DNA of 64,000 nucleotides, taken from assembly GCF_000425645.1 (NCBI RefSeq), contig NZ_KE384430.1:186001-250000 (forward strand). Direction: 5' to 3'. Within the stretch, counting starts at the first letter, position 1. Each line of letters begins with the position of its first letter. This stretch comes from Gaetbulibacter saemankumensis DSM 17032. Its GTDB lineage: Bacteria; Bacteroidota; Bacteroidia; Flavobacteriales; Flavobacteriaceae. The notes below the pieces were generated by a model. The model was given only the letters and a program-made list of their open reading frames with translations, ran no database searches and had not been told where the DNA came from. Of this stretch, positions 1 through 64,000 are shown in pieces. The translations under genes were made by a program, and so were the position numbers.

Positions 1-420
1 TTTAATATCTTCTAAATTAATACCACCAAATGTAGGGGCAATATTCTTTACAGTTTCGATAAACGCATCAACGTCCTCCGTATCTACTTCAATATCGAAT
101 ACATCGATATCAGCAAATATTTTAAACAACAAACCTTTACCTTCCATAACCGGCTTTGATGCTTCAGGACCAATATTACCCAATCCTAAAACAGCTGTAC
201 CATTAGAAATTACAGCCACTAAATTACCTTTGGCCGTATATTTATAAGCATTATTTTTATCTTTTTCAATTTCTAGACAAGGTTCTGCTACTCCTGGAGA
301 ATAAGCCAAAGACAAATCTCTTTGCGTGGCATATTTCTTGGTTGGTACTACTTTTATTTTTCCTGGAGTTGGTTTGGCGTGATATATTAGGGCCTCTCTG
401 CGTTTACTTTCTTCGCTCAT
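1..420 (-). CDS. maeB: NADP-dependent malic enzyme, N-terminal part (cut by window edge)
   Basis: Reverse-strand reading frame that begins at ATG 418-420 and runs off the left edge; about 140 codons are visible. The translation has the N-terminal fold of malic enzymes, including [20 protein letters not shown] and [20 protein letters not shown], which form the malate-binding entry and the first Rossmann strand. The family decarboxylates malate to pyruvate with NAD(P)H formation. Bacteroidota homologues are usually about 760 residues long with a C-terminal phosphotransacetylase-like domain, which would lie outside the window. A promoter -7 box lies just upstream. The symbol maeB is inferred from the family; the C-terminal domain that would confirm it is not visible. 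Confidence 0.88.
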
Positions 421-444
421 AAATTAATGAATTATGTACTAAGA

Positions 445-452
445 CAAATATA
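445..452 (-). promoter_or_regulatory. Promoter -7 box for malic enzyme
   Basis: Reads TATATTTG on the minus strand, a perfect match to the Bacteroidota -7 consensus TAnnTTTG, 24 bases upstream of the malic enzyme ATG. No TTG is seen at the expected -33 distance. Confidence 0.5.
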
Positions 453-563
453 GTAATCATATGTTAGCTACACCCTTAATCACGTAAGTTTTTAATGGTA
501 CTTTTTTAGCAAAAAATCGTATGATATTAATGCCGATTGTAAGCTCGGTTTAATTTATGGGCT

Positions 564-1265
564 CTATAATTGAATAGAATTTTTAAAATAACTTAGAACC
601 TTTTGCTTATAAGTTCGTGAAATGGGCAAGTTCCAATTTGCATTAACAATAACTTCATTCCCGTTTAAAGTAGAATGCATAGGACTAACCAAAAATGAGC
701 GATGAATACGAATAAAATCGCCGAGACGTATCTCCCACTCCGATATTCTGACGTTGTTTTTAAATTCGCTTCCGTCAATAAGCACAGCTATAGTAAATTC
801 GGCTCTACTTTCTATATACGCCAAGTTACTGATATTAATTGTTGTTTTTTTTCTATCACTATAAATAGTAATAGTTTCTTGCTCTTTCGGTTTTGACTTA
901 TTGAATAGAATATACTCTAACAACACGAAGAACCCCATTATTAACCAAATAAATACCGGACTAATTAAAACCTTGTCTAACAAATCCCCTTTAAGTTCCA
1001 AAAAATACCAATAGGCAACAGCTATTGCCACATACCCCCAATACAAAGACAACATGGCGATAAAAAAAAACCGAATCCATTTTTTTATACCTTTAAAAAG
1101 ATTGGCCTTTTCTATCCCAAATTTCACAATTAAAGCTGCCGGTAAGAAAAACAACGCAATCAACCAGGCATTCCAAAAATTAGGAATAGAATTTTTTAGC
1201 AACATAGCTATTAAAACAGAGGCTACTAACCAATACCCTGTTTTAAAAAAAGGATGATTTTTCAT
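564..1265 (-). CDS. Membrane-anchored LytTR-domain transcriptional regulator
   Basis: A 233-residue protein. Residues 1-130 contain four hydrophobic segments (near residues 10-27, 30-49, 62-90 and 97-121), and residues from about 133 form a LytTR DNA-binding domain (IYSDRKKTTINISNLAYIES, then FIRIHRSFLVSP and the terminal ISRTYKQKVLSYF). There is no receiver or kinase domain, so signal sensing must be by the membrane part or by a partner. LytTR proteins bind DNA as beta-rich dimers at promoters. The gene is divergent from the small ExbB-like gene at 1417, with a 151-base spacer containing a palindrome, which suggests local regulation. Domain assignment is confident; target and signal are unknown. 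Confidence 0.85.
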   Translation of the reverse strand: MKNHPFFKTGYWLVASVLIAMLLKNSIPNFWNAWLIALFFLPAALIVKFGIEKANLFKGIKKWIRFFFIAMLSLYWGYVAIAVAYWYFLELKGDLLDKVLISPVFIWLIMGFFVLLEYILFNKSKPKEQETITIYSDRKKTTINISNLAYIESRAEFTIAVLIDGSEFKNNVRISEWEIRLGDFIRIHRSFLVSPMHSTLNGNEVIVNANWNLPISRTYKQKVLSYFKNSIQL

Positions 1266-1385
1266 ATCCTAAAATTATAATAATTCTGTTTTATTTGCTT
1301 CCGGATCTGATAACGTTTTACTTTAGAACGGGATTTTACAGCTCTGGACTGGTTTATAACATCATTCAAAATCATGATTTTTAGA

Positions 1386-1398
1386 TACTTTTAAAGTA
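1386..1398. promoter_or_regulatory. Palindrome in the LytTR/ExbB-like divergent spacer
   Basis: TACTTTTAAAGTA is a perfect 13-base palindrome around one central base, 18 bases before the ATG of the ExbB-like gene. It could be an operator for the neighbouring LytTR protein, but LytTR sites are more often direct repeats, so this is only a candidate. Confidence 0.25.
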
Positions 1399-1416
1399 AA
1401 CCTTAAAACAAAAATT

Positions 1417-1731
1417 ATGTTGAATTTATTTTATGAAGGAGGTACATTATTTATGACCATCCTGACCTTTTTACTACTAGCCGTTATTATTTGTTTTGTG
1501 AAATATCCGAATTGGACTAAAGACATGGGTATTATGACCCTTTCGTTTGGTATTCTAGGACAAATTATTGGTCTTTACAGTGCTTTTAAAGGTATTGAAC
1601 AAATGGGACAAGTAAGCCAAGCTATGATGGCGGGAGGATTAAAAGTTAGTTCTATTACCACCATTTACGGATTGCTTATTTATATACTTTCCATCATTTT
1701 AAGCCTTATAAATAAGTATAAATTAAGCTAA
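1417..1731 (+). CDS. Small MotA/TolQ/ExbB-like membrane protein
   Basis: A 104-residue protein with a hydrophobic N-terminus (residues 9-30) and a C-terminal part resembling the core of the MotA/TolQ/ExbB proton-channel family: GILGQIIGLYSAFKGIEQMG followed by an Ala-Met-Met-Ala-Gly-Gly-Leu-Lys segment and a last transmembrane helix. This is the same pattern found in the full-length ExbB at 51382-52158 (GFMGTVIGMIQAFDKIE, then VAGGIKVALLTTVFGLVV). It is less than half the usual ExbB length (about 200-260 residues), and no ExbD partner is adjacent. It sits divergent from a LytTR regulator and ends in a hairpin. Possibly a stand-alone channel-like protein; its function is not known to me. Confidence 0.75.
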   Translation: MLNLFYEGGTLFMTILTFLLLAVIICFVKYPNWTKDMGIMTLSFGILGQIIGLYSAFKGIEQMGQVSQAMMAGGLKVSSITTIYGLLIYILSIILSLINKYKLS

Positions 1732-1758
1732 AAAGAATGCCCGACAAGGGCTTCTTTT
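1732..1758 (+). terminator. Hairpin terminator after ExbB-like gene
   Basis: AAGAA-T-GCCC / GGGC-TTCTT stem with one bulged T and a short loop, followed by TTTATT, directly after the TAA. Lies between convergent genes. Confidence 0.6.
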
Positions 1759-1759
1759 A

Positions 1760-2680
1760 TTACTTTAAAAAATTAATATTTCGCTGCAAACCTGAATATT
1801 TGGTTCGTTTTACTGGCGATTTTTTAAATACTTTTTTGAATGTTTCCTCTGTAATTTCTTCCCAATCCTTTTTCGTCATAGACAATAACTCCGGATGAGG
1901 ATTAAATAAAGGTTCACTATGTGCCTTTGAAAACCTATTCCATGGGCACACATCCTGACACACATCACAACCAAACATCCAATCATCAAATTTCCCTTTA
2001 AATTCTGAAGGAATATTGTCTTTAAGTTCGATGGTAAAATACGATATACACTTGCCGCCATCCACAACATGCGGCTCAGTAATTGCTTGTGTTGGGCAGG
2101 CATCTATGCAAGCCGTACATGTACCACAATGATCTGTTGTAGCTTGATCATATTCTAGTTCCAAATCGACAATAAGTTCGGAAATAAAATAAAAAGACCC
2201 CACTTGTCGTGTTAGCAAATTACTATGCTTACCAATCCAACCTAATCCACTTTTTGCTGCCCATGCCTTATCTAAGACTGGAGCTGAATCGACAAAAGCT
2301 CGACCTTCTACTTCCCCTATTTCTTCTTGAATAAAATGCAATAATGCCTTTAACTTGTCTTTAATTACAAAATGATAATCGGTGCCAAAGGCATATTTTG
2401 AAAGTTTATAAGAGCCTTCTATCTGCGTTTCTTTTGGGTAATAATTTAACAAAAGAGAAATAACACTTTTTGAACCTTCTACCAATTTTGTGGGATCTAA
2501 TCGCTTATCAAAATGGTTTTCCATATAATGCATCTCACCATGCATTCCCTTTTTTAACCACTTTTCCAATCTTGGAGCCTCAGCTTCTAAAAATCCTGCC
2601 TGACTCATGCCACAAGACAAAAAACCGAGGCGTTTGGCTTCGGTTTTGATAAGTTGCGTGTAATGCGATTTTAAGTTCAT
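1760..2680 (-). CDS. queG: Epoxyqueuosine reductase
   Basis: A 306-residue enzyme for the last step of queuosine biosynthesis: cobalamin-dependent reduction of epoxyqueuosine to queuosine in tRNA. Visible features are the [20 protein letters not shown] segment (Asp131 is the likely catalytic acid) and two [4Fe-4S] motifs, Cys185-x2-Cys188-x2-Cys191-x3-Cys195-Pro and Cys238-x2-Cys241-x3-Cys245-Pro. The length is shorter than Bacillus QueG (about 385) because the C-terminal HEAT-like region is absent, as in many bacteroidotal and proteobacterial forms. It is 32-54 bases downstream of ruvB on the same strand and probably co-transcribed with it. Confidence 0.95.
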
Positions 2681-2712
2681 GGTTGAAACTCTATATAAAA
2701 ATATTGTCGTGA

Positions 2713-3735
2713 CTAGAATAAACCACCTTGAACGGAACCTTTAATTCTTCCCAAATGTTTATAGGCTAACTCTGTAACCTCTCGACCTCGCGGGGTTCGC
2801 ATGATAAACCCCTGTTGAATTAAAAAAGGCTCATAAACCTCCTCTATAGTTTCAGCACTTTCACTTACGGCAGTAGCAAGTGTGGTAATTCCAACAGGTC
2901 CTCCTTTAAACTTATCTATAATGGTAGTAAGGATCTTATTATCCATTTCATCTAATCCATGGGCATCTACATTTAATGCTTTCAACGCAAACTTAGCAAT
3001 ACCTATATCGATAATTCCAGTACCTTTAATTTGAGCAAAATCACGAACACGACGCAATAAAGCATTCGCAATCCGCGGGGTTCCACGACTACGTCCGGCA
3101 ATTTCTATAGCTGCTTCCATAGAAATGGGCACATCGAGAATTGAGGCACTACGTTCTACAATAGTTGACAATAATTCAGTATTGTAATACTGTAGTCGGC
3201 TTTGAATACCAAAACGGGCACGCATAGGAGATGTTAATAATCCCGATCGCGTCGTAGCACCAACTAAAGTAAACGGATTCAGATTAATCTGAACCGTTCG
3301 AGCATTAGGCCCAGATTCAATCATGATATCGATTTTATAGTCCTCCATAGCCGAATACAAATACTCCTCTACAATAGGACTTAAACGATGAATTTCATCT
3401 ATAAATAAGACATCACGCTCGTCGAGATTAGTAAGCAATCCTGCCAAGTCGCCTGGCTTATCTAAAACAGGTCCCGAGGTAACTTTTATTCCAACATTAA
3501 GCTCGTTGGCTAAGATATGTGCCAAGGTAGTTTTTCCTAGTCCTGGAGGCCCATGAAATAAAGTATGATCTAAAGCTTCACTACGTAAATTAGCTGCCTG
3601 AACAAATATTTGAAGATTTTCCAACACCTGATCCTGACCAGTAAAATCATCAAAAGCTAAGGGTCTTAACTTCTTTTCTACATCAATTTCTTCAGGTGAA
3701 AAATTATCGTTTGTTGGATCTAGGTTCTCGTTCAT
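2713..3735 (-). CDS. ruvB: Holliday junction branch-migration ATPase RuvB
   Basis: AAA+ motor of the RuvABC resolvasome. With the start at ATG 3733-3735 ([10 protein letters not shown]) the protein is 340 residues, the standard family length. An in-frame ATG five codons upstream exists but adds residues not typical of the family. Walker [10 protein letters not shown] is at residues 62-70, Walker B DEIH at 113-116, and the sensor region [19 protein letters not shown] and the C-terminal winged helix ([20 protein letters not shown]) are intact. First gene of a probable ruvB-queG unit with a consensus -7 box upstream. Confidence 0.97.
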
Positions 3736-3797
3736 AAGCCTTAAAAACACCTTTTAATGAATAATCATAATAATACCATAAAGGCATATTACAAAAG

Positions 3798-3805
3798 CAA
3801 ATATA
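3798..3805 (-). promoter_or_regulatory. Promoter -7 box for ruvB-queG
   Basis: TATATTTG on the minus strand, 62 bases upstream of the ruvB ATG and immediately beyond the terminator of the respiratory operon. It therefore restarts transcription after that operon. Confidence 0.55.
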
Positions 3806-3806
3806 A

Positions 3807-3839
3807 AGAAAAAGCCTTTCTAATGTATAGAAAGGCTTT
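3807..3839 (-). terminator. Terminator of the act-cox respiratory operon
   Basis: Perfect 12-base-pair stem (3811-3822 with 3828-3839; AAAGCCTTTCTA on the minus strand) with a 5-base loop, followed on the minus strand by TTCTTT. Placed 25 bases after the coxA stop. Confidence 0.88.
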
Positions 3840-3864
3840 AATGTATTTTACATCTAACTAAGTC

Positions 3865-5655
3865 CTAATGTTGAAGTTCTTCTTCACCATCTTTCAATGG
3901 AACTGTTTGAGGAACGAAATCAACATCGTGACCCGGTTTACTGTAATCGTAAGCCCAACGGTGCACATGAGGAATTTCTCCTGGCCAGTTACCATGAATG
4001 TGCTCTACTGGAGTTGTCCACTCTAGAGTAGTCGATTTCCAAGGATTTTGTTCTGCCTTCTTACCATAGAAAATACTAATAAAGAAGTTATATAAATATA
4101 TAATTTGAACGGCACCACCAATTAAGGCGAACACTGTAATAACTACATTTACATTTGCTAAATCATCAAATAATGGGAAGTTACTGTTCGTATAATAACG
4201 ACGCGGTAAACCGGCCATTCCGATAAAGTGCATTGGGAAGAATACCCCGTAGGCACAGATAGCGGTAATCCAAAAGTGAATATATCCTAAATTCTTATTT
4301 AACATACGTCCGAACATTTTTGGATACCAGTGGTAAATACCAGCAAACATCCCATAAAGTGCAGAAATACCCATTACTAAGTGGAAGTGAGCCACTACGA
4401 AGTATGTATCGTGAACGTTAATATCTAGAGCCGAATCACCAAGAATAATACCTGTTAAACCACCTGTTATAAACGTTGATACAAAACCGATTGAAAATAA
4501 CATGGCTGGGTTCATCTGTAAATTACCTTTCCATAAGGTGGTAATCCAGTTAAACGCTTTTACCGCCGATGGAATAGCAATTAATAAGGTTGTAAATGTA
4601 AACACCGACCCTAAGAATGGATTCATTCCCGAAATAAACATATGATGTCCCCATACAATCGTAGATAGGAAGGCAATTGCTAAAATGGAAGCAATCATCG
4701 CTCTATAACCAAAAATTGGTTTTCTCGAGTTTGCAGCCATAATCTCTGAAACAAGTCCCATTGCAGGTAAAATAACGATATATACTTCAGGGTGTCCTAA
4801 GAACCAGAATAAGTGCTCGAATAATACAGGCGAACCACCTTGATAGTGTAATACTTCACCTTGAATAAAAATATCTGATAAGAAGAATGACGTTCCAAAA
4901 CTTCTATCCATGATTAACAATAATGCGGCAGATAATAACACCGGGAAAGAAATCACACCAATTACAGCCGTAATGAAAAATGCCCAGATTGTTAAAGGTA
5001 ATCTTGTCATGGTCATACCTTTTGTACGTAAGTTAAGTACCGTAACAATATAGTTTAATGACCCTAATAATGATGAAGCGATGAATATAGCCATAGACAC
5101 TAACCAAAGTGTCATTCCCATACCTGAACCACCTTGAGCCATTGGCAATGCACTTAATGGAGGATAAATTGTCCAACCAGCAGCAGCAGGTCCAGCTTCA
5201 ACAAATAAAGATAATACCATTACAACGCTCGATAAGAAGAACAACCAGTAGGATACCATGTTTAAGAAACCAGATGCCATATCACGTGCTCCAATTTGCA
5301 ACGGAATTAATAAGTTACTAAAGGTACCACTTAAACCAGCCGTTAGTACGAAGAATACCATGATAGTACCGTGAATTGTTACTAAGGCTAAATAAATATC
5401 GGCATCCATGACACCTTCTGGTGCCCATTTTCCTAATAAGGCTTCAAAAATCACATTAGGCTCTTCTGGCCAAGCAATTTGCATACGGAACATCAATGAC
5501 ATGATAATCCCGATAACACCCATAATGGTACCTGTAATAAGATATTGCTTTGCAATCATCTTATGATCTTGACTAAATATATATTTAGTTACAAAGGTTT
5601 CCTTATGATGATGTCCGTGGTCGTCGTGAGCGTGAGTATCTGCGTGTGCTGACAT
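3865..5655 (-). CDS. coxA: Cytochrome c oxidase subunit I (aa3 type)
   Basis: A 596-residue catalytic subunit of the terminal oxidase, which reduces O2 to water and pumps protons. The haem and copper ligands are all visible: His95 in HGTIMVFF, CuB ligand His288 with Glu290 and Tyr292 in GHPEVY, the His337-His338 pair in WGHHM, and His423/His425 in VAHFHLVMG. Glu in HPEVY and the SNLLIPLQIGARD stretch indicate an A-family D-channel. The N-terminus carries a His-rich stretch (MSAHADTHAHDDHGHHHKET). Last gene of the act-cox operon, 29 bases after coxB. In Flavobacterium this oxidase is known to form a supercomplex with alternative complex III; that this also holds here is inferred from the gene order. 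Confidence 0.97.
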   Translation of the reverse strand: MSAHADTHAHDDHGHHHKETFVTKYIFSQDHKMIAKQYLITGTIMGVIGIIMSLMFRMQIAWPEEPNVIFEALLGKWAPEGVMDADIYLALVTIHGTIMVFFVLTAGLSGTFSNLLIPLQIGARDMASGFLNMVSYWLFFLSSVVMVLSLFVEAGPAAAGWTIYPPLSALPMAQGGSGMGMTLWLVSMAIFIASSLLGSLNYIVTVLNLRTKGMTMTRLPLTIWAFFITAVIGVISFPVLLSAALLLIMDRSFGTSFFLSDIFIQGEVLHYQGGSPVLFEHLFWFLGHPEVYIVILPAMGLVSEIMAANSRKPIFGYRAMIASILAIAFLSTIVWGHHMFISGMNPFLGSVFTFTTLLIAIPSAVKAFNWITTLWKGNLQMNPAMLFSIGFVSTFITGGLTGIILGDSALDINVHDTYFVVAHFHLVMGISALYGMFAGIYHWYPKMFGRMLNKNLGYIHFWITAICAYGVFFPMHFIGMAGLPRRYYTNSNFPLFDDLANVNVVITVFALIGGAVQIIYLYNFFISIFYGKKAEQNPWKSTTLEWTTPVEHIHGNWPGEIPHVHRWAYDYSKPGHDVDFVPQTVPLKDGEEELQH

Positions 5656-5684
5656 AATCTTATATCGTATTTACTTTTTGTTAA

Positions 5685-6752
5685 TTAGTTTGATAGAGAG
5701 TTCTTAAATTCTTTTTGTTCTTTAATCCAAGAATCATATTCTTCTTGAGATTCTACAACAATCTTCATTTGCATATTGTAATGAGATTTACCACATATTT
5801 TGTTACATAATAATAGGTAATCAAACTCATAACGATCTAAAGCATCTTCACCTTTAGCTACTAAGGCTTCACTTTTTTCAACTCTAATTCTATTGATATT
5901 AGCTACCTTATCTTGAATTTCCTGTGTTTGTCTCATTTCGGCAGTCGTTACTGTTGGCGTAAATCCAAACTGAGTAATCATACCTGGAACACAGTTCATT
6001 TGTGCTCTAAAGTGAGGCATATAAGCCGAGTGCAAAACGTCTTGCGAACGCATCTTAAATAATACAGGACGTCCTACAGGTAAATGTAATTCTGTTGTAA
6101 TAATATCATCTTGAGCATTAGGATCAGCCTCATCTAACCCTAATATATTAGCTCTATCAATATCAATTAAGCGAACATTTGCTTTACCTAAGGTATTATC
6201 AGCACCAGCGTATCTCGCTTTCCAGTTAAATTGCTGTGCATATAATTCTACTACTAACGGATCTTCAGTTTCATCTACACCCATGATATTAATCCAAGTG
6301 TTTAATCCGTATATAATTAAACCTGCTAAAACAATTACCGGGATGATTGTCCAAACTGCTTCCAACTTGTTGTTATCGGCAAAGAATAAAGCCTTTTTAC
6401 CTTTTTCACCTTTATATTTAAAAGCAAAATAGTGTAATAAAAACTGAGTAATAGTTTGAACAAAGAATATAATTACTAAAGAAGTAATCATTAAATTATC
6501 CGTAGTCGACCCGTGTTCTGAAGCCGCATTAGATAAAAGAGGTAAATCACCCCATTTTACAATAGATACTATGGTAATGATATATATGAACGCTAAGAAG
6601 CCCATCATAATATATCCATTAATTGTATTATCCTTGTCCGTGGCAACTTGTGTATTTTCTGTTCTGGCCTGTGCCAAATCGAAAATCTTTACCATTTGCC
6701 AAATGGCAACTAAAATAAATACTAAAACTATAATTGTTAATAAAGCAGTCAT
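5685..6752 (-). CDS. coxB: Cytochrome c oxidase subunit II
   Basis: A 355-residue subunit carrying the CuA electron-entry site. The CuA ligands lie in CNKICGKSHYNM (residues 316-327), with HSAYMPHFRAQMNCVPGM upstream. Four hydrophobic segments precede the periplasmic cupredoxin domain (near residues 3-22, 48-67, 90-110 and 132-152), two more than the classical two-helix subunit II. No fused cytochrome c domain is present, so electrons must come from a separate cytochrome or from the haem domains of alternative complex III. Lies between actF (30 bases) and coxA (29 bases). Confidence 0.95.
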   Translation of the reverse strand: MTALLTIIVLVFILVAIWQMVKIFDLAQARTENTQVATDKDNTINGYIMMGFLAFIYIITIVSIVKWGDLPLLSNAASEHGSTTDNLMITSLVIIFFVQTITQFLLHYFAFKYKGEKGKKALFFADNNKLEAVWTIIPVIVLAGLIIYGLNTWINIMGVDETEDPLVVELYAQQFNWKARYAGADNTLGKANVRLIDIDRANILGLDEADPNAQDDIITTELHLPVGRPVLFKMRSQDVLHSAYMPHFRAQMNCVPGMITQFGFTPTVTTAEMRQTQEIQDKVANINRIRVEKSEALVAKGEDALDRYEFDYLLLCNKICGKSHYNMQMKIVVESQEEYDSWIKEQKEFKNSLSN

Positions 6753-6782
6753 TGTTATCGTTCGTCTTTATTTATATCTTAA

Positions 6783-8123
6783 TTAATAATGAAATTGTTC
6801 ACTCTCCTTAATCAACGGATATCCTTTTACTAGTAATGGTGCTTTCGTTAAAGCAGTAAATACTACGAATATGAATAATCCTGCGAAAAGTAAAATAGAA
6901 CCAATTTCAGGAATTCCTATAAACCATCTGTCTCCTACAGTTGCCGGCATAATCATGTTGAAAATATCAACATAGTGACCAAATAAAATAACTAAACCAG
7001 TCATTACAACAAACCAAGGAATACGTTTGTAATCAGCATTCATCAACATTAAAATTGGGAACACAAAGTTTAATACTACCATACCTAAGAACGGTAATTT
7101 GTAATCGTTAAAACGAGATACAAAATATGTTACCTCTTCAGGAATATTAGAGTACCAAATTAACATGAATTGAGAGAACCATAAGTAGGTCCAGAATATA
7201 CTCATTGCGAACATAAACTTAGCTACATCATGTAAATGATTTTCGTTTACGAATTCTAAATAGTTTCTAGATTTTAAGTAAATAGTAATTAAAGCAATTA
7301 CAGTAATACCACTTACAAACATACTTGCAAATACGTACCATCCAAATAATGTAGAGAACCAGTGAGGATCAACACTCATAATCCAGTCCCAAGACATCAT
7401 TGATTCTGTGTAAATGAAGAATACCAAGAAACCAGCCGCAATACGGAATGATTTTTTAAAGTTACTAGTATCCTCAGCTGTATCTTGTGCAATTGAAAAT
7501 TTACGAGCAAAATGACGGTATAAACTCCATCCTGCTATAAATACTAAACCTCTAATAGTAAAGCCTGTTATGCTTAACCATCCTGATTTTCCCTGAATTA
7601 ATTTATCGTGAGCTACAACATCCGGATCCATCCATACAAATAAATTGTAGTGTCCTATGGTTCCTGAAGCAACTGCAATTAAAAGCACGATTAAAGCACC
7701 TGGTAAGACATAAGCTGTAATGGCTTCCATAACTCTAAATAATACTGGCGACCATCCTGCTTGAGAAGCAATTTGAATAGCGTAAAATGCTAATACACCT
7801 AAACCAATCATCATAAAGAAGAAAGCTGCTACATACAATGCAGACCAAGGTCTGTTAGCTATTTGATGTTGTACATGCTCTACATGTTTTTTATGGTCGT
7901 TAACTTCTCCATGCGCCTCTTCACCGTGAGTATCATGAGTATTAGCAACTTCATGTGTTGCTTCTTCTGCATGACCTCCACCATGGTGCGCCTCTTCTGC
8001 AAGTAAGGTTTCAACCTCTTCAAAAGATTTATGAGATGTCATAAAACCATATCCAACACCTAACACTCCTAAAACCATTAGAATGATAGAAAATGTCTTT
8101 AATTTATTTGAAAATGTGTACAT
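6783..8123 (-). CDS. actF: Alternative complex III subunit ActF (quinol:cytochrome c oxidoreductase membrane subunit)
   Basis: A 446-residue polytopic membrane protein related to the PsrC/NrfD quinol-binding family and to ActC. About ten hydrophobic helices are visible, including ALYVAAFFFMMIGLGVLAFY and ILLFAGLFIFVVFTALTKAP. After the first helix there is a loop of about 40 residues (46-86) with eleven histidines, many paired with Glu/Asp, which may bind metal. The family subunit ActF contributes to proton translocation. Sixth gene of the act block, 20 bases after actE. Confidence 0.92.
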   Translation of the reverse strand: MYTFSNKLKTFSIILMVLGVLGVGYGFMTSHKSFEEVETLLAEEAHHGGGHAEEATHEVANTHDTHGEEAHGEVNDHKKHVEHVQHQIANRPWSALYVAAFFFMMIGLGVLAFYAIQIASQAGWSPVLFRVMEAITAYVLPGALIVLLIAVASGTIGHYNLFVWMDPDVVAHDKLIQGKSGWLSITGFTIRGLVFIAGWSLYRHFARKFSIAQDTAEDTSNFKKSFRIAAGFLVFFIYTESMMSWDWIMSVDPHWFSTLFGWYVFASMFVSGITVIALITIYLKSRNYLEFVNENHLHDVAKFMFAMSIFWTYLWFSQFMLIWYSNIPEEVTYFVSRFNDYKLPFLGMVVLNFVFPILMLMNADYKRIPWFVVMTGLVILFGHYVDIFNMIMPATVGDRWFIGIPEIGSILLFAGLFIFVVFTALTKAPLLVKGYPLIKESEQFHY

Positions 8124-8143
8124 ATCTATATAATCTTATCTTC

Positions 8144-8695
8144 TTACTTTTCTAAATCTGCCTTTAATTTCAATACGTATGAAACTACTTGCCAGCGTTC
8201 TTCTTCGTTTAATTGGTTCGCATAAGAACCCATCGCATTTTTACCGTAGTAAATTGTGTGGTAAATACTTCCTTCATTAATTGCTCTACCAGCATCATCA
8301 TAACTAGGAATACCTAATATTTTTTCACGCTTCACTAAGTTACCTTGTCCGTCACCTTTATTACCATGACAAATTCCACAGTAAATATCATACAACTCTT
8401 TACCTCTTTCCAAATCTACCTGAGTAGAATCTAAAGGACTGCTTAAAGTTTCTTTTGCCAATAGGTAACCTTCTGTTGAGTTTTCAATATCAAAAGGAAC
8501 ATATCCTCTCGCTACAGTACCTTCTGCCGGTAATTGTGCTTCTACTCCATTTTTAAAAGCCGCTTCCCCATAAGTTTCATACCCTGCAGACTCGTACATG
8601 TTTGGCATAAATTGGTAGTTTGGTGCCGTATCCTTTTTACACGATACAGCTACTAAAACGACTGCTATTGCTAATATTTTAATTAAGCTCTTCAT
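8144..8695 (-). CDS. actE: Alternative complex III subunit ActE, monohaem cytochrome c lipoprotein
   Basis: A 183-residue protein with a lipoprotein signal (LVAVSC, Cys19) and one CXXCH haem site, CGICH at residues 106-110; the distal Met is probably in KNAMGSYANQL. In alternative complex III this cytochrome carries electrons between ActA and the downstream acceptor on the periplasmic face. Spaced 6 bases from actD and 20 from actF, so translation is probably coupled. Confidence 0.93.
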   Translation of the reverse strand: MKSLIKILAIAVVLVAVSCKKDTAPNYQFMPNMYESAGYETYGEAAFKNGVEAQLPAEGTVARGYVPFDIENSTEGYLLAKETLSSPLDSTQVDLERGKELYDIYCGICHGNKGDGQGNLVKREKILGIPSYDDAGRAINEGSIYHTIYYGKNAMGSYANQLNEEERWQVVSYVLKLKADLEK

Positions 8696-8701
8696 CTCTT
8701 A

Positions 8702-9235
8702 TTAATGCGCTTTATCAATTAAATTAATCTCAACTGCTCCAGTTTCTTTTAGTAAACTTTCCAGTTCTTCTTGATTACCATTTACAGGGATCTCCATTAA
8801 GAAATGATCGTCTGTAGTTCTTGGATCTGGATTTTCTGCATTTTTGAAAGGCCACATTCTACTACGTAAGTAAAAGGTAATTACCATTAAATGCGCCGCG
8901 AAAAATACCGTAAGCTCGAACATAATTGGAACGAAAGCCGGCATATTTTCTATGTAACTGAAACTTGGTTTACCACCAATGTTTTGTGGCCAGTCTTCAA
9001 TCATGATAAAATTCATCATGATAATAGCGACTGTTAACCCTACTAGACCATATAAGAACGCTGTAATAGCAATTCTTGTAGGTGCTAACCCCATAGCACG
9101 GTCAAGTCCATGAACAGGAAATGGTGTATATATCTCTTCAATCTGATGTTTTGCTGCCTTAACTTTTTTAACCGCCGACATTAATACGTCATCATCCGTA
9201 TAAATAGCGTGAAGTACTTTAGATGCTGCTTCCAT
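8702..9235 (-). CDS. actD: Alternative complex III subunit ActD (DUF3341)
   Basis: A 177-residue protein of the DUF3341 family with two transmembrane helices (near residues 55-80 and 100-123) and soluble ends; the typical YTPFPVHGLDRAMGLAPTRI segment is present. ActD is a structural membrane subunit that caps the ActC side of the complex. Only 3 bases separate it from actC. Confidence 0.92.
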   Translation of the reverse strand: MEAASKVLHAIYTDDDVLMSAVKKVKAAKHQIEEIYTPFPVHGLDRAMGLAPTRIAITAFLYGLVGLTVAIIMMNFIMIEDWPQNIGGKPSFSYIENMPAFVPIMFELTVFFAAHLMVITFYLRSRMWPFKNAENPDPRTTDDHFLMEIPVNGNQEELESLLKETGAVEINLIDKAH

Positions 9236-9238
9236 TGT

Positions 9239-10696
9239 CTAAGCTTCGTTTTTTGAGTTGTTAACATTATCTCCTGAAGTTCTTGCATCTGCACCAGTTC
9301 CTACTAAACTTTGTCCAGCTTCTCTTAAGTTTTTATACTTTTCTCCTGAAGATTTTAAGATCGTTTTAACCTCTGCCTGTGCAATTACAGGGAATGTTCT
9401 CGAGTATAATAAGAACAATACAAAGAAGAATCCTATTGTTCCAATAAATATTCCTATATCTACAAATGTAGGCGAGAACATAGTCCAAGATGATGGTAAG
9501 TAATCTCTGTGTAACGATGTAACAATAATTACGAAACGCTCAAACCACATACCTACGTTTACAACAATCGAGATAAAGAATGAGAACATGATACTTGTTC
9601 TTAGTTTCTTGAACCACATAAACTGCGGAGAGAATACGTTACAAGACATCATCATCCAATATGCCCATGCATAAGGACCTGTTGCTCTGTTTAAGAATGC
9701 ATACTGCTCATATTCTACACCAGAATACCATGCAATGAATAACTCAGTAATATATGCCACCCCTACAATAGAACCTGTAATCATGATTACCAAGTTCATT
9801 AATTCGATGTGTTGAACTGTAATATAGTCCTCAAGGTTACACACTTTTCTCATAATGATAAGTAAAGTGTTTACCATGGCAAATCCCGAGAATACCGCTC
9901 CAGCAACGAAGTATGGAGGAAATATTGTAGTGTGCCATCCTGGTATAACAGATGTTGCGAAATCGAATGATACAATGGTATGTACCGAAAGTACTAATGG
10001 CGTAGCTAAACCTGCTAACACTAATGATACTTCTTCAAAACGTTGCCAGTCTTTAGCTCTACCAGACCATCCGAAACTTAATAAAGCATAAATTTTCTTT
10101 TGGAAAGGTTTAATAGCTCTATCTCTTAACATAGCGAAGTCAGGTAATAAACCAGTCCACCAGAAAACCAATGATACCGATAAATACGTAGAAATCGCAA
10201 ATACGTCCCAAAGTAATGGTGAGTTAAAGTTAACCCATAATGATCCAAATTGATTTGGAATAGGTAATACCCAGTATCCTAACCATGGACGACCCATGTG
10301 AATAATTGGGAATAAACCTGCTTGAACAACCGAGAAGATTGTCATTGCTTCTGCAGAACGGTTAATTGCCATTCTCCATTTTTGACGGAATAATAAAAGT
10401 ACCGCAGAAATAAGTGTACCTGCGTGACCTATACCAACCCACCAAACGAAGTTAGTAATATCCCAGGCCCAACCAACGGTTTTATTTAAACCCCAAGTTC
10501 CAATACCTGTAGATATGGTATAAATAATACAGCCAAGTCCCCAAAGAAAGGCTACAAGTGAAATACCAAAAACAATCCACCATTGCTTATTTGCTTTTCC
10601 TTCTACAGGTTTTGCCACATCCACAGTAACGTCGTGGTATGATTTCTCACCTGTAACTAAGGGTCTTCTAATAGGTGCTTCGTAATGAGACGCCAT
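9239..10696 (-). CDS. actC: Alternative complex III subunit ActC, NrfD/PsrC-type quinol-binding protein
   Basis: A 485-residue integral membrane protein with about ten helices, starting MASHYEAPIRRPLVTGEKSY. It belongs to the NrfD/PsrC family that binds menaquinol near the periplasmic face and is paralogous to ActF. Recognisable stretches include WAWDITNFVWWVGIGHAGTL and the WMMMSCNVFSPQFMWFKKLR region. The C-terminus is a soluble tail rich in Asn/Ser/Lys. Lies 28 bases after actB and 3 before actD. Confidence 0.95.
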   Translation of the reverse strand: MASHYEAPIRRPLVTGEKSYHDVTVDVAKPVEGKANKQWWIVFGISLVAFLWGLGCIIYTISTGIGTWGLNKTVGWAWDITNFVWWVGIGHAGTLISAVLLLFRQKWRMAINRSAEAMTIFSVVQAGLFPIIHMGRPWLGYWVLPIPNQFGSLWVNFNSPLLWDVFAISTYLSVSLVFWWTGLLPDFAMLRDRAIKPFQKKIYALLSFGWSGRAKDWQRFEEVSLVLAGLATPLVLSVHTIVSFDFATSVIPGWHTTIFPPYFVAGAVFSGFAMVNTLLIIMRKVCNLEDYITVQHIELMNLVIMITGSIVGVAYITELFIAWYSGVEYEQYAFLNRATGPYAWAYWMMMSCNVFSPQFMWFKKLRTSIMFSFFISIVVNVGMWFERFVIIVTSLHRDYLPSSWTMFSPTFVDIGIFIGTIGFFFVLFLLYSRTFPVIAQAEVKTILKSSGEKYKNLREAGQSLVGTGADARTSGDNVNNSKNEA

Positions 10697-10724
10697 AATT
10701 ATATAATTGATTCTTTAATTAGAT

Positions 10725-13700
10725 TTATGCTTCAGTTGTATTTCTCACTTTTGTTTGATACTGTACGTTAGGTTTTGTTCCTACGTGCTCTAACAAGTGA
10801 TACATACGGTTATCTTCCTTAAGTTTTGCAACTTTACTTTCCTTATCATTGATATCACCAAATACCATAGCCCCACTGCTACAAGCTGCAGAACAAGCTG
10901 TTTGGAATTCACCATCTTTGATTACACGTCCATCACGTTTTGCATCAAGAATTGTTTTTTGTGTCATTTGAATACACATAGAACATTTCTCCATAACACC
11001 ACGAGAACGAACTACAACATCTGGGTTTAATACCATACGTCCTAAATCATCATTCATGTGATAATCGAACTCATCATTACCATTGTATAAGAACCAGTTG
11101 AAACGACGTACTTTATAAGGACAGTTGTTTGCACAGTATCTAGTACCTACACATCGGTTATACGCCATGTGGTTTTGACCTTGACGCCCGTGAGATGTAG
11201 CAGCTACAGGACATACTGTTTCACAAGGTGCATGATTACAGTGCTGACACATTACTGGTTGGAATGCTACCTGAGGATTATCAGATGGGTGTTCCATTTC
11301 TCCAAATCCTCCAAGAGAACCGTTGTCTCCGAATAATCCAGAGAAACCTTCCTTCTTAGCGTCATCACCTTCAAAAGTTTCATCAGATGAATAATATCTA
11401 TCGATACGTAACCAGTGCATATCACGGCTACGACGAACTTCAGTTTTACCTACTACAGGTACGTTGTTTTCTGCGTGACAAGCAATAACACAAGCCCCAC
11501 ATCCTGTACAAGCATTTAAGTCGATTGATAAGTTAAAGTGATGTCCGATAGAACGATCAAACTCATCCCATAAATCAACATCTGGAGAAGTTACAGGAGT
11601 TTCTTCGTGATTTAAAGACACTACAGGAACCGCATTCCAATGCTTTTTATCTTTTGTGTTGAATATCTCTAAAGTAGTTTCTTTAAGGATATCTCCACGT
11701 CCCATAAGGGTATTGTGTAACTGAACACATGCAAACTCATGCTCTCCGGCAGCAGCTTCCACTGTTACTGTTTGCACATTGTTAAATCCTTGGTATAATG
11801 CATAAGCATTAACCCCCGTTTGCATTTCTTCTTTTAAACCTCTAGTTCTACCATAACCAAATGATAACCCTACCGATCCTTTTGCTTGACCTGGCTGAAT
11901 TAACACAGGCACGGTAAGTGTTGTACTTCCAACAGTTACTTTTGCATAACTTCCATTTAAGGCTCCAGTTGCAACATGTGTATTAGCTAAACCTAAGGCA
12001 TCTGCATCTGCTTTAGAAACCGTTAAATAGTTATCCCAAGATGCTCTTGAAATAGGATCTGGAAACTCTTGTAACCAAGGATTATTAGCTTGCTGTCCAT
12101 CACCCATACCAGTTTTAGTATAGAATGCTAATTCTAAACCATTAGACTTAGCCGATGCTGCTAAACTAGCAGCAGCATTACTCGCTGGAGTTTCTGCACC
12201 TTCAGAAGCAGTTTCTTCCTCAGCTACATTGGTAACAAATTGTCCATCGTGTAAAGCTTGGTTGAAAGACCCACCATTTAAGATAGATGCATTCCAAACT
12301 TGTTTGATGTAATCGTTATAAGAAATATCATTACCAGTCCACTTTAATAAAGCTTCCTGGAACTGTCTAGTATCAAATAAAGGACGAATGGTTGGTTGCG
12401 TTAAAGCAAAGTGACCACTCTTAAATTCAACATCACCCCAAGATTCTAAATAGTGTGGTGCTGCTGCAATGTATTGTGCTTCCGAAGACGTTTCATCTTC
12501 TTTCATTGAAAACGCAATAGATAACTCAGCCTTCTTTAAACCTTCAGCAAATTCTGAAGCATTAGGCAAAGTATATAATGGGTTAACTCCAGCCATAATA
12601 ACTGCAGCTACCTGACCAGCTTTTAAATCGGCAACTAATTGAGACACCTCTTTATCGCTTCCTTGTCTTGTTTTAATAACATTCTTAGTATCGAAAGCTT
12701 CACTTGCTAAACGCTCGTTAATTTCCAATACCACTGTTTGAGCATTTACATCTTGAATTCCTGTAATCACAACACCTGCGCTACCAGCATTTTTTAACTG
12801 GGCAGCAGCACTCTGTACAGCCTTTTCAACATGTTCAGGTAAATTCCCTGATACCGTACCACCAACAATATGACTATGTAATTTAGCTAAAGCAATTTTT
12901 TGCTGAGTTGGTGTTAAAGGCACACGCTTATCGGCATTAGCACCAGATAAAGACATATTAGATTCAAACTGTATATGACGTGACATTTTTCCATGCTGAG
13001 GAATTCTATTCTTAGAATATCCAGCATCGAAACCACCGCCTTGCCAATCTCCTAAGAAATCTGCACCAACCGAAACGATAGTCATCGCCTTAGAGAAATC
13101 GTAATTAGCTAAACCGCGTGTTCCATATTTTGCTTGAAAAGCGTCTAATGCAGCAGATTCTGATACCGCATCGTAAGCTACATGCTGTACGTTACCATAT
13201 TTTTCTGTAAATTGTGCAATGAGCTTACTTGTAGACGGACTTGCAAAAGTTTGTGTTAGTAACACGATTCTTTTATTTGCCCCTTTTAATTCGTTTAATT
13301 TTTGAGTAGTTTCAGCATCAAACGTATTCCAAGAAATAGATTCTCCTCCTTTTTTAGGACCTTGAACTCTTAAACTATCATACAATCCTAAAACTGAAGC
13401 ATTCACTCTGGCATTAGCACTTCCGTTAGTAGCAGCTAAGCCATTGTTTTCAATTTTAATTGGACGACCTTCACGCGTTTTCACTAAAACACTAGCAAAA
13501 TCAAAACCATCAGCTATTGTAGTGGCATAATAGTTTGCTACACCCGGAATAATTTCCTGAGGTTGCACTACATAAGGAATGGATTTCTTTACTGGACCTT
13601 CACAGGCAGCTAATGAAGCCGCAGCAGTACTAAATCCTACATATTTTAAGAAATCACGACGGCTTGTAGATGTCGACTCTAATGTATCCTTATCTCCTAA

Positions 13701-13814
13701 AAATTCATCAGTAGGTATTTCAGCTACAAACTCGTTTTGCTTTAGCGTCTCAACAATAGAGCTATTTTCGTTCAGCTCTTCAACACTTTTCCAGTATTTC
13801 TTGTTTGATGACAT
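10725..13814 (-). CDS. actB: Alternative complex III subunit ActB, molybdopterin-oxidoreductase-like iron-sulfur protein
   Basis: A 1029-residue fusion of a molybdopterin-oxidoreductase-like domain (known not to bind Mo in this family) and a C-terminal four-cluster ferredoxin domain. A twin-arginine-like signal SRRDFLKYVG (residues 51-60) is preceded by about 50 residues and followed by LAAC (Cys71), the variant seen in ActB proteins. The Cys motifs CTGCGACVIAC, CQHCNHAPCETVCP, CVGTRYCANNCP, CSMC and CSAAC match one [3Fe-4S] and three [4Fe-4S] clusters. Electrons from quinol at ActC pass through these clusters to the ActA haems. Confidence 0.96.
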   Translation of the reverse strand: MSSNKKYWKSVEELNENSSIVETLKQNEFVAEIPTDEFLGDKDTLESTSTSRRDFLKYVGFSTAAASLAACEGPVKKSIPYVVQPQEIIPGVANYYATTIADGFDFASVLVKTREGRPIKIENNGLAATNGSANARVNASVLGLYDSLRVQGPKKGGESISWNTFDAETTQKLNELKGANKRIVLLTQTFASPSTSKLIAQFTEKYGNVQHVAYDAVSESAALDAFQAKYGTRGLANYDFSKAMTIVSVGADFLGDWQGGGFDAGYSKNRIPQHGKMSRHIQFESNMSLSGANADKRVPLTPTQQKIALAKLHSHIVGGTVSGNLPEHVEKAVQSAAAQLKNAGSAGVVITGIQDVNAQTVVLEINERLASEAFDTKNVIKTRQGSDKEVSQLVADLKAGQVAAVIMAGVNPLYTLPNASEFAEGLKKAELSIAFSMKEDETSSEAQYIAAAPHYLESWGDVEFKSGHFALTQPTIRPLFDTRQFQEALLKWTGNDISYNDYIKQVWNASILNGGSFNQALHDGQFVTNVAEEETASEGAETPASNAAASLAASAKSNGLELAFYTKTGMGDGQQANNPWLQEFPDPISRASWDNYLTVSKADADALGLANTHVATGALNGSYAKVTVGSTTLTVPVLIQPGQAKGSVGLSFGYGRTRGLKEEMQTGVNAYALYQGFNNVQTVTVEAAAGEHEFACVQLHNTLMGRGDILKETTLEIFNTKDKKHWNAVPVVSLNHEETPVTSPDVDLWDEFDRSIGHHFNLSIDLNACTGCGACVIACHAENNVPVVGKTEVRRSRDMHWLRIDRYYSSDETFEGDDAKKEGFSGLFGDNGSLGGFGEMEHPSDNPQVAFQPVMCQHCNHAPCETVCPVAATSHGRQGQNHMAYNRCVGTRYCANNCPYKVRRFNWFLYNGNDEFDYHMNDDLGRMVLNPDVVVRSRGVMEKCSMCIQMTQKTILDAKRDGRVIKDGEFQTACSAACSSGAMVFGDINDKESKVAKLKEDNRMYHLLEHVGTKPNVQYQTKVRNTTEA

Positions 13815-13871
13815 ATTATATAATTGAATTACTTCTTAATTAATCTTTTAAAGTTTTCCTTTTCTGGAAAA

Positions 13872-15206
13872 TTAGTAGTGACACTTACCACATTCTAAAC
13901 CTCCCATTTGAGCAGCTGTAAGCTTCTCTACACCATACTTCTTAGATAATTCTTCATGAATTTTCTCGTAGTAAGCGTTATCTTCAACTTTCACATTTGT
14001 TGTTCTGTGACAGTCAATACACCATCCCATTGTTAATGGAGCGTGTTGATAAAGAACTTCCATCTCTTCAACTGGACCGTGACAAGTTTGACATTCAACA
14101 CCAGCAACAGAAACGTGCTGTGAGTGATTGAAATAAACAAAGTCTGGCAAGTTATGAATACGCACCCATTTTATTGGTTGTGTTTCTCCTGTATACTTTT
14201 GCTCAGCATCATCCCATCCTGCAGCTTTATATACTTTCTTGATTTCGCCATCGTAAAACTCTTTAGAATATTCTGCTGATGTTTCACCGTTATACTCATA
14301 AATTGATTTATGACAGTTCATACAAACATTTACAGAAGGAATTCCTGATGTTTTACTTACACGTGCAGATGAGTGACAGTATTTACAATCGATACCGTTA
14401 TCACCAGCGTGAATTTTATGTGAGAAATGAATTGGTTGCACTGGTTGATACCCTTGATCAACACCAACCTGCATTAAATATCCGTAAACGAAATAAGCAC
14501 TTGAAAGCAATAAGAAAATAGCCATAACCAACATTAAAAATTGATTCTGAATAAAAGCTTTCCAAAGTGGCGTTCTTTTTGTTGCCTCTGCTAACTCGAT
14601 ATTCTGAGCTTCAGCAAAACGACGTAATGTTTTATTAACTAAATAAAGACCTAAAGCTAACAACAAAAATAAGATTGCTAAGGCTCCCAAAATTAATTCA
14701 TTTGAAATACCGCTAGAATCTGAGGTTGATTGTGTTGCTACTGCAGTAGCAGCGGCAGGAGCTTCTTTCTTTTCTTCAGCCGTATACGCTAAAATATTAT
14801 CAATATCTTCTTCTGATAACTGAGGAAATGCCGTCATCGCAGCACCACCATATTCGTTGTACACTTTATTAGCGTAAGCATCGCCAGATTTAATAACACC
14901 CGCACTATTATGAATCCAATCATAAAGCCATTGTTTATCTAAACCTTCGTCGTCTGCCAAACGTTGCTCTACGTTACGTAAAGCCGGACCGGTCATCTTT
15001 TTATCAAGCTGATGACAAGCAGCACAATTCGCATTAAATAATGATTTTCCTTTTGCCGGGTCTCCTCCTTGAGCAGAAAGAGAGGCTGTAAACAGTAATA
15101 AAATAGATAAGCTTAAACCAAGAACGTTTTTACTTAATGTACGGTGAGTCACCTTTCTCATATTGTCGGTTATATTAACTTCTAAACTTTGGTATGATTT
15201 TTTCAT
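13872..15206 (-). CDS. actA: Alternative complex III subunit ActA, multihaem cytochrome c
   Basis: A 444-residue protein with six CXXCH motifs. CAACH (residues 61-65) lies in an N-terminal monohaem domain after a signal sequence. After two hydrophobic segments (near 170-190 and 216-240) come CKYCH, CMNCH, CQTCH, CIDCH and the C-terminal CGKCH. The five C-terminal haems correspond to the classical pentahaem ActA; the extra domain looks like a fused mono-haem cytochrome c. An alternative ATG at 15161 (MRKVTHRTLS) would give 429 residues and a more usual signal-peptide length; I keep the longer frame but the start is uncertain. First gene of the act-cox operon, with a -7 box upstream. Confidence 0.93.
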   Translation of the reverse strand: MKKSYQSLEVNITDNMRKVTHRTLSKNVLGLSLSILLLFTASLSAQGGDPAKGKSLFNANCAACHQLDKKMTGPALRNVEQRLADDEGLDKQWLYDWIHNSAGVIKSGDAYANKVYNEYGGAAMTAFPQLSEEDIDNILAYTAEEKKEAPAAATAVATQSTSDSSGISNELILGALAILFLLLALGLYLVNKTLRRFAEAQNIELAEATKRTPLWKAFIQNQFLMLVMAIFLLLSSAYFVYGYLMQVGVDQGYQPVQPIHFSHKIHAGDNGIDCKYCHSSARVSKTSGIPSVNVCMNCHKSIYEYNGETSAEYSKEFYDGEIKKVYKAAGWDDAEQKYTGETQPIKWVRIHNLPDFVYFNHSQHVSVAGVECQTCHGPVEEMEVLYQHAPLTMGWCIDCHRTTNVKVEDNAYYEKIHEELSKKYGVEKLTAAQMGGLECGKCHY

Positions 15207-15245
15207 TTAATCAAAAAGAAAAATATACAGTTATAAAATCTTGGG

Positions 15246-15253
15246 CAAAAGTA
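15246..15253 (-). promoter_or_regulatory. Promoter -7 box for the act-cox operon
   Basis: TACTTTTG on the minus strand, 39 bases upstream of the longer actA start. Matches TAnnTTTG; no TTG at -33. Confidence 0.5.
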
Positions 15254-15351
15254 ACACTTAAAGTGGATTTAGGAAATGTTCATGAACTCTTAACATTTAA
15301 TTTAGAGACATTCTAAATAAATAAATAATCTTATTTTAAACTTATAACGTA

Positions 15352-15359
15352 TACATTTG
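15352..15359 (+). promoter_or_regulatory. Promoter -7 box for the SPOR gene
   Basis: TACATTTG, a perfect TAnnTTTG match, 26 bases before the TTG start at 15386; divergent from the act-cox promoter. Confidence 0.5.
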
Positions 15360-15385
15360 TACTAACAATATTAAAATAAAAACAA

Positions 15386-15766
15386 TTGAATTTGAAAATC
15401 AACATTTTAGGCTTTTTAGTTGTATTTACCGCATGTGTTTTCAGTCATGCTCAACAAGGTCAGGTTAGCATCAATCAAGACAAAAACATTAGTAAATTAT
15501 TAGAAATTAAAAAGGATATGAACAAAAACGATTCCGATAGATATAAAATACAAATCTATTCAGGCAATCGCAAGGAAGCCGAAGCGGCTCAAAATGACTT
15601 TAATAAGGAATTTGAAGATTGGCCTACTATTATGCAATACGAAACTCCAAACTTTAAAATATGGGCTGGAAGTTTTAGAACCCGCCTGGAAGCCGATCGT
15701 GCTCTTAAAAAAATAAAAAGACAATTCCCAAGTGCTTTTATTTTTAAGCCGAAAAAGAGCTCATAG
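15386..15766 (+). CDS. Exported SPOR-domain protein
   Basis: A 126-residue protein beginning at TTG (15386; a second TTG two codons on is also possible), with a signal peptide ending near residue 22 (FSHAQ). Residues from about 50 form a SPOR domain: SDRYKIQIYSGNRKEAEAAQ, then NFKIWAGSFRTRLEADRALK and FPSAFIFKP. SPOR domains bind denuded glycan strands of peptidoglycan, often at division sites. It stands alone between the divergent act operon and its own terminator. The domain is clear; the specific role is not known. Confidence 0.85.
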   Translation: MNLKINILGFLVVFTACVFSHAQQGQVSINQDKNISKLLEIKKDMNKNDSDRYKIQIYSGNRKEAEAAQNDFNKEFEDWPTIMQYETPNFKIWAGSFRTRLEADRALKKIKRQFPSAFIFKPKKSS

Positions 15767-15784
15767 CAACATGGTATAACAATC

Positions 15785-15820
15785 AAAAAAAGCGCTAAAA
15801 ATTTATTTAGCGCTTTTTTT
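15785..15820 (+). terminator. Terminator of the SPOR gene
   Basis: AGCGCTAAA / TTTAGCGCT stem (9 base pairs, 6-base loop) flanked by A-run and T-run, 25 bases after the stop codon. Confidence 0.88.
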
Positions 15821-16000
15821 ATGTCCTTTCTAAACTTTCAAATCGACGGCTTTTAAGATGTACCTTATAAAAATTCTTATTAAAACTACATAGCACCTGT
15901 CTAAGATTCTATTTAATCACCTTATTATTTAAAACAATACCAAAATCAGCTATAACCTAAACAATTGCCTCCTGATGCTACAAATACAACCTTAGATAGA

Positions 16001-16031
16001 CAAAAAAAGCACTTGTTTTCACAAGTGCTTT
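16001..16031 (-). terminator. Terminator of rimP-nusA-infB
   Basis: Perfect 11-base-pair stem (16006-16016 with 16021-16031) with a 4-base loop and seven T on the minus strand, 23 bases after the infB stop. The stretch 15822-16000 between this and the SPOR terminator holds no recognisable feature. Confidence 0.9.
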
Positions 16032-16053
16032 CTCTTTTTTATAATTACTTAAA

Positions 16054-18918
16054 TTACTTAAGCTTCTTTTTAACTTCAACTTCGTGGAAGGCTTCGATTA
16101 TATCACCCTCCTTAATATCGTTGTAGTTTTTAATTTGCATACCACAGTCGTAACCTTTAGATACCTCCTTAACATCATCTTTAAATCGTTTTAATGATGC
16201 TAATTCGCCGGTATAAACCACTACCCCGTCTCTAATAATACGAACGCCTGAACTTCTAAGTATTTTACCATTGGTAACCATACAGCCGGCAATAGTACCT
16301 ATTTTAGAAACTTTAAAGATTTCTCTAATTTCAGCAGTACCTGTTACCTCTTCTTTAAATTCCGGAGATAACATACCTTCCATAGCATCCTTCAAATCGT
16401 TTATCGCATCATAGATGATTGAGTATGTTCTAATATCGATTTCTTCTTTATCAGCTGTTGCTCTTGCATTTCCAACAGGACGCACATTAAATCCGATAAT
16501 AATCGCATCAGAAGCCGATGCTAATAATACATCACTCTCTGTTATAGCCCCAACTCCTTTATGCAAGATATTAACTTGAATTTCTTCAGTCGATAATTTC
16601 TGGAATGAATCTGTTAAAGCCTCAACAGAACCATCCACATCACCTTTAAGGATAATATTTAACTCCTGGAAATCTCCTAATGCAATACGACGACCAATTT
16701 CATCTAATGTAATATGACGTTGTGTACGAACAGATTGCTCACGTTGTAACTGAGAACGCTTAGCTGCAATTTGTTTTGCTTCACGCTCATCTTCAAATAC
16801 ATTGAATTTATCACCTGCCTGTGGCGCACCATCTAAACCTAAAATTGATACAGGTGTTGACGGACCTGCTTCAGTCACATCATTTCCACGCTCATCATGC
16901 ATCGCTTTAACCTTACCACTGTTCTTCCCTGCCAATACGTAATCACCAACTCTTAAGGTCCCTGCTTGTACTAATACTGTAGCCACATAACCTCTACCTT
17001 TATCAAGGAAAGCCTCTACTACAGTACCAATTGCCGGTTTATTAGGATTTGCTTTAAGCTCTAATAATTCAGCTTCCAGTAATACTTTCTCTAATAATTC
17101 TTTTACACCAGTACCCATTTTCGCAGAGATATCGTGTGATTGAATTTTACCACCCCAATCTTCAACTAACAGGTTCATGTTTGCTAAACCTTCTTTTATT
17201 CTATCTGGATTAGCATCTGGTTTATCTATCTTGTTAATTGCAAATACAATAGGCACTCCTGCAGCCTGCGCATGAGAAATAGCCTCTTTTGTTTGTGGCA
17301 TAATATCATCATCTGCCGCAGCAACAATAATAGCTATATCGGTTACCTGAGCACCACGGGCACGCATCGCGGTAAAGGCCTCGTGACCAGGTGTATCTAA
17401 GAAGGCTATTTTTTGTCCGCTTTCTAATTCAACACCATAGGCACCAATATGCTGTGTAATACCACCGGATTCTCCAGCAATTACATTTTCCTTACGGATA
17501 TAATCCAGAAGCGACGTTTTACCGTGATCGACATGTCCCATCACTGTAACAATTGGAGCACGCTCTTTTAAATCTTCTGGTTTATCTACAACTTCCTCTA
17601 TTGATTCTTCGATATCGGCAGTTACAAATTCCACCTGATAACCAAACTCCTCAGCAACAATACTTAACGTTTCTGCATCTAAACGTTGGTTCATAGTAAC
17701 CATCATACCTAAAGACATACATGCGGAGATAATCTGTGTTACAGACACATCCATCATGGTAGCCACCTCGTTTGCAGTAACAAACTCGGTTACTTTAAGT
17801 ATTTTACTTTCTGCTGCTTCTTGCTGAAGATCTCTTTCAGTTTGATCTCTATGCTGATCTCTCTTATCCCTTCTGTACTTAGCACCTTTTCCTTTTGAGG
17901 ACTTACCTTGAAGCTTTTCAAGTGTTTCACGCACTTGTTTTTTAACATCTTCCTCGCTAGGATCTTCTTTTACTATTGGACGCCTTGCTTGACCTGGTTT
18001 ACCTTTAAAACGATCGTTCTTACCACCTGGTCCACGATTATTTCCACCAGTATTGTTATTACTATTTGGTGCTCCAGCTTTACTTATACGACGACGCTTT
18101 TTCTTATTTCCAGAAGCGTCTCCCCCTTTAGCTTCAGGCTTTTTATCTTCCTTCTTCTTTTTAGGCTTATTAAACTGTGATAAGTCAATTTTATCTCCAG
18201 CAATTTTTGGTCCAGTAAGCTTTTGGTATTTTGTTTCAACACGCTCTTCAGTAATCTGCTCACCATCTTCCGTTGTAATGGTGTTTTTCTTAACTACAGG
18301 CGCATCTTTTTGTATAGGTTTCTCCTCTTTTTGTGGAGCTTTAGGAGCTTCTTCCTTCTTCTCCTTAACAACTTCTTTCACTTCTGCCTTTTCAGGCTTC
18401 ACTACCTCTTCTACCTTTTCAGGTTTTGTTTCTTCCTGAGATTTTTGAACTGGTTGTTCTACTTCTTCTTTTACAGGCGCTTCTTGCTTAACAATTTTTT
18501 CTTGAGCTGGCTCTTCCTTTACAGGAGTTTCCTGCACAGGTTCAGACTTAACCTCTTCTTTTTTCTTAGGGTTAAGATCTATTTTACCAACTTGTTTAGG
18601 TCCAGAAAGTACTTTAGAGGCTCTAACTATTTCTTCTTTTCTTGCTGCTTCCTTCTGCTTTTCTTCAAGCTCACGTTCGCGCTGTTCACGCAATACTTCC
18701 TTTTCCTTTTGTTTTGCTTCGCTAACCTCTTTAGACGCTACTTTTTTACTTGCATCTGTTTGAAATTCATCAGACAGTACATTGTATACATCTTCTGTAA
18801 TTTTTGTAGTCGGTCGCTTTTCAATTTCGATGCCCTTAGAATCTAAAAATTCTACAGCACGGTCTAAAGAAATGTTAAGTTCGCGTAATACTTTATTTAA
18901 TCTTATTGTTTCAGCCAT
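16054..18918 (-). CDS. infB: Translation initiation factor IF-2
   Basis: A 954-residue GTPase that places initiator tRNA on the 30S subunit and promotes subunit joining. Residues 1-50 form the IF2_N motif. Residues 60-370 are a long Lys/Glu/Pro-rich, low-complexity linker. A second IF2_N module ([20 protein letters not shown]) is near residue 372. The G domain starts at GHVDHGKTS (461-469), with DTPGHEAF and NKIDKP motifs, followed by the two beta-barrels and the C-terminal initiator-tRNA domain. Last gene of rimP-nusA-infB, 29 bases after nusA. The long linker gives long open frames on the opposite strand that are not genes. Confidence 0.97.
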
Positions 18919-18947
18919 AAATCGCCTTTAAAATACTCAAATATATG

Positions 18948-20180
18948 TTATTCTTCGAATTCTTCCCTAAGAATATTAATAACTTCTTTAATTGTTTCTT
19001 CCTCTAAATCGGTTCTTTTTACTAAATCTTTAATATCCTGCTCTAAAATACTCTTAGCGGTATCTAGACCTACTTTACTAAATTCTTCAATAATCCAACC
19101 TTCTATTTCATCAGAGAACTCTGCTAATTCAACATCTTCCTCTGCTCCTTCTCTAAACACATCAATTTCATAACCTGTTAGCTGTCCTGCTAAACGTATG
19201 TTGTGTCCGCCTCTACCAATAGCTTTACTTACTTCTTCTGGTTTTAAAATTACCTCGGCACGTTTTGTTTCTTCATCAATTTTTATTGAAGTTACACGCG
19301 CTGGACTTAAAGCTCTGGTGATATATAATTGTAAGTTATTAGTGTAATTAATAACATCAATGTTTTCGTTACCTAGCTCTCTTACAATACCATGAATTCT
19401 CGATCCTTTCATACCAACACAAGCACCAACCGGATCGATTCTATCATCATAAGAATCTACAGCTACTTTTGCTTTTTCTCCTGGTATTCTAACAACATTT
19501 TTAATAGTAATTAAACCATCGAAAACTTCTGGAATTTCTTGTTCAAATAATTTCTCTAAGAAAACAGGGGAGCTTCTTGACATGATTATAGCAGGTTTTG
19601 CTCCTTTTAATTCAACACTGTCAATAACACCCCTTACGTTATCACCTTTTCTGAAAAAGTCTGAAGGTATTTGCTTATCTTTTGGTAATACAATTTCGTT
19701 CCCTTCATCATCCAACAAAATTACAGCTCTATGACGAATATGATGTACTTCAGCGGTATAAATTTCGCCTACTAAATCTTTAAACTGCTTATAGATAATG
19801 GTATTATCGTGCTCGTGAATCTTCGATATTAAGTTTTGACGCAAAGCTAAAATAGCACGTCTTCCTAAATCAATAAGTTTAACTTCTTCAGAAACGTCTT
19901 CACCTACTTCAAAATCTGGTTCAATTTTACGAGCTTCAGTTAAAGAAATTTCTTGATTTGGATCTTCAACCTCACCATCGGCTACTACAACTCTATTTCT
20001 CCAAATCTCTAAATCTCCTTTATCCGGGTTTACAATAATATCGAAATTATCATCATCGCCATATTTCTTTTTTAAAGCACTTCTAAACACATCCTCTAAA
20101 ATTGCCATTAACGTTACTCTGTCAATTAGCTTATCGTCTTTGAATTCTGAAAAAGATTCAATTAACGCGATATTCTCCAT
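18948..20180 (-). CDS. nusA: Transcription termination/antitermination factor NusA
   Basis: A 410-residue RNA-polymerase-binding factor that modulates pausing, termination and antitermination. The N-terminal polymerase-binding domain is followed by an S1 domain (about 135-200), KH1 (VGMKGSRIHGIVRELG) and KH2 (IGRGGHNIRLAGQLTGYEID). It lacks the acidic AR repeats that extend E. coli NusA to 495 residues, as usual outside the gamma-proteobacteria, but keeps an acidic C-terminal tail. It lies 13 bases after rimP. NusA could autoregulate this operon through the hairpin at 20666-20691 (inference). Confidence 0.96.
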   Translation of the reverse strand: MENIALIESFSEFKDDKLIDRVTLMAILEDVFRSALKKKYGDDDNFDIIVNPDKGDLEIWRNRVVVADGEVEDPNQEISLTEARKIEPDFEVGEDVSEEVKLIDLGRRAILALRQNLISKIHEHDNTIIYKQFKDLVGEIYTAEVHHIRHRAVILLDDEGNEIVLPKDKQIPSDFFRKGDNVRGVIDSVELKGAKPAIIMSRSSPVFLEKLFEQEIPEVFDGLITIKNVVRIPGEKAKVAVDSYDDRIDPVGACVGMKGSRIHGIVRELGNENIDVINYTNNLQLYITRALSPARVTSIKIDEETKRAEVILKPEEVSKAIGRGGHNIRLAGQLTGYEIDVFREGAEEDVELAEFSDEIEGWIIEEFSKVGLDTAKSILEQDIKDLVKRTDLEEETIKEVINILREEFEE

Positions 20181-20193
20181 AACTCTTATTGAA

Positions 20194-20655
20194 TTAAAAT
20201 TTAATCATAACTTTTGCTTCTACAATATCTTCGTAAGCAATATTTGCTTGCTTTTTTACAGTTACTTTACCTTTACCTATAGGTTTTGGCTCTCTAACTT
20301 TCCACTCTAAAGTGATGTTTGTTTCGGTTGCTAGCATTAAAGTGCCTTCAATTTTCTCTGTAGCTGTTTTAACTTTTAAATCTCTATTAAGATTTTTAGC
20401 ATATTGTCGCTTATTCACTAAAGGAGCAGCGGCACCCGCCGACATGACTTCTAAAGAAAAATCTTGCTCTTCACGATCTAAATTATGTTCGATAGCACGA
20501 CTAACAAACATACAATCCTCAACCAAAACACCATTATCACCATCAACAACCACTTTTATGTGATTATCTGGCTGCACAGTAAATTCTATTAAAAATAGAT
20601 CCGGTCTCTCAACCAAGGCTGCGTCTAATAAATCTTTAACGGTATCTTTAAACAT
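20194..20655 (-). CDS. rimP: Ribosome maturation factor RimP
   Basis: A 153-residue protein needed for 30S subunit maturation. The N-terminal alpha/beta domain includes NHIKVVVDGDNGVLVEDCMF and the SLEVMSAG motif typical of RimP, followed by a C-terminal SH3-like barrel. First gene of the conserved rimP-nusA-infB operon. The ATG lies 10 bases after the U-run of a terminator-like hairpin in the leader. Confidence 0.95.
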   Translation of the reverse strand: MFKDTVKDLLDAALVERPDLFLIEFTVQPDNHIKVVVDGDNGVLVEDCMFVSRAIEHNLDREEQDFSLEVMSAGAAAPLVNKRQYAKNLNRDLKVKTATEKIEGTLMLATETNITLEWKVREPKPIGKGKVTVKKQANIAYEDIVEAKVMIKF

Positions 20656-20665
20656 TTTTTATTAT

Positions 20666-20691
20666 AAAAAGAGGGGACTTTCCGTCCCCTC
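20666..20691 (-). promoter_or_regulatory. Terminator-like hairpin in the rimP leader (candidate attenuator)
   Basis: On the minus strand a perfect GC-rich 8-base-pair stem GAGGGGAC / GTCCCCTC with a 5-base loop is followed by TTTTT, then ATAATAAAAA and the rimP ATG. It is downstream of the probable rimP promoter (-7 box at 20718-20725), so it lies inside the leader RNA of the operon. The upstream tRNA-Gln gene already has its own terminator at 20838-20873. Regulatory role is inferred. Confidence 0.6.
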
Positions 20692-20717
20692 GTTCTTAAT
20701 TTTTCCTTTCAACGGTG

Positions 20718-20725
20718 CAAATATA
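20718..20725 (-). promoter_or_regulatory. Promoter -7 box for rimP-nusA-infB
   Basis: TATATTTG on the minus strand, 62 bases upstream of the rimP ATG and 26 bases upstream of the attenuator-like stem. Confidence 0.55.
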
Positions 20726-20837
20726 AAACTTTTTATTGGTTTTTAAAGTATTACGATTAAAATTCTATGTTAGAAACCCATACACTCAAACACCATTCTA
20801 CTTTTGAGATAAAAAAGATAATCTCACAAGATTTAAA

Positions 20838-20873
20838 ACAAAAAAAAGTCTTAACAATATTGCTAAGACTTTT
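20838..20873 (-). terminator. Terminator of tRNA-Gln
   Basis: AAGTCTTA / TAAGACTT arms (20845-20853 with 20864-20872) plus an inner CAA/TTG extension, with seven T on the minus strand, 11 bases beyond the tRNA 3' end. Confidence 0.8.
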
Positions 20874-20883
20874 AAAACAACTG

Positions 20884-20956
20884 TTGGCCTACTAGGGCTC
20901 GAACCTAGACTCTTCTGGACCAAAACCAGACGTGTTGCCAGTTACACCATAGGCCA
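20884..20956 (-). tRNA. tRNA-Gln (anticodon UUG)
   Basis: A 73-base cloverleaf on the minus strand: acceptor TGGCCTA / TAGGCCA, anticodon stem TCTGG / CCAGA around loop TTTTGGT (anticodon TTG), and T-arm CTAGG-TTCGAGC-CCTAG. Discriminator A; CCA is not encoded. It has a full-consensus promoter upstream and its own terminator. Confidence 0.96.
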
Positions 20957-20973
20957 ATTCCTCATTGCGGGTG

Positions 20974-21003
20974 CAAATTTAAAACAAACTTTTGTTTCTG
21001 CAA
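20974..21003 (-). promoter_or_regulatory. Promoter of tRNA-Gln
   Basis: TTG (minus strand, at 21001-21003), 19 bases, then TAAATTTG (20974-20981): exact match to the Flavobacterium -33/-7 consensus, 18 bases before the mature tRNA 5' end. Confidence 0.75.
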
Positions 21004-21104
21004 GTATTTTTTAAAAAAATATTTTCACCAAACTTAACGTTTACTTAAAAATATATTGAATATCATATTTATTACTAAATTCGCCAAAGCAAATAAAAAA
21101 TCAT

Positions 21105-24100
21105 ATGACCTCATTTAACTTTAAAAAATGGAATACCATTCTAGGGTGGGTTTCTTTTTTAATAGCCTTAATAACATACAGTTTAACTGTAGAACCTACT
21201 GTTAGCTTTTGGGATGCCGGAGAATACATTTTAACCTCTGCAAAATTAGAAGTCGGCCATCCTCCAGGAGCACCACTGTTTCAAATGATAGGGGCTTTCT
21301 TTTCTATGTTTGCCCTTAATTCTGGCCAAATAGGCTTTATGATGAACATGATGAGTGCCATTGCTAGTGCATTTACCATCTTATTTATGTTCTGGTCTAT
21401 TACCTTACTTTTAAAAAAACTAATTTCTGAAAAAGAAGACGTAACAAAAGATAAAGGTATTGCTATTTTGGGCAGTGCTTTAGTCGGTAGTTTAGCTTTT
21501 ACTTTTACAGATTCGTTCTGGTTTAATGCCGTTGAAACTGAAGTATACGCCATGGCTGCTTTAATCATGTCTGCCATGTTCTGGCTAGGATTACGCTGGG
21601 AACACGACATGAACAAGCCTCGAGGCAATCGTTGGTTAATTTTAATTTCATTTATAATAGGACTTTCTTTTGGGGTGCATTTTATGGGATTATTAACCAT
21701 TCCAGCCATAGGTCTTATTTACTATTTTAAAAATTACAAAACTGTTACTCTTAAAGGTTTTATTGTCGCCAATGTTGCTGCAGTGGCGGTTTTATTATTC
21801 ATATTTAAACTTTTAGCACCTAATATCTTAAAAATATTTAGTGCCTTCGAAATATTTTTTGTCAATACCATTGGGCTTCCATTTAACTCAGGTTCGATCA
21901 TTGCAGGCATCCTACTTATTGGAGGCATTTATTATTTGCTTAAATACACCAGAAAAAAAGGTTATGTGCATTTAAACACAGGAGTATTATGTTTAACCTT
22001 TGTTATTATCGGATTTTCCACTTGGTTAATGCTACCAATCCGTGCCAATGCCAATACGGTTGTTAATGAAAACAATCCTTCAAGCGCCCGTGAACTTTTA
22101 GCCTATTACAACTTAGAACAGTATCCTGAAACACATTTGTTTTACGGACCACAGTTTACCGATCAATATGCTTATTTAGATGAAAACAATCCTTATGTAG
22201 ACGACAAACCGAAATACGAAAAGGATGAAGAAAAAGGTAAATATGTGGTTGTTAACGACTATAAAGGTGCTAAACAAAATTACAATTCTAAGCACGCTTC
22301 ATTATTACCAAGAATGTGGAGTGCCGAACACGCCGAAAACTATATGATGTTCTCCGGGTTTTTAAAATTCAAATTAAAACCTGAATATCAAATGGAAAAC
22401 GAACTACGTTCTGCCGTAGCGAATTTTAGAAATGATGTTAATCAAGGAAATGTAGACTACCAGGATTATAATAATTTCCTTAAACGTTTTAAAAATTACA
22501 TAGACATAGAGAAACCTAGCCTATGGGATAATGTAAAATATATGTTCCAATACCAGCTAGGCTATATGTACTGGCGTTATTTTATGTGGAATTTTTCAGG
22601 GCGTCAGGACGACATTCAAGGTCGTATGGACAATCATGGTAACTGGATTACTGGAATAAAACCACTCGATTCAAAAATATTGGGTTATTCACAGGAGAAC
22701 CTTCCAAGTGATGTATTAAATAACAAAGGAAGAAACACCTACTACATGTTGCCTCTAATTTTAGGGCTAGTTGGCTTCTTCTTCTTATTTAACACTAACA
22801 AAAAAATCTTCTGGACTATGCTGGTGTTTTTCGTGTTTACCGGTGTAGCAATTCAAGTTTACACCAACGTTCGCCCATTCGAACCTCGCGAGCGTGATTA
22901 CTCGGTGGTAGGATCATTTTATGTATTCGCAATATGGATTGGATTTGGGGTCTATGCCATTTACGATACTCTTAAAAATTACATTGCTGCGAAAAACCTA
23001 ACTGCAGGTATCACCACAGCTATTTGCCTTGTTCTTGTTCCGGGTATTTTAGCTGCCAATAACTGGGATGACCACGACCGTTCTGATAAATATACCGCTG
23101 AAGCAATGGCTAAAATGTATTTAGATTCTTGCGAAGAAAATGGCATTTTATTCACTATTGGAGATAACGACACCTTTGCGCTTTGGTACGCCCAGGAAAT
23201 AGAAGGCTACCGTACAGATGTTCGTATTGTAAATACCAGTTTATTCCAAACAGACTGGTATATCGATCAAATGAAGCGACAGGCCTACGAAAGTAAACCT
23301 ATTCCTTCTCAATTAACGCACAATTTATACAAATATGGAACTAACGATTATATTGTTATTGAAGATGTTATTAAAGACACATTAGACATAAAACAATTTT
23401 TAGATTTCGTTGCTAGCGATAATGCCAAAACAAAATACAAATACATTTTACAACAGCGTGGCATCGACTTATCTCAGGTTAGAAGGCAAGATTTAAATGC
23501 TAGCTATATGCCTACACCCCATTTACGCATACCCGTAAACAAAGAGAATGCCTTAAAATCGGGTATTGTAAAAGCCAAAGACGCTGATAAAATAGTCCCT
23601 TATATCGACATTAAAGTTAGCGGTAATGCCCTTTACAAGAACCGACTATTAATGTTAGATGTGATTGCTAATAACAACTGGGAACGCCCCATATATTTTA
23701 CAGGCGGAAGCTTTGGCGACGATGATTATTTATGGATGAAAGACTACTTACAGCTAGATGGTTTATGTTATAAATTAGTTCCAATAAAAACCCCTATCGA
23801 TCGTGCAAACCCTTTCGACATGGGTCGCATAGACTCCGATTTAATGTATGAAAAAGTTAAAAAATGGGATTGGGGTAACAGCGGAAGCCCTGACATTTAT
23901 CATGATCCTGAAACCCGCAAAAACGCCATTACTTATAGAGGTAATTTAGCTCGTTTAGTACAGGAATTAATTAACGAAGACAAACTAGATAAAGCCGAAG
24001 AGATAGCAGATATTGCTATGACTAATATGCCTGTTGACTATTTTGGTTACTACACGCTTTTAGAGCCCTTCATTGGTGCTTACTATGAAATTGGCAATCA

Positions 24101-24413
24101 GGAAAAAGCAAGACAGCTATTTAAAGATGTGGCCGTAAAATATCAGGAAAACCTGATCTGGTATAGCAGCTTAACCATTGCCAATCAGGAACGTTTATTT
24201 GAAGAGATTTACACAGACATCCAACGCTACAAAGCACTAGTAGATGTTTTGGTAAAATATGATCTAGAATTTGCTGAAACCGAAGGTGATATCTTTAACA
24301 ATCACTTAATGATGTTTAAGCATTTCTACGGAGATGATCCTGAGGAAGAAATTGAAATACAGGACGATCTTGATTCTATTATAGAATTAGGACACGATAG
24401 TACAATAAAGTAA
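21105..24413 (+). CDS. DUF2723 membrane protein, predicted protein O-mannosyltransferase (GT117, TMEM260-like)
   Basis: A 1102-residue membrane protein. The N-terminal DUF2723 domain includes VEPTVSFWDAGEYILTSAKL and VGHPPGAPLFQMIGAFFSMF. The first acidic Asp/Glu lies in the luminal/periplasmic loop, where glycosyltransferases of this fold bind the lipid-linked sugar. About a dozen hydrophobic helices follow in two blocks (about 10-320 and 545-680), then a soluble C-terminal half with TPR-like helices (near 965-1060). DUF2723 is the family of eukaryotic TMEM260, a protein O-mannosyltransferase, so transfer of a sugar to exported proteins is a reasonable inference. It lies 3 bases before a polysaccharide deacetylase gene. 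The donor sugar and targets are unknown. Confidence 0.85.
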   Translation: MTSFNFKKWNTILGWVSFLIALITYSLTVEPTVSFWDAGEYILTSAKLEVGHPPGAPLFQMIGAFFSMFALNSGQIGFMMNMMSAIASAFTILFMFWSITLLLKKLISEKEDVTKDKGIAILGSALVGSLAFTFTDSFWFNAVETEVYAMAALIMSAMFWLGLRWEHDMNKPRGNRWLILISFIIGLSFGVHFMGLLTIPAIGLIYYFKNYKTVTLKGFIVANVAAVAVLLFIFKLLAPNILKIFSAFEIFFVNTIGLPFNSGSIIAGILLIGGIYYLLKYTRKKGYVHLNTGVLCLTFVIIGFSTWLMLPIRANANTVVNENNPSSARELLAYYNLEQYPETHLFYGPQFTDQYAYLDENNPYVDDKPKYEKDEEKGKYVVVNDYKGAKQNYNSKHASLLPRMWSAEHAENYMMFSGFLKFKLKPEYQMENELRSAVANFRNDVNQGNVDYQDYNNFLKRFKNYIDIEKPSLWDNVKYMFQYQLGYMYWRYFMWNFSGRQDDIQGRMDNHGNWITGIKPLDSKILGYSQENLPSDVLNNKGRNTYYMLPLILGLVGFFFLFNTNKKIFWTMLVFFVFTGVAIQVYTNVRPFEPRERDYSVVGSFYVFAIWIGFGVYAIYDTLKNYIAAKNLTAGITTAICLVLVPGILAANNWDDHDRSDKYTAEAMAKMYLDSCEENGILFTIGDNDTFALWYAQEIEGYRTDVRIVNTSLFQTDWYIDQMKRQAYESKPIPSQLTHNLYKYGTNDYIVIEDVIKDTLDIKQFLDFVASDNAKTKYKYILQQRGIDLSQVRRQDLNASYMPTPHLRIPVNKENALKSGIVKAKDADKIVPYIDIKVSGNALYKNRLLMLDVIANNNWERPIYFTGGSFGDDDYLWMKDYLQLDGLCYKLVPIKTPIDRANPFDMGRIDSDLMYEKVKKWDWGNSGSPDIYHDPETRKNAITYRGNLARLVQELINEDKLDKAEEIADIAMTNMPVDYFGYYTLLEPFIGAYYEIGNQEKARQLFKDVAVKYQENLIWYSSLTIANQERLFEEIYTDIQRYKALVDVLVKYDLEFAETEGDIFNNHLMMFKHFYGDDPEEEIEIQDDLDSIIELGHDSTIK

Positions 24414-24416
24414 GGC

Positions 24417-25097
24417 ATGACCTTAACCCCGATAAAAACACCGTTAGTTGCTAAGAAGATGTTCCCAAATTTTATTTGGGACATCTCCACTAACGAGAAA
24501 TTCATTTATCTTACTTTTGATGATGGTCCGACACCGGAAATAACAAATTGGGTTTTGGATACATTAAACACATACCAAGCAAAAGCTACTTTCTTTTGTA
24601 TAGGTAAGAATATTGAAAATCATCCCGATATTTTTCAAAACATTATTCGTTATGGACACGCTATTGGCAATCATACCCACAACCATGTAAAGGGCTGGAA
24701 AACGAAAGCTGAAGCATATTTACAAAACGTCGATTTGGCTGCTAGCGCCATAAATAAGCATTCTAATAACACCCCCTTACAGCAAAAAGCAAAATTATTT
24801 CGTCCGCCATATGGTCAAATAACACCAAAACTCGGCAAATTACTATTAGCTAAAGATTATAAAATTATTATGTGGGATGTTTTATCTTTCGATTGGGATT
24901 ATAAAACAACTCAACAAGACTGTTTGGAGAACGTGATTTCTAAAACTACCAACGGAAGTATTGTTGTGTTTCATGACAGCATAAAAGCCTCAAAAAATAT
25001 GCAATATGCTCTTCCAAAGACTTTGGAGTACTTTTCAAAAAATGGTTACAGCTTTAAATCATTAGACTTTAAGCATACTGCTGAACAATACCAATAA
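24417..25097 (+). CDS. Polysaccharide deacetylase (NodB domain, CE4)
   Basis: A 226-residue CE4 esterase-like enzyme. The catalytic and metal motifs are present: TFDDGP (Asp35/Asp36), the His-x3-His metal pair His86/His90 in HTHNH, FRPPYG, and the late catalytic His in VVFHDSIK. There is no signal peptide at the N-terminus, so a cytoplasmic or membrane-side location is likely. It starts 3 bases after the DUF2723 gene, which points to a joint role in glycan handling. Its last 29 bases overlap the end of the convergent thioredoxin-fold gene. Confidence 0.9.
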   Translation: MTLTPIKTPLVAKKMFPNFIWDISTNEKFIYLTFDDGPTPEITNWVLDTLNTYQAKATFFCIGKNIENHPDIFQNIIRYGHAIGNHTHNHVKGWKTKAEAYLQNVDLAASAINKHSNNTPLQQKAKLFRPPYGQITPKLGKLLLAKDYKIIMWDVLSFDWDYKTTQQDCLENVISKTTNGSIVVFHDSIKASKNMQYALPKTLEYFSKNGYSFKSLDFKHTAEQYQ

Positions 25098-25365
25098 GCG
25101 TGTTGGCATCCTGCTCACCACTTTGTCGCCATTTCATTTCACCTCCTTTGTAAACAATCAATGTTGGCAATGACTTTACTCGCAGCGCTTCTGCTAACTC
25201 ACCATTTTTTTCAACATCAATTTTTATAACTTTAGCCTTATCACCAAGGGCTGCGGCCACATCTCTAAGCACCGCATGCATGGATGTAGATTGCTCATTC
25301 CATTCTGTGAAAAAATTCAATAAAACAGGAATTTCTACATCAATAAGTTCTCCAAATTTTGACAT
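25069..25365 (-). CDS. Thioredoxin-fold protein lacking the active-site cysteines
   Basis: A 98-residue single-domain thioredoxin. The strand VPVLLNFFTEW leads into the site where thioredoxins have WCGPC, but here the sequence is WNEQS (residues 22-26). The cis-proline loop SLPTLIVYKGG (Pro66) and the rest of the fold are intact, and the protein contains no cysteine at all. It cannot perform dithiol exchange, so a chaperone, adaptor or binding role is more likely. It has a full-consensus promoter upstream and overlaps the deacetylase gene tail to tail. Confidence 0.88.
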   Translation of the reverse strand: MSKFGELIDVEIPVLLNFFTEWNEQSTSMHAVLRDVAAALGDKAKVIKIDVEKNGELAEALRVKSLPTLIVYKGGEMKWRQSGEQDANTLIGIVQQYA

Positions 25366-25396
25366 ACGCTGTTATTTAAAAGTCTAACACCTTATA

Positions 25397-25425
25397 CAAA
25401 CCTACATATTTTTTACATATTACAA
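25397..25425 (-). promoter_or_regulatory. Promoter of the thioredoxin-fold gene
   Basis: TTG (minus strand, 25423-25425), 18 bases, TAGGTTTG (25397-25404); 31 bases upstream of the ATG. Confidence 0.65.
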
Positions 25426-25512
25426 TTAATTGCAATAGTTTACAACACATTTTTCAAGATCTTAACATAAATTTACGCAAATTATTGAAATTTATCACCA
25501 AATAGGACCTAA

Positions 25513-26748
25513 TTAGGCTTTAGCAACTCCCTTTTTTAATTCAATCACAGTTATTTCCGGCCAAATACCTACGCGTCCCGGAAATGCCAGATATCCAAAT
25601 CCGCGGTTCACGTTAATGTACTGCCCCATTTCCTCATATATACCTGCCCAATATTTATAGCGCCATTTAACCGGACTCCATTTAAACCAGCCCGGAATTT
25701 CAATACCAAACTGCATCCCATGGGTATGACCACTTAAAGTAAGATGATAGTGATACGAATCGTCTATCACTTGTTTTTCCCAATGTGACGGATCATGACT
25801 CATTAACACCTTAAAATCATTCGCCTCAATTTTTTGTATCGCTTTCTTTAAATCACCTGCTTTTTTAAATCCACCAGCTCCCCAATTTTCAACACCTACT
25901 AAAGCTATACGCTGTCCATCTTTTTCTAAATAGCGACTATCATTTAATATCAAATCGAATCCTATAGCTTTCTGAATTGATTTTAAATCTTCCAGATTCT
26001 GGCGTTTATCTTCTTCAGAATCCCAATGCAGATAGTCCCCATAATCATGATTCCCTAAAACCGAGTACTTACCATCTTTGGCATGAAGCTTACTAAAAAT
26101 ATCCATGAAAGGCTTCATTTCTTCAGCCTTATTATTAACCATATCACCTGTAAATAAAATAACATCGCTTTCCTGTTCATTTATTAAATCGATTGCGTAT
26201 TTTACTTTTTCAACATCATCAAAACTTCCGGAATGAATATCACTTAATTGGGTAATTTTATAACCATCGAAGGCTTCCGGTAAATCATCAAAAGAAAGCG
26301 TGTATTTAAGGACCTTATAATTATATTTCCCTTTATAAATCCCATAAATAATAGAAGCAAACGGAATCGCCGCTATCCCCAAAGCAATCTTACTTATAAA
26401 CGCACGTCTGGAAGCAAAATAATTCCCTTTGGCTGAATCCCCCTCTGTAAAATATCTAAATATGGCTTGAGGCAACCGAAATAAATCCTCACTAAGCATA
26501 ACCATCAGCAGGACCATTTTTGGAATTAAAATTGCAATAAAGAATCCAAAGGCAAAAGCATTGGCATGGGAAAATCCATCACGCCTATTAAATCCATAAT
26601 AATTATATATAAAATTCCCTATGACCAATACAGAAAGAAACCAGTATACACCATAAACCCAATTACTTTTCGTAACCGTTTTAAAGGATTGAAAGGCATA
26701 AAAATCTATTATACCGTAAAGGCATATAAAAATAATCCAACGTAGCAT
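25513..26748 (-). CDS. Membrane-anchored metallophosphoesterase
   Basis: A 411-residue protein. The N-terminal half has three to four hydrophobic helices (about 3-20, 33-50, 65-86 and 117-137); the C-terminal half is a calcineurin-like phosphoesterase with all metal motifs: Asp170-x-His172 (QLSDIHSG), FTGDMVNN, LGNHDYGDY, MSHDPSHW and SGHTHG. Related proteins of the YkuE/LpxH-like group hydrolyse phosphodiester or pyrophosphate bonds, some in lipid metabolism; the substrate here is not evident. It has its own promoter and is divergent from polA. Confidence 0.88.
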   Translation of the reverse strand: MLRWIIFICLYGIIDFYAFQSFKTVTKSNWVYGVYWFLSVLVIGNFIYNYYGFNRRDGFSHANAFAFGFFIAILIPKMVLLMVMLSEDLFRLPQAIFRYFTEGDSAKGNYFASRRAFISKIALGIAAIPFASIIYGIYKGKYNYKVLKYTLSFDDLPEAFDGYKITQLSDIHSGSFDDVEKVKYAIDLINEQESDVILFTGDMVNNKAEEMKPFMDIFSKLHAKDGKYSVLGNHDYGDYLHWDSEEDKRQNLEDLKSIQKAIGFDLILNDSRYLEKDGQRIALVGVENWGAGGFKKAGDLKKAIQKIEANDFKVLMSHDPSHWEKQVIDDSYHYHLTLSGHTHGMQFGIEIPGWFKWSPVKWRYKYWAGIYEEMGQYINVNRGFGYLAFPGRVGIWPEITVIELKKGVAKA

Positions 26749-26761
26749 AGTACTTTTTTTT

Positions 26762-26769
26762 CAAATATA
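26762..26769 (-). promoter_or_regulatory. Promoter -7 box for the metallophosphoesterase
   Basis: TATATTTG on the minus strand, 13 bases upstream of the ATG. Confidence 0.5.
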
Positions 26770-26891
26770 ACTAAATCCAAAACAGTTATAAACCTGTGTT
26801 TTACATTTAACTATATGTTAAGACATCTGTTTTTGTTCATAAATTACAATGCGAAACACTTTTAAAACGCATATATAAGCGCAAGTTTTCG

Positions 26892-26899
26892 TAGTTTTG
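26892..26899 (+). promoter_or_regulatory. Promoter -7 box for polA
   Basis: TAGTTTTG, matching TAnnTTTG, 22 bases before the polA ATG. Confidence 0.5.
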
Positions 26900-26921
26900 A
26901 AATTCTACCAAAACAAATACA

Positions 26922-29771
26922 ATGTCCGATAAAAAACGTCTTTTTTTAGTCGATGCTTACGCCTTAATCTTTCGCGGTTACTATGCTTTTATTAAAAATC
27001 CAAGAATAAACTCCAAAGGCATAGACACTTCTGCCATTATGGGTTTTATGAATTCACTTTTAGATGTTATTAAAAGAGAACGCCCGGATCACCTGGCGGT
27101 TTGTTTTGATAAGGGCGGAAGCACCGATCGCGTTGAAATGTTTGAAGCTTACAAAGCCAACAGAGATGAAACGCCAGAAGCTATTAAAGTAGCTATACCT
27201 TATATACAGGACATTCTAAAAGCCATGCATATTCCAATCATGGTTAAAGAAGGTTATGAAGCAGATGATGTTATTGGAACCCTATCTAAACAAGCTGAAA
27301 AAGAGGGCTACCAAACCTTTATGGTAACTCCTGATAAAGATTTTGCGCAATTGGTTTCTGAAAATATTTTTATGTACCGTCCAAAATCGTTCGGTGGCGG
27401 TTACGAAACCTGGGGAATTCCCGAAGTTAAGAAGAAGTTTGAAGTAGAAGACCCATTGCAGGTTATTGACTTTTTAGGTATGATGGGAGATTCCAGTGAT
27501 AACATACCTGGATTACCTGGTGTTGGTGAAAAAACAGCCAAAAAATTTATTGGCTTATACGGTAGTATGGAAGGCTTACTGGAAAACACGCACGAGCTTA
27601 AAGGCAAAATGAAAGAAAAAGTGGAAGCCAATAAGGAACTCGGTTTGCTATCGAAAAAACTGGCTACTATTATGCTGGATGTCCCTGTTGTATTTGACGA
27701 GCATGACTTTGAAATGTCTGAACCAGATATTGAAAAAGTAACCGAAATATTTATGGATTTAGAATTCCGCCAGTTACTAAGCAATTTCCAAAAAACCTTT
27801 ATCGTAAATACCAAAGCACCAGAATCAACTCAAGAAGAAGCTAAAAAAACGATCACTGAAGCAAAACCGGTTGATACACAAACCGCAGGTGCCGGACAAT
27901 TTTCTTTGTTCGGAGCAGACCCTTCTAATGATGCAGGAGCACATATAAATTTTGGGCGTAAAACAGCCGAGAATACTTCACACTTCTATCAAAGTGTGGC
28001 ATCAGGTATGGCTACGAAATTATTCATTCAAAACCTCTTGAAACAGAATAGTGTATGTTTCGATACGGAGACTACGGGATTAAATCCGCTTTCGGCAGAA
28101 CTGGTAGGCATTGCATTTTCCTGGGAAGTTGGTAAAGGGTTTTATCTGCCATTTCCCCAAGACCAAAAGGAAGCACAGAACCTCATCGAACAGTTAAGAC
28201 CGTTTTTTGAGAGTGACACCATACAGAAAATAGGTCAGAATTTAAAATACGACATCAAGGTTTTAGCCAAATATAATATTCAGGTAAAAGGTAAACTGTT
28301 CGATACCATGTTAGCACATTACCTTATTAATCCAGATATGCGTCATAATATGGATGTGCTTGCCGAAACGTATCTAAACTACAGCCCCATCTCCATAGAA
28401 AATTTAATTGGTAAAAAAGGTAAAAACCAACTATCTATGCGTGAAGTCGCCCTAGAAAAACAGACGGAGTATGCCGTAGAAGATGCCGATATTACCTTAC
28501 AGCTTAAAGAACATTTCGAAAAAGAACTAGGCGAAGCTAATACCCAAACCCTGTTTGATGATATTGAAATTCCATTACTTCGTGTATTAGCAGCCATGGA
28601 ACTTGAGGGCATCAACCTTAATAAGGACTTTCTAAATTCGTTATCGGAACAACTTAACAATGACATAGCTCAGCTTGAAAAGCATATTTATGAAGCCGCG
28701 GGTGAAGAATTCAACATCGCTTCACCAAAACAACTTGGTATCATACTGTTTGAAAAAATGAAATTGGTGGATAAACCAAAGAAGACTAAAACAGGTCAAT
28801 ATGCAACCTCGGAAGATATATTAAGCTACCTAGCGAAAGACCATGAAATTATTCAACAGATATTAGATTTTAGAGGATTATCGAAATTAAAAAGCACCTA
28901 TATTGATGCATTGCCTAATCAGGTTGATAAAATTACGGGTCGCGTACATACCGATTATATGCAAACAGTTGCTGCAACTGGGCGTTTAAGTAGTAACAAC
29001 CCGAACTTACAAAACATACCTATTCGCACCGAGCGCGGACGCCAGGTTCGCAAGGCATTTATTCCCCGCAATGAAGATTATACATTGCTCGCGGCCGATT
29101 ACAGCCAGATTGAACTTCGTATTATAGCAGCATTAAGCAAAGAAGAAACCATGATTGAAGCTTTCAAGAATGGAGAAGACATTCACGCTTCAACCGCTTC
29201 AAAAGTATTTAATGTGCCTTTAAATGAAGTTACTCGCGAACAACGTAGTAATGCTAAAACGGTAAACTTTGGTATTATTTATGGTGTTTCTGCGTTTGGC
29301 TTAAGCAATCAAACCGATTTATCGCGCAGTGAAGCTAAAGAACTTATTGATACCTACTACGAAACCTATCCTAAATTAAAGGCATATATAAGCACTCAGG
29401 TAGATTTTGCACGCGATCATGGGTATGTACAGACGGTTTTAGGCCGTCGTCGCTATCTGAAAGACATCAATTCCCGTAATGCTGTAGTTAGAGGCGCCGC
29501 AGAACGTAATGCAGTAAACGCTCCTATTCAGGGTAGTGCTGCCGACATTATTAAAATTGCCATGATTAATATTTTCGAAAAACTAGAGAAGGGTCATTTT
29601 AAAACGAAGATGCTACTACAGGTACATGATGAATTGGTATTCGATGTATATAAACCGGAATTAGAAAGCATTAAAAATTTAGTAAAATCTGAAATGGAAA
29701 ATGCTTACAAACTAGACGTTCCCTTAGTTGTCGATTTAGGCACTGGTAATAATTGGTTAGAAGCACATTAA
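26922..29771 (+). CDS. polA: DNA polymerase I
   Basis: A 949-residue repair and Okazaki-fragment polymerase with all three domains: 5' nuclease (residues 1-290, including YEADDVIGTL and a GLPGVGEKTA helix-hairpin-helix), a 3'-5' exonuclease whose catalytic residues look intact (FDTETTGL; YAVEDADITLQL), and the polymerase (motif A ADYSQIELR, motif B RSNAKTVNFGIIYG, motif C LLQVHDELVFD). An intact proofreading site separates it from Taq-like polymerases. Single gene with its own promoter and a strong bidirectional terminator. Confidence 0.97.
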   Translation: MSDKKRLFLVDAYALIFRGYYAFIKNPRINSKGIDTSAIMGFMNSLLDVIKRERPDHLAVCFDKGGSTDRVEMFEAYKANRDETPEAIKVAIPYIQDILKAMHIPIMVKEGYEADDVIGTLSKQAEKEGYQTFMVTPDKDFAQLVSENIFMYRPKSFGGGYETWGIPEVKKKFEVEDPLQVIDFLGMMGDSSDNIPGLPGVGEKTAKKFIGLYGSMEGLLENTHELKGKMKEKVEANKELGLLSKKLATIMLDVPVVFDEHDFEMSEPDIEKVTEIFMDLEFRQLLSNFQKTFIVNTKAPESTQEEAKKTITEAKPVDTQTAGAGQFSLFGADPSNDAGAHINFGRKTAENTSHFYQSVASGMATKLFIQNLLKQNSVCFDTETTGLNPLSAELVGIAFSWEVGKGFYLPFPQDQKEAQNLIEQLRPFFESDTIQKIGQNLKYDIKVLAKYNIQVKGKLFDTMLAHYLINPDMRHNMDVLAETYLNYSPISIENLIGKKGKNQLSMREVALEKQTEYAVEDADITLQLKEHFEKELGEANTQTLFDDIEIPLLRVLAAMELEGINLNKDFLNSLSEQLNNDIAQLEKHIYEAAGEEFNIASPKQLGIILFEKMKLVDKPKKTKTGQYATSEDILSYLAKDHEIIQQILDFRGLSKLKSTYIDALPNQVDKITGRVHTDYMQTVAATGRLSSNNPNLQNIPIRTERGRQVRKAFIPRNEDYTLLAADYSQIELRIIAALSKEETMIEAFKNGEDIHASTASKVFNVPLNEVTREQRSNAKTVNFGIIYGVSAFGLSNQTDLSRSEAKELIDTYYETYPKLKAYISTQVDFARDHGYVQTVLGRRRYLKDINSRNAVVRGAAERNAVNAPIQGSAADIIKIAMINIFEKLEKGHFKTKMLLQVHDELVFDVYKPELESIKNLVKSEMENAYKLDVPLVVDLGTGNNWLEAH

Positions 29772-29795
29772 TAAATACACTTCACATTTAAGAAC

Positions 29796-29830
29796 AAAAA
29801 AGCGATTCAAATATTTGAATCGCTTTTTTG
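29796..29830. terminator. Bidirectional terminator between polA and the YgiQ gene
   Basis: AGCGATTCAAAT / ATTTGAATCGCT perfect inverted repeat flanked by A6 and T7, serving both convergent genes. Confidence 0.92.
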
Positions 29831-31777
29831 TTAGCTCCTTTTCTTATTAGACCTAAATTTAGCTTTATTTTTCCGCTGATTAAATGGTACGGCATCATCA
29901 AAAGTATGTTTTGGCTTACCTGGTTTATTTTTTCTCCAGCTATCGTTTTCGGGTAATAATACTTTTAATAAATCCTGACGCCCTAGCTTACTCAATGTAT
30001 TTCGAATCCACGCTTTATTTTCATCTTTATACCAAAAGAAAAAGCGATGTTGCTCATCTTTTTCTTTTCGGGTTTTTGGCGTTCTTACTTTCTTAAGAGT
30101 ATAGGGATGATATCCACTATAATAAATTACCGTAGCAACTGTCATAGGCGTTGGAGTAAACCCTTGCACCTGTTCCAACTGAAAGCCCATATCTTTAGTT
30201 TCGGCAGCCAGATTAGCCATATCTTCAGCTTCACATGCCGGATGATTAGATATAAAATAAGGTATCAGTTGTAATTTCAATTTATGCTTCACATTTATCT
30301 TATCAAAACGTTCTTTAAACTTATGAAAATATTTAAATGACGGTTTACGCATCAATTTCAATACTGGATCACTGGTATGTTCAGGAGCCACTTTTAAACG
30401 TCCCGAAATATGCTTGGTCATCACCTCCTCCGTATAATCATCTAACTCTTTGGCATCGGCATTTTTATTGAATTCCGGCACCAACATATCATGTCTAATC
30501 CCACTTCCTATAAATGATTTTTTCACCTTTGGGTGACTATCTACTGCCTGATACAATTGGGTTAATGGCTTATGAGAGGTATCCAGATTACTACAAATAA
30601 CTGGTGAAATGCATGAAGGCGCTACGCACTTATCGCAAATCGATTGTACTTTTCCCTTCATTTTATACATATTGGCACTTGGCCCGCCAATATCAGATAA
30701 ATATCCTTTAAAATCAGGCATATTGGCTACCGTATCCACTTCTTTTAAAATAGATTCCTGACTTCGTGATGCAATAAACTTTCCTTGGTGAGCCGAAATA
30801 GTACAGAAACTACAACCCCCAAAACATCCCCGATGGATATTTATGGAAAACTTAATCATTTCAAACGCCGGTATCGGACCACGCTTATTATACTTGGGGT
30901 GTGGTAATCGCGTATAAGGCAAATCGAAAGACGCATCAATTTCTTCCTCGGTCATAGTAGGATATGGGGGATTAATCATCAGAGTCCTACCTCCTACTTC
31001 CTGAAAAATACGACGCGCTGCCAATTTATTAGATTCCTGCTCAATAATTTTAAAATTCGAAGCGTATGCTTTCTTATCCATCAAACAGGTTTCATGAGAG
31101 ACAATCTCAACATCTTCCCAATTACTATTTTTTGGAATGCTTTCATCTGCATTTAAAAGGACAGCCGTTTGGCTAATGGTTTTTAAACTATCAAAGGGCA
31201 CGCCTTTTTGCAGTAAGCGAACAATTTCTCTTAAAGGCTGTTCTCCCATACCATATACCAACATATCGGCTTTAGATGTTTCTAATATGGTAGGCATGAG
31301 TTTATCACTCCAATAATCGTAATGTGTTACGCGACGCAAAGATGCTTCAATCCCGCCAATTAAAACAGGTACATCCGGCCACTTCTCCTTTAAAATATTA
31401 GAATATACCGTGGTAGCATAGTCTGGTCGAAAACCAATATCTCCATTTGGCGTATAGGCATCTTTATCCCGACGTTTTTTATTAGCATTATAATTACTAA
31501 TCATCGGATCCATACAACCTCCTGTGACGCCAAAAAATAATTTGGGTCTACCTAGCTTTACAAAGTCCTGAAGATTATCGTTCACATTAGGCTGTGGCAC
31601 TATAGCAACTTTTAAACCATAACTCTCTAGTATCCTACCTATTACCGCAGGGCCAAACGATGGATGATCAACGTAAGCATCACCACTAAACAGGATAACA
31701 TCGAGTTCTTCCCATCCCCGTATTTTCACCTCTTTGTTCGTGGTAGGCAACCAATCTGAAAGTTTTAATTCTTGCAT
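29831..31777 (-). CDS. YgiQ-family radical SAM protein
   Basis: A 648-residue protein. The N-terminal region (MQELKLSDWLPTTNKEVKIR) and the B12-binding-like domain are those of the YgiQ family, and the radical SAM cluster ligands are Cys318-x3-Cys322-x2-Cys325 in HRGCFGGCSFCTISAHQG. The C-terminal DUF3362-like region ends in a basic tail. Radical SAM enzymes cleave S-adenosylmethionine; the YgiQ substrate is not established. It lies alone, convergent with polA, with a -7 box only 7 bases from its ATG. Confidence 0.93.
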   Translation of the reverse strand: MQELKLSDWLPTTNKEVKIRGWEELDVILFSGDAYVDHPSFGPAVIGRILESYGLKVAIVPQPNVNDNLQDFVKLGRPKLFFGVTGGCMDPMISNYNANKKRRDKDAYTPNGDIGFRPDYATTVYSNILKEKWPDVPVLIGGIEASLRRVTHYDYWSDKLMPTILETSKADMLVYGMGEQPLREIVRLLQKGVPFDSLKTISQTAVLLNADESIPKNSNWEDVEIVSHETCLMDKKAYASNFKIIEQESNKLAARRIFQEVGGRTLMINPPYPTMTEEEIDASFDLPYTRLPHPKYNKRGPIPAFEMIKFSINIHRGCFGGCSFCTISAHQGKFIASRSQESILKEVDTVANMPDFKGYLSDIGGPSANMYKMKGKVQSICDKCVAPSCISPVICSNLDTSHKPLTQLYQAVDSHPKVKKSFIGSGIRHDMLVPEFNKNADAKELDDYTEEVMTKHISGRLKVAPEHTSDPVLKLMRKPSFKYFHKFKERFDKINVKHKLKLQLIPYFISNHPACEAEDMANLAAETKDMGFQLEQVQGFTPTPMTVATVIYYSGYHPYTLKKVRTPKTRKEKDEQHRFFFWYKDENKAWIRNTLSKLGRQDLLKVLLPENDSWRKNKPGKPKHTFDDAVPFNQRKNKAKFRSNKKRS

Positions 31778-31784
31778 AGCGATG

Positions 31785-31792
31785 CAAAAATA
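31785..31792 (-). promoter_or_regulatory. Promoter -7 box for the YgiQ gene
   Basis: TATTTTTG on the minus strand; only 7 bases separate it from the ATG, so the leader would be very short or absent. Confidence 0.45.
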
Positions 31793-32089
31793 ACCAAAAT
31801 TAAATTGGTAACTATTTATTTAACTAAACAGACGTTATTTATGCATCACTCGTTAGACATAATAAGCTTAAAGAAAAATGGCAATTAAATATTCATAAAA
31901 AACTTTAATGATTTAATAACTGCAACTTCTCTCTTACTGTAAACAAACACTACAATCAATACAAAACTCACTAATAATCAAATATTAAGAAATGATTAAA
32001 TATTGTAAACGATTTTATTTTAACATAAAATTCACTATTTTTATTAACTAGACTTTCATTGACTAATTCAAAATAATTAATTTACACTT

Positions 32090-32218
32090 ATGGACTTCAA
32101 GCCTAATTCACAATTAGCTATACCTGAAAATTTTTATTTTTTAGAGTATAGCCGAAACATTATTATCCCTAAAAATTACAAAATATTTAATACCAGTCCT
32201 CCAGGTGCTCTAGCTTAA
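32090..32218 (+). CDS. Possible small ORF of 42 codons, unknown
   Basis: ATG at 32090 to TAA at 32216-32218. The translation starts MDFKPNSQLAIPENFYFLEY and ends SPPGALA. There is no recognisable domain, transmembrane segment or signal sequence, and no convincing ribosome binding site. It lies in an otherwise empty spacer, so it may be chance or a remnant. Confidence 0.15.
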   Translation: MDFKPNSQLAIPENFYFLEYSRNIIIPKNYKIFNTSPPGALA

Positions 32219-32314
32219 AAGCTATATCCATAAAATACTACAGTTATCATAAACCAAGGCACAAATTATCAATGTGCTTTAACAATATATATATTAATCT
32301 AATATAACAATAAC

Positions 32315-33886
32315 ATGAAATCATCATTTAGAGTCATCTATTACACTGGAATTTGTTCTTTAGCCTTATTTTTCAGTTGTAATCAAAAAGCTAGTCAAAG
32401 TACACCAGAGGAAAAACCTGCAGCACCTGTTAATCTGGAAAACTTCACCTCTATGCAGATGACAGGCATAGAACAAATAACTGTTGATGTTGATTTAGAT
32501 GCTGCAGTTAAACGACTATCCAAAGCTGTAACTTTTCCTACCATTTCCAATCAGGACAGAAGCGATTTCGACACAAAAGCTTTCGAGGGGTATCACAAAT
32601 TTTTAGAGCAATCATATCCGTTGGTTCATAAAACGCTAAAAAAAGAATTACATGGAGACCCCAGACCTTATAGTTTACTTTATACTTGGGAAGGGAAAGA
32701 CCCTAGTTTAGAGCCAGCATTATTTTACGCGCATCAAGATGTTGTTCCTGTTCCAGAAGAATCTAGAGATCAATGGAAAGTAGAACCTTTTGCTGGCACT
32801 GTAAAAGATGGTTACATCTGGGGACGTGGTGTTTTAGACGATAAAAATCAAATTCATGCCATTCTGGAAGCTGCCGAAATGAAAATTAAAGAAGGCTGGC
32901 AACCAGCACGTACTATTTATTTCGTATTTGGACAGGACGAAGAAGTAGGAGGTGCAGAAGGTGCCAAAAAAATTGCTGATGTTTTAGAAGAACGCGGTAT
33001 TAAACGATTTGCCTATGTAATGGATGAGTCGGCCCCATTAACTCCAGGTATCTTCCCTGGCATTAAAGACAATACGGCTTTAATAGGTATTGCTCAAAAA
33101 GGATTTATTAGTTTAGAATTGGCTATACATGGTATTGGAGGACATTCATCGATGCCACCAGAAGAGTCTAACATTGGTATTTTAGCAGAAGCTATTACCA
33201 AATTAGAAGCGGCTCCTTTTCCATACAAAATACATCCTGCTGTTCGTTCACAATATCGCTATATGGGACCTGAACTAGATGAAACGATGCAACCACTTTA
33301 TGCGGCGGTTGCCTTTGGTAAGGATGATGAACTGACCGACATGGAAAAAAAATTCATTGAGGCCATGACTAAAAATGAAGTTACCAGAGCCATGTTACAC
33401 ACCACGATTGCTGTGACTATGTTCAACGCCGGCATTAAAGACAATGTCTTACCGCCCTCAGCAACAGCTGTTGTAAATTTCAGACCTATGCCGGGTGACA
33501 CCCCTGAGGTAATTATCCAGCACGTGAAAAATGCTATTCAAGATGATCGCATTCAAATTAGAGACATTTCTGCTTCTACACCAGCTACCAATATAGCAGA
33601 GGTAGGTAATCCTGCTTATAAAATGCTTGAAAAAACCATCCGTCAAATCTATGGCAATGATTTAATTGTATCGCCTTTCTTTGTAATTGGAGGTTCCGAT
33701 TCGAAACATTTCCAAGCACGCGATTTTGCTCCTGATGTGTATACCATCACCGCTATTCAATTAGAAAACACTGAAGAGTTTAAAGGCTTCCATGGTGTGA
33801 ATGAGCGTATCCTTGTTGATGAATTTGGGAAATCAATTGGGTTCTTTTACACCATATTTGACAACCTAAAAGAGCTACAGAACTAG
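32315..33886 (+). CDS. M20-family metallopeptidase, predicted lipoprotein
   Basis: A 523-residue protein with a lipoprotein signal (LALFFSC, Cys22) and an M20/M25/M40 peptidase domain. The metal-site motifs are visible: YAHQDVVPVPEE, WGRGVLDDKNQ, GQDEEVGGAEGA (catalytic Glu pair) and the C-terminal GGSDSKHF. The middle GGHSSMPPEE segment marks the dimerisation domain. The family includes carboxypeptidases and dipeptidases with co-catalytic zinc. Export with a lipid anchor suggests peptide scavenging at the envelope. Single gene followed by a hairpin. Confidence 0.92.
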   Translation: MKSSFRVIYYTGICSLALFFSCNQKASQSTPEEKPAAPVNLENFTSMQMTGIEQITVDVDLDAAVKRLSKAVTFPTISNQDRSDFDTKAFEGYHKFLEQSYPLVHKTLKKELHGDPRPYSLLYTWEGKDPSLEPALFYAHQDVVPVPEESRDQWKVEPFAGTVKDGYIWGRGVLDDKNQIHAILEAAEMKIKEGWQPARTIYFVFGQDEEVGGAEGAKKIADVLEERGIKRFAYVMDESAPLTPGIFPGIKDNTALIGIAQKGFISLELAIHGIGGHSSMPPEESNIGILAEAITKLEAAPFPYKIHPAVRSQYRYMGPELDETMQPLYAAVAFGKDDELTDMEKKFIEAMTKNEVTRAMLHTTIAVTMFNAGIKDNVLPPSATAVVNFRPMPGDTPEVIIQHVKNAIQDDRIQIRDISASTPATNIAEVGNPAYKMLEKTIRQIYGNDLIVSPFFVIGGSDSKHFQARDFAPDVYTITAIQLENTEEFKGFHGVNERILVDEFGKSIGFFYTIFDNLKELQN

Positions 33887-33907
33887 TTATAAGTAAGTCA
33901 CACACTT

Positions 33908-33943
33908 AAATAAAGTTAAGAAGTTTTTTCTTAACTTTATTTT
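33908..33943 (+). terminator. Hairpin terminator after the M20 peptidase
   Basis: Perfect 13-base-pair stem AAATAAAGTTAAG / CTTAACTTTATTT (33908-33920 with 33930-33942) with a T-rich loop. The following U-run is poor, so efficiency is uncertain. Confidence 0.6.
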
Positions 33944-33960
33944 AACCGCAAATATTAATT

Positions 33961-34737
33961 ATGAGCAACAATCTATTGAATAAATGTATTTCCCTCTGGC
34001 ACCTTGTTATAATCCCAGCTATAACAAGCAACGTTTTAGCCCAACAATTCGTAGGGGACAATCAATGGGTCGCACCTCATGGTGTAGCAACTTTTGTTGC
34101 AACGGCCGGTCAAGAATATGCACAGTTGTATGGCATCATAGCTTTTTTACCAAATTGGGAATTTAATTCTCAGTTTGTCTATTATTACGATAATCCAAGA
34201 ACCAATACAGACTCATATTTGAATCCTTCATTTTATGTAAAAAGAAGACTCTATCAAAATGAAACAGAAACAGCGGGTTATGCCGCATTTGGAGGTGTTG
34301 GATTATTCCCCCAGCACCTGGATCAAGGCGAAGTAACAAGTCGCTTTCAATCTTGGTGGGTCATGGCATCAGCTACTTATGCCTTTGCTAATGATAACAT
34401 TTTACTTGACATATTACCTGGAGCCACGGTTAATTTAGACCATAAACAAACAGGAAATACAGCCTGGGGATTTACGTATAGTTCAAGGGTAGCCTTTTAT
34501 AAAATCATACCGCAGTCTGCCATTGTAGGCGAAGTATTCGGAACTGCAGGACAAGCAAATGCGCCTTTTAGTTATCGCGGAGGCGTTCGTTGGGAAAGTC
34601 CTAAATGTGTGGTATCACTAACCTATTCCAGCGCCTTTAACAATTCCTATGCGGCTGGGATAGAAATTGGAATAATGTTTTTTACCAATCCTTTATTTAA
34701 TAACAGAAAAAAGAAACAAACAGAAATAACCATTTAA
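33961..34737 (+). CDS. Predicted outer-membrane beta-barrel protein
   Basis: A 258-residue protein with a signal peptide (cleavage near VLAQ, residue 28) followed by alternating short amphipathic strands rich in aromatic residues (NSQFVYYYDNPRTNTDSYLN, ASATYAFANDNILLDILPGA, GGVRWESPKCVVSLTYSS), as in outer-membrane barrels. I do not recognise a named family. Its stop lies 11 bases before the next gene, another barrel-like protein, so the two are probably co-expressed. The first Met is followed by a 27-residue leader, slightly long for a signal peptide. Confidence 0.65.
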   Translation: MSNNLLNKCISLWHLVIIPAITSNVLAQQFVGDNQWVAPHGVATFVATAGQEYAQLYGIIAFLPNWEFNSQFVYYYDNPRTNTDSYLNPSFYVKRRLYQNETETAGYAAFGGVGLFPQHLDQGEVTSRFQSWWVMASATYAFANDNILLDILPGATVNLDHKQTGNTAWGFTYSSRVAFYKIIPQSAIVGEVFGTAGQANAPFSYRGGVRWESPKCVVSLTYSSAFNNSYAAGIEIGIMFFTNPLFNNRKKKQTEITI

Positions 34738-34748
34738 ATTTTAACATT

Positions 34749-35561
34749 ATGAAAAATCAATTACGTATTAGTTTCATTATTTGCTCTATTTTTTTTAGCC
34801 TATTCGCCCAAGCTCAGGATCAATCCAGTGAAGCATCAGCAGAAGAACTAGCTAAAAAATTAGCTAACCCAGTAGCCTCATTAATAAGTTCACCTTTTCA
34901 ACAAAATGCAGATTTTGGAATAGGTGATTTAAACGGGGCAAAATATACCGTCAATTTTCAGCCAGTTGTACCTATTTCCTTATCTCAGGATTTAACTCTT
35001 ATAACGCGTCTTGTTGCTCCTATAATTTCTCAATACAACATTTCGGGAGTCGGAAACTCTGAAAGCGGCTTATCTGATATTCTAATATCAGCGTTTGTAA
35101 GTCCAACACCAAAACCGGGAGGTTTAATCTGGGGGGTAGGTCCTGCTTTATTTTTTCCTACTGGCACTAACGAATTCTTAACTACTAAACAATTTGCTGC
35201 CGGACCGTCTATAGTAGCATTAAAGCAAACTGGCGGATTAACCATTGGTGCTTTAGTAAATCAAATCTGGAGCTATGCAGGAAATGACGAACGTCCTGAT
35301 ATTAATCAGTTATTTTTACAACCTTTTATAGTATACAACTGGAAAACTGGTGCTGGAGCCGGAGCCACAATTGAATACACACAAAACTGGGAAGGAAATA
35401 CTTCAACCCTATGGATAATACCAAGTGTAAGTGGTGTTACAAGTTTAGGAAAGCAAAAACTTCAATTTTTAGTTGGTCCAAAATTCAATGTAATCGCTCC
35501 TAGTAGTAGTAGAGCTAAATTTGGTATAAGAGCACAAATATCCTTCATTTTTCCGAAATAA
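34749..35561 (+). CDS. Predicted outer-membrane transporter-like barrel (of the type often called neuromedin U)
   Basis: A 270-residue protein with a signal peptide (LFAQAQ, about residue 24). The body resembles the bacterial proteins commonly labelled neuromedin U or transporter: a conserved opening (EELAKKLANPVASLISSPFQ) and GVGPALFFPTGTNEFL followed by beta-rich strands to a terminal aromatic segment (IRAQISFIFPK). These are thought to be outer-membrane channels; the substrate is unknown. Co-directional with 33961-34737, with an 11-base spacer. Confidence 0.72.
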   Translation: MKNQLRISFIICSIFFSLFAQAQDQSSEASAEELAKKLANPVASLISSPFQQNADFGIGDLNGAKYTVNFQPVVPISLSQDLTLITRLVAPIISQYNISGVGNSESGLSDILISAFVSPTPKPGGLIWGVGPALFFPTGTNEFLTTKQFAAGPSIVALKQTGGLTIGALVNQIWSYAGNDERPDINQLFLQPFIVYNWKTGAGAGATIEYTQNWEGNTSTLWIIPSVSGVTSLGKQKLQFLVGPKFNVIAPSSSRAKFGIRAQISFIFPK

Positions 35562-35783
35562 CAGTTAATTTGAATTAGAACATGTAACTATACACAGGAG
35601 TTATTTTTTTAATATAAACTATTTATAGTCTTTAAAATATAGGATATTATATTTTTAAATTATTAGAAAAGTAACTCTTTTATAACTTTTTAGAACAAAA
35701 TTATATGTAAGTCACCTTCTTGGAAATTTCTCAAAATTAAAAGAAGGCTCTTATAAGATATTAACAACTAATACTTAAGTAAA

Positions 35784-37028
35784 TTGAAAAATTACAATGT
35801 TTTTTCCCTACTATTGAGTTTGTTATTTTCTTTAGGCACTTACGCACAGGTTAAAGACTCTGTTCCAAACCAGCTATCCTCGCCTGCTGACGATATTAAA
35901 GAAAATATATTAAAAACAGCAAAAGAGCATCTTGTCAGTTCAAAATTCCCAGGCTCATGGCCCTTATTTGGAACCGATTTAAGAATGAAAATTGGAGGCT
36001 ATTTAAAAGCCGATTATTTATATGATTTCGATGGAACCAATGACAAAAAGCAGTTTTTACTGTCTGGTATTCCTGTAGAAGGGGAGCCTGAGTTCAACAA
36101 CGAAGGTTACACCTATTTTTTAGTAAACGAAACCCGTTTTAATATAGATGTTCGGCGTTTTGAAACAAACAAAATTCCAATACAATTATTTTTTGAGGGC
36201 GACTTCTTTAACGATGAAAACCATTTTAGAGTAAGACATGCCTATATAGCAGCAGGCGATTTTATTATAGGTCAAACATGGACGACGCTTTCGTTTCTGG
36301 AGTCCATGGCCTTCATGATTGATTTTGCGGCTGGTGACGCCTTATTTGGAGGACGATCTGTTCAATTGAGATACCAAAAGCAACTAAGTGAAAAAATTAA
36401 ATTTATTGCTGGTTTAGAATATCAGGGATTCTTAGGTATTGAAAACCCAAATAACTTTGATGGTCAAGCTTCGATAAAACTTCCGTTATTAGCCTTAAGA
36501 ATGGACTACAGATGGAAAACCGGAGTTTTATTTTTAGGTTCAAGCATAGCTCAATTACGTTGGGATGGTGGAGCTACAGGGCCATCAGACGATACCTTGC
36601 AATGGGATTTTATAATTGCGGGTAGACAATACATAGGAGAAAATAATTACTTCACCTATAACTTTAGCTATGGTAATGCCTCTGGCGAAAACATCATAGC
36701 CTTTGCAGGTAGTAAAGCTAATGCCGTATTAAATACCCAAGGGAAACTAGACCCCATGTTATCAAAAGCCATAATGTTTGGCTTTATGCATAGGTGGGCA
36801 CCAAAAATTGAATCTAACATTAACTATGCATACGGATGGCTTGGCGCTCCGGCATCAAGAGCACCATTTGCTCTAAAGCGAGGAGGCATTGGGCATTTGA
36901 ATTTAATATATAAATTCGATGAAAGATTCTCTATTGGTGCCGAGTATATTTGGGGCGCTCAAAGAACATCGAACGATGCATACGGTGCCGCTAATAGAAT
37001 TCAAACCATGGCGAAATTTGAATTTTAA
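35784..37028 (+). CDS. DcaP-like outer-membrane porin
   Basis: A 414-residue protein starting at TTG (35784) with a signal peptide ending near TYAQ (residue 22), then a short helical stretch and a beta-barrel. MKIGGYLKADYLYDFDGTND, FFEGDFFNDENHFRVRHAYI, IGQTWTTLSFLES and the final FSIGAEYIWGAQR match the DcaP-like trimeric porin family, which transports dicarboxylates and similar anions in other bacteria. The 222-base spacer upstream (35562-35783) has no clear promoter or hairpin. It is followed by a terminator and is a single transcription unit or the end of the barrel cluster. Confidence 0.82.
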   Translation: MKNYNVFSLLLSLLFSLGTYAQVKDSVPNQLSSPADDIKENILKTAKEHLVSSKFPGSWPLFGTDLRMKIGGYLKADYLYDFDGTNDKKQFLLSGIPVEGEPEFNNEGYTYFLVNETRFNIDVRRFETNKIPIQLFFEGDFFNDENHFRVRHAYIAAGDFIIGQTWTTLSFLESMAFMIDFAAGDALFGGRSVQLRYQKQLSEKIKFIAGLEYQGFLGIENPNNFDGQASIKLPLLALRMDYRWKTGVLFLGSSIAQLRWDGGATGPSDDTLQWDFIIAGRQYIGENNYFTYNFSYGNASGENIIAFAGSKANAVLNTQGKLDPMLSKAIMFGFMHRWAPKIESNINYAYGWLGAPASRAPFALKRGGIGHLNLIYKFDERFSIGAEYIWGAQRTSNDAYGAANRIQTMAKFEF

Positions 37029-37052
37029 TTAGCATCGCCATAAACCATATTA

Positions 37053-37095
37053 AAAAATGGAGTGTCATTTATTACATTTGACCTCCATTTTTTTA
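37053..37095 (+). terminator. Terminator after the DcaP-like gene
   Basis: ATGGAG-T-GTCA / TGAC-CTCCAT stem with one bulged base, flanked by A6 and T7. Confidence 0.85.
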
Positions 37096-37202
37096 TTTGG
37101 AAATATCCCATTTTTTATCCCTTAACATTTTAAATAAATTTCCAAGCGCAACCACCTGTAAATCACTCAAAACCAAAACAAATAAAAATTCTACAAGAGG
37201 TT

Positions 37203-37232
37203 TTGGTTATCAACAAGAATATCGTACATTTG
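37203..37232 (+). promoter_or_regulatory. Promoter of rplM-rpsI-rpsB
   Basis: TTG at 37203-37205, 19 bases, TACATTTG at 37225-37232: full -33/-7 consensus, 47 bases before the rplM GTG. The leader contains a minor CTCTT/AAGAG hairpin. Confidence 0.78.
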
Positions 37233-37279
37233 CAAACTCTTTTAAAGAGAGGAATGTTTAATAAAAAATAATTAATAAC

Positions 37280-37735
37280 GTGGACACATTAAGCTACAAA
37301 ACCATTTCAGCTAACAAAGCTACTGTAGATAAACAGTGGGTTTTAGTTGACGCTGAGGGTCAAACTTTGGGCCGTTTAGCTTCTAAAGTTGCAAAACTAT
37401 TAAGAGGAAAACACAAGCCTAGCTTCACACCACACGTTGATTGTGGCGATAACGTAATTGTTATCAACGCTGAGAAAATCAACTTATCAGGAAACAAGTG
37501 GAACGACAAAACTTACATTCGTCACACAGGTTACCCAGGTGGTCAAAGAAGTTTAACTGCTACTGAAATGTTTGGAAAAGATCCAGCTAGATTAGTAGAG
37601 AAATCAGTAAAAGGAATGTTACCTAAAAACAAATTAGGTGCCGATTTATTCCGCAATTTAACTGTTGTTGTTGGTTCAGAACATGCACATGCTGCACAAA
37701 AACCAGAAACAATTAACTTAAACGAATTCAAGTAA
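37280..37735 (+). CDS. rplM: 50S ribosomal protein L13
   Basis: A 151-residue protein starting at GTG ([20 protein letters not shown]), the usual start for flavobacterial L13. Conserved stretches are [20 protein letters not shown] and [20 protein letters not shown], ending GLPKNKLG-type (here [16 protein letters not shown]). Binds 23S rRNA early in 50S assembly. First gene of an L13-S9-S2 operon; its stop overlaps the rpsI ATG by one base (TAATG), giving translational coupling. Confidence 0.97.
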
Positions 37736-38121
37736 TGGAAGTAATTCACAAAATCGGCCGTAGAAAGACGGCTGTTGCTCGTGCTTATGTTGCCTCAGGA
37801 AGTGGTAACATTACAATCAACAAAAAAGACTTAGCTAATTATTTTACTACAGCGCCTTTACAATATAAAGTAAAGCAGCCTTTAGCTTTGACTAACAATG
37901 AAAGCAACTTTGATATTACAGTAAATGTATATGGAGGTGGTATTACTGGACAAGCAGAAGCTGTACGTTTAGCAATTTCTCGCGCTATGTGTGAGGTTGA
38001 TGCTGAAAACAGATTAATACTTAAACCAGAAGGCTTATTAACTAGAGATCCAAGAATGGTAGAGCGTAAGAAATTCGGACAGAAGAAAGCTCGTAAGAAA
38101 TTCCAGTTCTCTAAACGTTAA
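37735..38121 (+). CDS. rpsI: 30S ribosomal protein S9
   Basis: A 128-residue protein; IGRRKTAVARAYVASGSGNI, VYGGGITGQAEAVRLAISRA and the basic C-terminal tail ending QFSKR, which reaches the P-site tRNA, are typical of S9. Shares one base with rplM. A 141-base structured spacer follows before rpsB. Confidence 0.97.
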   Translation: MEVIHKIGRRKTAVARAYVASGSGNITINKKDLANYFTTAPLQYKVKQPLALTNNESNFDITVNVYGGGITGQAEAVRLAISRAMCEVDAENRLILKPEGLLTRDPRMVERKKFGQKKARKKFQFSKR

Positions 38122-38156
38122 TAGCAAATTAAAAAAATTAAAACTAGTTATTGTTG

Positions 38157-38195
38157 TCCTAGTCCAAAAGACAGGATTTAGTTTAGCATCTAAAT
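38157..38195 (+). ncRNA. Candidate structured leader of rpsB (two hairpins)
   Basis: Within the 141-base gap between rpsI and rpsB, TCCT-A-GTC / GAC-AGGA forms a 7-base-pair hairpin with a bulged A and CAAAA loop (38157-38176), immediately followed by ATTTAG / CTAAAT with an 8-base loop (38176-38195). No promoter box or U-run is visible. Such layouts often mark ribosomal-protein autoregulation, here by S2; this is inference. Confidence 0.35.
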
Positions 38196-38262
38196 GGTTA
38201 AGGCGATTTTTAAAAAGACCACTTGATCATTGCTAATTCAACAGAACGTAAACTATTAAAAA

Positions 38263-39036
38263 ATGGCAGTAGAAGTAAAAGAATTACTTGAAGCAGGTGT
38301 ACATTTCGGACACCTTACTCGTAAGTGGGATCCAAACATGGCTCCTTATGTTTATATGGAGCGTAATGGTATCCATATTATAAACCTATATAAAACCGCA
38401 GCTAAAATTGACGAAGCTGGAGCAGCATTAGCTAAAATTGCAGCATCAGGTCGTAAAATTTTATTTGTTGCAACAAAAAAGCAAGCTAAAGATATCGTTG
38501 CTGAAAAAGCAGGTGCTATCAACATGCCTTACATCACTGAAAGATGGCCAGGTGGTATGTTAACTAACTTTGTTACTATTAGAAAAGCTGTTAAAAAAAT
38601 GGCTTCAATCGATAGAATGAAGAAAGATGGTACTTTCAACACATTATCTAAAAAAGAACGTTTACAAGTAGATCGTTTAAGAGCTAAGTTAGAAAAAAAC
38701 TTAGGTTCTATTAGCGACATGACGCGTTTACCAGGTGCTTTATTTGTAGTTGATATTAAGCGTGAGCACATCGCGATTAAAGAAGCTCAAAAATTAAACA
38801 TTCCTATTTTTGCAATGGTTGATACTAACTCTGACCCACGTCAAGTTGACTATGTAATCCCTGCAAATGATGACGCTTCTAAATCAATCGACAAAATCTT
38901 ATCTGAGGTTACAGCTTCAATAGCTTCTGGATTAGCAGAAAGAAAAGCTGAAAAAGAAAACGAAGCAACAGTTAAAGAAGCTGCTAAAGCTAAAAAAGCA
39001 GCAGCTAAAGTAACTGCAAGCCAAGAGGAAGAATAA
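38263..39036 (+). CDS. rpsB: 30S ribosomal protein S2
   Basis: A 257-residue protein with the S2 signatures LLEAGVHFGHLTRKWDPNMA, MPYITERWPGGMLTNFVTIR and IFAMVDTNSDPRQVDYVIPA. A Lys/Ala/Glu-rich C-terminal extension is present. Preceded by the structured spacer and followed by a terminator-like hairpin and tsf, the classical rpsB-tsf pairing. Confidence 0.97.
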   Translation: MAVEVKELLEAGVHFGHLTRKWDPNMAPYVYMERNGIHIINLYKTAAKIDEAGAALAKIAASGRKILFVATKKQAKDIVAEKAGAINMPYITERWPGGMLTNFVTIRKAVKKMASIDRMKKDGTFNTLSKKERLQVDRLRAKLEKNLGSISDMTRLPGALFVVDIKREHIAIKEAQKLNIPIFAMVDTNSDPRQVDYVIPANDDASKSIDKILSEVTASIASGLAERKAEKENEATVKEAAKAKKAAAKVTASQEEE

Positions 39037-39058
39037 TTAACAATTACACAATACAAAT

Positions 39059-39104
39059 AAGTCGTTTAATTATTTTCTTTGTAGAAATTTTAAACGACTT
39101 TTTT
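39059..39104 (+). terminator. Hairpin with U-run between rpsB and tsf (terminator or attenuator)
   Basis: An 11-base-pair outer stem (39059-39069 with 39090-39100, AAGTCGTTTAA) with an inner extension, then six T, ending 14 bases before the tsf ATG. As tsf has no visible promoter of its own, the hairpin probably acts as a partial terminator that adjusts tsf against rpsB. Confidence 0.75.
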
Positions 39105-39118
39105 AAATTAAAAAACAT

Positions 39119-40093
39119 ATGGAATCTACAGTAAAAGTTACAGCAGCAGAGGTTAACAAATTAAGACAAGCTACTGGTGCAGGAATGATGGATTGTAAAA
39201 AAGCTTTAGTTGAAGCTGGTGGTGATTTTGATAAAGCAATTGAGGTTTTACGTAAAAAAGGTCAAAAAGTAGCAGAAAAAAGAGCCGATAGAGACTCTTC
39301 TGAAGGAGCTGCTATCGCTAAAGTTAATGCAGACCAAACATCTGGTGTTGCAATCGTTTTAGGTTGTGAAACAGACTTCGTAGGTAAAAACGAAAACTTC
39401 GTTAAATTAGCTAACGAATTAGCAGAAACTGCTTTAAACTACAATACAAAAGAAGAATTTTTAGCTGCCGATTTCGGTGGAATTACCGTTGCTGAAAAAT
39501 TAGTTGAGCAAACTGGTGTTATTGGCGAAAAATTAGACATTACTTCTTTTGAAAAATTAGAAGCTCCTTTCGTAGGATCTTATGTTCACATTAACAAAAT
39601 TGCTGCTTTAGTAGGATTATCTTCAAAAGTAGATAACGCTGAAACTTTAGTTAAAGATGTAGCTATGCAAGTTGCTTCTATGGGAGCTACTTCATTATCT
39701 TATAAAGATTTCGATCCTGCTTACGTTGCTTCTGAAACTGAAGCCAGAATCGCAGTTATTGAAAAAGAGAATATCGAATTAGGTCGTTTAGGTAAAACAC
39801 TTAAAAACGTTCCTAAATACATCTCTATGTCTCAATTAACTCCTGAAGTTTTAGCTGAAGCTGAAGAGGCGGCAAAAGCTGAATTAGCTGCAGAAGGCAA
39901 ACCAGAACAAATCTGGGACAGAATTTTACCAGGTAAAATGGAGCGTTTTATTTCTGATAACACTACGTTAGACCAAGAGCAATGCTTATTAGACCAAAAA
40001 TTCATTAAAGATGAAAAGAAAACAGTTGCTGAATATGTTTCTTCTTACGGAGAAGTTGAAATCACTGGTTTCAAAAGAGCTACTGTAGGTTAA
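39119..40093 (+). CDS. tsf: Elongation factor Ts
   Basis: A 324-residue guanine-nucleotide exchange factor for EF-Tu. The N-terminal UBA-like segment (VNKLRQATGAGMMDCKKALV) and TDFVGKNENFVKLANELAE are diagnostic. Longer than E. coli EF-Ts (283) because of an insertion near residues 200-260, common in Bacteroidota. Followed by a strong terminator. Confidence 0.97.
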   Translation: MESTVKVTAAEVNKLRQATGAGMMDCKKALVEAGGDFDKAIEVLRKKGQKVAEKRADRDSSEGAAIAKVNADQTSGVAIVLGCETDFVGKNENFVKLANELAETALNYNTKEEFLAADFGGITVAEKLVEQTGVIGEKLDITSFEKLEAPFVGSYVHINKIAALVGLSSKVDNAETLVKDVAMQVASMGATSLSYKDFDPAYVASETEARIAVIEKENIELGRLGKTLKNVPKYISMSQLTPEVLAEAEEAAKAELAAEGKPEQIWDRILPGKMERFISDNTTLDQEQCLLDQKFIKDEKKTVAEYVSSYGEVEITGFKRATVG

Positions 40094-40116
40094 TTCATCC
40101 TATAATCGATAAATCA

Positions 40117-40154
40117 AAAAGCCATTATACTACATAAGTATAATGGCTTTTTTT
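40117..40154 (+). terminator. Terminator of tsf
   Basis: AAAAGCCATTATACT / AGTATAATGGCTTTT perfect stem with a 5-base loop and T7. Confidence 0.92.
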
Positions 40155-40191
40155 ATGTAAAAAATTCACTTTAGCAATTTAAGATATTCAT

Positions 40192-40199
40192 TATATTTG
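40192..40199 (+). promoter_or_regulatory. Promoter -7 box for pyrH-frr
   Basis: TATATTTG about 100 bases before the pyrH ATG. The leader contains a 16-codon open frame (40241-40291, [16 protein letters not shown]) that ends 8 bases before pyrH. Confidence 0.55.
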
Positions 40200-40299
40200 C
40201 TAAACTTTTATAAGCAACAATATAATAGCCACAACTCGGCATGCCAAAGAAAAGCACGCCAATCATAAATTGCTCAAGAAAAGAAACTTAAAATTACAA

Positions 40300-41007
40300 A
40301 TGAAATATAAACGCATACTCCTTAAACTATCTGGTGAAGCCTTAATGGGAACTCGCCAATATGGCATCGACCCAGAACGCTTGGCAGAATACGCCCAAGA
40401 CATTAAAACTATTACTGATAAAGGTGTCGAAGTAGCCATCGTTATTGGTGGTGGTAATATCTTTAGAGGTGTTGCTGGAGCTAGTAATGGCATGGACCGA
40501 GTTCAGGGAGACCATATGGGTATGTTAGCAACCGTTATAAACGGTTTGGCTTTACAAAGTGCTTTAGAAGATGCCGACATCCCTACCAGATTACAAACCG
40601 CTATTAAAATTAATGAAGTAGCCGAGCCATTTATTAGAAGAAAAGCCATGCGCCATTTAGAAAAAGGGCGCGTTGTTATTTTTGGTGGTGGCACTGGAAA
40701 TCCTTATTTTACAACAGATTCTGCAGCCGTTTTACGTGCTATAGAAATAGAAGCCGATGTTATATTAAAAGGAACACGGGTTGATGGTATTTACAACGCC
40801 GATCCGGAAAAAGACACAACGGCAACCAAATTTAATTTCATCTCTTTCGATGATGTTTTGAGAAAAGGTTTAAAAGTTATGGACACCACCGCGTTTACCT
40901 TAAGTCAGGAAAATCAATTACCTATTATTGTATTCGATATGAATAAAAAAGGCAACTTATTAAAAGTGGTTTCAGGTGAAAACGTTGGCACGGAAGTAAA
41001 CTTATAA
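40300..41007 (+). CDS. pyrH: UMP kinase
   Basis: A 235-residue hexameric kinase converting UMP to UDP. With ATG 40300 it begins [17 protein letters not shown], the family's usual start and length; an in-frame TTG ten codons upstream is unlikely. [28 protein letters not shown] and [20 protein letters not shown] are diagnostic. Upstream of frr by 46 bases. Confidence 0.96.
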
Positions 41008-41053
41008 ATTTGATCTGATTTTTGAAACATCGATTTACTAAAAGCTAAAAACA

Positions 41054-41611
41054 ATGAACGAAGAAATTCAATTTATATTAGATTCAACAAAAGAATCTAT
41101 GGACAATGCCATAAAGCATTTAGAAAAGCAATTCGTAAATATTAGGGCAGGAAAAGCAAGTCCTGCTATGCTAGGTAGTGTTATGGTTGATTATTACGGA
41201 TCACAGACACCACTCAGTCAGGTAGCAAACGTAAACACACCCGACGGTCGTACTATTACGGTTCAACCTTGGGAGAAAAGCATGCTTCAGGAAATTGAAC
41301 GTGGTATTCAGATTGCCAATCTAGGTTTTAACCCAATGAACAATGGAGAAACCATTATCATCAACGTACCACCATTAACAGAAGAGCGCAGACGCCAACT
41401 TAGTAAACAAGCTAAAGCTGAAGCGGAAGAAGCTAAAATTAGTGTTCGTGGCGCAAGAAAGGATGCCAACAATGATCTTAAAAAATCGGATGACATTTCT
41501 GAAGATTTAAAAAAGAATGCTGAAATCGATGTACAACAATTAACAGACCGATACGTTAAGAAGATTGACGATCTTTTCGAAGTCAAGGAAAAAGAAATCA
41601 TGACTGTGTAA
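41054..41611 (+). CDS. frr: Ribosome recycling factor
   Basis: A 185-residue protein that splits post-termination ribosomes with EF-G. FVNIRAGKASPAMLGSVMVD, TITVQPWEKSMLQEIERGIQ and the C-terminal DLKKNAEIDVQQLTDRYVKK helix match RRF, at standard length. Second gene of pyrH-frr, followed by a terminator. Confidence 0.97.
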   Translation: MNEEIQFILDSTKESMDNAIKHLEKQFVNIRAGKASPAMLGSVMVDYYGSQTPLSQVANVNTPDGRTITVQPWEKSMLQEIERGIQIANLGFNPMNNGETIIINVPPLTEERRRQLSKQAKAEAEEAKISVRGARKDANNDLKKSDDISEDLKKNAEIDVQQLTDRYVKKIDDLFEVKEKEIMTV

Positions 41612-41621
41612 TAACAAATTT

Positions 41622-41652
41622 AAAAGCGACATTTTAATTGTCGCTTTTTTTT
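41622..41652 (+). terminator. Terminator of pyrH-frr
   Basis: AAAAGCGACA / TGTCGCTTTT stem with 7-base loop and eight T. Confidence 0.9.
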
Positions 41653-41665
41653 AATTCTATAGTTT

Positions 41666-41673
41666 TAACTTTG
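41666..41673 (+). promoter_or_regulatory. Promoter -7 box abutting the next ATG
   Basis: TAACTTTG, matching TAnnTTTG, ends only 3 bases before the ATG at 41677; transcription would start at or within the start codon. Confidence 0.45.
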
Positions 41674-41676
41674 TAC

Positions 41677-42948
41677 ATGCTTAAAAAACGTTTTCTCGTT
41701 TTATTTATTTGTTCCTCTGCCATAATGCAGTCGCAAACAGCTAGCGACAAAAATGAGCCGGCTCAAGATTCTATTAATCATGAAAATAAATTTCTGAAAA
41801 GCTTAGGCAACGGTTACTTTCCTACTAAATATTTCAATTTCGACCTTAGATATTTGTTTAAATATAACCAATACGAAGGTGTGAGAACAGGACTTGGTGG
41901 CACAACAAATGAAAATTTTTCAGAGAAATTCCGATTTAACGCATATACCGTTTATGGATTTCGTGACGACAAGTTTAAATATAGTGTAGGTGCAGGTGCG
42001 AGATTATTTGAAACTACGAATACTTGGTTAAACCTATCTTATACAGACGACTTACAGGAAACAGGAAGTACCAAATTTTTAACAGACAAACGTTTTTTTC
42101 AATTTTTTGAACCGCGACTATTTAACATCGATTTATTTCATCATCACATTACGAAATCAATTGGTCTAGAACATACTTTTACCCCAAGCCTAGTTGGAGA
42201 AATCGACTTTTCGTCAAGTTATATAAATCCAACATACAACTACAATTATAACCTTAATGGTACTTTATATGATACTTTCCATGTTAGTTCAGCAAAAGCA
42301 GCTATTCAATGGAGTCCGTTTAGCGCATTTGAAACCGATGGAACAAAAATGATTGAAACTACGGCGGGCTATCCGAAATTCACTTTTCAATTTACCAAAA
42401 GTTTCAAAGATGTCTTGCAGAGCGATTTTAACTTTTCAAAATTCGATTTTAGGGCGGTTTACCAAATAGGTAATAAAGATGATTATCTTTCACAAATAAG
42501 TCTTGTTGCTGGTATTGCCAATGGCGACATACCACTAACACATTTATACCATGCGTACCCTAATAACATTACTAAAGAAACCATTTTACAACGGTTTTCT
42601 GTAGCTGGAAATAACAGTTTTGAAACCATGTATTTTAATGAATTCTTTTCCGATAGATTTACAACTATTCAATTTAAACAGTTTATTAAGCCGTTTCATA
42701 TTTCGCAGCGTTTTCAACCCCAATTAGTACTTATTACTCGTTATGGTTTGGGTGATATAAGAAACATTGAAAGGCATCAAAATGTTTCTTTCAAATCATT
42801 AAATAAAGGCTATACAGAATCAGGTTTTGAGATTAATAAAATACTGTTCGGATTTGGATTAAGTTTCACCTATAGGTATGGAGCTTACCATTTACCTGAA
42901 TTTGAAGATAATCTGGCTTTAAAATTTACATTTAACTTGACTTTATGA
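41677..42948 (+). CDS. Predicted outer-membrane beta-barrel protein (DUF5686-like C-terminal part)
   Basis: A 423-residue protein from ATG 41677 (MLKKRFLVLFICSSAIMQSQ), with a signal peptide ending near MQSQ. The body is beta-rich with many aromatic strands; the C-terminal third (NNSFETMYFNEFFSDRFTTI, then IERHQNVSFKSLNKGYTESG, then the final YRYGAYHLPEFEDNLALKFT) resembles the barrel of DUF5686 proteins, which usually also carry an N-terminal carboxypeptidase-like domain and exceed 800 residues. Here only the barrel half is present, with no sign of a broken upstream part. Function unknown. Followed by an RND-type transporter gene 47 bases on. Confidence 0.65.
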   Translation: MLKKRFLVLFICSSAIMQSQTASDKNEPAQDSINHENKFLKSLGNGYFPTKYFNFDLRYLFKYNQYEGVRTGLGGTTNENFSEKFRFNAYTVYGFRDDKFKYSVGAGARLFETTNTWLNLSYTDDLQETGSTKFLTDKRFFQFFEPRLFNIDLFHHHITKSIGLEHTFTPSLVGEIDFSSSYINPTYNYNYNLNGTLYDTFHVSSAKAAIQWSPFSAFETDGTKMIETTAGYPKFTFQFTKSFKDVLQSDFNFSKFDFRAVYQIGNKDDYLSQISLVAGIANGDIPLTHLYHAYPNNITKETILQRFSVAGNNSFETMYFNEFFSDRFTTIQFKQFIKPFHISQRFQPQLVLITRYGLGDIRNIERHQNVSFKSLNKGYTESGFEINKILFGFGLSFTYRYGAYHLPEFEDNLALKFTFNLTL

Positions 42949-42968
42949 GGTAATATTTAGCTTTTTTC

Positions 42969-42976
42969 TACCTTTG
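42969..42976 (+). promoter_or_regulatory. Promoter -7 box for the RND/MMPL gene
   Basis: TACCTTTG, 19 bases before the ATG at 42996. Confidence 0.45.
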
Positions 42977-42995
42977 CGCAACTTTTATTTTAGGC

Positions 42996-45383
42996 ATGTT
43001 TAAACTTCTTACCAAGCACTTCTGGGATGTCGTAGCTCGATTAATATTACGTAATAAAATAATCATACTTTTAAGTATTATTTTAATCACCCTATTTTTC
43101 AGCACAAAATGGGAAAACATGCGCTTCACCTATACCGAAGCCAACCTACTACCGGACGATCACGAAGTAAATATTATTTACAATAATTTCTTAGACACTT
43201 TCGGAGAAGAAGGCAACTTAATTGTTCTTGGTGTTAAAGATAGTTCGTTATTAACCGTCTCGAAATTAAATGCCTGGAATAATCTTTCAGATAGCTTTAA
43301 AAAGTATGATGCCGTAGAAACGGTAGTTTCAATAAAAGACCTAAAAAAACTTGTAAAAGATAACGAACATACAAAGTTTAAGTTGGAGTCTTTTATTAAG
43401 GATTCAATTGTATCTCAAAATCAAATTGATATTCTGGAAGATGAACTTTTTAACAAATATCCTTTTTATGATAATGTTTTGTTTAACAAAACATCGAAAA
43501 CTATTCGAACCGCCATTTATCTTAAAAAAGATATTGTAAATACTGCTGAAAGGAAAGATTTCATTGAAGCAAACCTAATTCCCGAGATTAAAGCATTTGA
43601 AGAGGCACAGCAATTAGATGTTCGTATTTCTGGAATGCCTTACATTCGAACTTTAAACTCACAAAATATTGTTGATGAAATTGGTTTATTTGTTGCTGCG
43701 GCCCTATTGGTAACTTCCATCATTTTCTTTTTCTTTTTCAGATCGTTTAGAGCAACCTTTATATCTCTGATTGTCGTTTGTATCGGTGTGATGTGGACCT
43801 TAGGAATTATTGGTTTATTAAACTACGAAATTACGGTTTTAACTGCCTTGATCCCTCCTCTAATTATTGTTATTGGAATTCCAAATTGTATATTCTTAAT
43901 CAATAAATACCAGCATGAAGTAAAACTTCATGGGAATAAAGTAAAATCGTTACAGCGTGTTATTACTAAAATTGGTAACGCCACTTTAATGACCAATGTA
44001 ACCACGGCATCTGGTTTTGCCACATTCATTCTTACCGAGAGCACCTTATTAAAAGAATTTGGTATTGTAGCTTCTTTAAGTATTTTGGCGATTTTTATAC
44101 TTTGCTTACTTATCATCCCTATTGTTTACACCTTTCTTCCCTACCCTAAAAATCGTCACTTAAAGCATTTAAATAAACGATGGATAGGTGGTTTTGTAAA
44201 TTGGATGGAACGCATGGTTAAGCATCAACACATTGCTATTTATTCGGTTTCATTAATACTATTAATAGCTAGTATTATAGGTATTTACCAGATAAAAATA
44301 TCGGGAAGTTTAATTGAAGACATGCCCCAAAACACCGAATTCTTTCGAGATATACGATTTTTTGAGAAAGAATTTAACGGTATTATGCCTCTTGAAATTA
44401 TGATCGACACCAAACGAAAAAAAGGTGTTATGAAAAGTTCAACATTAAAGCGAATGGATGAGTTACAGGAGGCCATTAATGACATTCCTGAACTATCTAA
44501 ACCTCTTTCGGTTGTAGATCTGGTAAAATATTCTAAACAAGCCTATTATAACGGAAATACTAAATTTTACCAGTTACCGACTTCTCAAGAAAGTAGTTTC
44601 ATTTTATCTTATGCCAAAAACATGTCTTCAGATTCTTATTTACTTCAGAATTTTGTAGATAGCACTGGACAATATGCTCGTATTACTACCTTTATGAAAG
44701 ATATAGGTACTGATAAAATGGAACGCATTGAAGAAAACCTCCAAACAAAAATTAATAAGTTATTTCCAGAAGATCGCTACAAAGTAACTATGACAGGTAA
44801 AGCCATGGTATTTCAAAAAGGAACAACCTATTTAGTTAAAAATTTAATTATTTCTTTGTCTTTAGCCATCTTCCTAATCGCACTATTCATGGCCTACATG
44901 TTTAGATCATTAAGGATGATTGTTATTTCGTTAATTCCCAATTTAATTCCATTATTAATTACGGCTGGATTAATGGGCTATTTAGGAATTCCAATCAAAC
45001 CATCAACGATTTTAGTGTTTAGTATTGCCTTTGGAATTTCGGTCGACGATACCATTCATTTCCTGGCTAAATACCGTCAAGAATTACAAGCCAATCACTG
45101 GAAAATTAAACCTTCAGTTTATGGAGCTCTTAAAGAAACTGGGGTAAGTATGTTCTATACTTCTATTGTTTTGTTCTTTGGCTTTTCGGTATTTACTATT
45201 TCAAGCTTTGGAGGAACAGTCGCTTTAGGAGCTTTAGTATCAGTTACCTTACTTTTTGCTATGTTATCTAACTTATTACTTCTTCCGTCGCTTTTACTCT
45301 CTTTAGAGCGTAGTATCGCAAACAAGCAAGTATTAAGAGAACCTGCAATAAATATTATTCCAGAGGAAGACGAAGAAGAATAA
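42996..45383 (+). CDS. RND/MMPL-superfamily transporter
   Basis: A 795-residue membrane protein with two repeats of six helices, each preceded by a large periplasmic loop (about 45-220 and 440-620). The helices VDEIGLFVAAALLVTSIIFF, GFATFILTES and the paired FGISVDDTIHFLAKYRQE (with the Asp-Asp used in proton coupling) mark the sterol-sensing/MMPL class. Related bacterial proteins export lipids or hopanoids; no membrane-fusion or outer-membrane partner is adjacent. The C-terminus is acidic. Confidence 0.88.
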   Translation: MFKLLTKHFWDVVARLILRNKIIILLSIILITLFFSTKWENMRFTYTEANLLPDDHEVNIIYNNFLDTFGEEGNLIVLGVKDSSLLTVSKLNAWNNLSDSFKKYDAVETVVSIKDLKKLVKDNEHTKFKLESFIKDSIVSQNQIDILEDELFNKYPFYDNVLFNKTSKTIRTAIYLKKDIVNTAERKDFIEANLIPEIKAFEEAQQLDVRISGMPYIRTLNSQNIVDEIGLFVAAALLVTSIIFFFFFRSFRATFISLIVVCIGVMWTLGIIGLLNYEITVLTALIPPLIIVIGIPNCIFLINKYQHEVKLHGNKVKSLQRVITKIGNATLMTNVTTASGFATFILTESTLLKEFGIVASLSILAIFILCLLIIPIVYTFLPYPKNRHLKHLNKRWIGGFVNWMERMVKHQHIAIYSVSLILLIASIIGIYQIKISGSLIEDMPQNTEFFRDIRFFEKEFNGIMPLEIMIDTKRKKGVMKSSTLKRMDELQEAINDIPELSKPLSVVDLVKYSKQAYYNGNTKFYQLPTSQESSFILSYAKNMSSDSYLLQNFVDSTGQYARITTFMKDIGTDKMERIEENLQTKINKLFPEDRYKVTMTGKAMVFQKGTTYLVKNLIISLSLAIFLIALFMAYMFRSLRMIVISLIPNLIPLLITAGLMGYLGIPIKPSTILVFSIAFGISVDDTIHFLAKYRQELQANHWKIKPSVYGALKETGVSMFYTSIVLFFGFSVFTISSFGGTVALGALVSVTLLFAMLSNLLLLPSLLLSLERSIANKQVLREPAINIIPEEDEEE

Positions 45384-45413
45384 GATTTTAAGATTTCTTT
45401 AAATATTTTTAGT

Positions 45414-45441
45414 AGATAAAAGCCACGCCGCTTTTTTATCT
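45414..45441 (+). terminator. Probable terminator after the RND/MMPL gene
   Basis: AGATAAAAGC / GCTTTTTTATCT imperfect stem with a CACGCC loop and T6 in the right arm. Confidence 0.5.
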
Positions 45442-45462
45442 TTACAATATAAATTTATAACC

Positions 45463-46896
45463 ATGACATTACGTACTGTTTCAGAATTATTATCGCAAGA
45501 AGTAACCAATGTAGAAATAGAAATAAAAGGATGGGTTCGTACGTTTAGAGCCAATCGTTTTATTGCATTAAACGATGGTTCAACACTAAACAACATCCAG
45601 TGTGTTGTTGAATTTGAAAATTTTGATGAATCACTATTAAAACGCGTTACCACTGGTGCAGCTATTCAGGTAAAAGGAGAATTAGTTGAAAGTCAAGGCA
45701 AAGGACAAAGTGTAGAGATTCAAGTAAAAGAGCTTGAAATCTTGGGAGACTGTGACCCCGAAACCTACCCTATCCAGCCTAAGAAACATTCATTTGAATT
45801 TCTAAGAGAAAATGCCCATTTACGTACTAGAACCAATACTTTTAGTGCTGTTATGCGTTTACGCTCATCGCTTTCGTTTGCCATCCATAAGTACTTTAAC
45901 GAAAATGGTTTCTATTATATGCACACGCCTATCATTACAGGAAGTGATGCTGAAGGAGCGGGTGAAATGTTCCGGGTAACCAGTTTAGATCCTCAGAATC
46001 TACCAAAAGATGAGAATGGAGCCACAGATTATTCTAAAGATTTCTTTGGAAAAGAAACAAACCTTACGGTTTCTGGTCAATTAGAGGCTGAAACCTATGC
46101 TATGTCTTTGGGTAAAGTCTATACGTTCGGTCCTACCTTTAGAGCAGAAAACTCAAATACATCACGTCACTTAGCAGAATTCTGGATGATTGAACCAGAA
46201 GTCGCGTTTATGGATTTACCAGGTAACATGGATCTAGCGGAAGACTTTATGCGCTACGTGATAAAATATATTCTTGAAAATAACCGTGAAGACTTAGATT
46301 TCTTAAACGATCGTTTATTAAACGAAGAAAAAACAAAGCCCCAAGCGGAACGTAGCGAAATGAGTTTAATTGAAAAATTAAAATTTGTTAGTGAAAACAA
46401 TTTTAAGCGTGTAAGCTATACAGAAGCTATCGATATTTTAAGAAACTGTAAACCTAATAAGAAGAAGAAATTTAAATACATCATTAACGAATGGGGTGCC
46501 GATTTACAAAGTGAACACGAACGTTACTTGGTAGAAAAACACTTTAAATGTCCGGTGATTTTATTTGATTATCCAGCCAATATAAAAGCCTTTTACATGC
46601 GTTTAAACGATGATGGCAAAACAGTTCGTGCTATGGATATTTTATTCCCAGGTATTGGTGAAATAGTTGGTGGTGCACAACGTGAAGAGCGTTTAGATGT
46701 ACTAAAAGAAAAAATGGCAGCTATTAATATCCCGGAAGAAGACCTTTGGTGGTATTTAGACCTTAGAAAATTTGGTACTGCAGTACATTCTGGCTTTGGC
46801 TTAGGTTTCGAACGTCTTGTTATGTTTGCCACTGGAATGAGTAATATTCGGGATGTTATTCCATTCCCTAGAACACCACAAAATGCGGAGTTTTAA
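45463..46896 (+). CDS. asnS: Asparaginyl-tRNA synthetase
   Basis: A 477-residue class IIb aminoacyl-tRNA synthetase. The N-terminal OB fold ([20 protein letters not shown]) is followed by the catalytic core: motif 1 region [20 protein letters not shown], motif 2 [20 protein letters not shown] and motif 3 [15 protein letters not shown]. The absence of the AspRS-type insertion and the [15 protein letters not shown] segment favour Asn over Asp. Upstream of rpoN by 71 bases. Confidence 0.97.
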
Positions 46897-46967
46897 TAAA
46901 ACGGCTTAATTGTTAGTTCTGAGATAAAAGATTTTTTTTACTTTTAACTCCAATTAAGAGATACTCT

Positions 46968-48431
46968 ATGCTCAAGCAAAATTTACAATTTAAATTATCG
47001 CAAAAGCTGTCGCCGCAACAAATTCAATTAATGAAATTGATTCAGTTGCCAACACAAGCTTTCGAGCAACGTATTAAACAAGAATTAGAGGAAAACCCAG
47101 CCCTTGAAGGCGGTAAAGAATCGGATACTGAATATGACGATTTTGATAATTTTGACAATTCGAATGATGACATTAACGATAGTGAAATCATTGGTAATGA
47201 CGATATTAATGTCGATGAGTATTTAAGCGACGATGAAATTCCAGATTACCGCACGCAGGCTAATAATTACAGCAGTGATGATGAAGAAAAAACCATGCCT
47301 TATGCAGCAGGCACTTCATTTACTCAACATTTAAAAAATCAACTTAACACATACAGACTCGACGAGGAAGAACGCGACATTGCGGAATTCCTCGTGGGGA
47401 GTGTAGACGAAAGTGGCTATATTAGACGTTCTTCAACAGATATTATGGACGATTTAGCTTTTACACAAAACGTTTATACTTCCGAAGAAAAAATTAATAA
47501 AGTTTTTAAAATTGTTCACCAATTAGATCCTGCCGGTGTTGGTGCTCGAAATTTACAGGAATGTTTAAGCATTCAACTACACCGGAAAGACAAATCGAAG
47601 ACCTCTGAACTGGCTATAAATATTATCGATAATGCTTTCGAGCAATTCACGAAGAAGCACTATAAAAAGTTACTTCAAAAATTTGACATTTCTGAAGACC
47701 AATTAAAAGATGCCATTCATGAAATAGAGCATTTAAACCCGAAACCTGGCGGTTCGTATTCTGGTAATAATCGCATTGTAGAACACGTAGTTCCTGATTT
47801 TGCTATTAAAATTGTTGATGGTGAACTTGAATTAACCCTTAATGGTCGTAATGCACCGGAGCTTCATGTATCTCGTGGTTATAATGATATGCTAAAAGGC
47901 TATAAAGAAGCTAAAGAGAAATCGAAATCACAGAAAGATGCCATTACTTTTATAAAGCAAAAATTGGATGCAGCAAAATGGTTTATTGAGGCTATTAAAC
48001 AACGTCAGCAAACGCTATATGTTACCATGAGTGCTATAATGCATTATCAAAAAGATTATTTCCTTACCGGAGATGAGCGCAATTTAAAGCCCATGATTCT
48101 TAAGGATATTGCCGACGAGATATCGATGGATGTATCTACCGTTTCCAGAGTAGCCAACAGTAAATATGTTGATACACCTTATGGTACCAAATTGATTAAA
48201 GAATTCTTTTCAGAATCTATGACTAATGATCAGGGGGAAGAAGTATCAACGAAAGAAATTAAAAATATTTTAGAAACTGTTATCGAGGAAGAAGACAAAC
48301 GAAAGCCACTTACCGATGAAACTCTAGCTTCAATTTTAAAAGAAAAAGGCTATCCTATTGCTAGACGTACTGTCGCAAAATACAGGGAGCAACTGGATAT
48401 TCCGGTAGCACGATTACGTAAAAAAATATAA
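46968..48431 (+). CDS. rpoN: RNA polymerase sigma-54 factor
   Basis: A 487-residue sigma factor for enhancer-dependent promoters. The Gln/Leu-rich activator-interacting region I (LKQNLQFKLSQKLSPQQIQL) is at the N-terminus. It is followed by a very acidic region II (about 50-105), the core-binding domain, and the RpoN box ARRTVAKYRE at residues 465-474. Sigma-54 needs AAA+ activators; none is encoded in this window. The stop codon overlaps the ATG of the next gene by one base. Confidence 0.96.
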   Translation: MLKQNLQFKLSQKLSPQQIQLMKLIQLPTQAFEQRIKQELEENPALEGGKESDTEYDDFDNFDNSNDDINDSEIIGNDDINVDEYLSDDEIPDYRTQANNYSSDDEEKTMPYAAGTSFTQHLKNQLNTYRLDEEERDIAEFLVGSVDESGYIRRSSTDIMDDLAFTQNVYTSEEKINKVFKIVHQLDPAGVGARNLQECLSIQLHRKDKSKTSELAINIIDNAFEQFTKKHYKKLLQKFDISEDQLKDAIHEIEHLNPKPGGSYSGNNRIVEHVVPDFAIKIVDGELELTLNGRNAPELHVSRGYNDMLKGYKEAKEKSKSQKDAITFIKQKLDAAKWFIEAIKQRQQTLYVTMSAIMHYQKDYFLTGDERNLKPMILKDIADEISMDVSTVSRVANSKYVDTPYGTKLIKEFFSESMTNDQGEEVSTKEIKNILETVIEEEDKRKPLTDETLASILKEKGYPIARRTVAKYREQLDIPVARLRKKI

Positions 48432-49036
48432 TGGATAGAATTTTAAAGAGTATCTCATTTATTTTTCATCCTGTAATAATGCCAGTTTTAGGTATTACCT
48501 TTTACTTTGCTAAATCACCAAGATTTATTCCTTTTGAGGTGATAAGAGCCAAATTTATTTCAATTTTTATTTTAACAGTTCTACTACCCATACTCTTATA
48601 TTTTCTTTTAAAAACTTTAGGAAAGGTTAGTACAATCTATTTAAATTCGGTTCAGGAACGTATTATTCCATTAGTTCTAAATTGCCTGGTTATATTAGTG
48701 ATTGTAAAACGGATTATACCGGCTTCTCAGATTATTGAACTATATTATTTCTTTATTGGTATTTTAATATCCAATATAACCTGTTTAGCCCTAGCTTTTG
48801 TGAAATTTAAGGCAAGCATACACATGATTGCGGTATCGGGCTTATTCATGTTCTTTATCGCGTTGAGCATCCATTTTAGCATTAATATAAACGGGACATT
48901 GGCCATCATGAGTATTTTATCTGGAGCCATAGCTACATCTAGACTCCACTTCAAGGCGCACAACTATAAAGAACTTATTATTGGGGCTTTTATTGGAGTA
49001 TTACCTCAGTTACTTTTAGTGAATTATTGGCTATAA
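48431..49036 (+). CDS. PAP2-like integral membrane protein
   Basis: A 201-residue protein with about six hydrophobic helices. The C-terminal loop SRLHFKAHNYKE (Ser170-Arg171-x5-His177-x3-Glu181) follows the PAP2 phosphatase pattern SR-x5-H-x3-D with Asp changed to Glu, and IHMIAVSG (130-137) sits where PSGH would be; the first Lys-x6-Arg-Pro motif is not recognisable. It is probably a diverged member of the PAP2 superfamily whose activity is uncertain. It is translationally coupled to rpoN (TAATG) and overlaps the convergent barrel gene by 6 bases. Confidence 0.7.
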   Translation: MDRILKSISFIFHPVIMPVLGITFYFAKSPRFIPFEVIRAKFISIFILTVLLPILLYFLLKTLGKVSTIYLNSVQERIIPLVLNCLVILVIVKRIIPASQIIELYYFFIGILISNITCLALAFVKFKASIHMIAVSGLFMFFIALSIHFSININGTLAIMSILSGAIATSRLHFKAHNYKELIIGAFIGVLPQLLLVNYWL

Positions 49037-49723
49037 AAGATAGAACATTAAACCAATTTGAAGCGTACTCATATCGATACTGTTTCCATTAAGTACAGCG
49101 TCTTTAGTTAAGAGGGAGTTCAAACCATAATAAGCATAAAAATTCCAAGTATTATAACCCACACCTAGAGTTAATCCATACTGGAACTCATTCAAATCTT
49201 CAATATTTCCATAATCAAAATCACCAATATCCCCTCTATGTTTAGCATTATCACTAATAACATAACCAAACTTAAATCCCGAATATATTCTCCAAAATTT
49301 GTATTCGGTATAAGTAGAACTACGCCATCTAAATTCTAGTGGTACTTCAATAATATTATTAGAAATTTTATTTCGTCGGTAGGTTTCAGCATTCGGCAAA
49401 ATTTCATAATTATAGGTGCCCGTTTCTAATTTCGTGATAAGTAAGTTTTCATTATATGAATTCGTAGAAAAGCCTAGACCTAGACCTATTGCCAAATTCC
49501 GACGTTTATTAATAGGCATATCTCTAATAAACCCTAAATGAAATCCTGCTGAAAACGCATTTTGCTTAACATTGTCAGGTTTATTTAGTAATAGATTATA
49601 AGTAATACCAAAAAAGAATTGATCCTCTCTATACAGAGAATCCACCTTGGTGTTTGGCACCTCTTGAGCCATAACTCTGAGAGTTTGAATGAATATTATA
49701 AAAACAAATATGAATCGTTTCAT
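49031..49723 (-). CDS. PorT-like outer-membrane beta-barrel protein
   Basis: A 230-residue protein with a signal peptide (cleavage near VMAQ, residue 20) and an eight-strand-type barrel: FSAGFHLGFIRDMPINKRRN, LAIGLGLGFSTNSYNEN, IEVPLEFRWRSSTYTEYKFW and YGLTLGVGYNTWNFYAYYG, ending LQIGLMFYLL. This resembles the PorT/OMP_b-brl_2 group; PorT itself serves type IX secretion, but many paralogues exist, so I do not assign porT. Downstream of the exbD operon but separated from it by a terminator. Confidence 0.78.
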   Translation of the reverse strand: MKRFIFVFIIFIQTLRVMAQEVPNTKVDSLYREDQFFFGITYNLLLNKPDNVKQNAFSAGFHLGFIRDMPINKRRNLAIGLGLGFSTNSYNENLLITKLETGTYNYEILPNAETYRRNKISNNIIEVPLEFRWRSSTYTEYKFWRIYSGFKFGYVISDNAKHRGDIGDFDYGNIEDLNEFQYGLTLGVGYNTWNFYAYYGLNSLLTKDAVLNGNSIDMSTLQIGLMFYLL

Positions 49724-49793
49724 TGATTATGCCAGACCGGATATAAATCTATTTTATCAAATATAATTGAAGATACCCATTATATCAAAAAAT

Positions 49794-49822
49794 AAAAGCG
49801 TTTTGAAAATCAAAACGCTTTT
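49794..49822 (-). terminator. Terminator of the exbB-exbD operon
   Basis: Perfect 13-base-pair stem AAAAGCGTTTTGA / TCAAAACGCTTTT with a 3-base loop; the minus strand continues into ATTTTTTG. 24 bases after the exbD stop. Confidence 0.85.
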
Positions 49823-49846
49823 AAATATAAAATTAAGAATTAAAAT

Positions 49847-50317
49847 CTAATTCGTTACCTTACCTTTTTTGGTAGTGTAATTTATTTTAAGTGCATTTAC
49901 TTTACGTAATTCCTGCTTAACGTCCATAATAATACCCATATTAGCCTCACTATCGACCTTTAAAGCAGTTGTTAAGAATGGTACTAATTCTTCACGCTTA
50001 GATGCTCTTTCTGCAGCAATAAATGCTGCAATTTCACTTACATCTGCGAATTTATCATTCAGTTGAATTTTTGTTGTAGTACCATATTGCTTATAATTTT
50101 CACTTGGCTTACCAGCATAAATATACATTACCAAATCCTTTTTATCAAGCTTCTCAACCTGATCGGCGAATGGTAAATTATTCTCAATCATTAAGGTGTT
50201 TTGTCTCATTACTGTAGCCACCATAAAGAAGAATAACAGCATAAATACAATATCTGGCAAGGACGCGGTAGATATTGCTGGCAAATCACCTTTCTTTTTC
50301 TTATTAAATTTACCCAT
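49847..50317 (-). CDS. exbD: ExbD/TolR-family protein (second copy)
   Basis: A 156-residue single-pass protein. The N-terminal helix PDIVFMLLFFFMVATVM keeps the conserved Asp used for proton coupling; the periplasmic part is an ExbD-like domain. It lies 17 bases after the first exbD copy. ExbB/ExbD complexes energise TonB-dependent uptake or similar envelope processes. No tonB gene is adjacent. Confidence 0.88.
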   Translation of the reverse strand: MGKFNKKKKGDLPAISTASLPDIVFMLLFFFMVATVMRQNTLMIENNLPFADQVEKLDKKDLVMYIYAGKPSENYKQYGTTTKIQLNDKFADVSEIAAFIAAERASKREELVPFLTTALKVDSEANMGIIMDVKQELRKVNALKINYTTKKGKVTN

Positions 50318-50334
50318 GTTTTTATAATGTTAAA

Positions 50335-50925
50335 TTATTGTACTTCAGAAAGCTTTTGAGGATATTCCAACTTGATTTTTTCAATTTGTTCCTTAAGTCT
50401 TTCCTTATTTCCTGGCCAGTTAACATCTTTATAATCGGCTTCCATTTCTTGAAAGGATTTACCATATAAAGATTGCGCTCTTTTATTTCTTAAAGTATTA
50501 TACGCTGCCACCAACTCATTTTGTACCGCTATATAGGTTTTATAAGTCGTTTCACGCTCATTCTTTAAAGAAATAATGGCTTTATCAGGATTATCAGAGG
50601 AAGAAGGATCTTTCTTCCCATTACAGTAACTACATGAACCATCACCACCATTATCTAAAAACTCAATAGCTGCTTGTCTTAAATCTTTTAGCTCCATTAA
50701 CTCGTCTTCAACAAGTAACTGGTCTTTTCCATTTAAAAGTACAGTAAAGATATTCTTTTGCTTAATTACTGGAGGCTTAGCCTCACTATCATCGATAGGA
50801 GGAAGCTTACGGTTTATACCCGAATCTGTCTCAATAGTAGTTGTTACTAAGAAGAAAATTAAGAGTAAAAACGCGATATCGGCCATGGAGCCCGCATTAA
50901 CTTCTGGTGCTGCTCTTTTTGCCAT
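50335..50925 (-). CDS. exbD: ExbD/TolR-family protein (first copy, with Cys-containing insertion)
   Basis: A 196-residue protein with the ExbD transmembrane helix MADIAFLLLIFFLVTTTI, Asp16 being the conserved carboxylate. The periplasmic domain is larger than in E. coli ExbD (141) and contains a C98-x2-C101 insertion (SCSYCNGKKDPSSSD) followed by a coiled-coil-like tail. 3 bases separate it from the upstream small membrane gene, 17 from the second exbD. The two ExbD copies may form heterodimers on one ExbB pentamer (inference). Confidence 0.88.
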   Translation of the reverse strand: MAKRAAPEVNAGSMADIAFLLLIFFLVTTTIETDSGINRKLPPIDDSEAKPPVIKQKNIFTVLLNGKDQLLVEDELMELKDLRQAAIEFLDNGGDGSCSYCNGKKDPSSSDNPDKAIISLKNERETTYKTYIAVQNELVAAYNTLRNKRAQSLYGKSFQEMEADYKDVNWPGNKERLKEQIEKIKLEYPQKLSEVQ

Positions 50926-50928
50926 AAT

Positions 50929-51360
50929 CTATTTATTAAATATTTTTTTTACTCCTGAATACAACATCGATGCTATAGCTAAAAAAGCTAATATGTAAAA
51001 TGCATATAATCCAGCTCCAACTTTTTTAGAAGTTGCTTCAGTAATATCCTGCCCTTTATCTGTGAATGGTTTTAAATCCAAATCTGTTCCAGAAGAAATG
51101 GCATAAGACAATAGAATAATTGCAAAGAATGCTCCTACGGTTAGTAAGGTCTTCTTTAAGTTTCCTGCAAATAGCCCTGTTATAACGAATACTAACACCA
51201 TTGCCAGTACAATACCAAATACGATGTAAGCAATGTATAGCATATTACCGCTCATATTTTGAGCAGTTTCTTCGTCTCCCGTCATAATCATTAGTGCAAA
51301 AATCGCACCAATAATAGCAAGAGCAAAGGCTATTATTTTTAATATTTTATGTGAATTCAT
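50929..51360 (-). CDS. Small four-helix membrane protein in the exb operon
   Basis: A 143-residue protein with four hydrophobic helices (about 6-27, 40-62, 70-88 and 115-137) and few charged residues. I recognise no domain. Its place between exbB (21 bases) and exbD (3 bases) suggests that it belongs to the proton-channel complex or assists its assembly. Confidence 0.8.
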   Translation of the reverse strand: MNSHKILKIIAFALAIIGAIFALMIMTGDEETAQNMSGNMLYIAYIVFGIVLAMVLVFVITGLFAGNLKKTLLTVGAFFAIILLSYAISSGTDLDLKPFTDKGQDITEATSKKVGAGLYAFYILAFLAIASMLYSGVKKIFNK

Positions 51361-51381
51361 AATTCGTTGTATTTTTTATTA

Positions 51382-52158
51382 TTACTTTTTATTTCTAATT
51401 AATAGGTCCATTAACGTAATAGAAGCATCTTCCATGTTGTTAACGATACTATCAATTTTAGCAATAATGTAATTATAAAAAATCTGAAGGATAATTGCCA
51501 CTACAAGACCAAATACGGTTGTTAAAAGTGCCACTTTAATACCTCCTGCTACAAGTGATGGTTGCATATCACCAGCTGCTTCAATTTTATCGAATGCTTG
51601 AATCATACCAATTACCGTACCCATGAAACCAAGCATTGGTGCCAAAGCGATAAATAATGAAATCCAAGATACATTTTTCTCTAGTTGTCCCATTTGAACA
51701 CCACCGTAAGCTACAACAGCTTTTTCAACAGCGTCAAGACCTTCATCAGTTCTATCTAAACCTTGATAGTAAATAGACGCTACAGGTCCTTTAGTGTTTC
51801 TACAAACTTCTTTAGCAGCTTCAACACCACCTGAAGACAAAGCATCTTCTACATCTTGAGTTAATTTCTTTGTGTTTGTTGTAGATAAGTTTAAAAAGAT
51901 AATTCTCTCAATAGCAATTGCTAAACCTAATATCAAACATAACAATACAATACCCATAAAACCAGGGCCACCTTCAATAAATCTCTTTTTTAATTCTTGA
52001 TGAAAACCAAGTGTTTCTGCAGGTGCTGCTTCTTCATCTTGAGTTGTACTTGTTACTACAGTTGTAGTTGTTGTAGTTGCACTTGCGTTGGTAGTTGCAT
52101 TAACAGTTCCAAAAGCCATCATTCCAGTAATGGCAAGGATAGAAAATAATCTTTTCAT
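51382..52158 (-). CDS. exbB: ExbB/TolQ/MotA-family proton channel protein
   Basis: A 258-residue membrane protein. After a signal-like N-terminus (residues 1-21) and a Thr-rich stretch (22-39) come three helices with the family core: GIVLLCLILGLAIAIERIIF, IALAPMLGFMGTVIGMIQAF and VAGGIKVALLTTVFGLVVAI. ExbB pentamers surround ExbD and convert proton flow into mechanical work. First gene of exbB-orf-exbD-exbD. The signal-like, Thr-rich extension is not found in E. coli ExbB. Confidence 0.92.
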   Translation of the reverse strand: MKRLFSILAITGMMAFGTVNATTNASATTTTTTVVTSTTQDEEAAPAETLGFHQELKKRFIEGGPGFMGIVLLCLILGLAIAIERIIFLNLSTTNTKKLTQDVEDALSSGGVEAAKEVCRNTKGPVASIYYQGLDRTDEGLDAVEKAVVAYGGVQMGQLEKNVSWISLFIALAPMLGFMGTVIGMIQAFDKIEAAGDMQPSLVAGGIKVALLTTVFGLVVAIILQIFYNYIIAKIDSIVNNMEDASITLMDLLIRNKK

Positions 52159-52233
52159 GTTCTAGATCTTAATTTTATTTGTTTAAAGTGTTAAAGATAT
52201 AAAAAATAATACAATTAATACATAAAATATAAG

Positions 52234-52321
52234 CAGAGAGGAAGGGATTCGAACCCTCGATACGCTTTTGACGTATACACACTTTCCAGGCGTGCGCCTT
52301 CGACCACTCGGCCACCTCTCT
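52234..52321 (-). tRNA. tRNA-Ser (anticodon GGA)
   Basis: 88 bases on the minus strand with the long class II variable arm: acceptor AGAGAGG / CCTCTCT with discriminator G, anticodon stem CACGC / GTGTG around CTGGAAA (anticodon GGA), variable arm TACG...CGTA, and T-loop TTCGAAT. CCA is not encoded. Confidence 0.96.
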
Positions 52322-52397
52322 TTATTTAATTGCACTCTTTTTTCAGCGGCTCAAATAACAAAAAATTCTTTGAACCTTAAAATATTATAAGTTAATT

Positions 52398-53429
52398 TTA
52401 GGAGATTTCTCCCCGTAATGGTGTTTCATAAATTGTTTTAAAAACCTTTTTCGATATATTTTGCCCCAGCATATACATTAATTTACAAACCGCTGCTTCG
52501 GTTGTTATATCCTTACCTGAAATTACACCAATGTCTTTCAAGTGGTTACTGGCCTCATAATGCCCCATCATCACACTACCTCCTGCACACTGTGTAACAT
52601 TAACAATATGAATACCTTCATTAATAGCAGTTTCTAACAATTTGGTAAACCATGGTTGAGTAGTACAATTTCCAGAACCATAAGTTTCCAAAATTACAGC
52701 CTTTAAATTGGGCGTGTTTAAAATATTTTGTAAAACCTGCTCCGATAACCCTGGAAATAATTTAATAAGGGCAATATTATTGTCCAGATTTTTATGAACC
52801 TTAAATGGTTTTCTTGAGTTTGGTTTTAATAAATAATCTGTGTTCACCTTTAAATGCACCCCAGAAACAGCTAAATCGTGGTAGTTTGGAGAAGCAAATG
52901 CTTCAAAATGTTCTGCATTTATTTTGGAAGTACGATTAGCACGGTATAATTTATACTCGAAATATAAGCACACTTCTTGGACCACTGGCTTACCTCTATC
53001 TAGCAATGAAGCTACCTGAATGGAGGTTATCAAATTTTCCTTCGCATCGGTCCTTAAATCACCAATCGGAAGTTGAGATCCCGTAAATACAACCGGTTTC
53101 ACTAAATTTTCTAACATAAAACTTAACGCAGATGCCGAATAACTCATCGTATCACTACCATGTAACACCACAAATCCATCAAATGAATTATAATTCTCCT
53201 CAATAATATTGGCTATTTGTACCCAGTATTCAGGGTTCATATCACTTGAATCTATCGGACTCTCGAACGATATGGTATCAATATTACAGTCTAACAACTG
53301 CAATTCCGGAATCTTATCCAACAGGTTTTTAAAATCAAAAGCTTTTAAAGCTCCTGACTCAAAATCTTTTATCATACCAATGGTACCACCCGTATAGATT
53401 AGTAATATGTTAGGTTTTATTTTATTCAT
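52398..53429 (-). CDS. ansA: Type I L-asparaginase
   Basis: A 343-residue cytoplasmic enzyme hydrolysing asparagine to aspartate and ammonia. The nucleophile motif TGGTIG (Thr13/Thr16) and the second catalytic motif, normally HGTDTM, are present, but here the latter reads HGSDTM (Ser92). ETYGSGN and VTQCAGGSVMMGHYEAS are also family motifs. No signal peptide, in line with type I. It follows tatD by 2 bases. Confidence 0.93.
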   Translation of the reverse strand: MNKIKPNILLIYTGGTIGMIKDFESGALKAFDFKNLLDKIPELQLLDCNIDTISFESPIDSSDMNPEYWVQIANIIEENYNSFDGFVVLHGSDTMSYSASALSFMLENLVKPVVFTGSQLPIGDLRTDAKENLITSIQVASLLDRGKPVVQEVCLYFEYKLYRANRTSKINAEHFEAFASPNYHDLAVSGVHLKVNTDYLLKPNSRKPFKVHKNLDNNIALIKLFPGLSEQVLQNILNTPNLKAVILETYGSGNCTTQPWFTKLLETAINEGIHIVNVTQCAGGSVMMGHYEASNHLKDIGVISGKDITTEAAVCKLMYMLGQNISKKVFKTIYETPLRGEIS

Positions 53430-53431
53430 TA

Positions 53432-54199
53432 TTATATACCAAATACGTCTTTTGAATTTTGTGTTGTAATAGCCGCGATTTCTTCGTTAGATATATTATA
53501 AAGGTTAGATAACTTCTCTAATACATTTAAAACATACGCGCTTTCATTTCTTTTCCCGCGATAAGGTACAGGTGACAAGTAAGGCGCATCCGTTTCTAAA
53601 ACGATATGTTTTAAATCAATTTGATTTAAAAACTGATCAATTTTACCATTTTTAAAAGTAACTACACCACCTATTCCTAATTTCATGTTACAAGTAATAG
53701 CTCGTTTTGCTTGCTCGAATGTTCCTGTAAAACAATGAAAAATCCCAAACAAATCATCGCTCTTCTCTTCCTCTAGAATTTCGAAAATTTCATCGAATGC
53801 TTCTCGACAATGAATAACAATAGGCAATTTATATTGCTTTGCCAATTTAATTTGAAAACGAAATGCTTCCTGCTGAATTTGAAGCGTGGTCTTATCCCAG
53901 TATAAATCGATACCTATCTCACCAACTGCATAAAATTTACGTGCTTTCAGCATATCTTCGACATGATTCAACTCTTCCTTAAAATTAGCTTTCACATGTG
54001 TTGGATGCAGACCGGTCATTAAAAATATGTGCTTCGGGTAGTCTTTTTCTAACTGAAGCATAGATTCTGTGTAAGTTGAATCGATAGCAGGGATAAAAAA
54101 TCTAGTAACTCCTGATGCTATCGCTCTTTCTATCATCTCACTTCTATCATCATCAAAAGCCTCACTATATAAATGTGTGTGTGTATCGGTAATAATCAA
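53432..54199 (-). CDS. tatD: TatD-family metal-dependent deoxyribonuclease
   Basis: A 255-residue TIM-barrel hydrolase starting at TTG (no in-frame ATG near). Metal ligands are visible in DTHTH (His7/His9), VGEIGIDLYW (Glu), IVIHCREAF, FHCFTG and LETDAPYLSP. Family members act as 3'-5' DNases/RNases in repair and turnover. First gene of a tatD-ansA pair, divergent from the retropepsin-like gene. Confidence 0.92.
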   Translation of the reverse strand: MIITDTHTHLYSEAFDDDRSEMIERAIASGVTRFFIPAIDSTYTESMLQLEKDYPKHIFLMTGLHPTHVKANFKEELNHVEDMLKARKFYAVGEIGIDLYWDKTTLQIQQEAFRFQIKLAKQYKLPIVIHCREAFDEIFEILEEEKSDDLFGIFHCFTGTFEQAKRAITCNMKLGIGGVVTFKNGKIDQFLNQIDLKHIVLETDAPYLSPVPYRGKRNESAYVLNVLEKLSNLYNISNEEIAAITTQNSKDVFGI

Positions 54200-54228
54200 A
54201 CGAATCGTTTTTATTAGTATTTGATTTG

Positions 54229-54236
54229 CAAAAATA
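54229..54236 (-). promoter_or_regulatory. Promoter -7 box for tatD-ansA
   Basis: TATTTTTG on the minus strand, 29 bases before the TTG start codon of tatD. Confidence 0.45.
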
Positions 54237-54251
54237 ATGGTTTTACATGAT

Positions 54252-54259
54252 TATCTTTG
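54252..54259 (+). promoter_or_regulatory. Promoter -7 box for the retropepsin-like gene
   Basis: TATCTTTG, 15 bases before the ATG at 54275; divergent from the tatD box, with 15 bases between the two. Confidence 0.45.
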
Positions 54260-54274
54260 CTTAAAAAATTATTG

Positions 54275-54742
54275 ATGGCAACTTTACAAGATTTTCTTCT
54301 TGAAAAAGGATACACTAAAATAAAATTACACCTTACAAGAACCAATCATTTCGAAATAAAAGCAAGTATTAATGGCAAGAAGGGCCTATTTATTTTAGAT
54401 ACAGGAGCCTCCAATTCCTGCGTGGATTTTGCCGCAACTGATCGTTTTAATCTTAAGGTAAAAGATTCAAACATCATGGCTGCCGGTGCAGGCGCCATTA
54501 ACATGGAAACTAAAATGTCTAAAAAAAATAAATTGAAAATTGGTAAATGGAAAAATGACAAGACAGTTTTAGTGTTATTTAATCTCACCCACGTAAATAC
54601 AGCTCTAACCAATCATGACTCCAAACCTGTTGATGGCATTATTGGTGCCGATATTTTGAAGAAAGGTAAAGGCATTATAGATTACGATAAAAAGTATCTG
54701 TATTTAAAACTTCCAAAATCTGAACGACAACAAACCCAATAA
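54275..54742 (+). CDS. Retropepsin-like aspartic protease
   Basis: A 155-residue protein starting at ATG 54275 (MATLQDFLLEKGYTKIKLHL); a TTG six codons upstream overlaps the promoter box and is unlikely. The single Asp-Thr-Gly triad (LFILDTGASNSCVDF, Asp42) and the downstream DGIIGADILKKGKGIIDY segment define a single-lobe aspartic protease that would act as a dimer, like retroviral protease. No signal peptide or membrane segment, so cytoplasmic. Substrate unknown. Confidence 0.85.
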   Translation: MATLQDFLLEKGYTKIKLHLTRTNHFEIKASINGKKGLFILDTGASNSCVDFAATDRFNLKVKDSNIMAAGAGAINMETKMSKKNKLKIGKWKNDKTVLVLFNLTHVNTALTNHDSKPVDGIIGADILKKGKGIIDYDKKYLYLKLPKSERQQTQ

Positions 54743-54772
54743 AAAAAGGCTAACTGTTAAGTTAGCCCTTTT
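54741..54772. terminator. Bidirectional terminator between the retropepsin gene and sucB
   Basis: GGCTAACT / AGTTAGCC stem with a 4-base loop; A7 on one side gives a U-run for sucB (minus), CTTTT on the other for the plus-strand gene. Confidence 0.85.
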
Positions 54773-54793
54773 AGTTTATTTTAAAATCAATAT

Positions 54794-56005
54794 TTAAAGC
54801 TCTAAAGCTTTCTTAACATCGTTATTCATTAATAATTCAACTGGATTTTCAAGCGCCTCTTTTACGGCTACTAAGAATCCAACACTTTCCTTACCATCGA
54901 TAATTCTATGATCGTAAGATAAAGCCACATACATCATAGGATGTATTTCAACATTACCATTTACAGCAATAGGACGTTCGATAATATTATGCATTCCTAA
55001 AATACCACTTTGCGGAGGGTTAATTATAGGCGTTGATAACATACTTCCAAAAACACCTCCATTTGTTATAGTGAATGTACCTCCGGTCATTTCATCAACA
55101 GTAATTTGTCCGTCACGAGCACGTAAAGCTAAACGCTTCACCTCTGCTTCAACACCTCTAAAACTTAAGTTTTCAGCATTTCTAATAACAGGAACCATTA
55201 ATCCTTTAGGACCAGAAACAGCAATACTGATATCAGCAAAATCGTAAGAAATCATTTCTTTACCATCAATCATGGAATTTACAGCAGGATACATTTCTAA
55301 CGCACGAACAACTGCTAAGGTAAAGAAACTCATAAAGCCTAATCCAACACCATGCTTAGCTTTAAAGGCTTCTTTATATTCATTTCTCAAGTTGAAAATA
55401 GGCGTCATGTTAACCTCATTAAAGGTCGTTAACATTGCAGTGGTATTTTTAGCTTCCACCAAACGCTCTGCAACTTTACGACGTAACATAGACATTTTAG
55501 TTCTTGAAGTACCTCGGTTTCCTCCAGTAGGTGTTCCCATTGAAGGGACTGCTTTTACAGCATCCTCTTTAGTTACTCTACCATCTTTACCTGTACCTGA
55601 CACCGCTGATGCGTCCATACCTTTTTCAGCTAAAATTTTCTTAGCCGCAGGGCTGGCTGTCCCCGTTGCATAAGTCTTAGTTTCCTGAGCAACTGGCTCT
55701 GGAGCCTCTGCTTTAGGAGCTTCCTCCTGCTTTTCCGCTTGAGGTGCCTCTGTACCTTCTGGTTTTTCAGCTGCCGTATCTATTAAACACACTATAGCTC
55801 CAACTGCTACAGCATCACCTTCTTCTGCTTTAAGTGTTATCGTCCCACTAGCTTCAGCAGGCAATTCTAAAGTGGCTTTATCACTATCTACTTCTGCTAT
55901 CGCTTGGTCCTTTTCTACATAATCACCATCTTCAACTAACCATGTAGCTATCTCTACTTCTGTTATAGATTCACCTGGCGAAGGCACTTTCATTTCTAAA
56001 ATCAT
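54794..56005 (-). CDS. sucB: 2-oxoglutarate dehydrogenase E2 (dihydrolipoyl succinyltransferase)
   Basis: A 403-residue E2 core enzyme that transfers succinyl groups to CoA. The lipoyl domain has its lipoylated Lys43 in [13 protein letters not shown]. An Ala/Pro/Glu-rich linker leads to the E3/E1-binding domain ([14 protein letters not shown]), then the catalytic domain with [11 protein letters not shown] (His366, Asp370). Second gene of sucA-sucB, 43 bases after sucA; ends at a bidirectional terminator. Confidence 0.96.
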
Positions 56006-56048
56006 TCCTGTATAATTTTAATTGGATTTTACTGTTTCTTTTTAATAA

Positions 56049-58790
56049 CTAATTTTTGTCAAAAACAGCATCAATAACGCGTTGCTGTCTTCTTTTATCT
56101 CTTGTACTTGAACCAGGTGCAGGCACCGAGCTATATGGCCTGGAAGCTACTTCTAATCTTACTATATCCATACGCTGTGCCATATGCGTCCAAGCCCCCA
56201 TATTCTTAGGTTCCTCCTGAGCCCAAACGTACTTTTCAACATTCGGGTAACGGCTTATTACCTCTTGGATTTTATCTAAATGTAATGGGAATAACTGTTC
56301 TATTCGCACTAAGGCTACATCTTCTCTCCCGGAAGCTTCACGTTCCGCTAATAAATCGTAGTAAAACTTACCCGTACAGAATACTAATTTCTTAACGTTC
56401 TCCGGATTAATACTATCATCTATTACTTCCTGGAACTCACCTTTTGCCAATTCACTTAAGCTAGACACTGCCTTTGGATGGCGCAATAAACTTTTAGGTG
56501 TAAAAACTATTAAAGGTTTTCTGAAATTACGTTTCATCTGGCGACGTAACAAATGGAAGAAGTTAGCAGGCGTGGTACAATCGGCAACAATCATGTTGTC
56601 ATCACCACATAACTGCAAATAACGCTCTATTCTCGCCGAAGAGTGTTCTGATCCCTGACCTTCATATCCGTGAGGCAGTAAAACCACAATGCCATTTTGT
56701 GCTTTCCACTTATCTTCTGCTGCCGATAAATACTGATCGAAAATAATTTGGGCCCCGTTACTAAAATCCCCAAACTGGGCTTCCCAAATAGTTAGCGTGT
56801 TCGGGTTTGCCATAGCATAGCCATAATCGAAACCTAGCACCCCATATTCTGATAAAAAGGAGTTGTAAATATACATTTCCCCCTTGTTCTCAGGATTTGT
56901 ATTTAACAAATTAATACGATCTTCTGAAATCTCATCACGCAAAATAGCATGTCTATGACTAAACGTTCCGCGCTCGACATCCTGGCCTGAAATACGTACA
57001 TTGAATCCTTCTTCTAACAAACTTCCGTAAGCTAAAGTTTCGGCCATACCCCAATCGAGCGAATCGGCTTCAAAAACCATCTTTGCCCGACCATCTAGAA
57101 TTCTTTCCGCTTTGCGAACAAACTTAACACCTTCAGGCACCGTTGAAACTACTTTAGAAATACCTTCTAACTTTTCCTCTGCATAGGTAGTATCAACAGG
57201 TTGCAGCATCCCATCTAAGTCAGAACGCTCAAATCCTTCCCAGCGCTCTTGCATAAACTCTCTTACTTTCGAAGAATCAGACTCTCGGGCCTTGGTATAT
57301 TCAGACTCTAAAGTACCTTTAAACTCATCAATAATACTCTTCTTATAAGCCGCATCAATCGTATTTTCGGCTATTAATTTATTTGAATAAATATCAAACG
57401 GATTATTATGCTTAGAAATGGCTTTATATAATTTAGGCTGTGTAAATCGAGGCTCATCGCCTTCGTTATGACCATATTTACGGTATCCTAATAAATCGAT
57501 ATATACATCCTTTTTATAACGCATTCTATAATCTAAGGCTAGCTCCACTGCATGAACTACTGCTTCGGCATCATCGGCATTTACATGTAATACCGGAGAG
57601 AGAGTTACTTTAGCCACATCCGTACAATAGGTACTTGAACGCGCATCTAAATAGTTCGTTGTAAATCCAATCTGATTATTTACAACAATATGTACTGTTC
57701 CTCCCGTTTTATAACCAGCAAGTTGACTCATTTGCGCCACCTCATAAACAATACCCTGGCCTGCAATTGCAGCATCGCCATGCACTACAATTGGAATTAT
57801 TTTAGAATCATCGCCATTGTAATCGTTATCAATCTTAGCTCGTGTAATCCCTTCAGCAACGGAAGCCACTGTTTCTAGGTGCGATGGATTCGGCACCAAG
57901 TTCATTTTTATATTCTTTCCGTTTTGGTAAGTCTTATCTAGAGTTAAGCCTAAATGATACTTAACATCACCATCAATATTCTCATCCTCAAAATCCTTAC
58001 CATCAAACTCGCTGAATAACTCATGCATAGGCTTTCTGAAGATATTTACCAAGGTACTTAAACGTCCACGGTGAGCCATCCCTAAAACACATTCTTTCAC
58101 GCCATATTTTTCAACTGCGTAAAACAACACATTACTAATAGCTGGAATTAAAGATTCCCCTCCTTCTAATGAGAAACGTTTTTGACCAACGTACTTGGTC
58201 TGTAAAAAGTTTTCAAAAGTTACCGCCTGATTAATCTTTGAAAGAATGTATTTCTTCTTTTCTACTGAAAAGCTTGGTTGATTATCATTCGTATTTAACT
58301 TTTCTTGCCACCACCCGATAACTTCAGGATTACGCAAATACATATATTCTACACCTATCGAGCTACAATATATACGCTCTAAATGCACTATAATTTCACG
58401 TAAAGTTTGAGCTCCTATACCGAGAATCTCACCGGCATTAAAAACGGTATCTAAATCGTTTTCGGTTAAACCGAAATTTTCAATATCTAAGGTTGGTGAA
58501 TAAGAACGTCTGTCGCGAACAGGATTTGTTTTGGTAAACAAATGTCCACGCATTCTATAACCATCAATAAGTTTAATTACTTGAAATTCTTTCTGAAGAT
58601 ACTCCGGCATTTGAGTTGAAACACCATCAATGACTTCACCTTGTAACCCATAATCTTCACTACCGAAATCGTAACCTTGAAAGAACGCTCTCCAACTTGG
58701 TTCTACCGCATCTGGGTTTTGTAAATATTGCTCGTACAAATCAGCAAAGTATGCTGTATGTGCTGCATTTAAAAAGGAAAATTTATCCAT
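56049..58790 (-). CDS. sucA: 2-oxoglutarate dehydrogenase E1
   Basis: A 913-residue thiamine-diphosphate enzyme that decarboxylates 2-oxoglutarate in the TCA cycle. ECVLGMAHRGRLSTLVNIFR, VVHGDAAIAGQGIVYEVAQM and the ThDP-binding HVNADDAEAVVHAVELALDY region are diagnostic, as is LLPHGYEGQGSEHSSARIER in the second half. The N-terminus (FLNAAHTAYFADLYEQYLQN) is the E2-interacting segment. Followed by sucB; the E3 gene is not in the window. Confidence 0.97.
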   Translation of the reverse strand: MDKFSFLNAAHTAYFADLYEQYLQNPDAVEPSWRAFFQGYDFGSEDYGLQGEVIDGVSTQMPEYLQKEFQVIKLIDGYRMRGHLFTKTNPVRDRRSYSPTLDIENFGLTENDLDTVFNAGEILGIGAQTLREIIVHLERIYCSSIGVEYMYLRNPEVIGWWQEKLNTNDNQPSFSVEKKKYILSKINQAVTFENFLQTKYVGQKRFSLEGGESLIPAISNVLFYAVEKYGVKECVLGMAHRGRLSTLVNIFRKPMHELFSEFDGKDFEDENIDGDVKYHLGLTLDKTYQNGKNIKMNLVPNPSHLETVASVAEGITRAKIDNDYNGDDSKIIPIVVHGDAAIAGQGIVYEVAQMSQLAGYKTGGTVHIVVNNQIGFTTNYLDARSSTYCTDVAKVTLSPVLHVNADDAEAVVHAVELALDYRMRYKKDVYIDLLGYRKYGHNEGDEPRFTQPKLYKAISKHNNPFDIYSNKLIAENTIDAAYKKSIIDEFKGTLESEYTKARESDSSKVREFMQERWEGFERSDLDGMLQPVDTTYAEEKLEGISKVVSTVPEGVKFVRKAERILDGRAKMVFEADSLDWGMAETLAYGSLLEEGFNVRISGQDVERGTFSHRHAILRDEISEDRINLLNTNPENKGEMYIYNSFLSEYGVLGFDYGYAMANPNTLTIWEAQFGDFSNGAQIIFDQYLSAAEDKWKAQNGIVVLLPHGYEGQGSEHSSARIERYLQLCGDDNMIVADCTTPANFFHLLRRQMKRNFRKPLIVFTPKSLLRHPKAVSSLSELAKGEFQEVIDDSINPENVKKLVFCTGKFYYDLLAEREASGREDVALVRIEQLFPLHLDKIQEVISRYPNVEKYVWAQEEPKNMGAWTHMAQRMDIVRLEVASRPYSSVPAPGSSTRDKRRQQRVIDAVFDKN

Positions 58791-58829
58791 TATTTTCTTA
58801 ATTCACTATCTTTTAGTCAAATTTTCGAG

Positions 58830-58837
58830 CAAAAATA
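58830..58837 (-). promoter_or_regulatory. Promoter -7 box for sucA-sucB
   Basis: TATTTTTG on the minus strand, 39 bases upstream of the sucA ATG. Confidence 0.5.
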
Positions 58838-58964
58838 CAACTTTTAGTAAAATTAGTTGTTGTTTTACTATATTTATAACAGGTTAAAAATACCTAAAAA
58901 CTAAATACGCATCTTTTTAGTTAATTTATTATAGATTCATAAAAAAGAAAACCTTATTTATAAG

Positions 58965-59477
58965 ATGAATAAAATTTTAGCCCTGTTTATTTTTATTTCT
59001 ATCGGATTATTTAACAATTCTTACAGCCAACAAAATTCGAGTAATTTCTCAGACCATTTACAATTTGGAGGAGGGATAGGCCTTAGTATAGGCAACGGTT
59101 TTTTTAGTGGCACCCTTGCGCCCAGCGTTCTATACAGATTCTCCCCAAAAGCGGCATTAGGCCTCGGACTCAATGCCACATATAACAAAAGTAAAGATTT
59201 CTATAAATCTACGGTTTTAGGAGGTAGTTTAATTGGACTCTTTTCCCCAATTCGAAGCTTACAATTATCAGCTGAATTTGAAGAATTACATATTAACCGC
59301 AAATACGAAAACTCATTAAACTACCGCAACGACAACTACTGGTACCCTGCATTATTTTTAGGGGCAGGTTACAGAAATGGTCCTGTTACAGTGGGTGTTA
59401 GATATGATGTATTATACAAAAGCAGTAAAAGTATTTATGCCGATGCTTGGGCTCCGTTTGTTAGAGTTTACTTCTAA
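58965..59477 (+). CDS. Predicted small outer-membrane beta-barrel protein
   Basis: A 170-residue protein with a signal peptide (NSYSQ, about residue 21) and alternating strands (FGGGIGLSIGNGFFSG, AALGLGLNATYNKS, PALFLGAGYRNGPVTVGVRY) ending in an aromatic strand (APFVRVYF), typical of an eight-strand barrel. I recall small neighbours of sucA like this sometimes being labelled alpha-ketoglutarate decarboxylase; nothing in the sequence supports that, and it looks like a label carried over from sucA. Divergent from sucA, upstream of the nos cluster. Confidence 0.72.
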   Translation: MNKILALFIFISIGLFNNSYSQQNSSNFSDHLQFGGGIGLSIGNGFFSGTLAPSVLYRFSPKAALGLGLNATYNKSKDFYKSTVLGGSLIGLFSPIRSLQLSAEFEELHINRKYENSLNYRNDNYWYPALFLGAGYRNGPVTVGVRYDVLYKSSKSIYADAWAPFVRVYF

Positions 59478-59513
59478 TTTTTAATTATTAAACGTTTAAC
59501 TTATAAAATTCAC

Positions 59514-59550
59514 ATCTCAAATTAGGATAATTTTATCCTAAATATGAGAT
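59514..59550. repeat. Large inverted repeat upstream of the nos cluster
   Basis: Inner arms TTAGGATAA / TTATCCTAA (59522-59530 and 59533-59541) around TT, with outer arms ATCTCA / TGAGAT (59514-59519 and 59545-59550). It could be an operator for a dimeric regulator or a weak terminator of the preceding barrel gene; no U-run follows directly. Confidence 0.6.
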
Positions 59551-59565
59551 TTATCATATTTTTTA

Positions 59566-59595
59566 ATATTTGATTGAAATATATTTGATTGAAAT
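59566..59595 (+). promoter_or_regulatory. Tandem 15-base repeat carrying the nos promoter -7 box
   Basis: ATATTTGATTGAAAT occurs twice, head to tail, without a gap (59566-59580 and 59581-59595). The last T of copy one and the start of copy two create TATATTTG (59580-59587), a perfect -7 box, 19 bases before the first gene's ATG. Copy one is preceded by A and lacks the leading T. Confidence 0.6.
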
Positions 59596-59606
59596 AAATT
59601 CATATT

Positions 59607-60107
59607 ATGAAAGCACTATTAAACATTCTAGCCATCCTATCAATTGTCTTGGCTCTAAGCTGCGGAGGCAAAGCGGAAAAGAAAAAACCCTTCTCCTATG
59701 AGAAACAAAGCACAACTGAAACATCCACTACGGTTAAATCTGAAAAATTACCAGCATCAAAAACAGTTGATTTGAAAAATAAGGGCATTGGTCCTATCTC
59801 ATCCATTACCTTAGATGCTGAGATAAATCAAGAAATGGCAACCCATGGCGCCGATGTATTTAAAAAAATGTGTACTGCCTGCCATAGACCTGACAAAAAA
59901 TTTATCGGCCCTGCACCAAAAGGTATTTTAGAGCGTCGTACACCAGAATGGGTTATGAATATGATTTTAAACCCGGATGAAATGACGCAAAATGATCCCC
60001 TTGCAAGAGAATTACTAATTGAATTCAACGGTTCCCCAATGGCTAATCAAAATTTATCTGAAGAAGATGCCAGAGCTGTACTAGAATATTTTAGAACACT
60101 AAAATAA
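59607..60107 (+). CDS. Cytochrome c lipoprotein of the nos cluster
   Basis: A 166-residue protein with a lipoprotein signal (LALSC, Cys19), a Lys/Ser/Thr-rich linker and a class I cytochrome c domain: CTACH at 89-93 and the distal Met in NGSPMANQNLSEED. It is the first gene of the nos unit (19 bases before the fasciclin gene) and may deliver electrons to NosZ. Cytochromes in this position are common in clade II nos clusters; direct donor activity is inferred. Confidence 0.9.
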   Translation: MKALLNILAILSIVLALSCGGKAEKKKPFSYEKQSTTETSTTVKSEKLPASKTVDLKNKGIGPISSITLDAEINQEMATHGADVFKKMCTACHRPDKKFIGPAPKGILERRTPEWVMNMILNPDEMTQNDPLARELLIEFNGSPMANQNLSEEDARAVLEYFRTLK

Positions 60108-60126
60108 TCAACTAACACCACTAAAT

Positions 60127-60702
60127 ATGAAAACCATTAAACCAATATGTCTCTTTTTTATATTAGCAGTTGTCCTATGCTCTTGTAAAAATGAAACTAA
60201 GGAGACGCAAACCAGTACAACAGAAACCAATGCTCCCTCAGAAAAAACAGGACAAGCTTTTATTCAAGATGACGAAGGCACCCCAAACTGTCTGCAAATA
60301 GCACTTAACTCCCCTGACCATAAAACCTTAGTAGCCGCAGTTCAAGCCGCTCAAGTAGAAAATGCCCTTGTAAATGTTGGACCACTCACAGTTTTTGCCC
60401 CTACAGACGAAGCCTTTGCAGCGTTACCTGAAGGTACTGTTGAAGACCTAGTGAAACCTGAAAACAAAGCAACCTTAGCTAATATACTGAAATACCATGT
60501 AACCCCAGGTAATTTAAGCACAACCATTTTAAGTAAACTCAAAAAATTAGGGCAGGCTAATAATCAGTATGTTCAAATAGAAATTATTGACGGAAAACCT
60601 GTTATTGGAGGTGCCAATATTATAGCAAGTGTAAAAGCTGGAAACGGTATTGTTCATGTTGTTGACAAAGTACTTTTACCTCCTTCAGAAGAATCTAACT
60701 AA
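60127..60702 (+). CDS. Fasciclin (FAS1) domain lipoprotein
   Basis: A 191-residue protein with a lipoprotein signal (VLCSC, Cys18/Cys20) and one FAS1 domain: HKTLVAAVQAAQVENALVNV, GPLTVFAPTDEAFAALPEGT, LKYHVTPGNLS and the closing GNGIVHVVDKVLLPP. FAS1 domains mediate adhesion or protein contacts. The position between the cytochrome and nosZ (16 bases) suggests a role in assembling or anchoring the N2O reductase machinery; this is inference. Confidence 0.9.
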   Translation: MKTIKPICLFFILAVVLCSCKNETKETQTSTTETNAPSEKTGQAFIQDDEGTPNCLQIALNSPDHKTLVAAVQAAQVENALVNVGPLTVFAPTDEAFAALPEGTVEDLVKPENKATLANILKYHVTPGNLSTTILSKLKKLGQANNQYVQIEIIDGKPVIGGANIIASVKAGNGIVHVVDKVLLPPSEESN

Positions 60703-60718
60703 ACTAATTTATTATACA

Positions 60719-62689
60719 ATGAAAAATATATTAAAATCTGCAGTAGCCATTTTAAGTATACTTGTAGCTTTCACTAGTTGTAACAATTCAAGTAAATCTG
60801 GCGGAAAGTCGGGAGCCCTTGCAGGAAACGTAGCCGAAAAAGTCTATGTAGCTCCAGGTGAACATGATGAATTTTATGCCTTCATTTCTGGTGGTTTCAG
60901 TGGACAACTATCTGTTTACGGTTTACCTTCAGGTCGTTTGTTCAAAGTAATTCCAGTGTTCTCCCAAGATGCCGAGAAAGCTTATGGATACAACGAAGAG
61001 ACCAAACCAATGTTAAACACTTCTCACGGTTTTGTGCCTTGGGATGATTCGCATCACCCAGATATTTCCCAAACCAATGGAGTAATTGATGGTAGATGGG
61101 TATTCATAAATGGAAACAACACCCCTCGTATTGCTAAAATTGACTTATCAACTTTTGAAACCACGGAAATTATTGAAGTCCCTAATAGCGCTGGAAACCA
61201 CAGCTCCTCATTTGTAACGGAAAACACAGAGTATGTAGTTGCGGGAACTCGCTTTTCGATTCCAATTCCACAAAAAGACATGCCAATTAAAGACTATAAA
61301 GGCAATTTTAAGGGGGCGCTATCTTTTATTTCTGTAGATCCTGAACATGGACATATGGATATCAAGTTTCAATTAATCATGCCTGGATTCGATTATGATC
61401 TGGCACATCCTGGACGTGGAGCTTCACATGGGTGGTTCTTCTTCTCTACTTACAACTCGGAAGAAGCCAGTACCCTCCTGGAAGTCAACGCATCACAAAA
61501 CGACAAAGATTTTATTGCTGCCGTTAACTGGAAAAAAATTGAAGAATATGTAAATAACGGAGGCGGAACAATGATGCCGGCCAACTACGCCCATAACGTG
61601 TACGATGAGAGCACGCATACAGCAAAATCAACCATGAAAAAAGAAGTTTTGGTAGTAAATCCAGCCGATGTTCCAGGTGCTGTATATTTATTACCGACTC
61701 CTAAATCACCTCATGGCTGTGATGTTGACCCTTCAGGCGAATACATTGTAGGTAATGGGAAACTCTCTGCCAATTTAACAGTACACTCATTTACCAAAAT
61801 GTTGAATGCTATAGCAGACAAAAAAATAGCAGGCGATGCCTATGGTATTCCTATTTTAAATTTTGAAGATGTTTTAGCAGGCGTTGTTGAACAACCAGGA
61901 TTAGGACCTTTGCATACCGAATTTGACGGCAAAGGAAATGCCTACACCACCTTCTTTATTTCGTCGGAAGTAGTTAAATGGAAACTCGGAACCTGGGAAG
62001 TGGTCGATAGACAACCTTGTTACTACTCTGTAGGTCATCTAATGATTCCAGGCGGAAACTCGCAAAAACCTTTTGGAAAATATGTTGTTGCCATGAATAA
62101 AATAACAAAAGACCGTTATTTACCCACAGGGCCGGAAGTAACACAATCTGCTCAACTCTACGATATTTCAGGAGAAAAAATGGAATTACTTCTAGACTTC
62201 CCTACAGTTGGTGAACCACACTATGCAGCAGGATGTCCTGCCGATTTAATAAAACCGAGATCTAAAAAAATATTTAAACTAGAAGACAACAACCACCCTT
62301 ACGCTGCTAAAAGTGAAGCCGACACAAAAGTTGTTAGGGATGGTAATGTCGTACATATTTACATGACTACTATTCGTTCTCATTTTGCGCCTGATAATAT
62401 CGAAGGCATTAAAGTTGGCGATAAAGTATATTTCCACATTACAAACCTTGAACAGGATTATGATGTACCGCATGGTGTGAGTATAATTGGAGCAAACACC
62501 TCTGAGTTATTGATTATGCCAGGGCAAACAGAAACTTTCGTTTGGGAACCAAAACAAGTAGGTGTGTGGCCTTTCTATTGTACAGATTTCTGTTCGGCAT
62601 TACATCAAGAAATGCAAGGATATGTTCGAGTATCTCCAGCTAACTCAAATACTCCTTTAAAATGGTCTTTGGGTGAAGACATAGAATAA
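60719..62689 (+). CDS. nosZ: Nitrous-oxide reductase, Sec-dependent (clade II), predicted lipoprotein
   Basis: A 656-residue multicopper enzyme that reduces N2O to N2. Starting at ATG 60719 it has a lipoprotein signal (LVAFTSC, Cys21) and no twin-arginine motif, which places it in the Sec-dependent clade II; a longer frame from 60650 overlaps the fasciclin gene and is not used. The seven-bladed propeller includes His-rich CuZ segments (WDDSHHPDIS, PTPKSPHGCDVDPSGEYIVG, LGPLHTEFDG), and the C-terminal cupredoxin carries the CuA site CTDFCSALHQEM (621-632). Followed by a stem-loop. Confidence 0.96.
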   Translation: MKNILKSAVAILSILVAFTSCNNSSKSGGKSGALAGNVAEKVYVAPGEHDEFYAFISGGFSGQLSVYGLPSGRLFKVIPVFSQDAEKAYGYNEETKPMLNTSHGFVPWDDSHHPDISQTNGVIDGRWVFINGNNTPRIAKIDLSTFETTEIIEVPNSAGNHSSSFVTENTEYVVAGTRFSIPIPQKDMPIKDYKGNFKGALSFISVDPEHGHMDIKFQLIMPGFDYDLAHPGRGASHGWFFFSTYNSEEASTLLEVNASQNDKDFIAAVNWKKIEEYVNNGGGTMMPANYAHNVYDESTHTAKSTMKKEVLVVNPADVPGAVYLLPTPKSPHGCDVDPSGEYIVGNGKLSANLTVHSFTKMLNAIADKKIAGDAYGIPILNFEDVLAGVVEQPGLGPLHTEFDGKGNAYTTFFISSEVVKWKLGTWEVVDRQPCYYSVGHLMIPGGNSQKPFGKYVVAMNKITKDRYLPTGPEVTQSAQLYDISGEKMELLLDFPTVGEPHYAAGCPADLIKPRSKKIFKLEDNNHPYAAKSEADTKVVRDGNVVHIYMTTIRSHFAPDNIEGIKVGDKVYFHITNLEQDYDVPHGVSIIGANTSELLIMPGQTETFVWEPKQVGVWPFYCTDFCSALHQEMQGYVRVSPANSNTPLKWSLGEDIE

Positions 62690-62732
62690 TACTATATTTA
62701 TAAGTTATTCTCATATTGCAAGTAAAAGTAAT

Positions 62733-62766
62733 GGCGAGAGTGGATTTCGCTCTCGCCTTATTTCTT
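62733..62766 (+). terminator. GC-rich stem-loop after nosZ (partial terminator or mRNA stabiliser)
   Basis: GGCGAGAG / CTCTCGCC, 8 base pairs (62733-62740 with 62750-62757), 9-base loop, followed by TTATTTCTT. The U-run is imperfect and the operon seems to continue, so partial termination or 3'-end protection of nosZ mRNA is likely. Confidence 0.6.
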
Positions 62767-62803
62767 AAAACACTTCTTAATTAACACAACAGTTCTAGAA
62801 CTT

Positions 62804-63406
62804 ATGAAAAAGTCTAATCTAATCATGTTAATAGCGGCTTTATTACCTCTAGGGCTCTTTATTTTTCCTCTTTGGAAAATTACCCTCGAAGCGCCTCAAT
62901 ACCCGACCCCATTAGGCATGTATATTCATATTAACGATTTTTCCGATGTTCATCCTCACGATATAAAAAATATTAACTTAATGAATCATTATGTGGGCAT
63001 GAAATATATTCCTGAATCCATTCCTGAATTTAAAATATTCCCAATTGCTATTATTGCTTCCTCAATTATTGGATTATTAATTGCTTTTATAGGTAATTAT
63101 AAGTGGTTCTTAGCTTGGTTTATATTAATGGTGATTATGTGTTCTGCAGGCTTGTATGATTTTTATCTATGGGAACACAACTATGGTCACGACCTTGACC
63201 CTAAAGCCATCATGAAATTCACCAATCCAGATGGTTCTGTCATGGGATTTCAACCGCCATTATTCGGAAGTAAAAACATTCTTAATTTTCGAGCACACTC
63301 TTATCCTCAACTAGGAGGTCTTTTTCTTGGCTTTGGAATACTAACTTCCTTATTAGCATATTATATTGGTAAAAAAATTAAAAAATCATCTTTTAAAATA
63401 GGTTAA
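62804..63406 (+). CDS. Four-helix membrane protein of the nos cluster
   Basis: A 200-residue protein with hydrophobic helices near 6-26, 82-101, 104-127 and 170-190 and a periplasmic-side loop rich in His, Met and Asp (MYIHINDFSDVHPHDIKNIN, then WEHNYGHDLDPKAIMKF), which could bind copper. I recognise no named family, but similar proteins occur between nosZ and nosL in bacteroidotal nos clusters. 18 bases separate it from nosL. Confidence 0.82.
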   Translation: MKKSNLIMLIAALLPLGLFIFPLWKITLEAPQYPTPLGMYIHINDFSDVHPHDIKNINLMNHYVGMKYIPESIPEFKIFPIAIIASSIIGLLIAFIGNYKWFLAWFILMVIMCSAGLYDFYLWEHNYGHDLDPKAIMKFTNPDGSVMGFQPPLFGSKNILNFRAHSYPQLGGLFLGFGILTSLLAYYIGKKIKKSSFKIG

Positions 63407-63424
63407 TTTTAAACATCCGAAATT

Positions 63425-63862
63425 ATGAAAGCACTAACACATTACCTTAGCTTCTCTCTTATGCTCTTACTTTTCAACTGTAATGTGACTCCAAAACCAA
63501 TAGCATATGGTAGCGATGCTTGTCACTTTTGCAGAATGACCATTGTCGATAAAGTGCATGCAGCCGAAGTTGTAACTAACAAAGGAAAGGTTTATAAATT
63601 TGATGCTACCGAATGTATGCTTAACTTCATGAAAGAATTTGATACCGCTGAAATTAAATTATTCTTAGCGAACGACTATTTAGAGCCAGAATCTCTTATC
63701 GATGGAACAAAAGCAACCTTTCTTATTAGTAAAAAAATTCCAAGTCCAATGGGTGCTTTTTTATCAGCTTTTAAATCTCATGAAGAAGCCAAAAGTATAC
63801 AGTCCCAAAAAGGAGGTCAACTCTATACTTGGGAAAATATTCAAAAAAAATTTAACAACTAA
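63425..63862 (+). CDS. nosL: NosL copper chaperone lipoprotein
   Basis: A 145-residue protein with a lipoprotein signal (LLLFNC, Cys19) and the NosL copper-binding motif CHFCRM (Cys33, Cys36, Met38) followed by AAEVVTNKGKVYKFDATECM. NosL delivers Cu(I) for CuZ assembly of NosZ together with the NosDFY transporter. Followed 4 bases later by nosD. Confidence 0.94.
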   Translation: MKALTHYLSFSLMLLLFNCNVTPKPIAYGSDACHFCRMTIVDKVHAAEVVTNKGKVYKFDATECMLNFMKEFDTAEIKLFLANDYLEPESLIDGTKATFLISKKIPSPMGAFLSAFKSHEEAKSIQSQKGGQLYTWENIQKKFNN

Positions 63863-63866
63863 ATTC

Positions 63867-64000
63867 ATGGCAAAAAGTTTCCTTTTTTTATTAGTCATGA
63901 CTATGACTTGCTTCAGCTATGCTCAAAAAATAAATGTATGTGAAACATGCCCAATTTCTTCAATAAAAAAAGCCATTTCTGAAGCAAATAATTCTGACAC
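63867..64000 (+). CDS. nosD: NosD, N-terminal part (cut by window edge)
   Basis: Opens at ATG 63867, 4 bases after nosL, and runs off the right edge after 44 codons. A signal peptide (MAKSFLFLLVMTMTCFSYAQ) is followed by KINVCETCPISSIKKAISEA, the opening of the periplasmic beta-helical copper-processing protein NosD. The nosF and nosY genes would be expected next. Confidence 0.85.
   Translation, partial: MAKSFLFLLVMTMTCFSYAQKINVCETCPISSIKKAISEANNSD

Follow-up and report, generated by a model that had tools for sequence, protein, structure and literature searches.

Known Leaders of the rimP–nusA–infB Operon

The rimP-leader was described by Naville and Gautheret in 2010 in PMC2965389; the main text of that paper calls it the most ubiquitous attenuator and gives it a GGGc(...)gCCC stem, which is conserved, and no antiterminator. 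Both RimP and NusA are mentioned there as possible sensors, NusA being preferred; neither the word "Bacteroidetes" nor "Flavobacter" occurs in this main text. The passage on this operon in PMC6511841 describes the E. coli operon as regulated by its product NusA, with two terminators located before rimP. As summarized in a section of a review (PMC12288461), NusA of B. subtilis sets its own expression via NusA-stimulated termination in the leader. Distal interruptions of the U tract are described in a part of PMC8060035 for NusA- and NusG-dependent terminators of B. subtilis. The passage on rimP in the 2021 transcriptome study of Flavobacterium psychrophilum (PMC9723704) reports a structured, conserved 5' element at this gene, which is present in other Flavobacteriaceae genera.

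The literature search, outside which most subscription journals and supplements lay, found no termination or NusA data for a rimP leader of Bacteroidota and, beyond the papers cited here, no description of the stem considered below, of its conservation, or of the rimP-less cases. The termination in the nusA leader of B. subtilis was reported by Mondal et al. in 2016; it is not known to involve an antiterminator. Attenuators in the rimP–nusA–infB leader have already been published for other bacteria.

Hairpin in the rimP Leader

The window is the whole stretch of 64,000 nucleotides of Gaetbulibacter saemankumensis DSM 17032 that was analyzed. Between the promoter box and the ATG of rimP, it contains an RNA hairpin of the terminator type (Table 1).

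Table 1. Features of the rimP–nusA–infB locus and its upstream region; positions are those of the window.
Feature	Position	Strand	Evidence and details
infB (IF2), 954 aa; third operon gene	16054..18918	minus	PF11987, GTP_EFTU
nusA, 410 aa; probably both client and regulator of the hairpin	18948..20180	minus	PF08529 NusA_N, E 9.7e-35; KH domains
rimP, 153 aa; first operon gene	20194..20655	minus	PF02576 RimP_N, E 5e-9
Interrupted U tract TTTTTATAAT	20661..20670	minus	T5 = 20670-20666; direct reading
Candidate attenuator hairpin	20671..20691	minus	5' arm GAGGGGAC 20691-20684, loop GGAAA 20683-20679, 3' arm GTCCCCTC 20678-20671
-7 promoter box TATATTTG, Bacteroidota TAnnTTTG type	20718..20725	minus	Direct reading
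Separate terminator-like hairpin behind tRNA-Gln, outside the candidate attenuator	20844..20873	minus	Terminator scan
tRNA-Gln gene, upstream of rimP	20883-20956	same as rimP	

The letters, coordinates, and distances of the hairpin given in the original prediction proved right when the minus strand was read directly. Ten bases lie between the end of T5 (20666) and the rimP ATG (20655), and the distance from the stem to the ATG is 15 nt. The placement of the hairpin between a probable -7 box and the rimP ATG was likewise confirmed, and the box recurs in the relatives: in 110 of 110 Flavobacteriaceae leaders, the TANNTTTG box is found 15–40 nt before the stem, versus 1.4 expected from mononucleotide shuffling, and 24–28 nt separate the box from the stem. 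The claim that the tRNA-Gln gene has a terminator of its own agrees with the terminator-like hairpin behind it. Transcription would be expected to start near 20710-20714, and the predicted short transcript, if terminated, would be about 45 nt in length. The position of the -7 box argues against a transcription start on the downstream side of the hairpin.

The fold of the window leader has an energy of -19.2 kcal/mol (z -3.45 versus 200 shuffles). When the leader was folded together with 60 nt of rimP, the pairing probability of the stem was at least 0.998, and no competing antiterminator structure was visible in the pair probabilities of this region. With up to three mismatches allowed, the stem occurs once in the window, versus 0.03 expected, and it is present at one place in the whole 3.09 Mb genome. 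A terminator scan of positions 15000–25000 revealed 17 sites, versus a mean of 6.6 in shuffles; the leader hairpin has the highest number of G-C pairs, jointly with its own mirror on the plus strand. Two other structures of the window can be mentioned: a bidirectional terminator-like hairpin on the downstream side of infB (15784-15821) and a long perfect palindrome with A/T flanks at 29793-29832, which is probably a bidirectional terminator.

In the whole window, Rfam at the gathering cut-off detected tRNAs only. In the region 20500–21100, at E up to 10, there was no match near the gathering score apart from the tRNA, and the rimP leader family was not among the matches. This family, which we take to be RF01770, has the same gene context by name.

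The hairpin resembles the rimP-leader as presented in the main text of PMC2965389 in its position in the leader of the same operon, in the terminator hairpin with a G-rich 5' arm and a C-rich 3' arm followed by a T stretch close to the gene start, in the unusual conservation of the stem across species, in the absence of a visible antiterminator, and in the role proposed for NusA. The 15 nt between the hairpin and the gene fall within the published range of 4–130 nt. The two differ in the stem itself: the published motif is GGGc(...)gCCC, whereas the window has GGGGAC(...)GUCCCC, in which an A-U pair separates the G run from the closing C-G pair. The metY–rimP spacer of E. coli, in which PMC6511841 places the terminators t1 and t2, is comparable: in E. 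coli K-12, GGGC-TTTAG-GCCC-T7 was read by eye shortly before rimP. The E. coli leader differs in having a second, upstream hairpin AAAGCCCCG/CGGGGTTTT with the inverse motif and in having promoters around metY. The autoregulation of B. subtilis NusA, as outlined in PMC12288461, likewise involves intrinsic termination in a leader reading into nusA; the dependence on NusA is reported there and inferred here. The F. psychrophilum element is also transcribed and structured, located 5' of rimP, and without an Rfam match; the rimP passage of PMC9723704 gives neither its sequence nor a mechanism. Very likely, the F. psychrophilum element is a hairpin of the window type.

Conservation within Flavobacteriaceae

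The comparison included 110 leaders from RimP-guided loci, namely the window itself (L002) and L003–L111, some of whose species are the same or near-identical; L001 was dropped, being the same place as L002, and L163 was dropped because of its short contig. Together with 34 further leaders read directly, 144 leaders were parsed, and the hairpin is present in all of them. Among the named loci, the RimP closest to that of the window belongs to Aestuariibaculum (86% identity). The stem GAGGGGAC/GTCCCCTC was found in 95 of the 110 leaders, GAGCGGAC/GTCCGCTC in 14, and GAGAGGAC/GTCCTCTC in one; natural stem variants include GAGCGGAC/GUCCGCUC and GAGGGGAC/GUCCUCUU.

The mean pairwise identity, determined for the 93 distinct leaders among 108 with 5-nt loops, is 0.965 in the arms, 0.988 over the seven bases that directly follow the stem, 0.75 in the loop, and 0.50 in the spacer before the stem. 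At the four-fold sites of rimP, it is 0.442 (92 genes without L111, ungapped, one-codon length differences ignored). In the set of 76 distinct sequences among 90 rimP genes of exactly 153 codons, the stem is identical throughout (1.0), and the values for the spacer and the four-fold sites are 0.52 and 0.46. The compared species share ancestry, and so do the spacer and the four-fold sites used as a yardstick. Judging by these identities, the stem is constrained far more strongly than the sequence around it. For comparison, 140 other terminator-like hairpins were collected from 80 named loci, and the most widespread stem among them recurs in 9 loci.

A covariance model (R1) of 37 positions was built from 33 leaders on alignment A2, which omits L086, with its 3-nt loop, and L104. 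It matched at E <= 0.1 in 194 of the 249 family genomes, and a rimP match was found in 235 of the 249. The leader context was checked for the 150 of these 235 genomes that were listed: in the 116 genomes listed for both searches, the R1 match always lies directly upstream of rimP on the same strand, 2–19 positions before the rimP match, and in the remaining 34, direct reading revealed the hairpin in every case. In the search of the phylum, 55 of 296 genomes had R1 matches at E <= 0.1, and 28 of these 55 are Flavobacteriaceae; weak matches outside this family were not taken as homologues. Second or third weak R1 matches in some family genomes (e.g., G108 and G243) could represent either the palindrome matched in antisense or additional sites.

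The pairs were counted in the 144 leaders by direct parsing; alignment A3 was left out since it mixes in palindrome antisense matches. Pair 4 is G-C in 116 leaders, C-G in 14, G-U in 13, and A-U in one, and pair 1 is G-C in 130, G-U in 13, and A-U in one. The loop varies from 3 to 7 nt. In 13 of the 144 leaders, the stem is GAGGGGAC/GTCCTCTT, in which G-U keeps the RNA pairing and breaks the DNA symmetry. Alignment A2 alone indicated one covarying pair of eight because the other pairs never vary, and the covariation evidence within the family is narrow. Outside the family, pairs 1–3, 6, 7, and 8 also change. Compensatory changes, G-U pairs, and loops of 3–7 nt favor an RNA element over a DNA operator.

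rimP Leaders of Other Families

Sixteen of 20 rimP leaders from other Flavobacteriales have a G-rich stem of the same type, six of them an identical one. The other four are all the sampled leaders of the family f2 (L263, L274, L275, and L278), in which GGC/GCC-like stems were noted by eye before a T run. The f2 hairpin remains terminator-like with a quite different stem, so the stem can apparently be replaced wholesale. For other families in the class and phylum, many loci were found to have their own stem at the same place, and in f8 and f9 it is again GAGGGGAC; in several loci of those other families, the scan found no stem, and these readings do not amount to a phylum-wide count. Some forms form a bridge to the published motif, namely GGGGC(...)GCCCC in f58 and GGGC(...)GCCC in f32; the motif GGGc(...)gCCC fits some leaders of other Flavobacteriales and those of f32. 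In some relatives (L148, L212, L213, and L221), the hairpin is much farther from the rimP start.

Genomes without Detected rimP

Nineteen rimP-negative genomes were followed, 14 from the family and five from the phylum; eight of them have a NusA_N match, and the other 11 are uninformative. At the order level, 66 genomes have no RimP_N match, 20 of which were listed and 15 followed. Genomes were classed as lacking rimP by means of Pfam and protein searches; there are weak sub-cut-off matches in three f32 genomes, and a very divergent RimP is possible elsewhere. The G040 genome, a single contig given as 100% complete, shows neither rimP nor NusA_N, and 10 of the 14 rimP-negative family genomes also show no NusA_N; this joint absence in such family genomes is probably due to missing or masked sequence.

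Among the 23 genomes with nusA and without detected rimP, 11 have a terminator-type hairpin before nusA and nine do not. Three are unreadable: the contig ends before the leader in L233 and L259, and L257 contains N, a rimP-like frame seeming to end just before nusA. The 11 genomes with the hairpin are L232, L234, and L236 (Flavobacteriaceae), L247 (f62), L252 (f53), L253 (f59), L245 (f57), and L235, L237, L238, and L239 (f32). The GGGGAC/GUCC-type stem is kept in L232, L234, L247, and L253. The L236 stem is bulged, and the L245 stem is different and located farther upstream of nusA. The parser missed L236 and also L252, with its short G run, and folds showed both hairpins; the first scan missed L245. 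ARAGORN detected tRNA-Gln upstream in five of the 11 genomes (L232, L234, L236, L247, and L252), giving the order tRNA-Gln, leader, nusA. In these five and in L253, nusA is preceded by a promoter box as well as by the hairpin, so that five of six such leaders stand behind tRNA-Gln; with rimP-less genomes of this kind, nature itself provides a test of whether the leader serves rimP or another gene.

The presence of the hairpin before nusA where rimP is undetected points to NusA or IF2, rather than RimP, as the client. RimP as the sensor is unlikely for the same reason, to the extent that undetected rimP genes are truly absent.

In nine of nine very small genomes of f63 (0.3–0.6 Mb; L246, L258, and L288–L294), nusA is kept and no G-C hairpin was found before it, which means that the hairpin is dispensable there. 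Judging by their size, these are probably genomes of insect symbionts, and the attenuator seems to have been lost along with genome reduction.

Proposed Mechanism

Taken together, the element is probably a promoter-proximal attenuator of rimP–nusA–infB acting as an intrinsic terminator, the Flavobacteriaceae form of the rimP-leader, set by NusA. RNA polymerase would start at the TAnnTTTG promoter and, within about 45 nt, make the GAGGGGAC/GUCCCCUC hairpin and, behind it, the U tract UUUUUAUA, which is weak and interrupted. The polymerase would then either free a very short RNA or continue into rimP–nusA–infB. With no visible antiterminator, the choice would probably be set by Nus factors: high NusA would aid the suboptimal terminator, and the expression of nusA–infB would fall, and low NusA would let the polymerase pass.

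The original prediction spoke of an autoregulatory attenuator and proposed an alignment of rimP leaders across Flavobacteriaceae as a check, in which the stem is clearly conserved. The attenuator part of the prediction is well supported by this conservation, the covariation, the box upstream, the lack of an upstream gene that needs the hairpin, and the published precedent. For NusA as the regulator, the support is only indirect and comes from the hairpin before nusA without rimP, the interrupted U tract, and the autoregulation of NusA in B. subtilis. In the tails of the 80 named relatives' leaders, the fraction with T at position 6 is 0.03, and none has T at position 8. At least seven T in eight were found in none of these 80 leaders versus 63 of 140 other hairpins, in a comparison that is rough, since the other hairpins had been selected to have five or more T in eight, each in whichever 8-bp register was found first. 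What the sequences show is the hairpin, its conservation, its position behind a promoter box, and a hairpin before nusA where rimP is undetected; that the transcript is terminated in vivo and that NusA acts as the sensor is inferred.

A plain terminator would work without a fixed stem sequence, and more than termination may therefore be read from this one. It is conceivable, though doubtful, that NusA or another product of the operon reads the stem sequence-specifically as it leaves RNA polymerase and that the transcript of about 45 nt would serve as a dedicated feedback sensor. Such reading would explain why the stem has kept the sequence GAGGGGAC/GUCCCCUC, or one close to it, in the Flavobacteriaceae examined and in six of the 20 other Flavobacteriales leaders, despite drift in the spacer, the loop, and synonymous sites. 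The NusA-set attenuator preferred here has points against it: the lack of the hairpin in the nine f63 genomes, the different and more distant stem of the rimP-less L245, the other stems of the four f2 leaders, and the location of the hairpin only 15 nt from the start codon, which would allow effects on translation or mRNA decay.

Alternative Explanations

An attenuator or pause site with a regulator other than NusA, e.g., NusG, the leading ribosome, or the infB product, seems unlikely. The infB gene normally follows nusA (in the rimP-less genomes, this gene order is assumed) and would be an equally good client of a hairpin found before nusA where rimP is missing, and the NusG-dependent terminators treated in PMC8060035 also have distal U-tract interruptions; nevertheless, NusA is the one named for this operon in the relevant passages of PMC2965389, PMC12288461, and PMC6511841.

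It is rather improbable that the hairpin is a translational or mRNA-stability element, which would shield the 5' end of the mRNA or set the access to the rimP start. In the 110 closest leaders, the window included, only 13–18 nt indeed separate the hairpin from the rimP start, and the conserved tail runs into an A-rich stretch before the start codon. However, the same hairpin occurs far from this start in the four relatives mentioned above and precedes nusA when rimP is absent, and the stem is followed by a conserved U run, which is a feature of terminators.

A mere terminator of the upstream gene, or an insulator against read-through, is very improbable and was rejected on the basis of the neighbor orientation and the promoter position. 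A tRNA-Gln gene does lie upstream on the same strand, as it does within 500 nt in 16 of 109 relatives, but here it is followed by its own terminator-like hairpin, and no tRNA was found within 500 nt in 93 of the 109. The nearest upstream open frame of at least 100 codons is on the opposite strand in 106 of the 109 leaders, according to a crude open-frame scan in which one locus was too short to be counted. Moreover, the promoter box stands between the upstream gene and the hairpin. The divergent neighbors, the box before the hairpin, and the separate terminator-like hairpin of tRNA-Gln indicate that the leader hairpin is part of the transcript of the operon itself.

A palindromic DNA operator for a dimeric repressor is hardly credible and was rejected: although the inverted repeat is perfect, lies just downstream of the expected start site, and keeps its DNA symmetry through the compensatory changes as well, the loop length is not constant, so that the half-sites would be shifted in helical phase, and 13 of the 144 leaders are asymmetric by G-T.

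Significance

The near-frozen stem, together with its natural covariants, makes sequence-specific recognition directly testable. The rimP-less genomes with a hairpin before nusA speak against RimP among the sensor candidates proposed in 2010. NusA and IF2 are central factors, and in a phylum where no experimental work on such attenuators was found in the literature, a very short hairpin close to the promoter appears to act as a brake on the operon encoding them.
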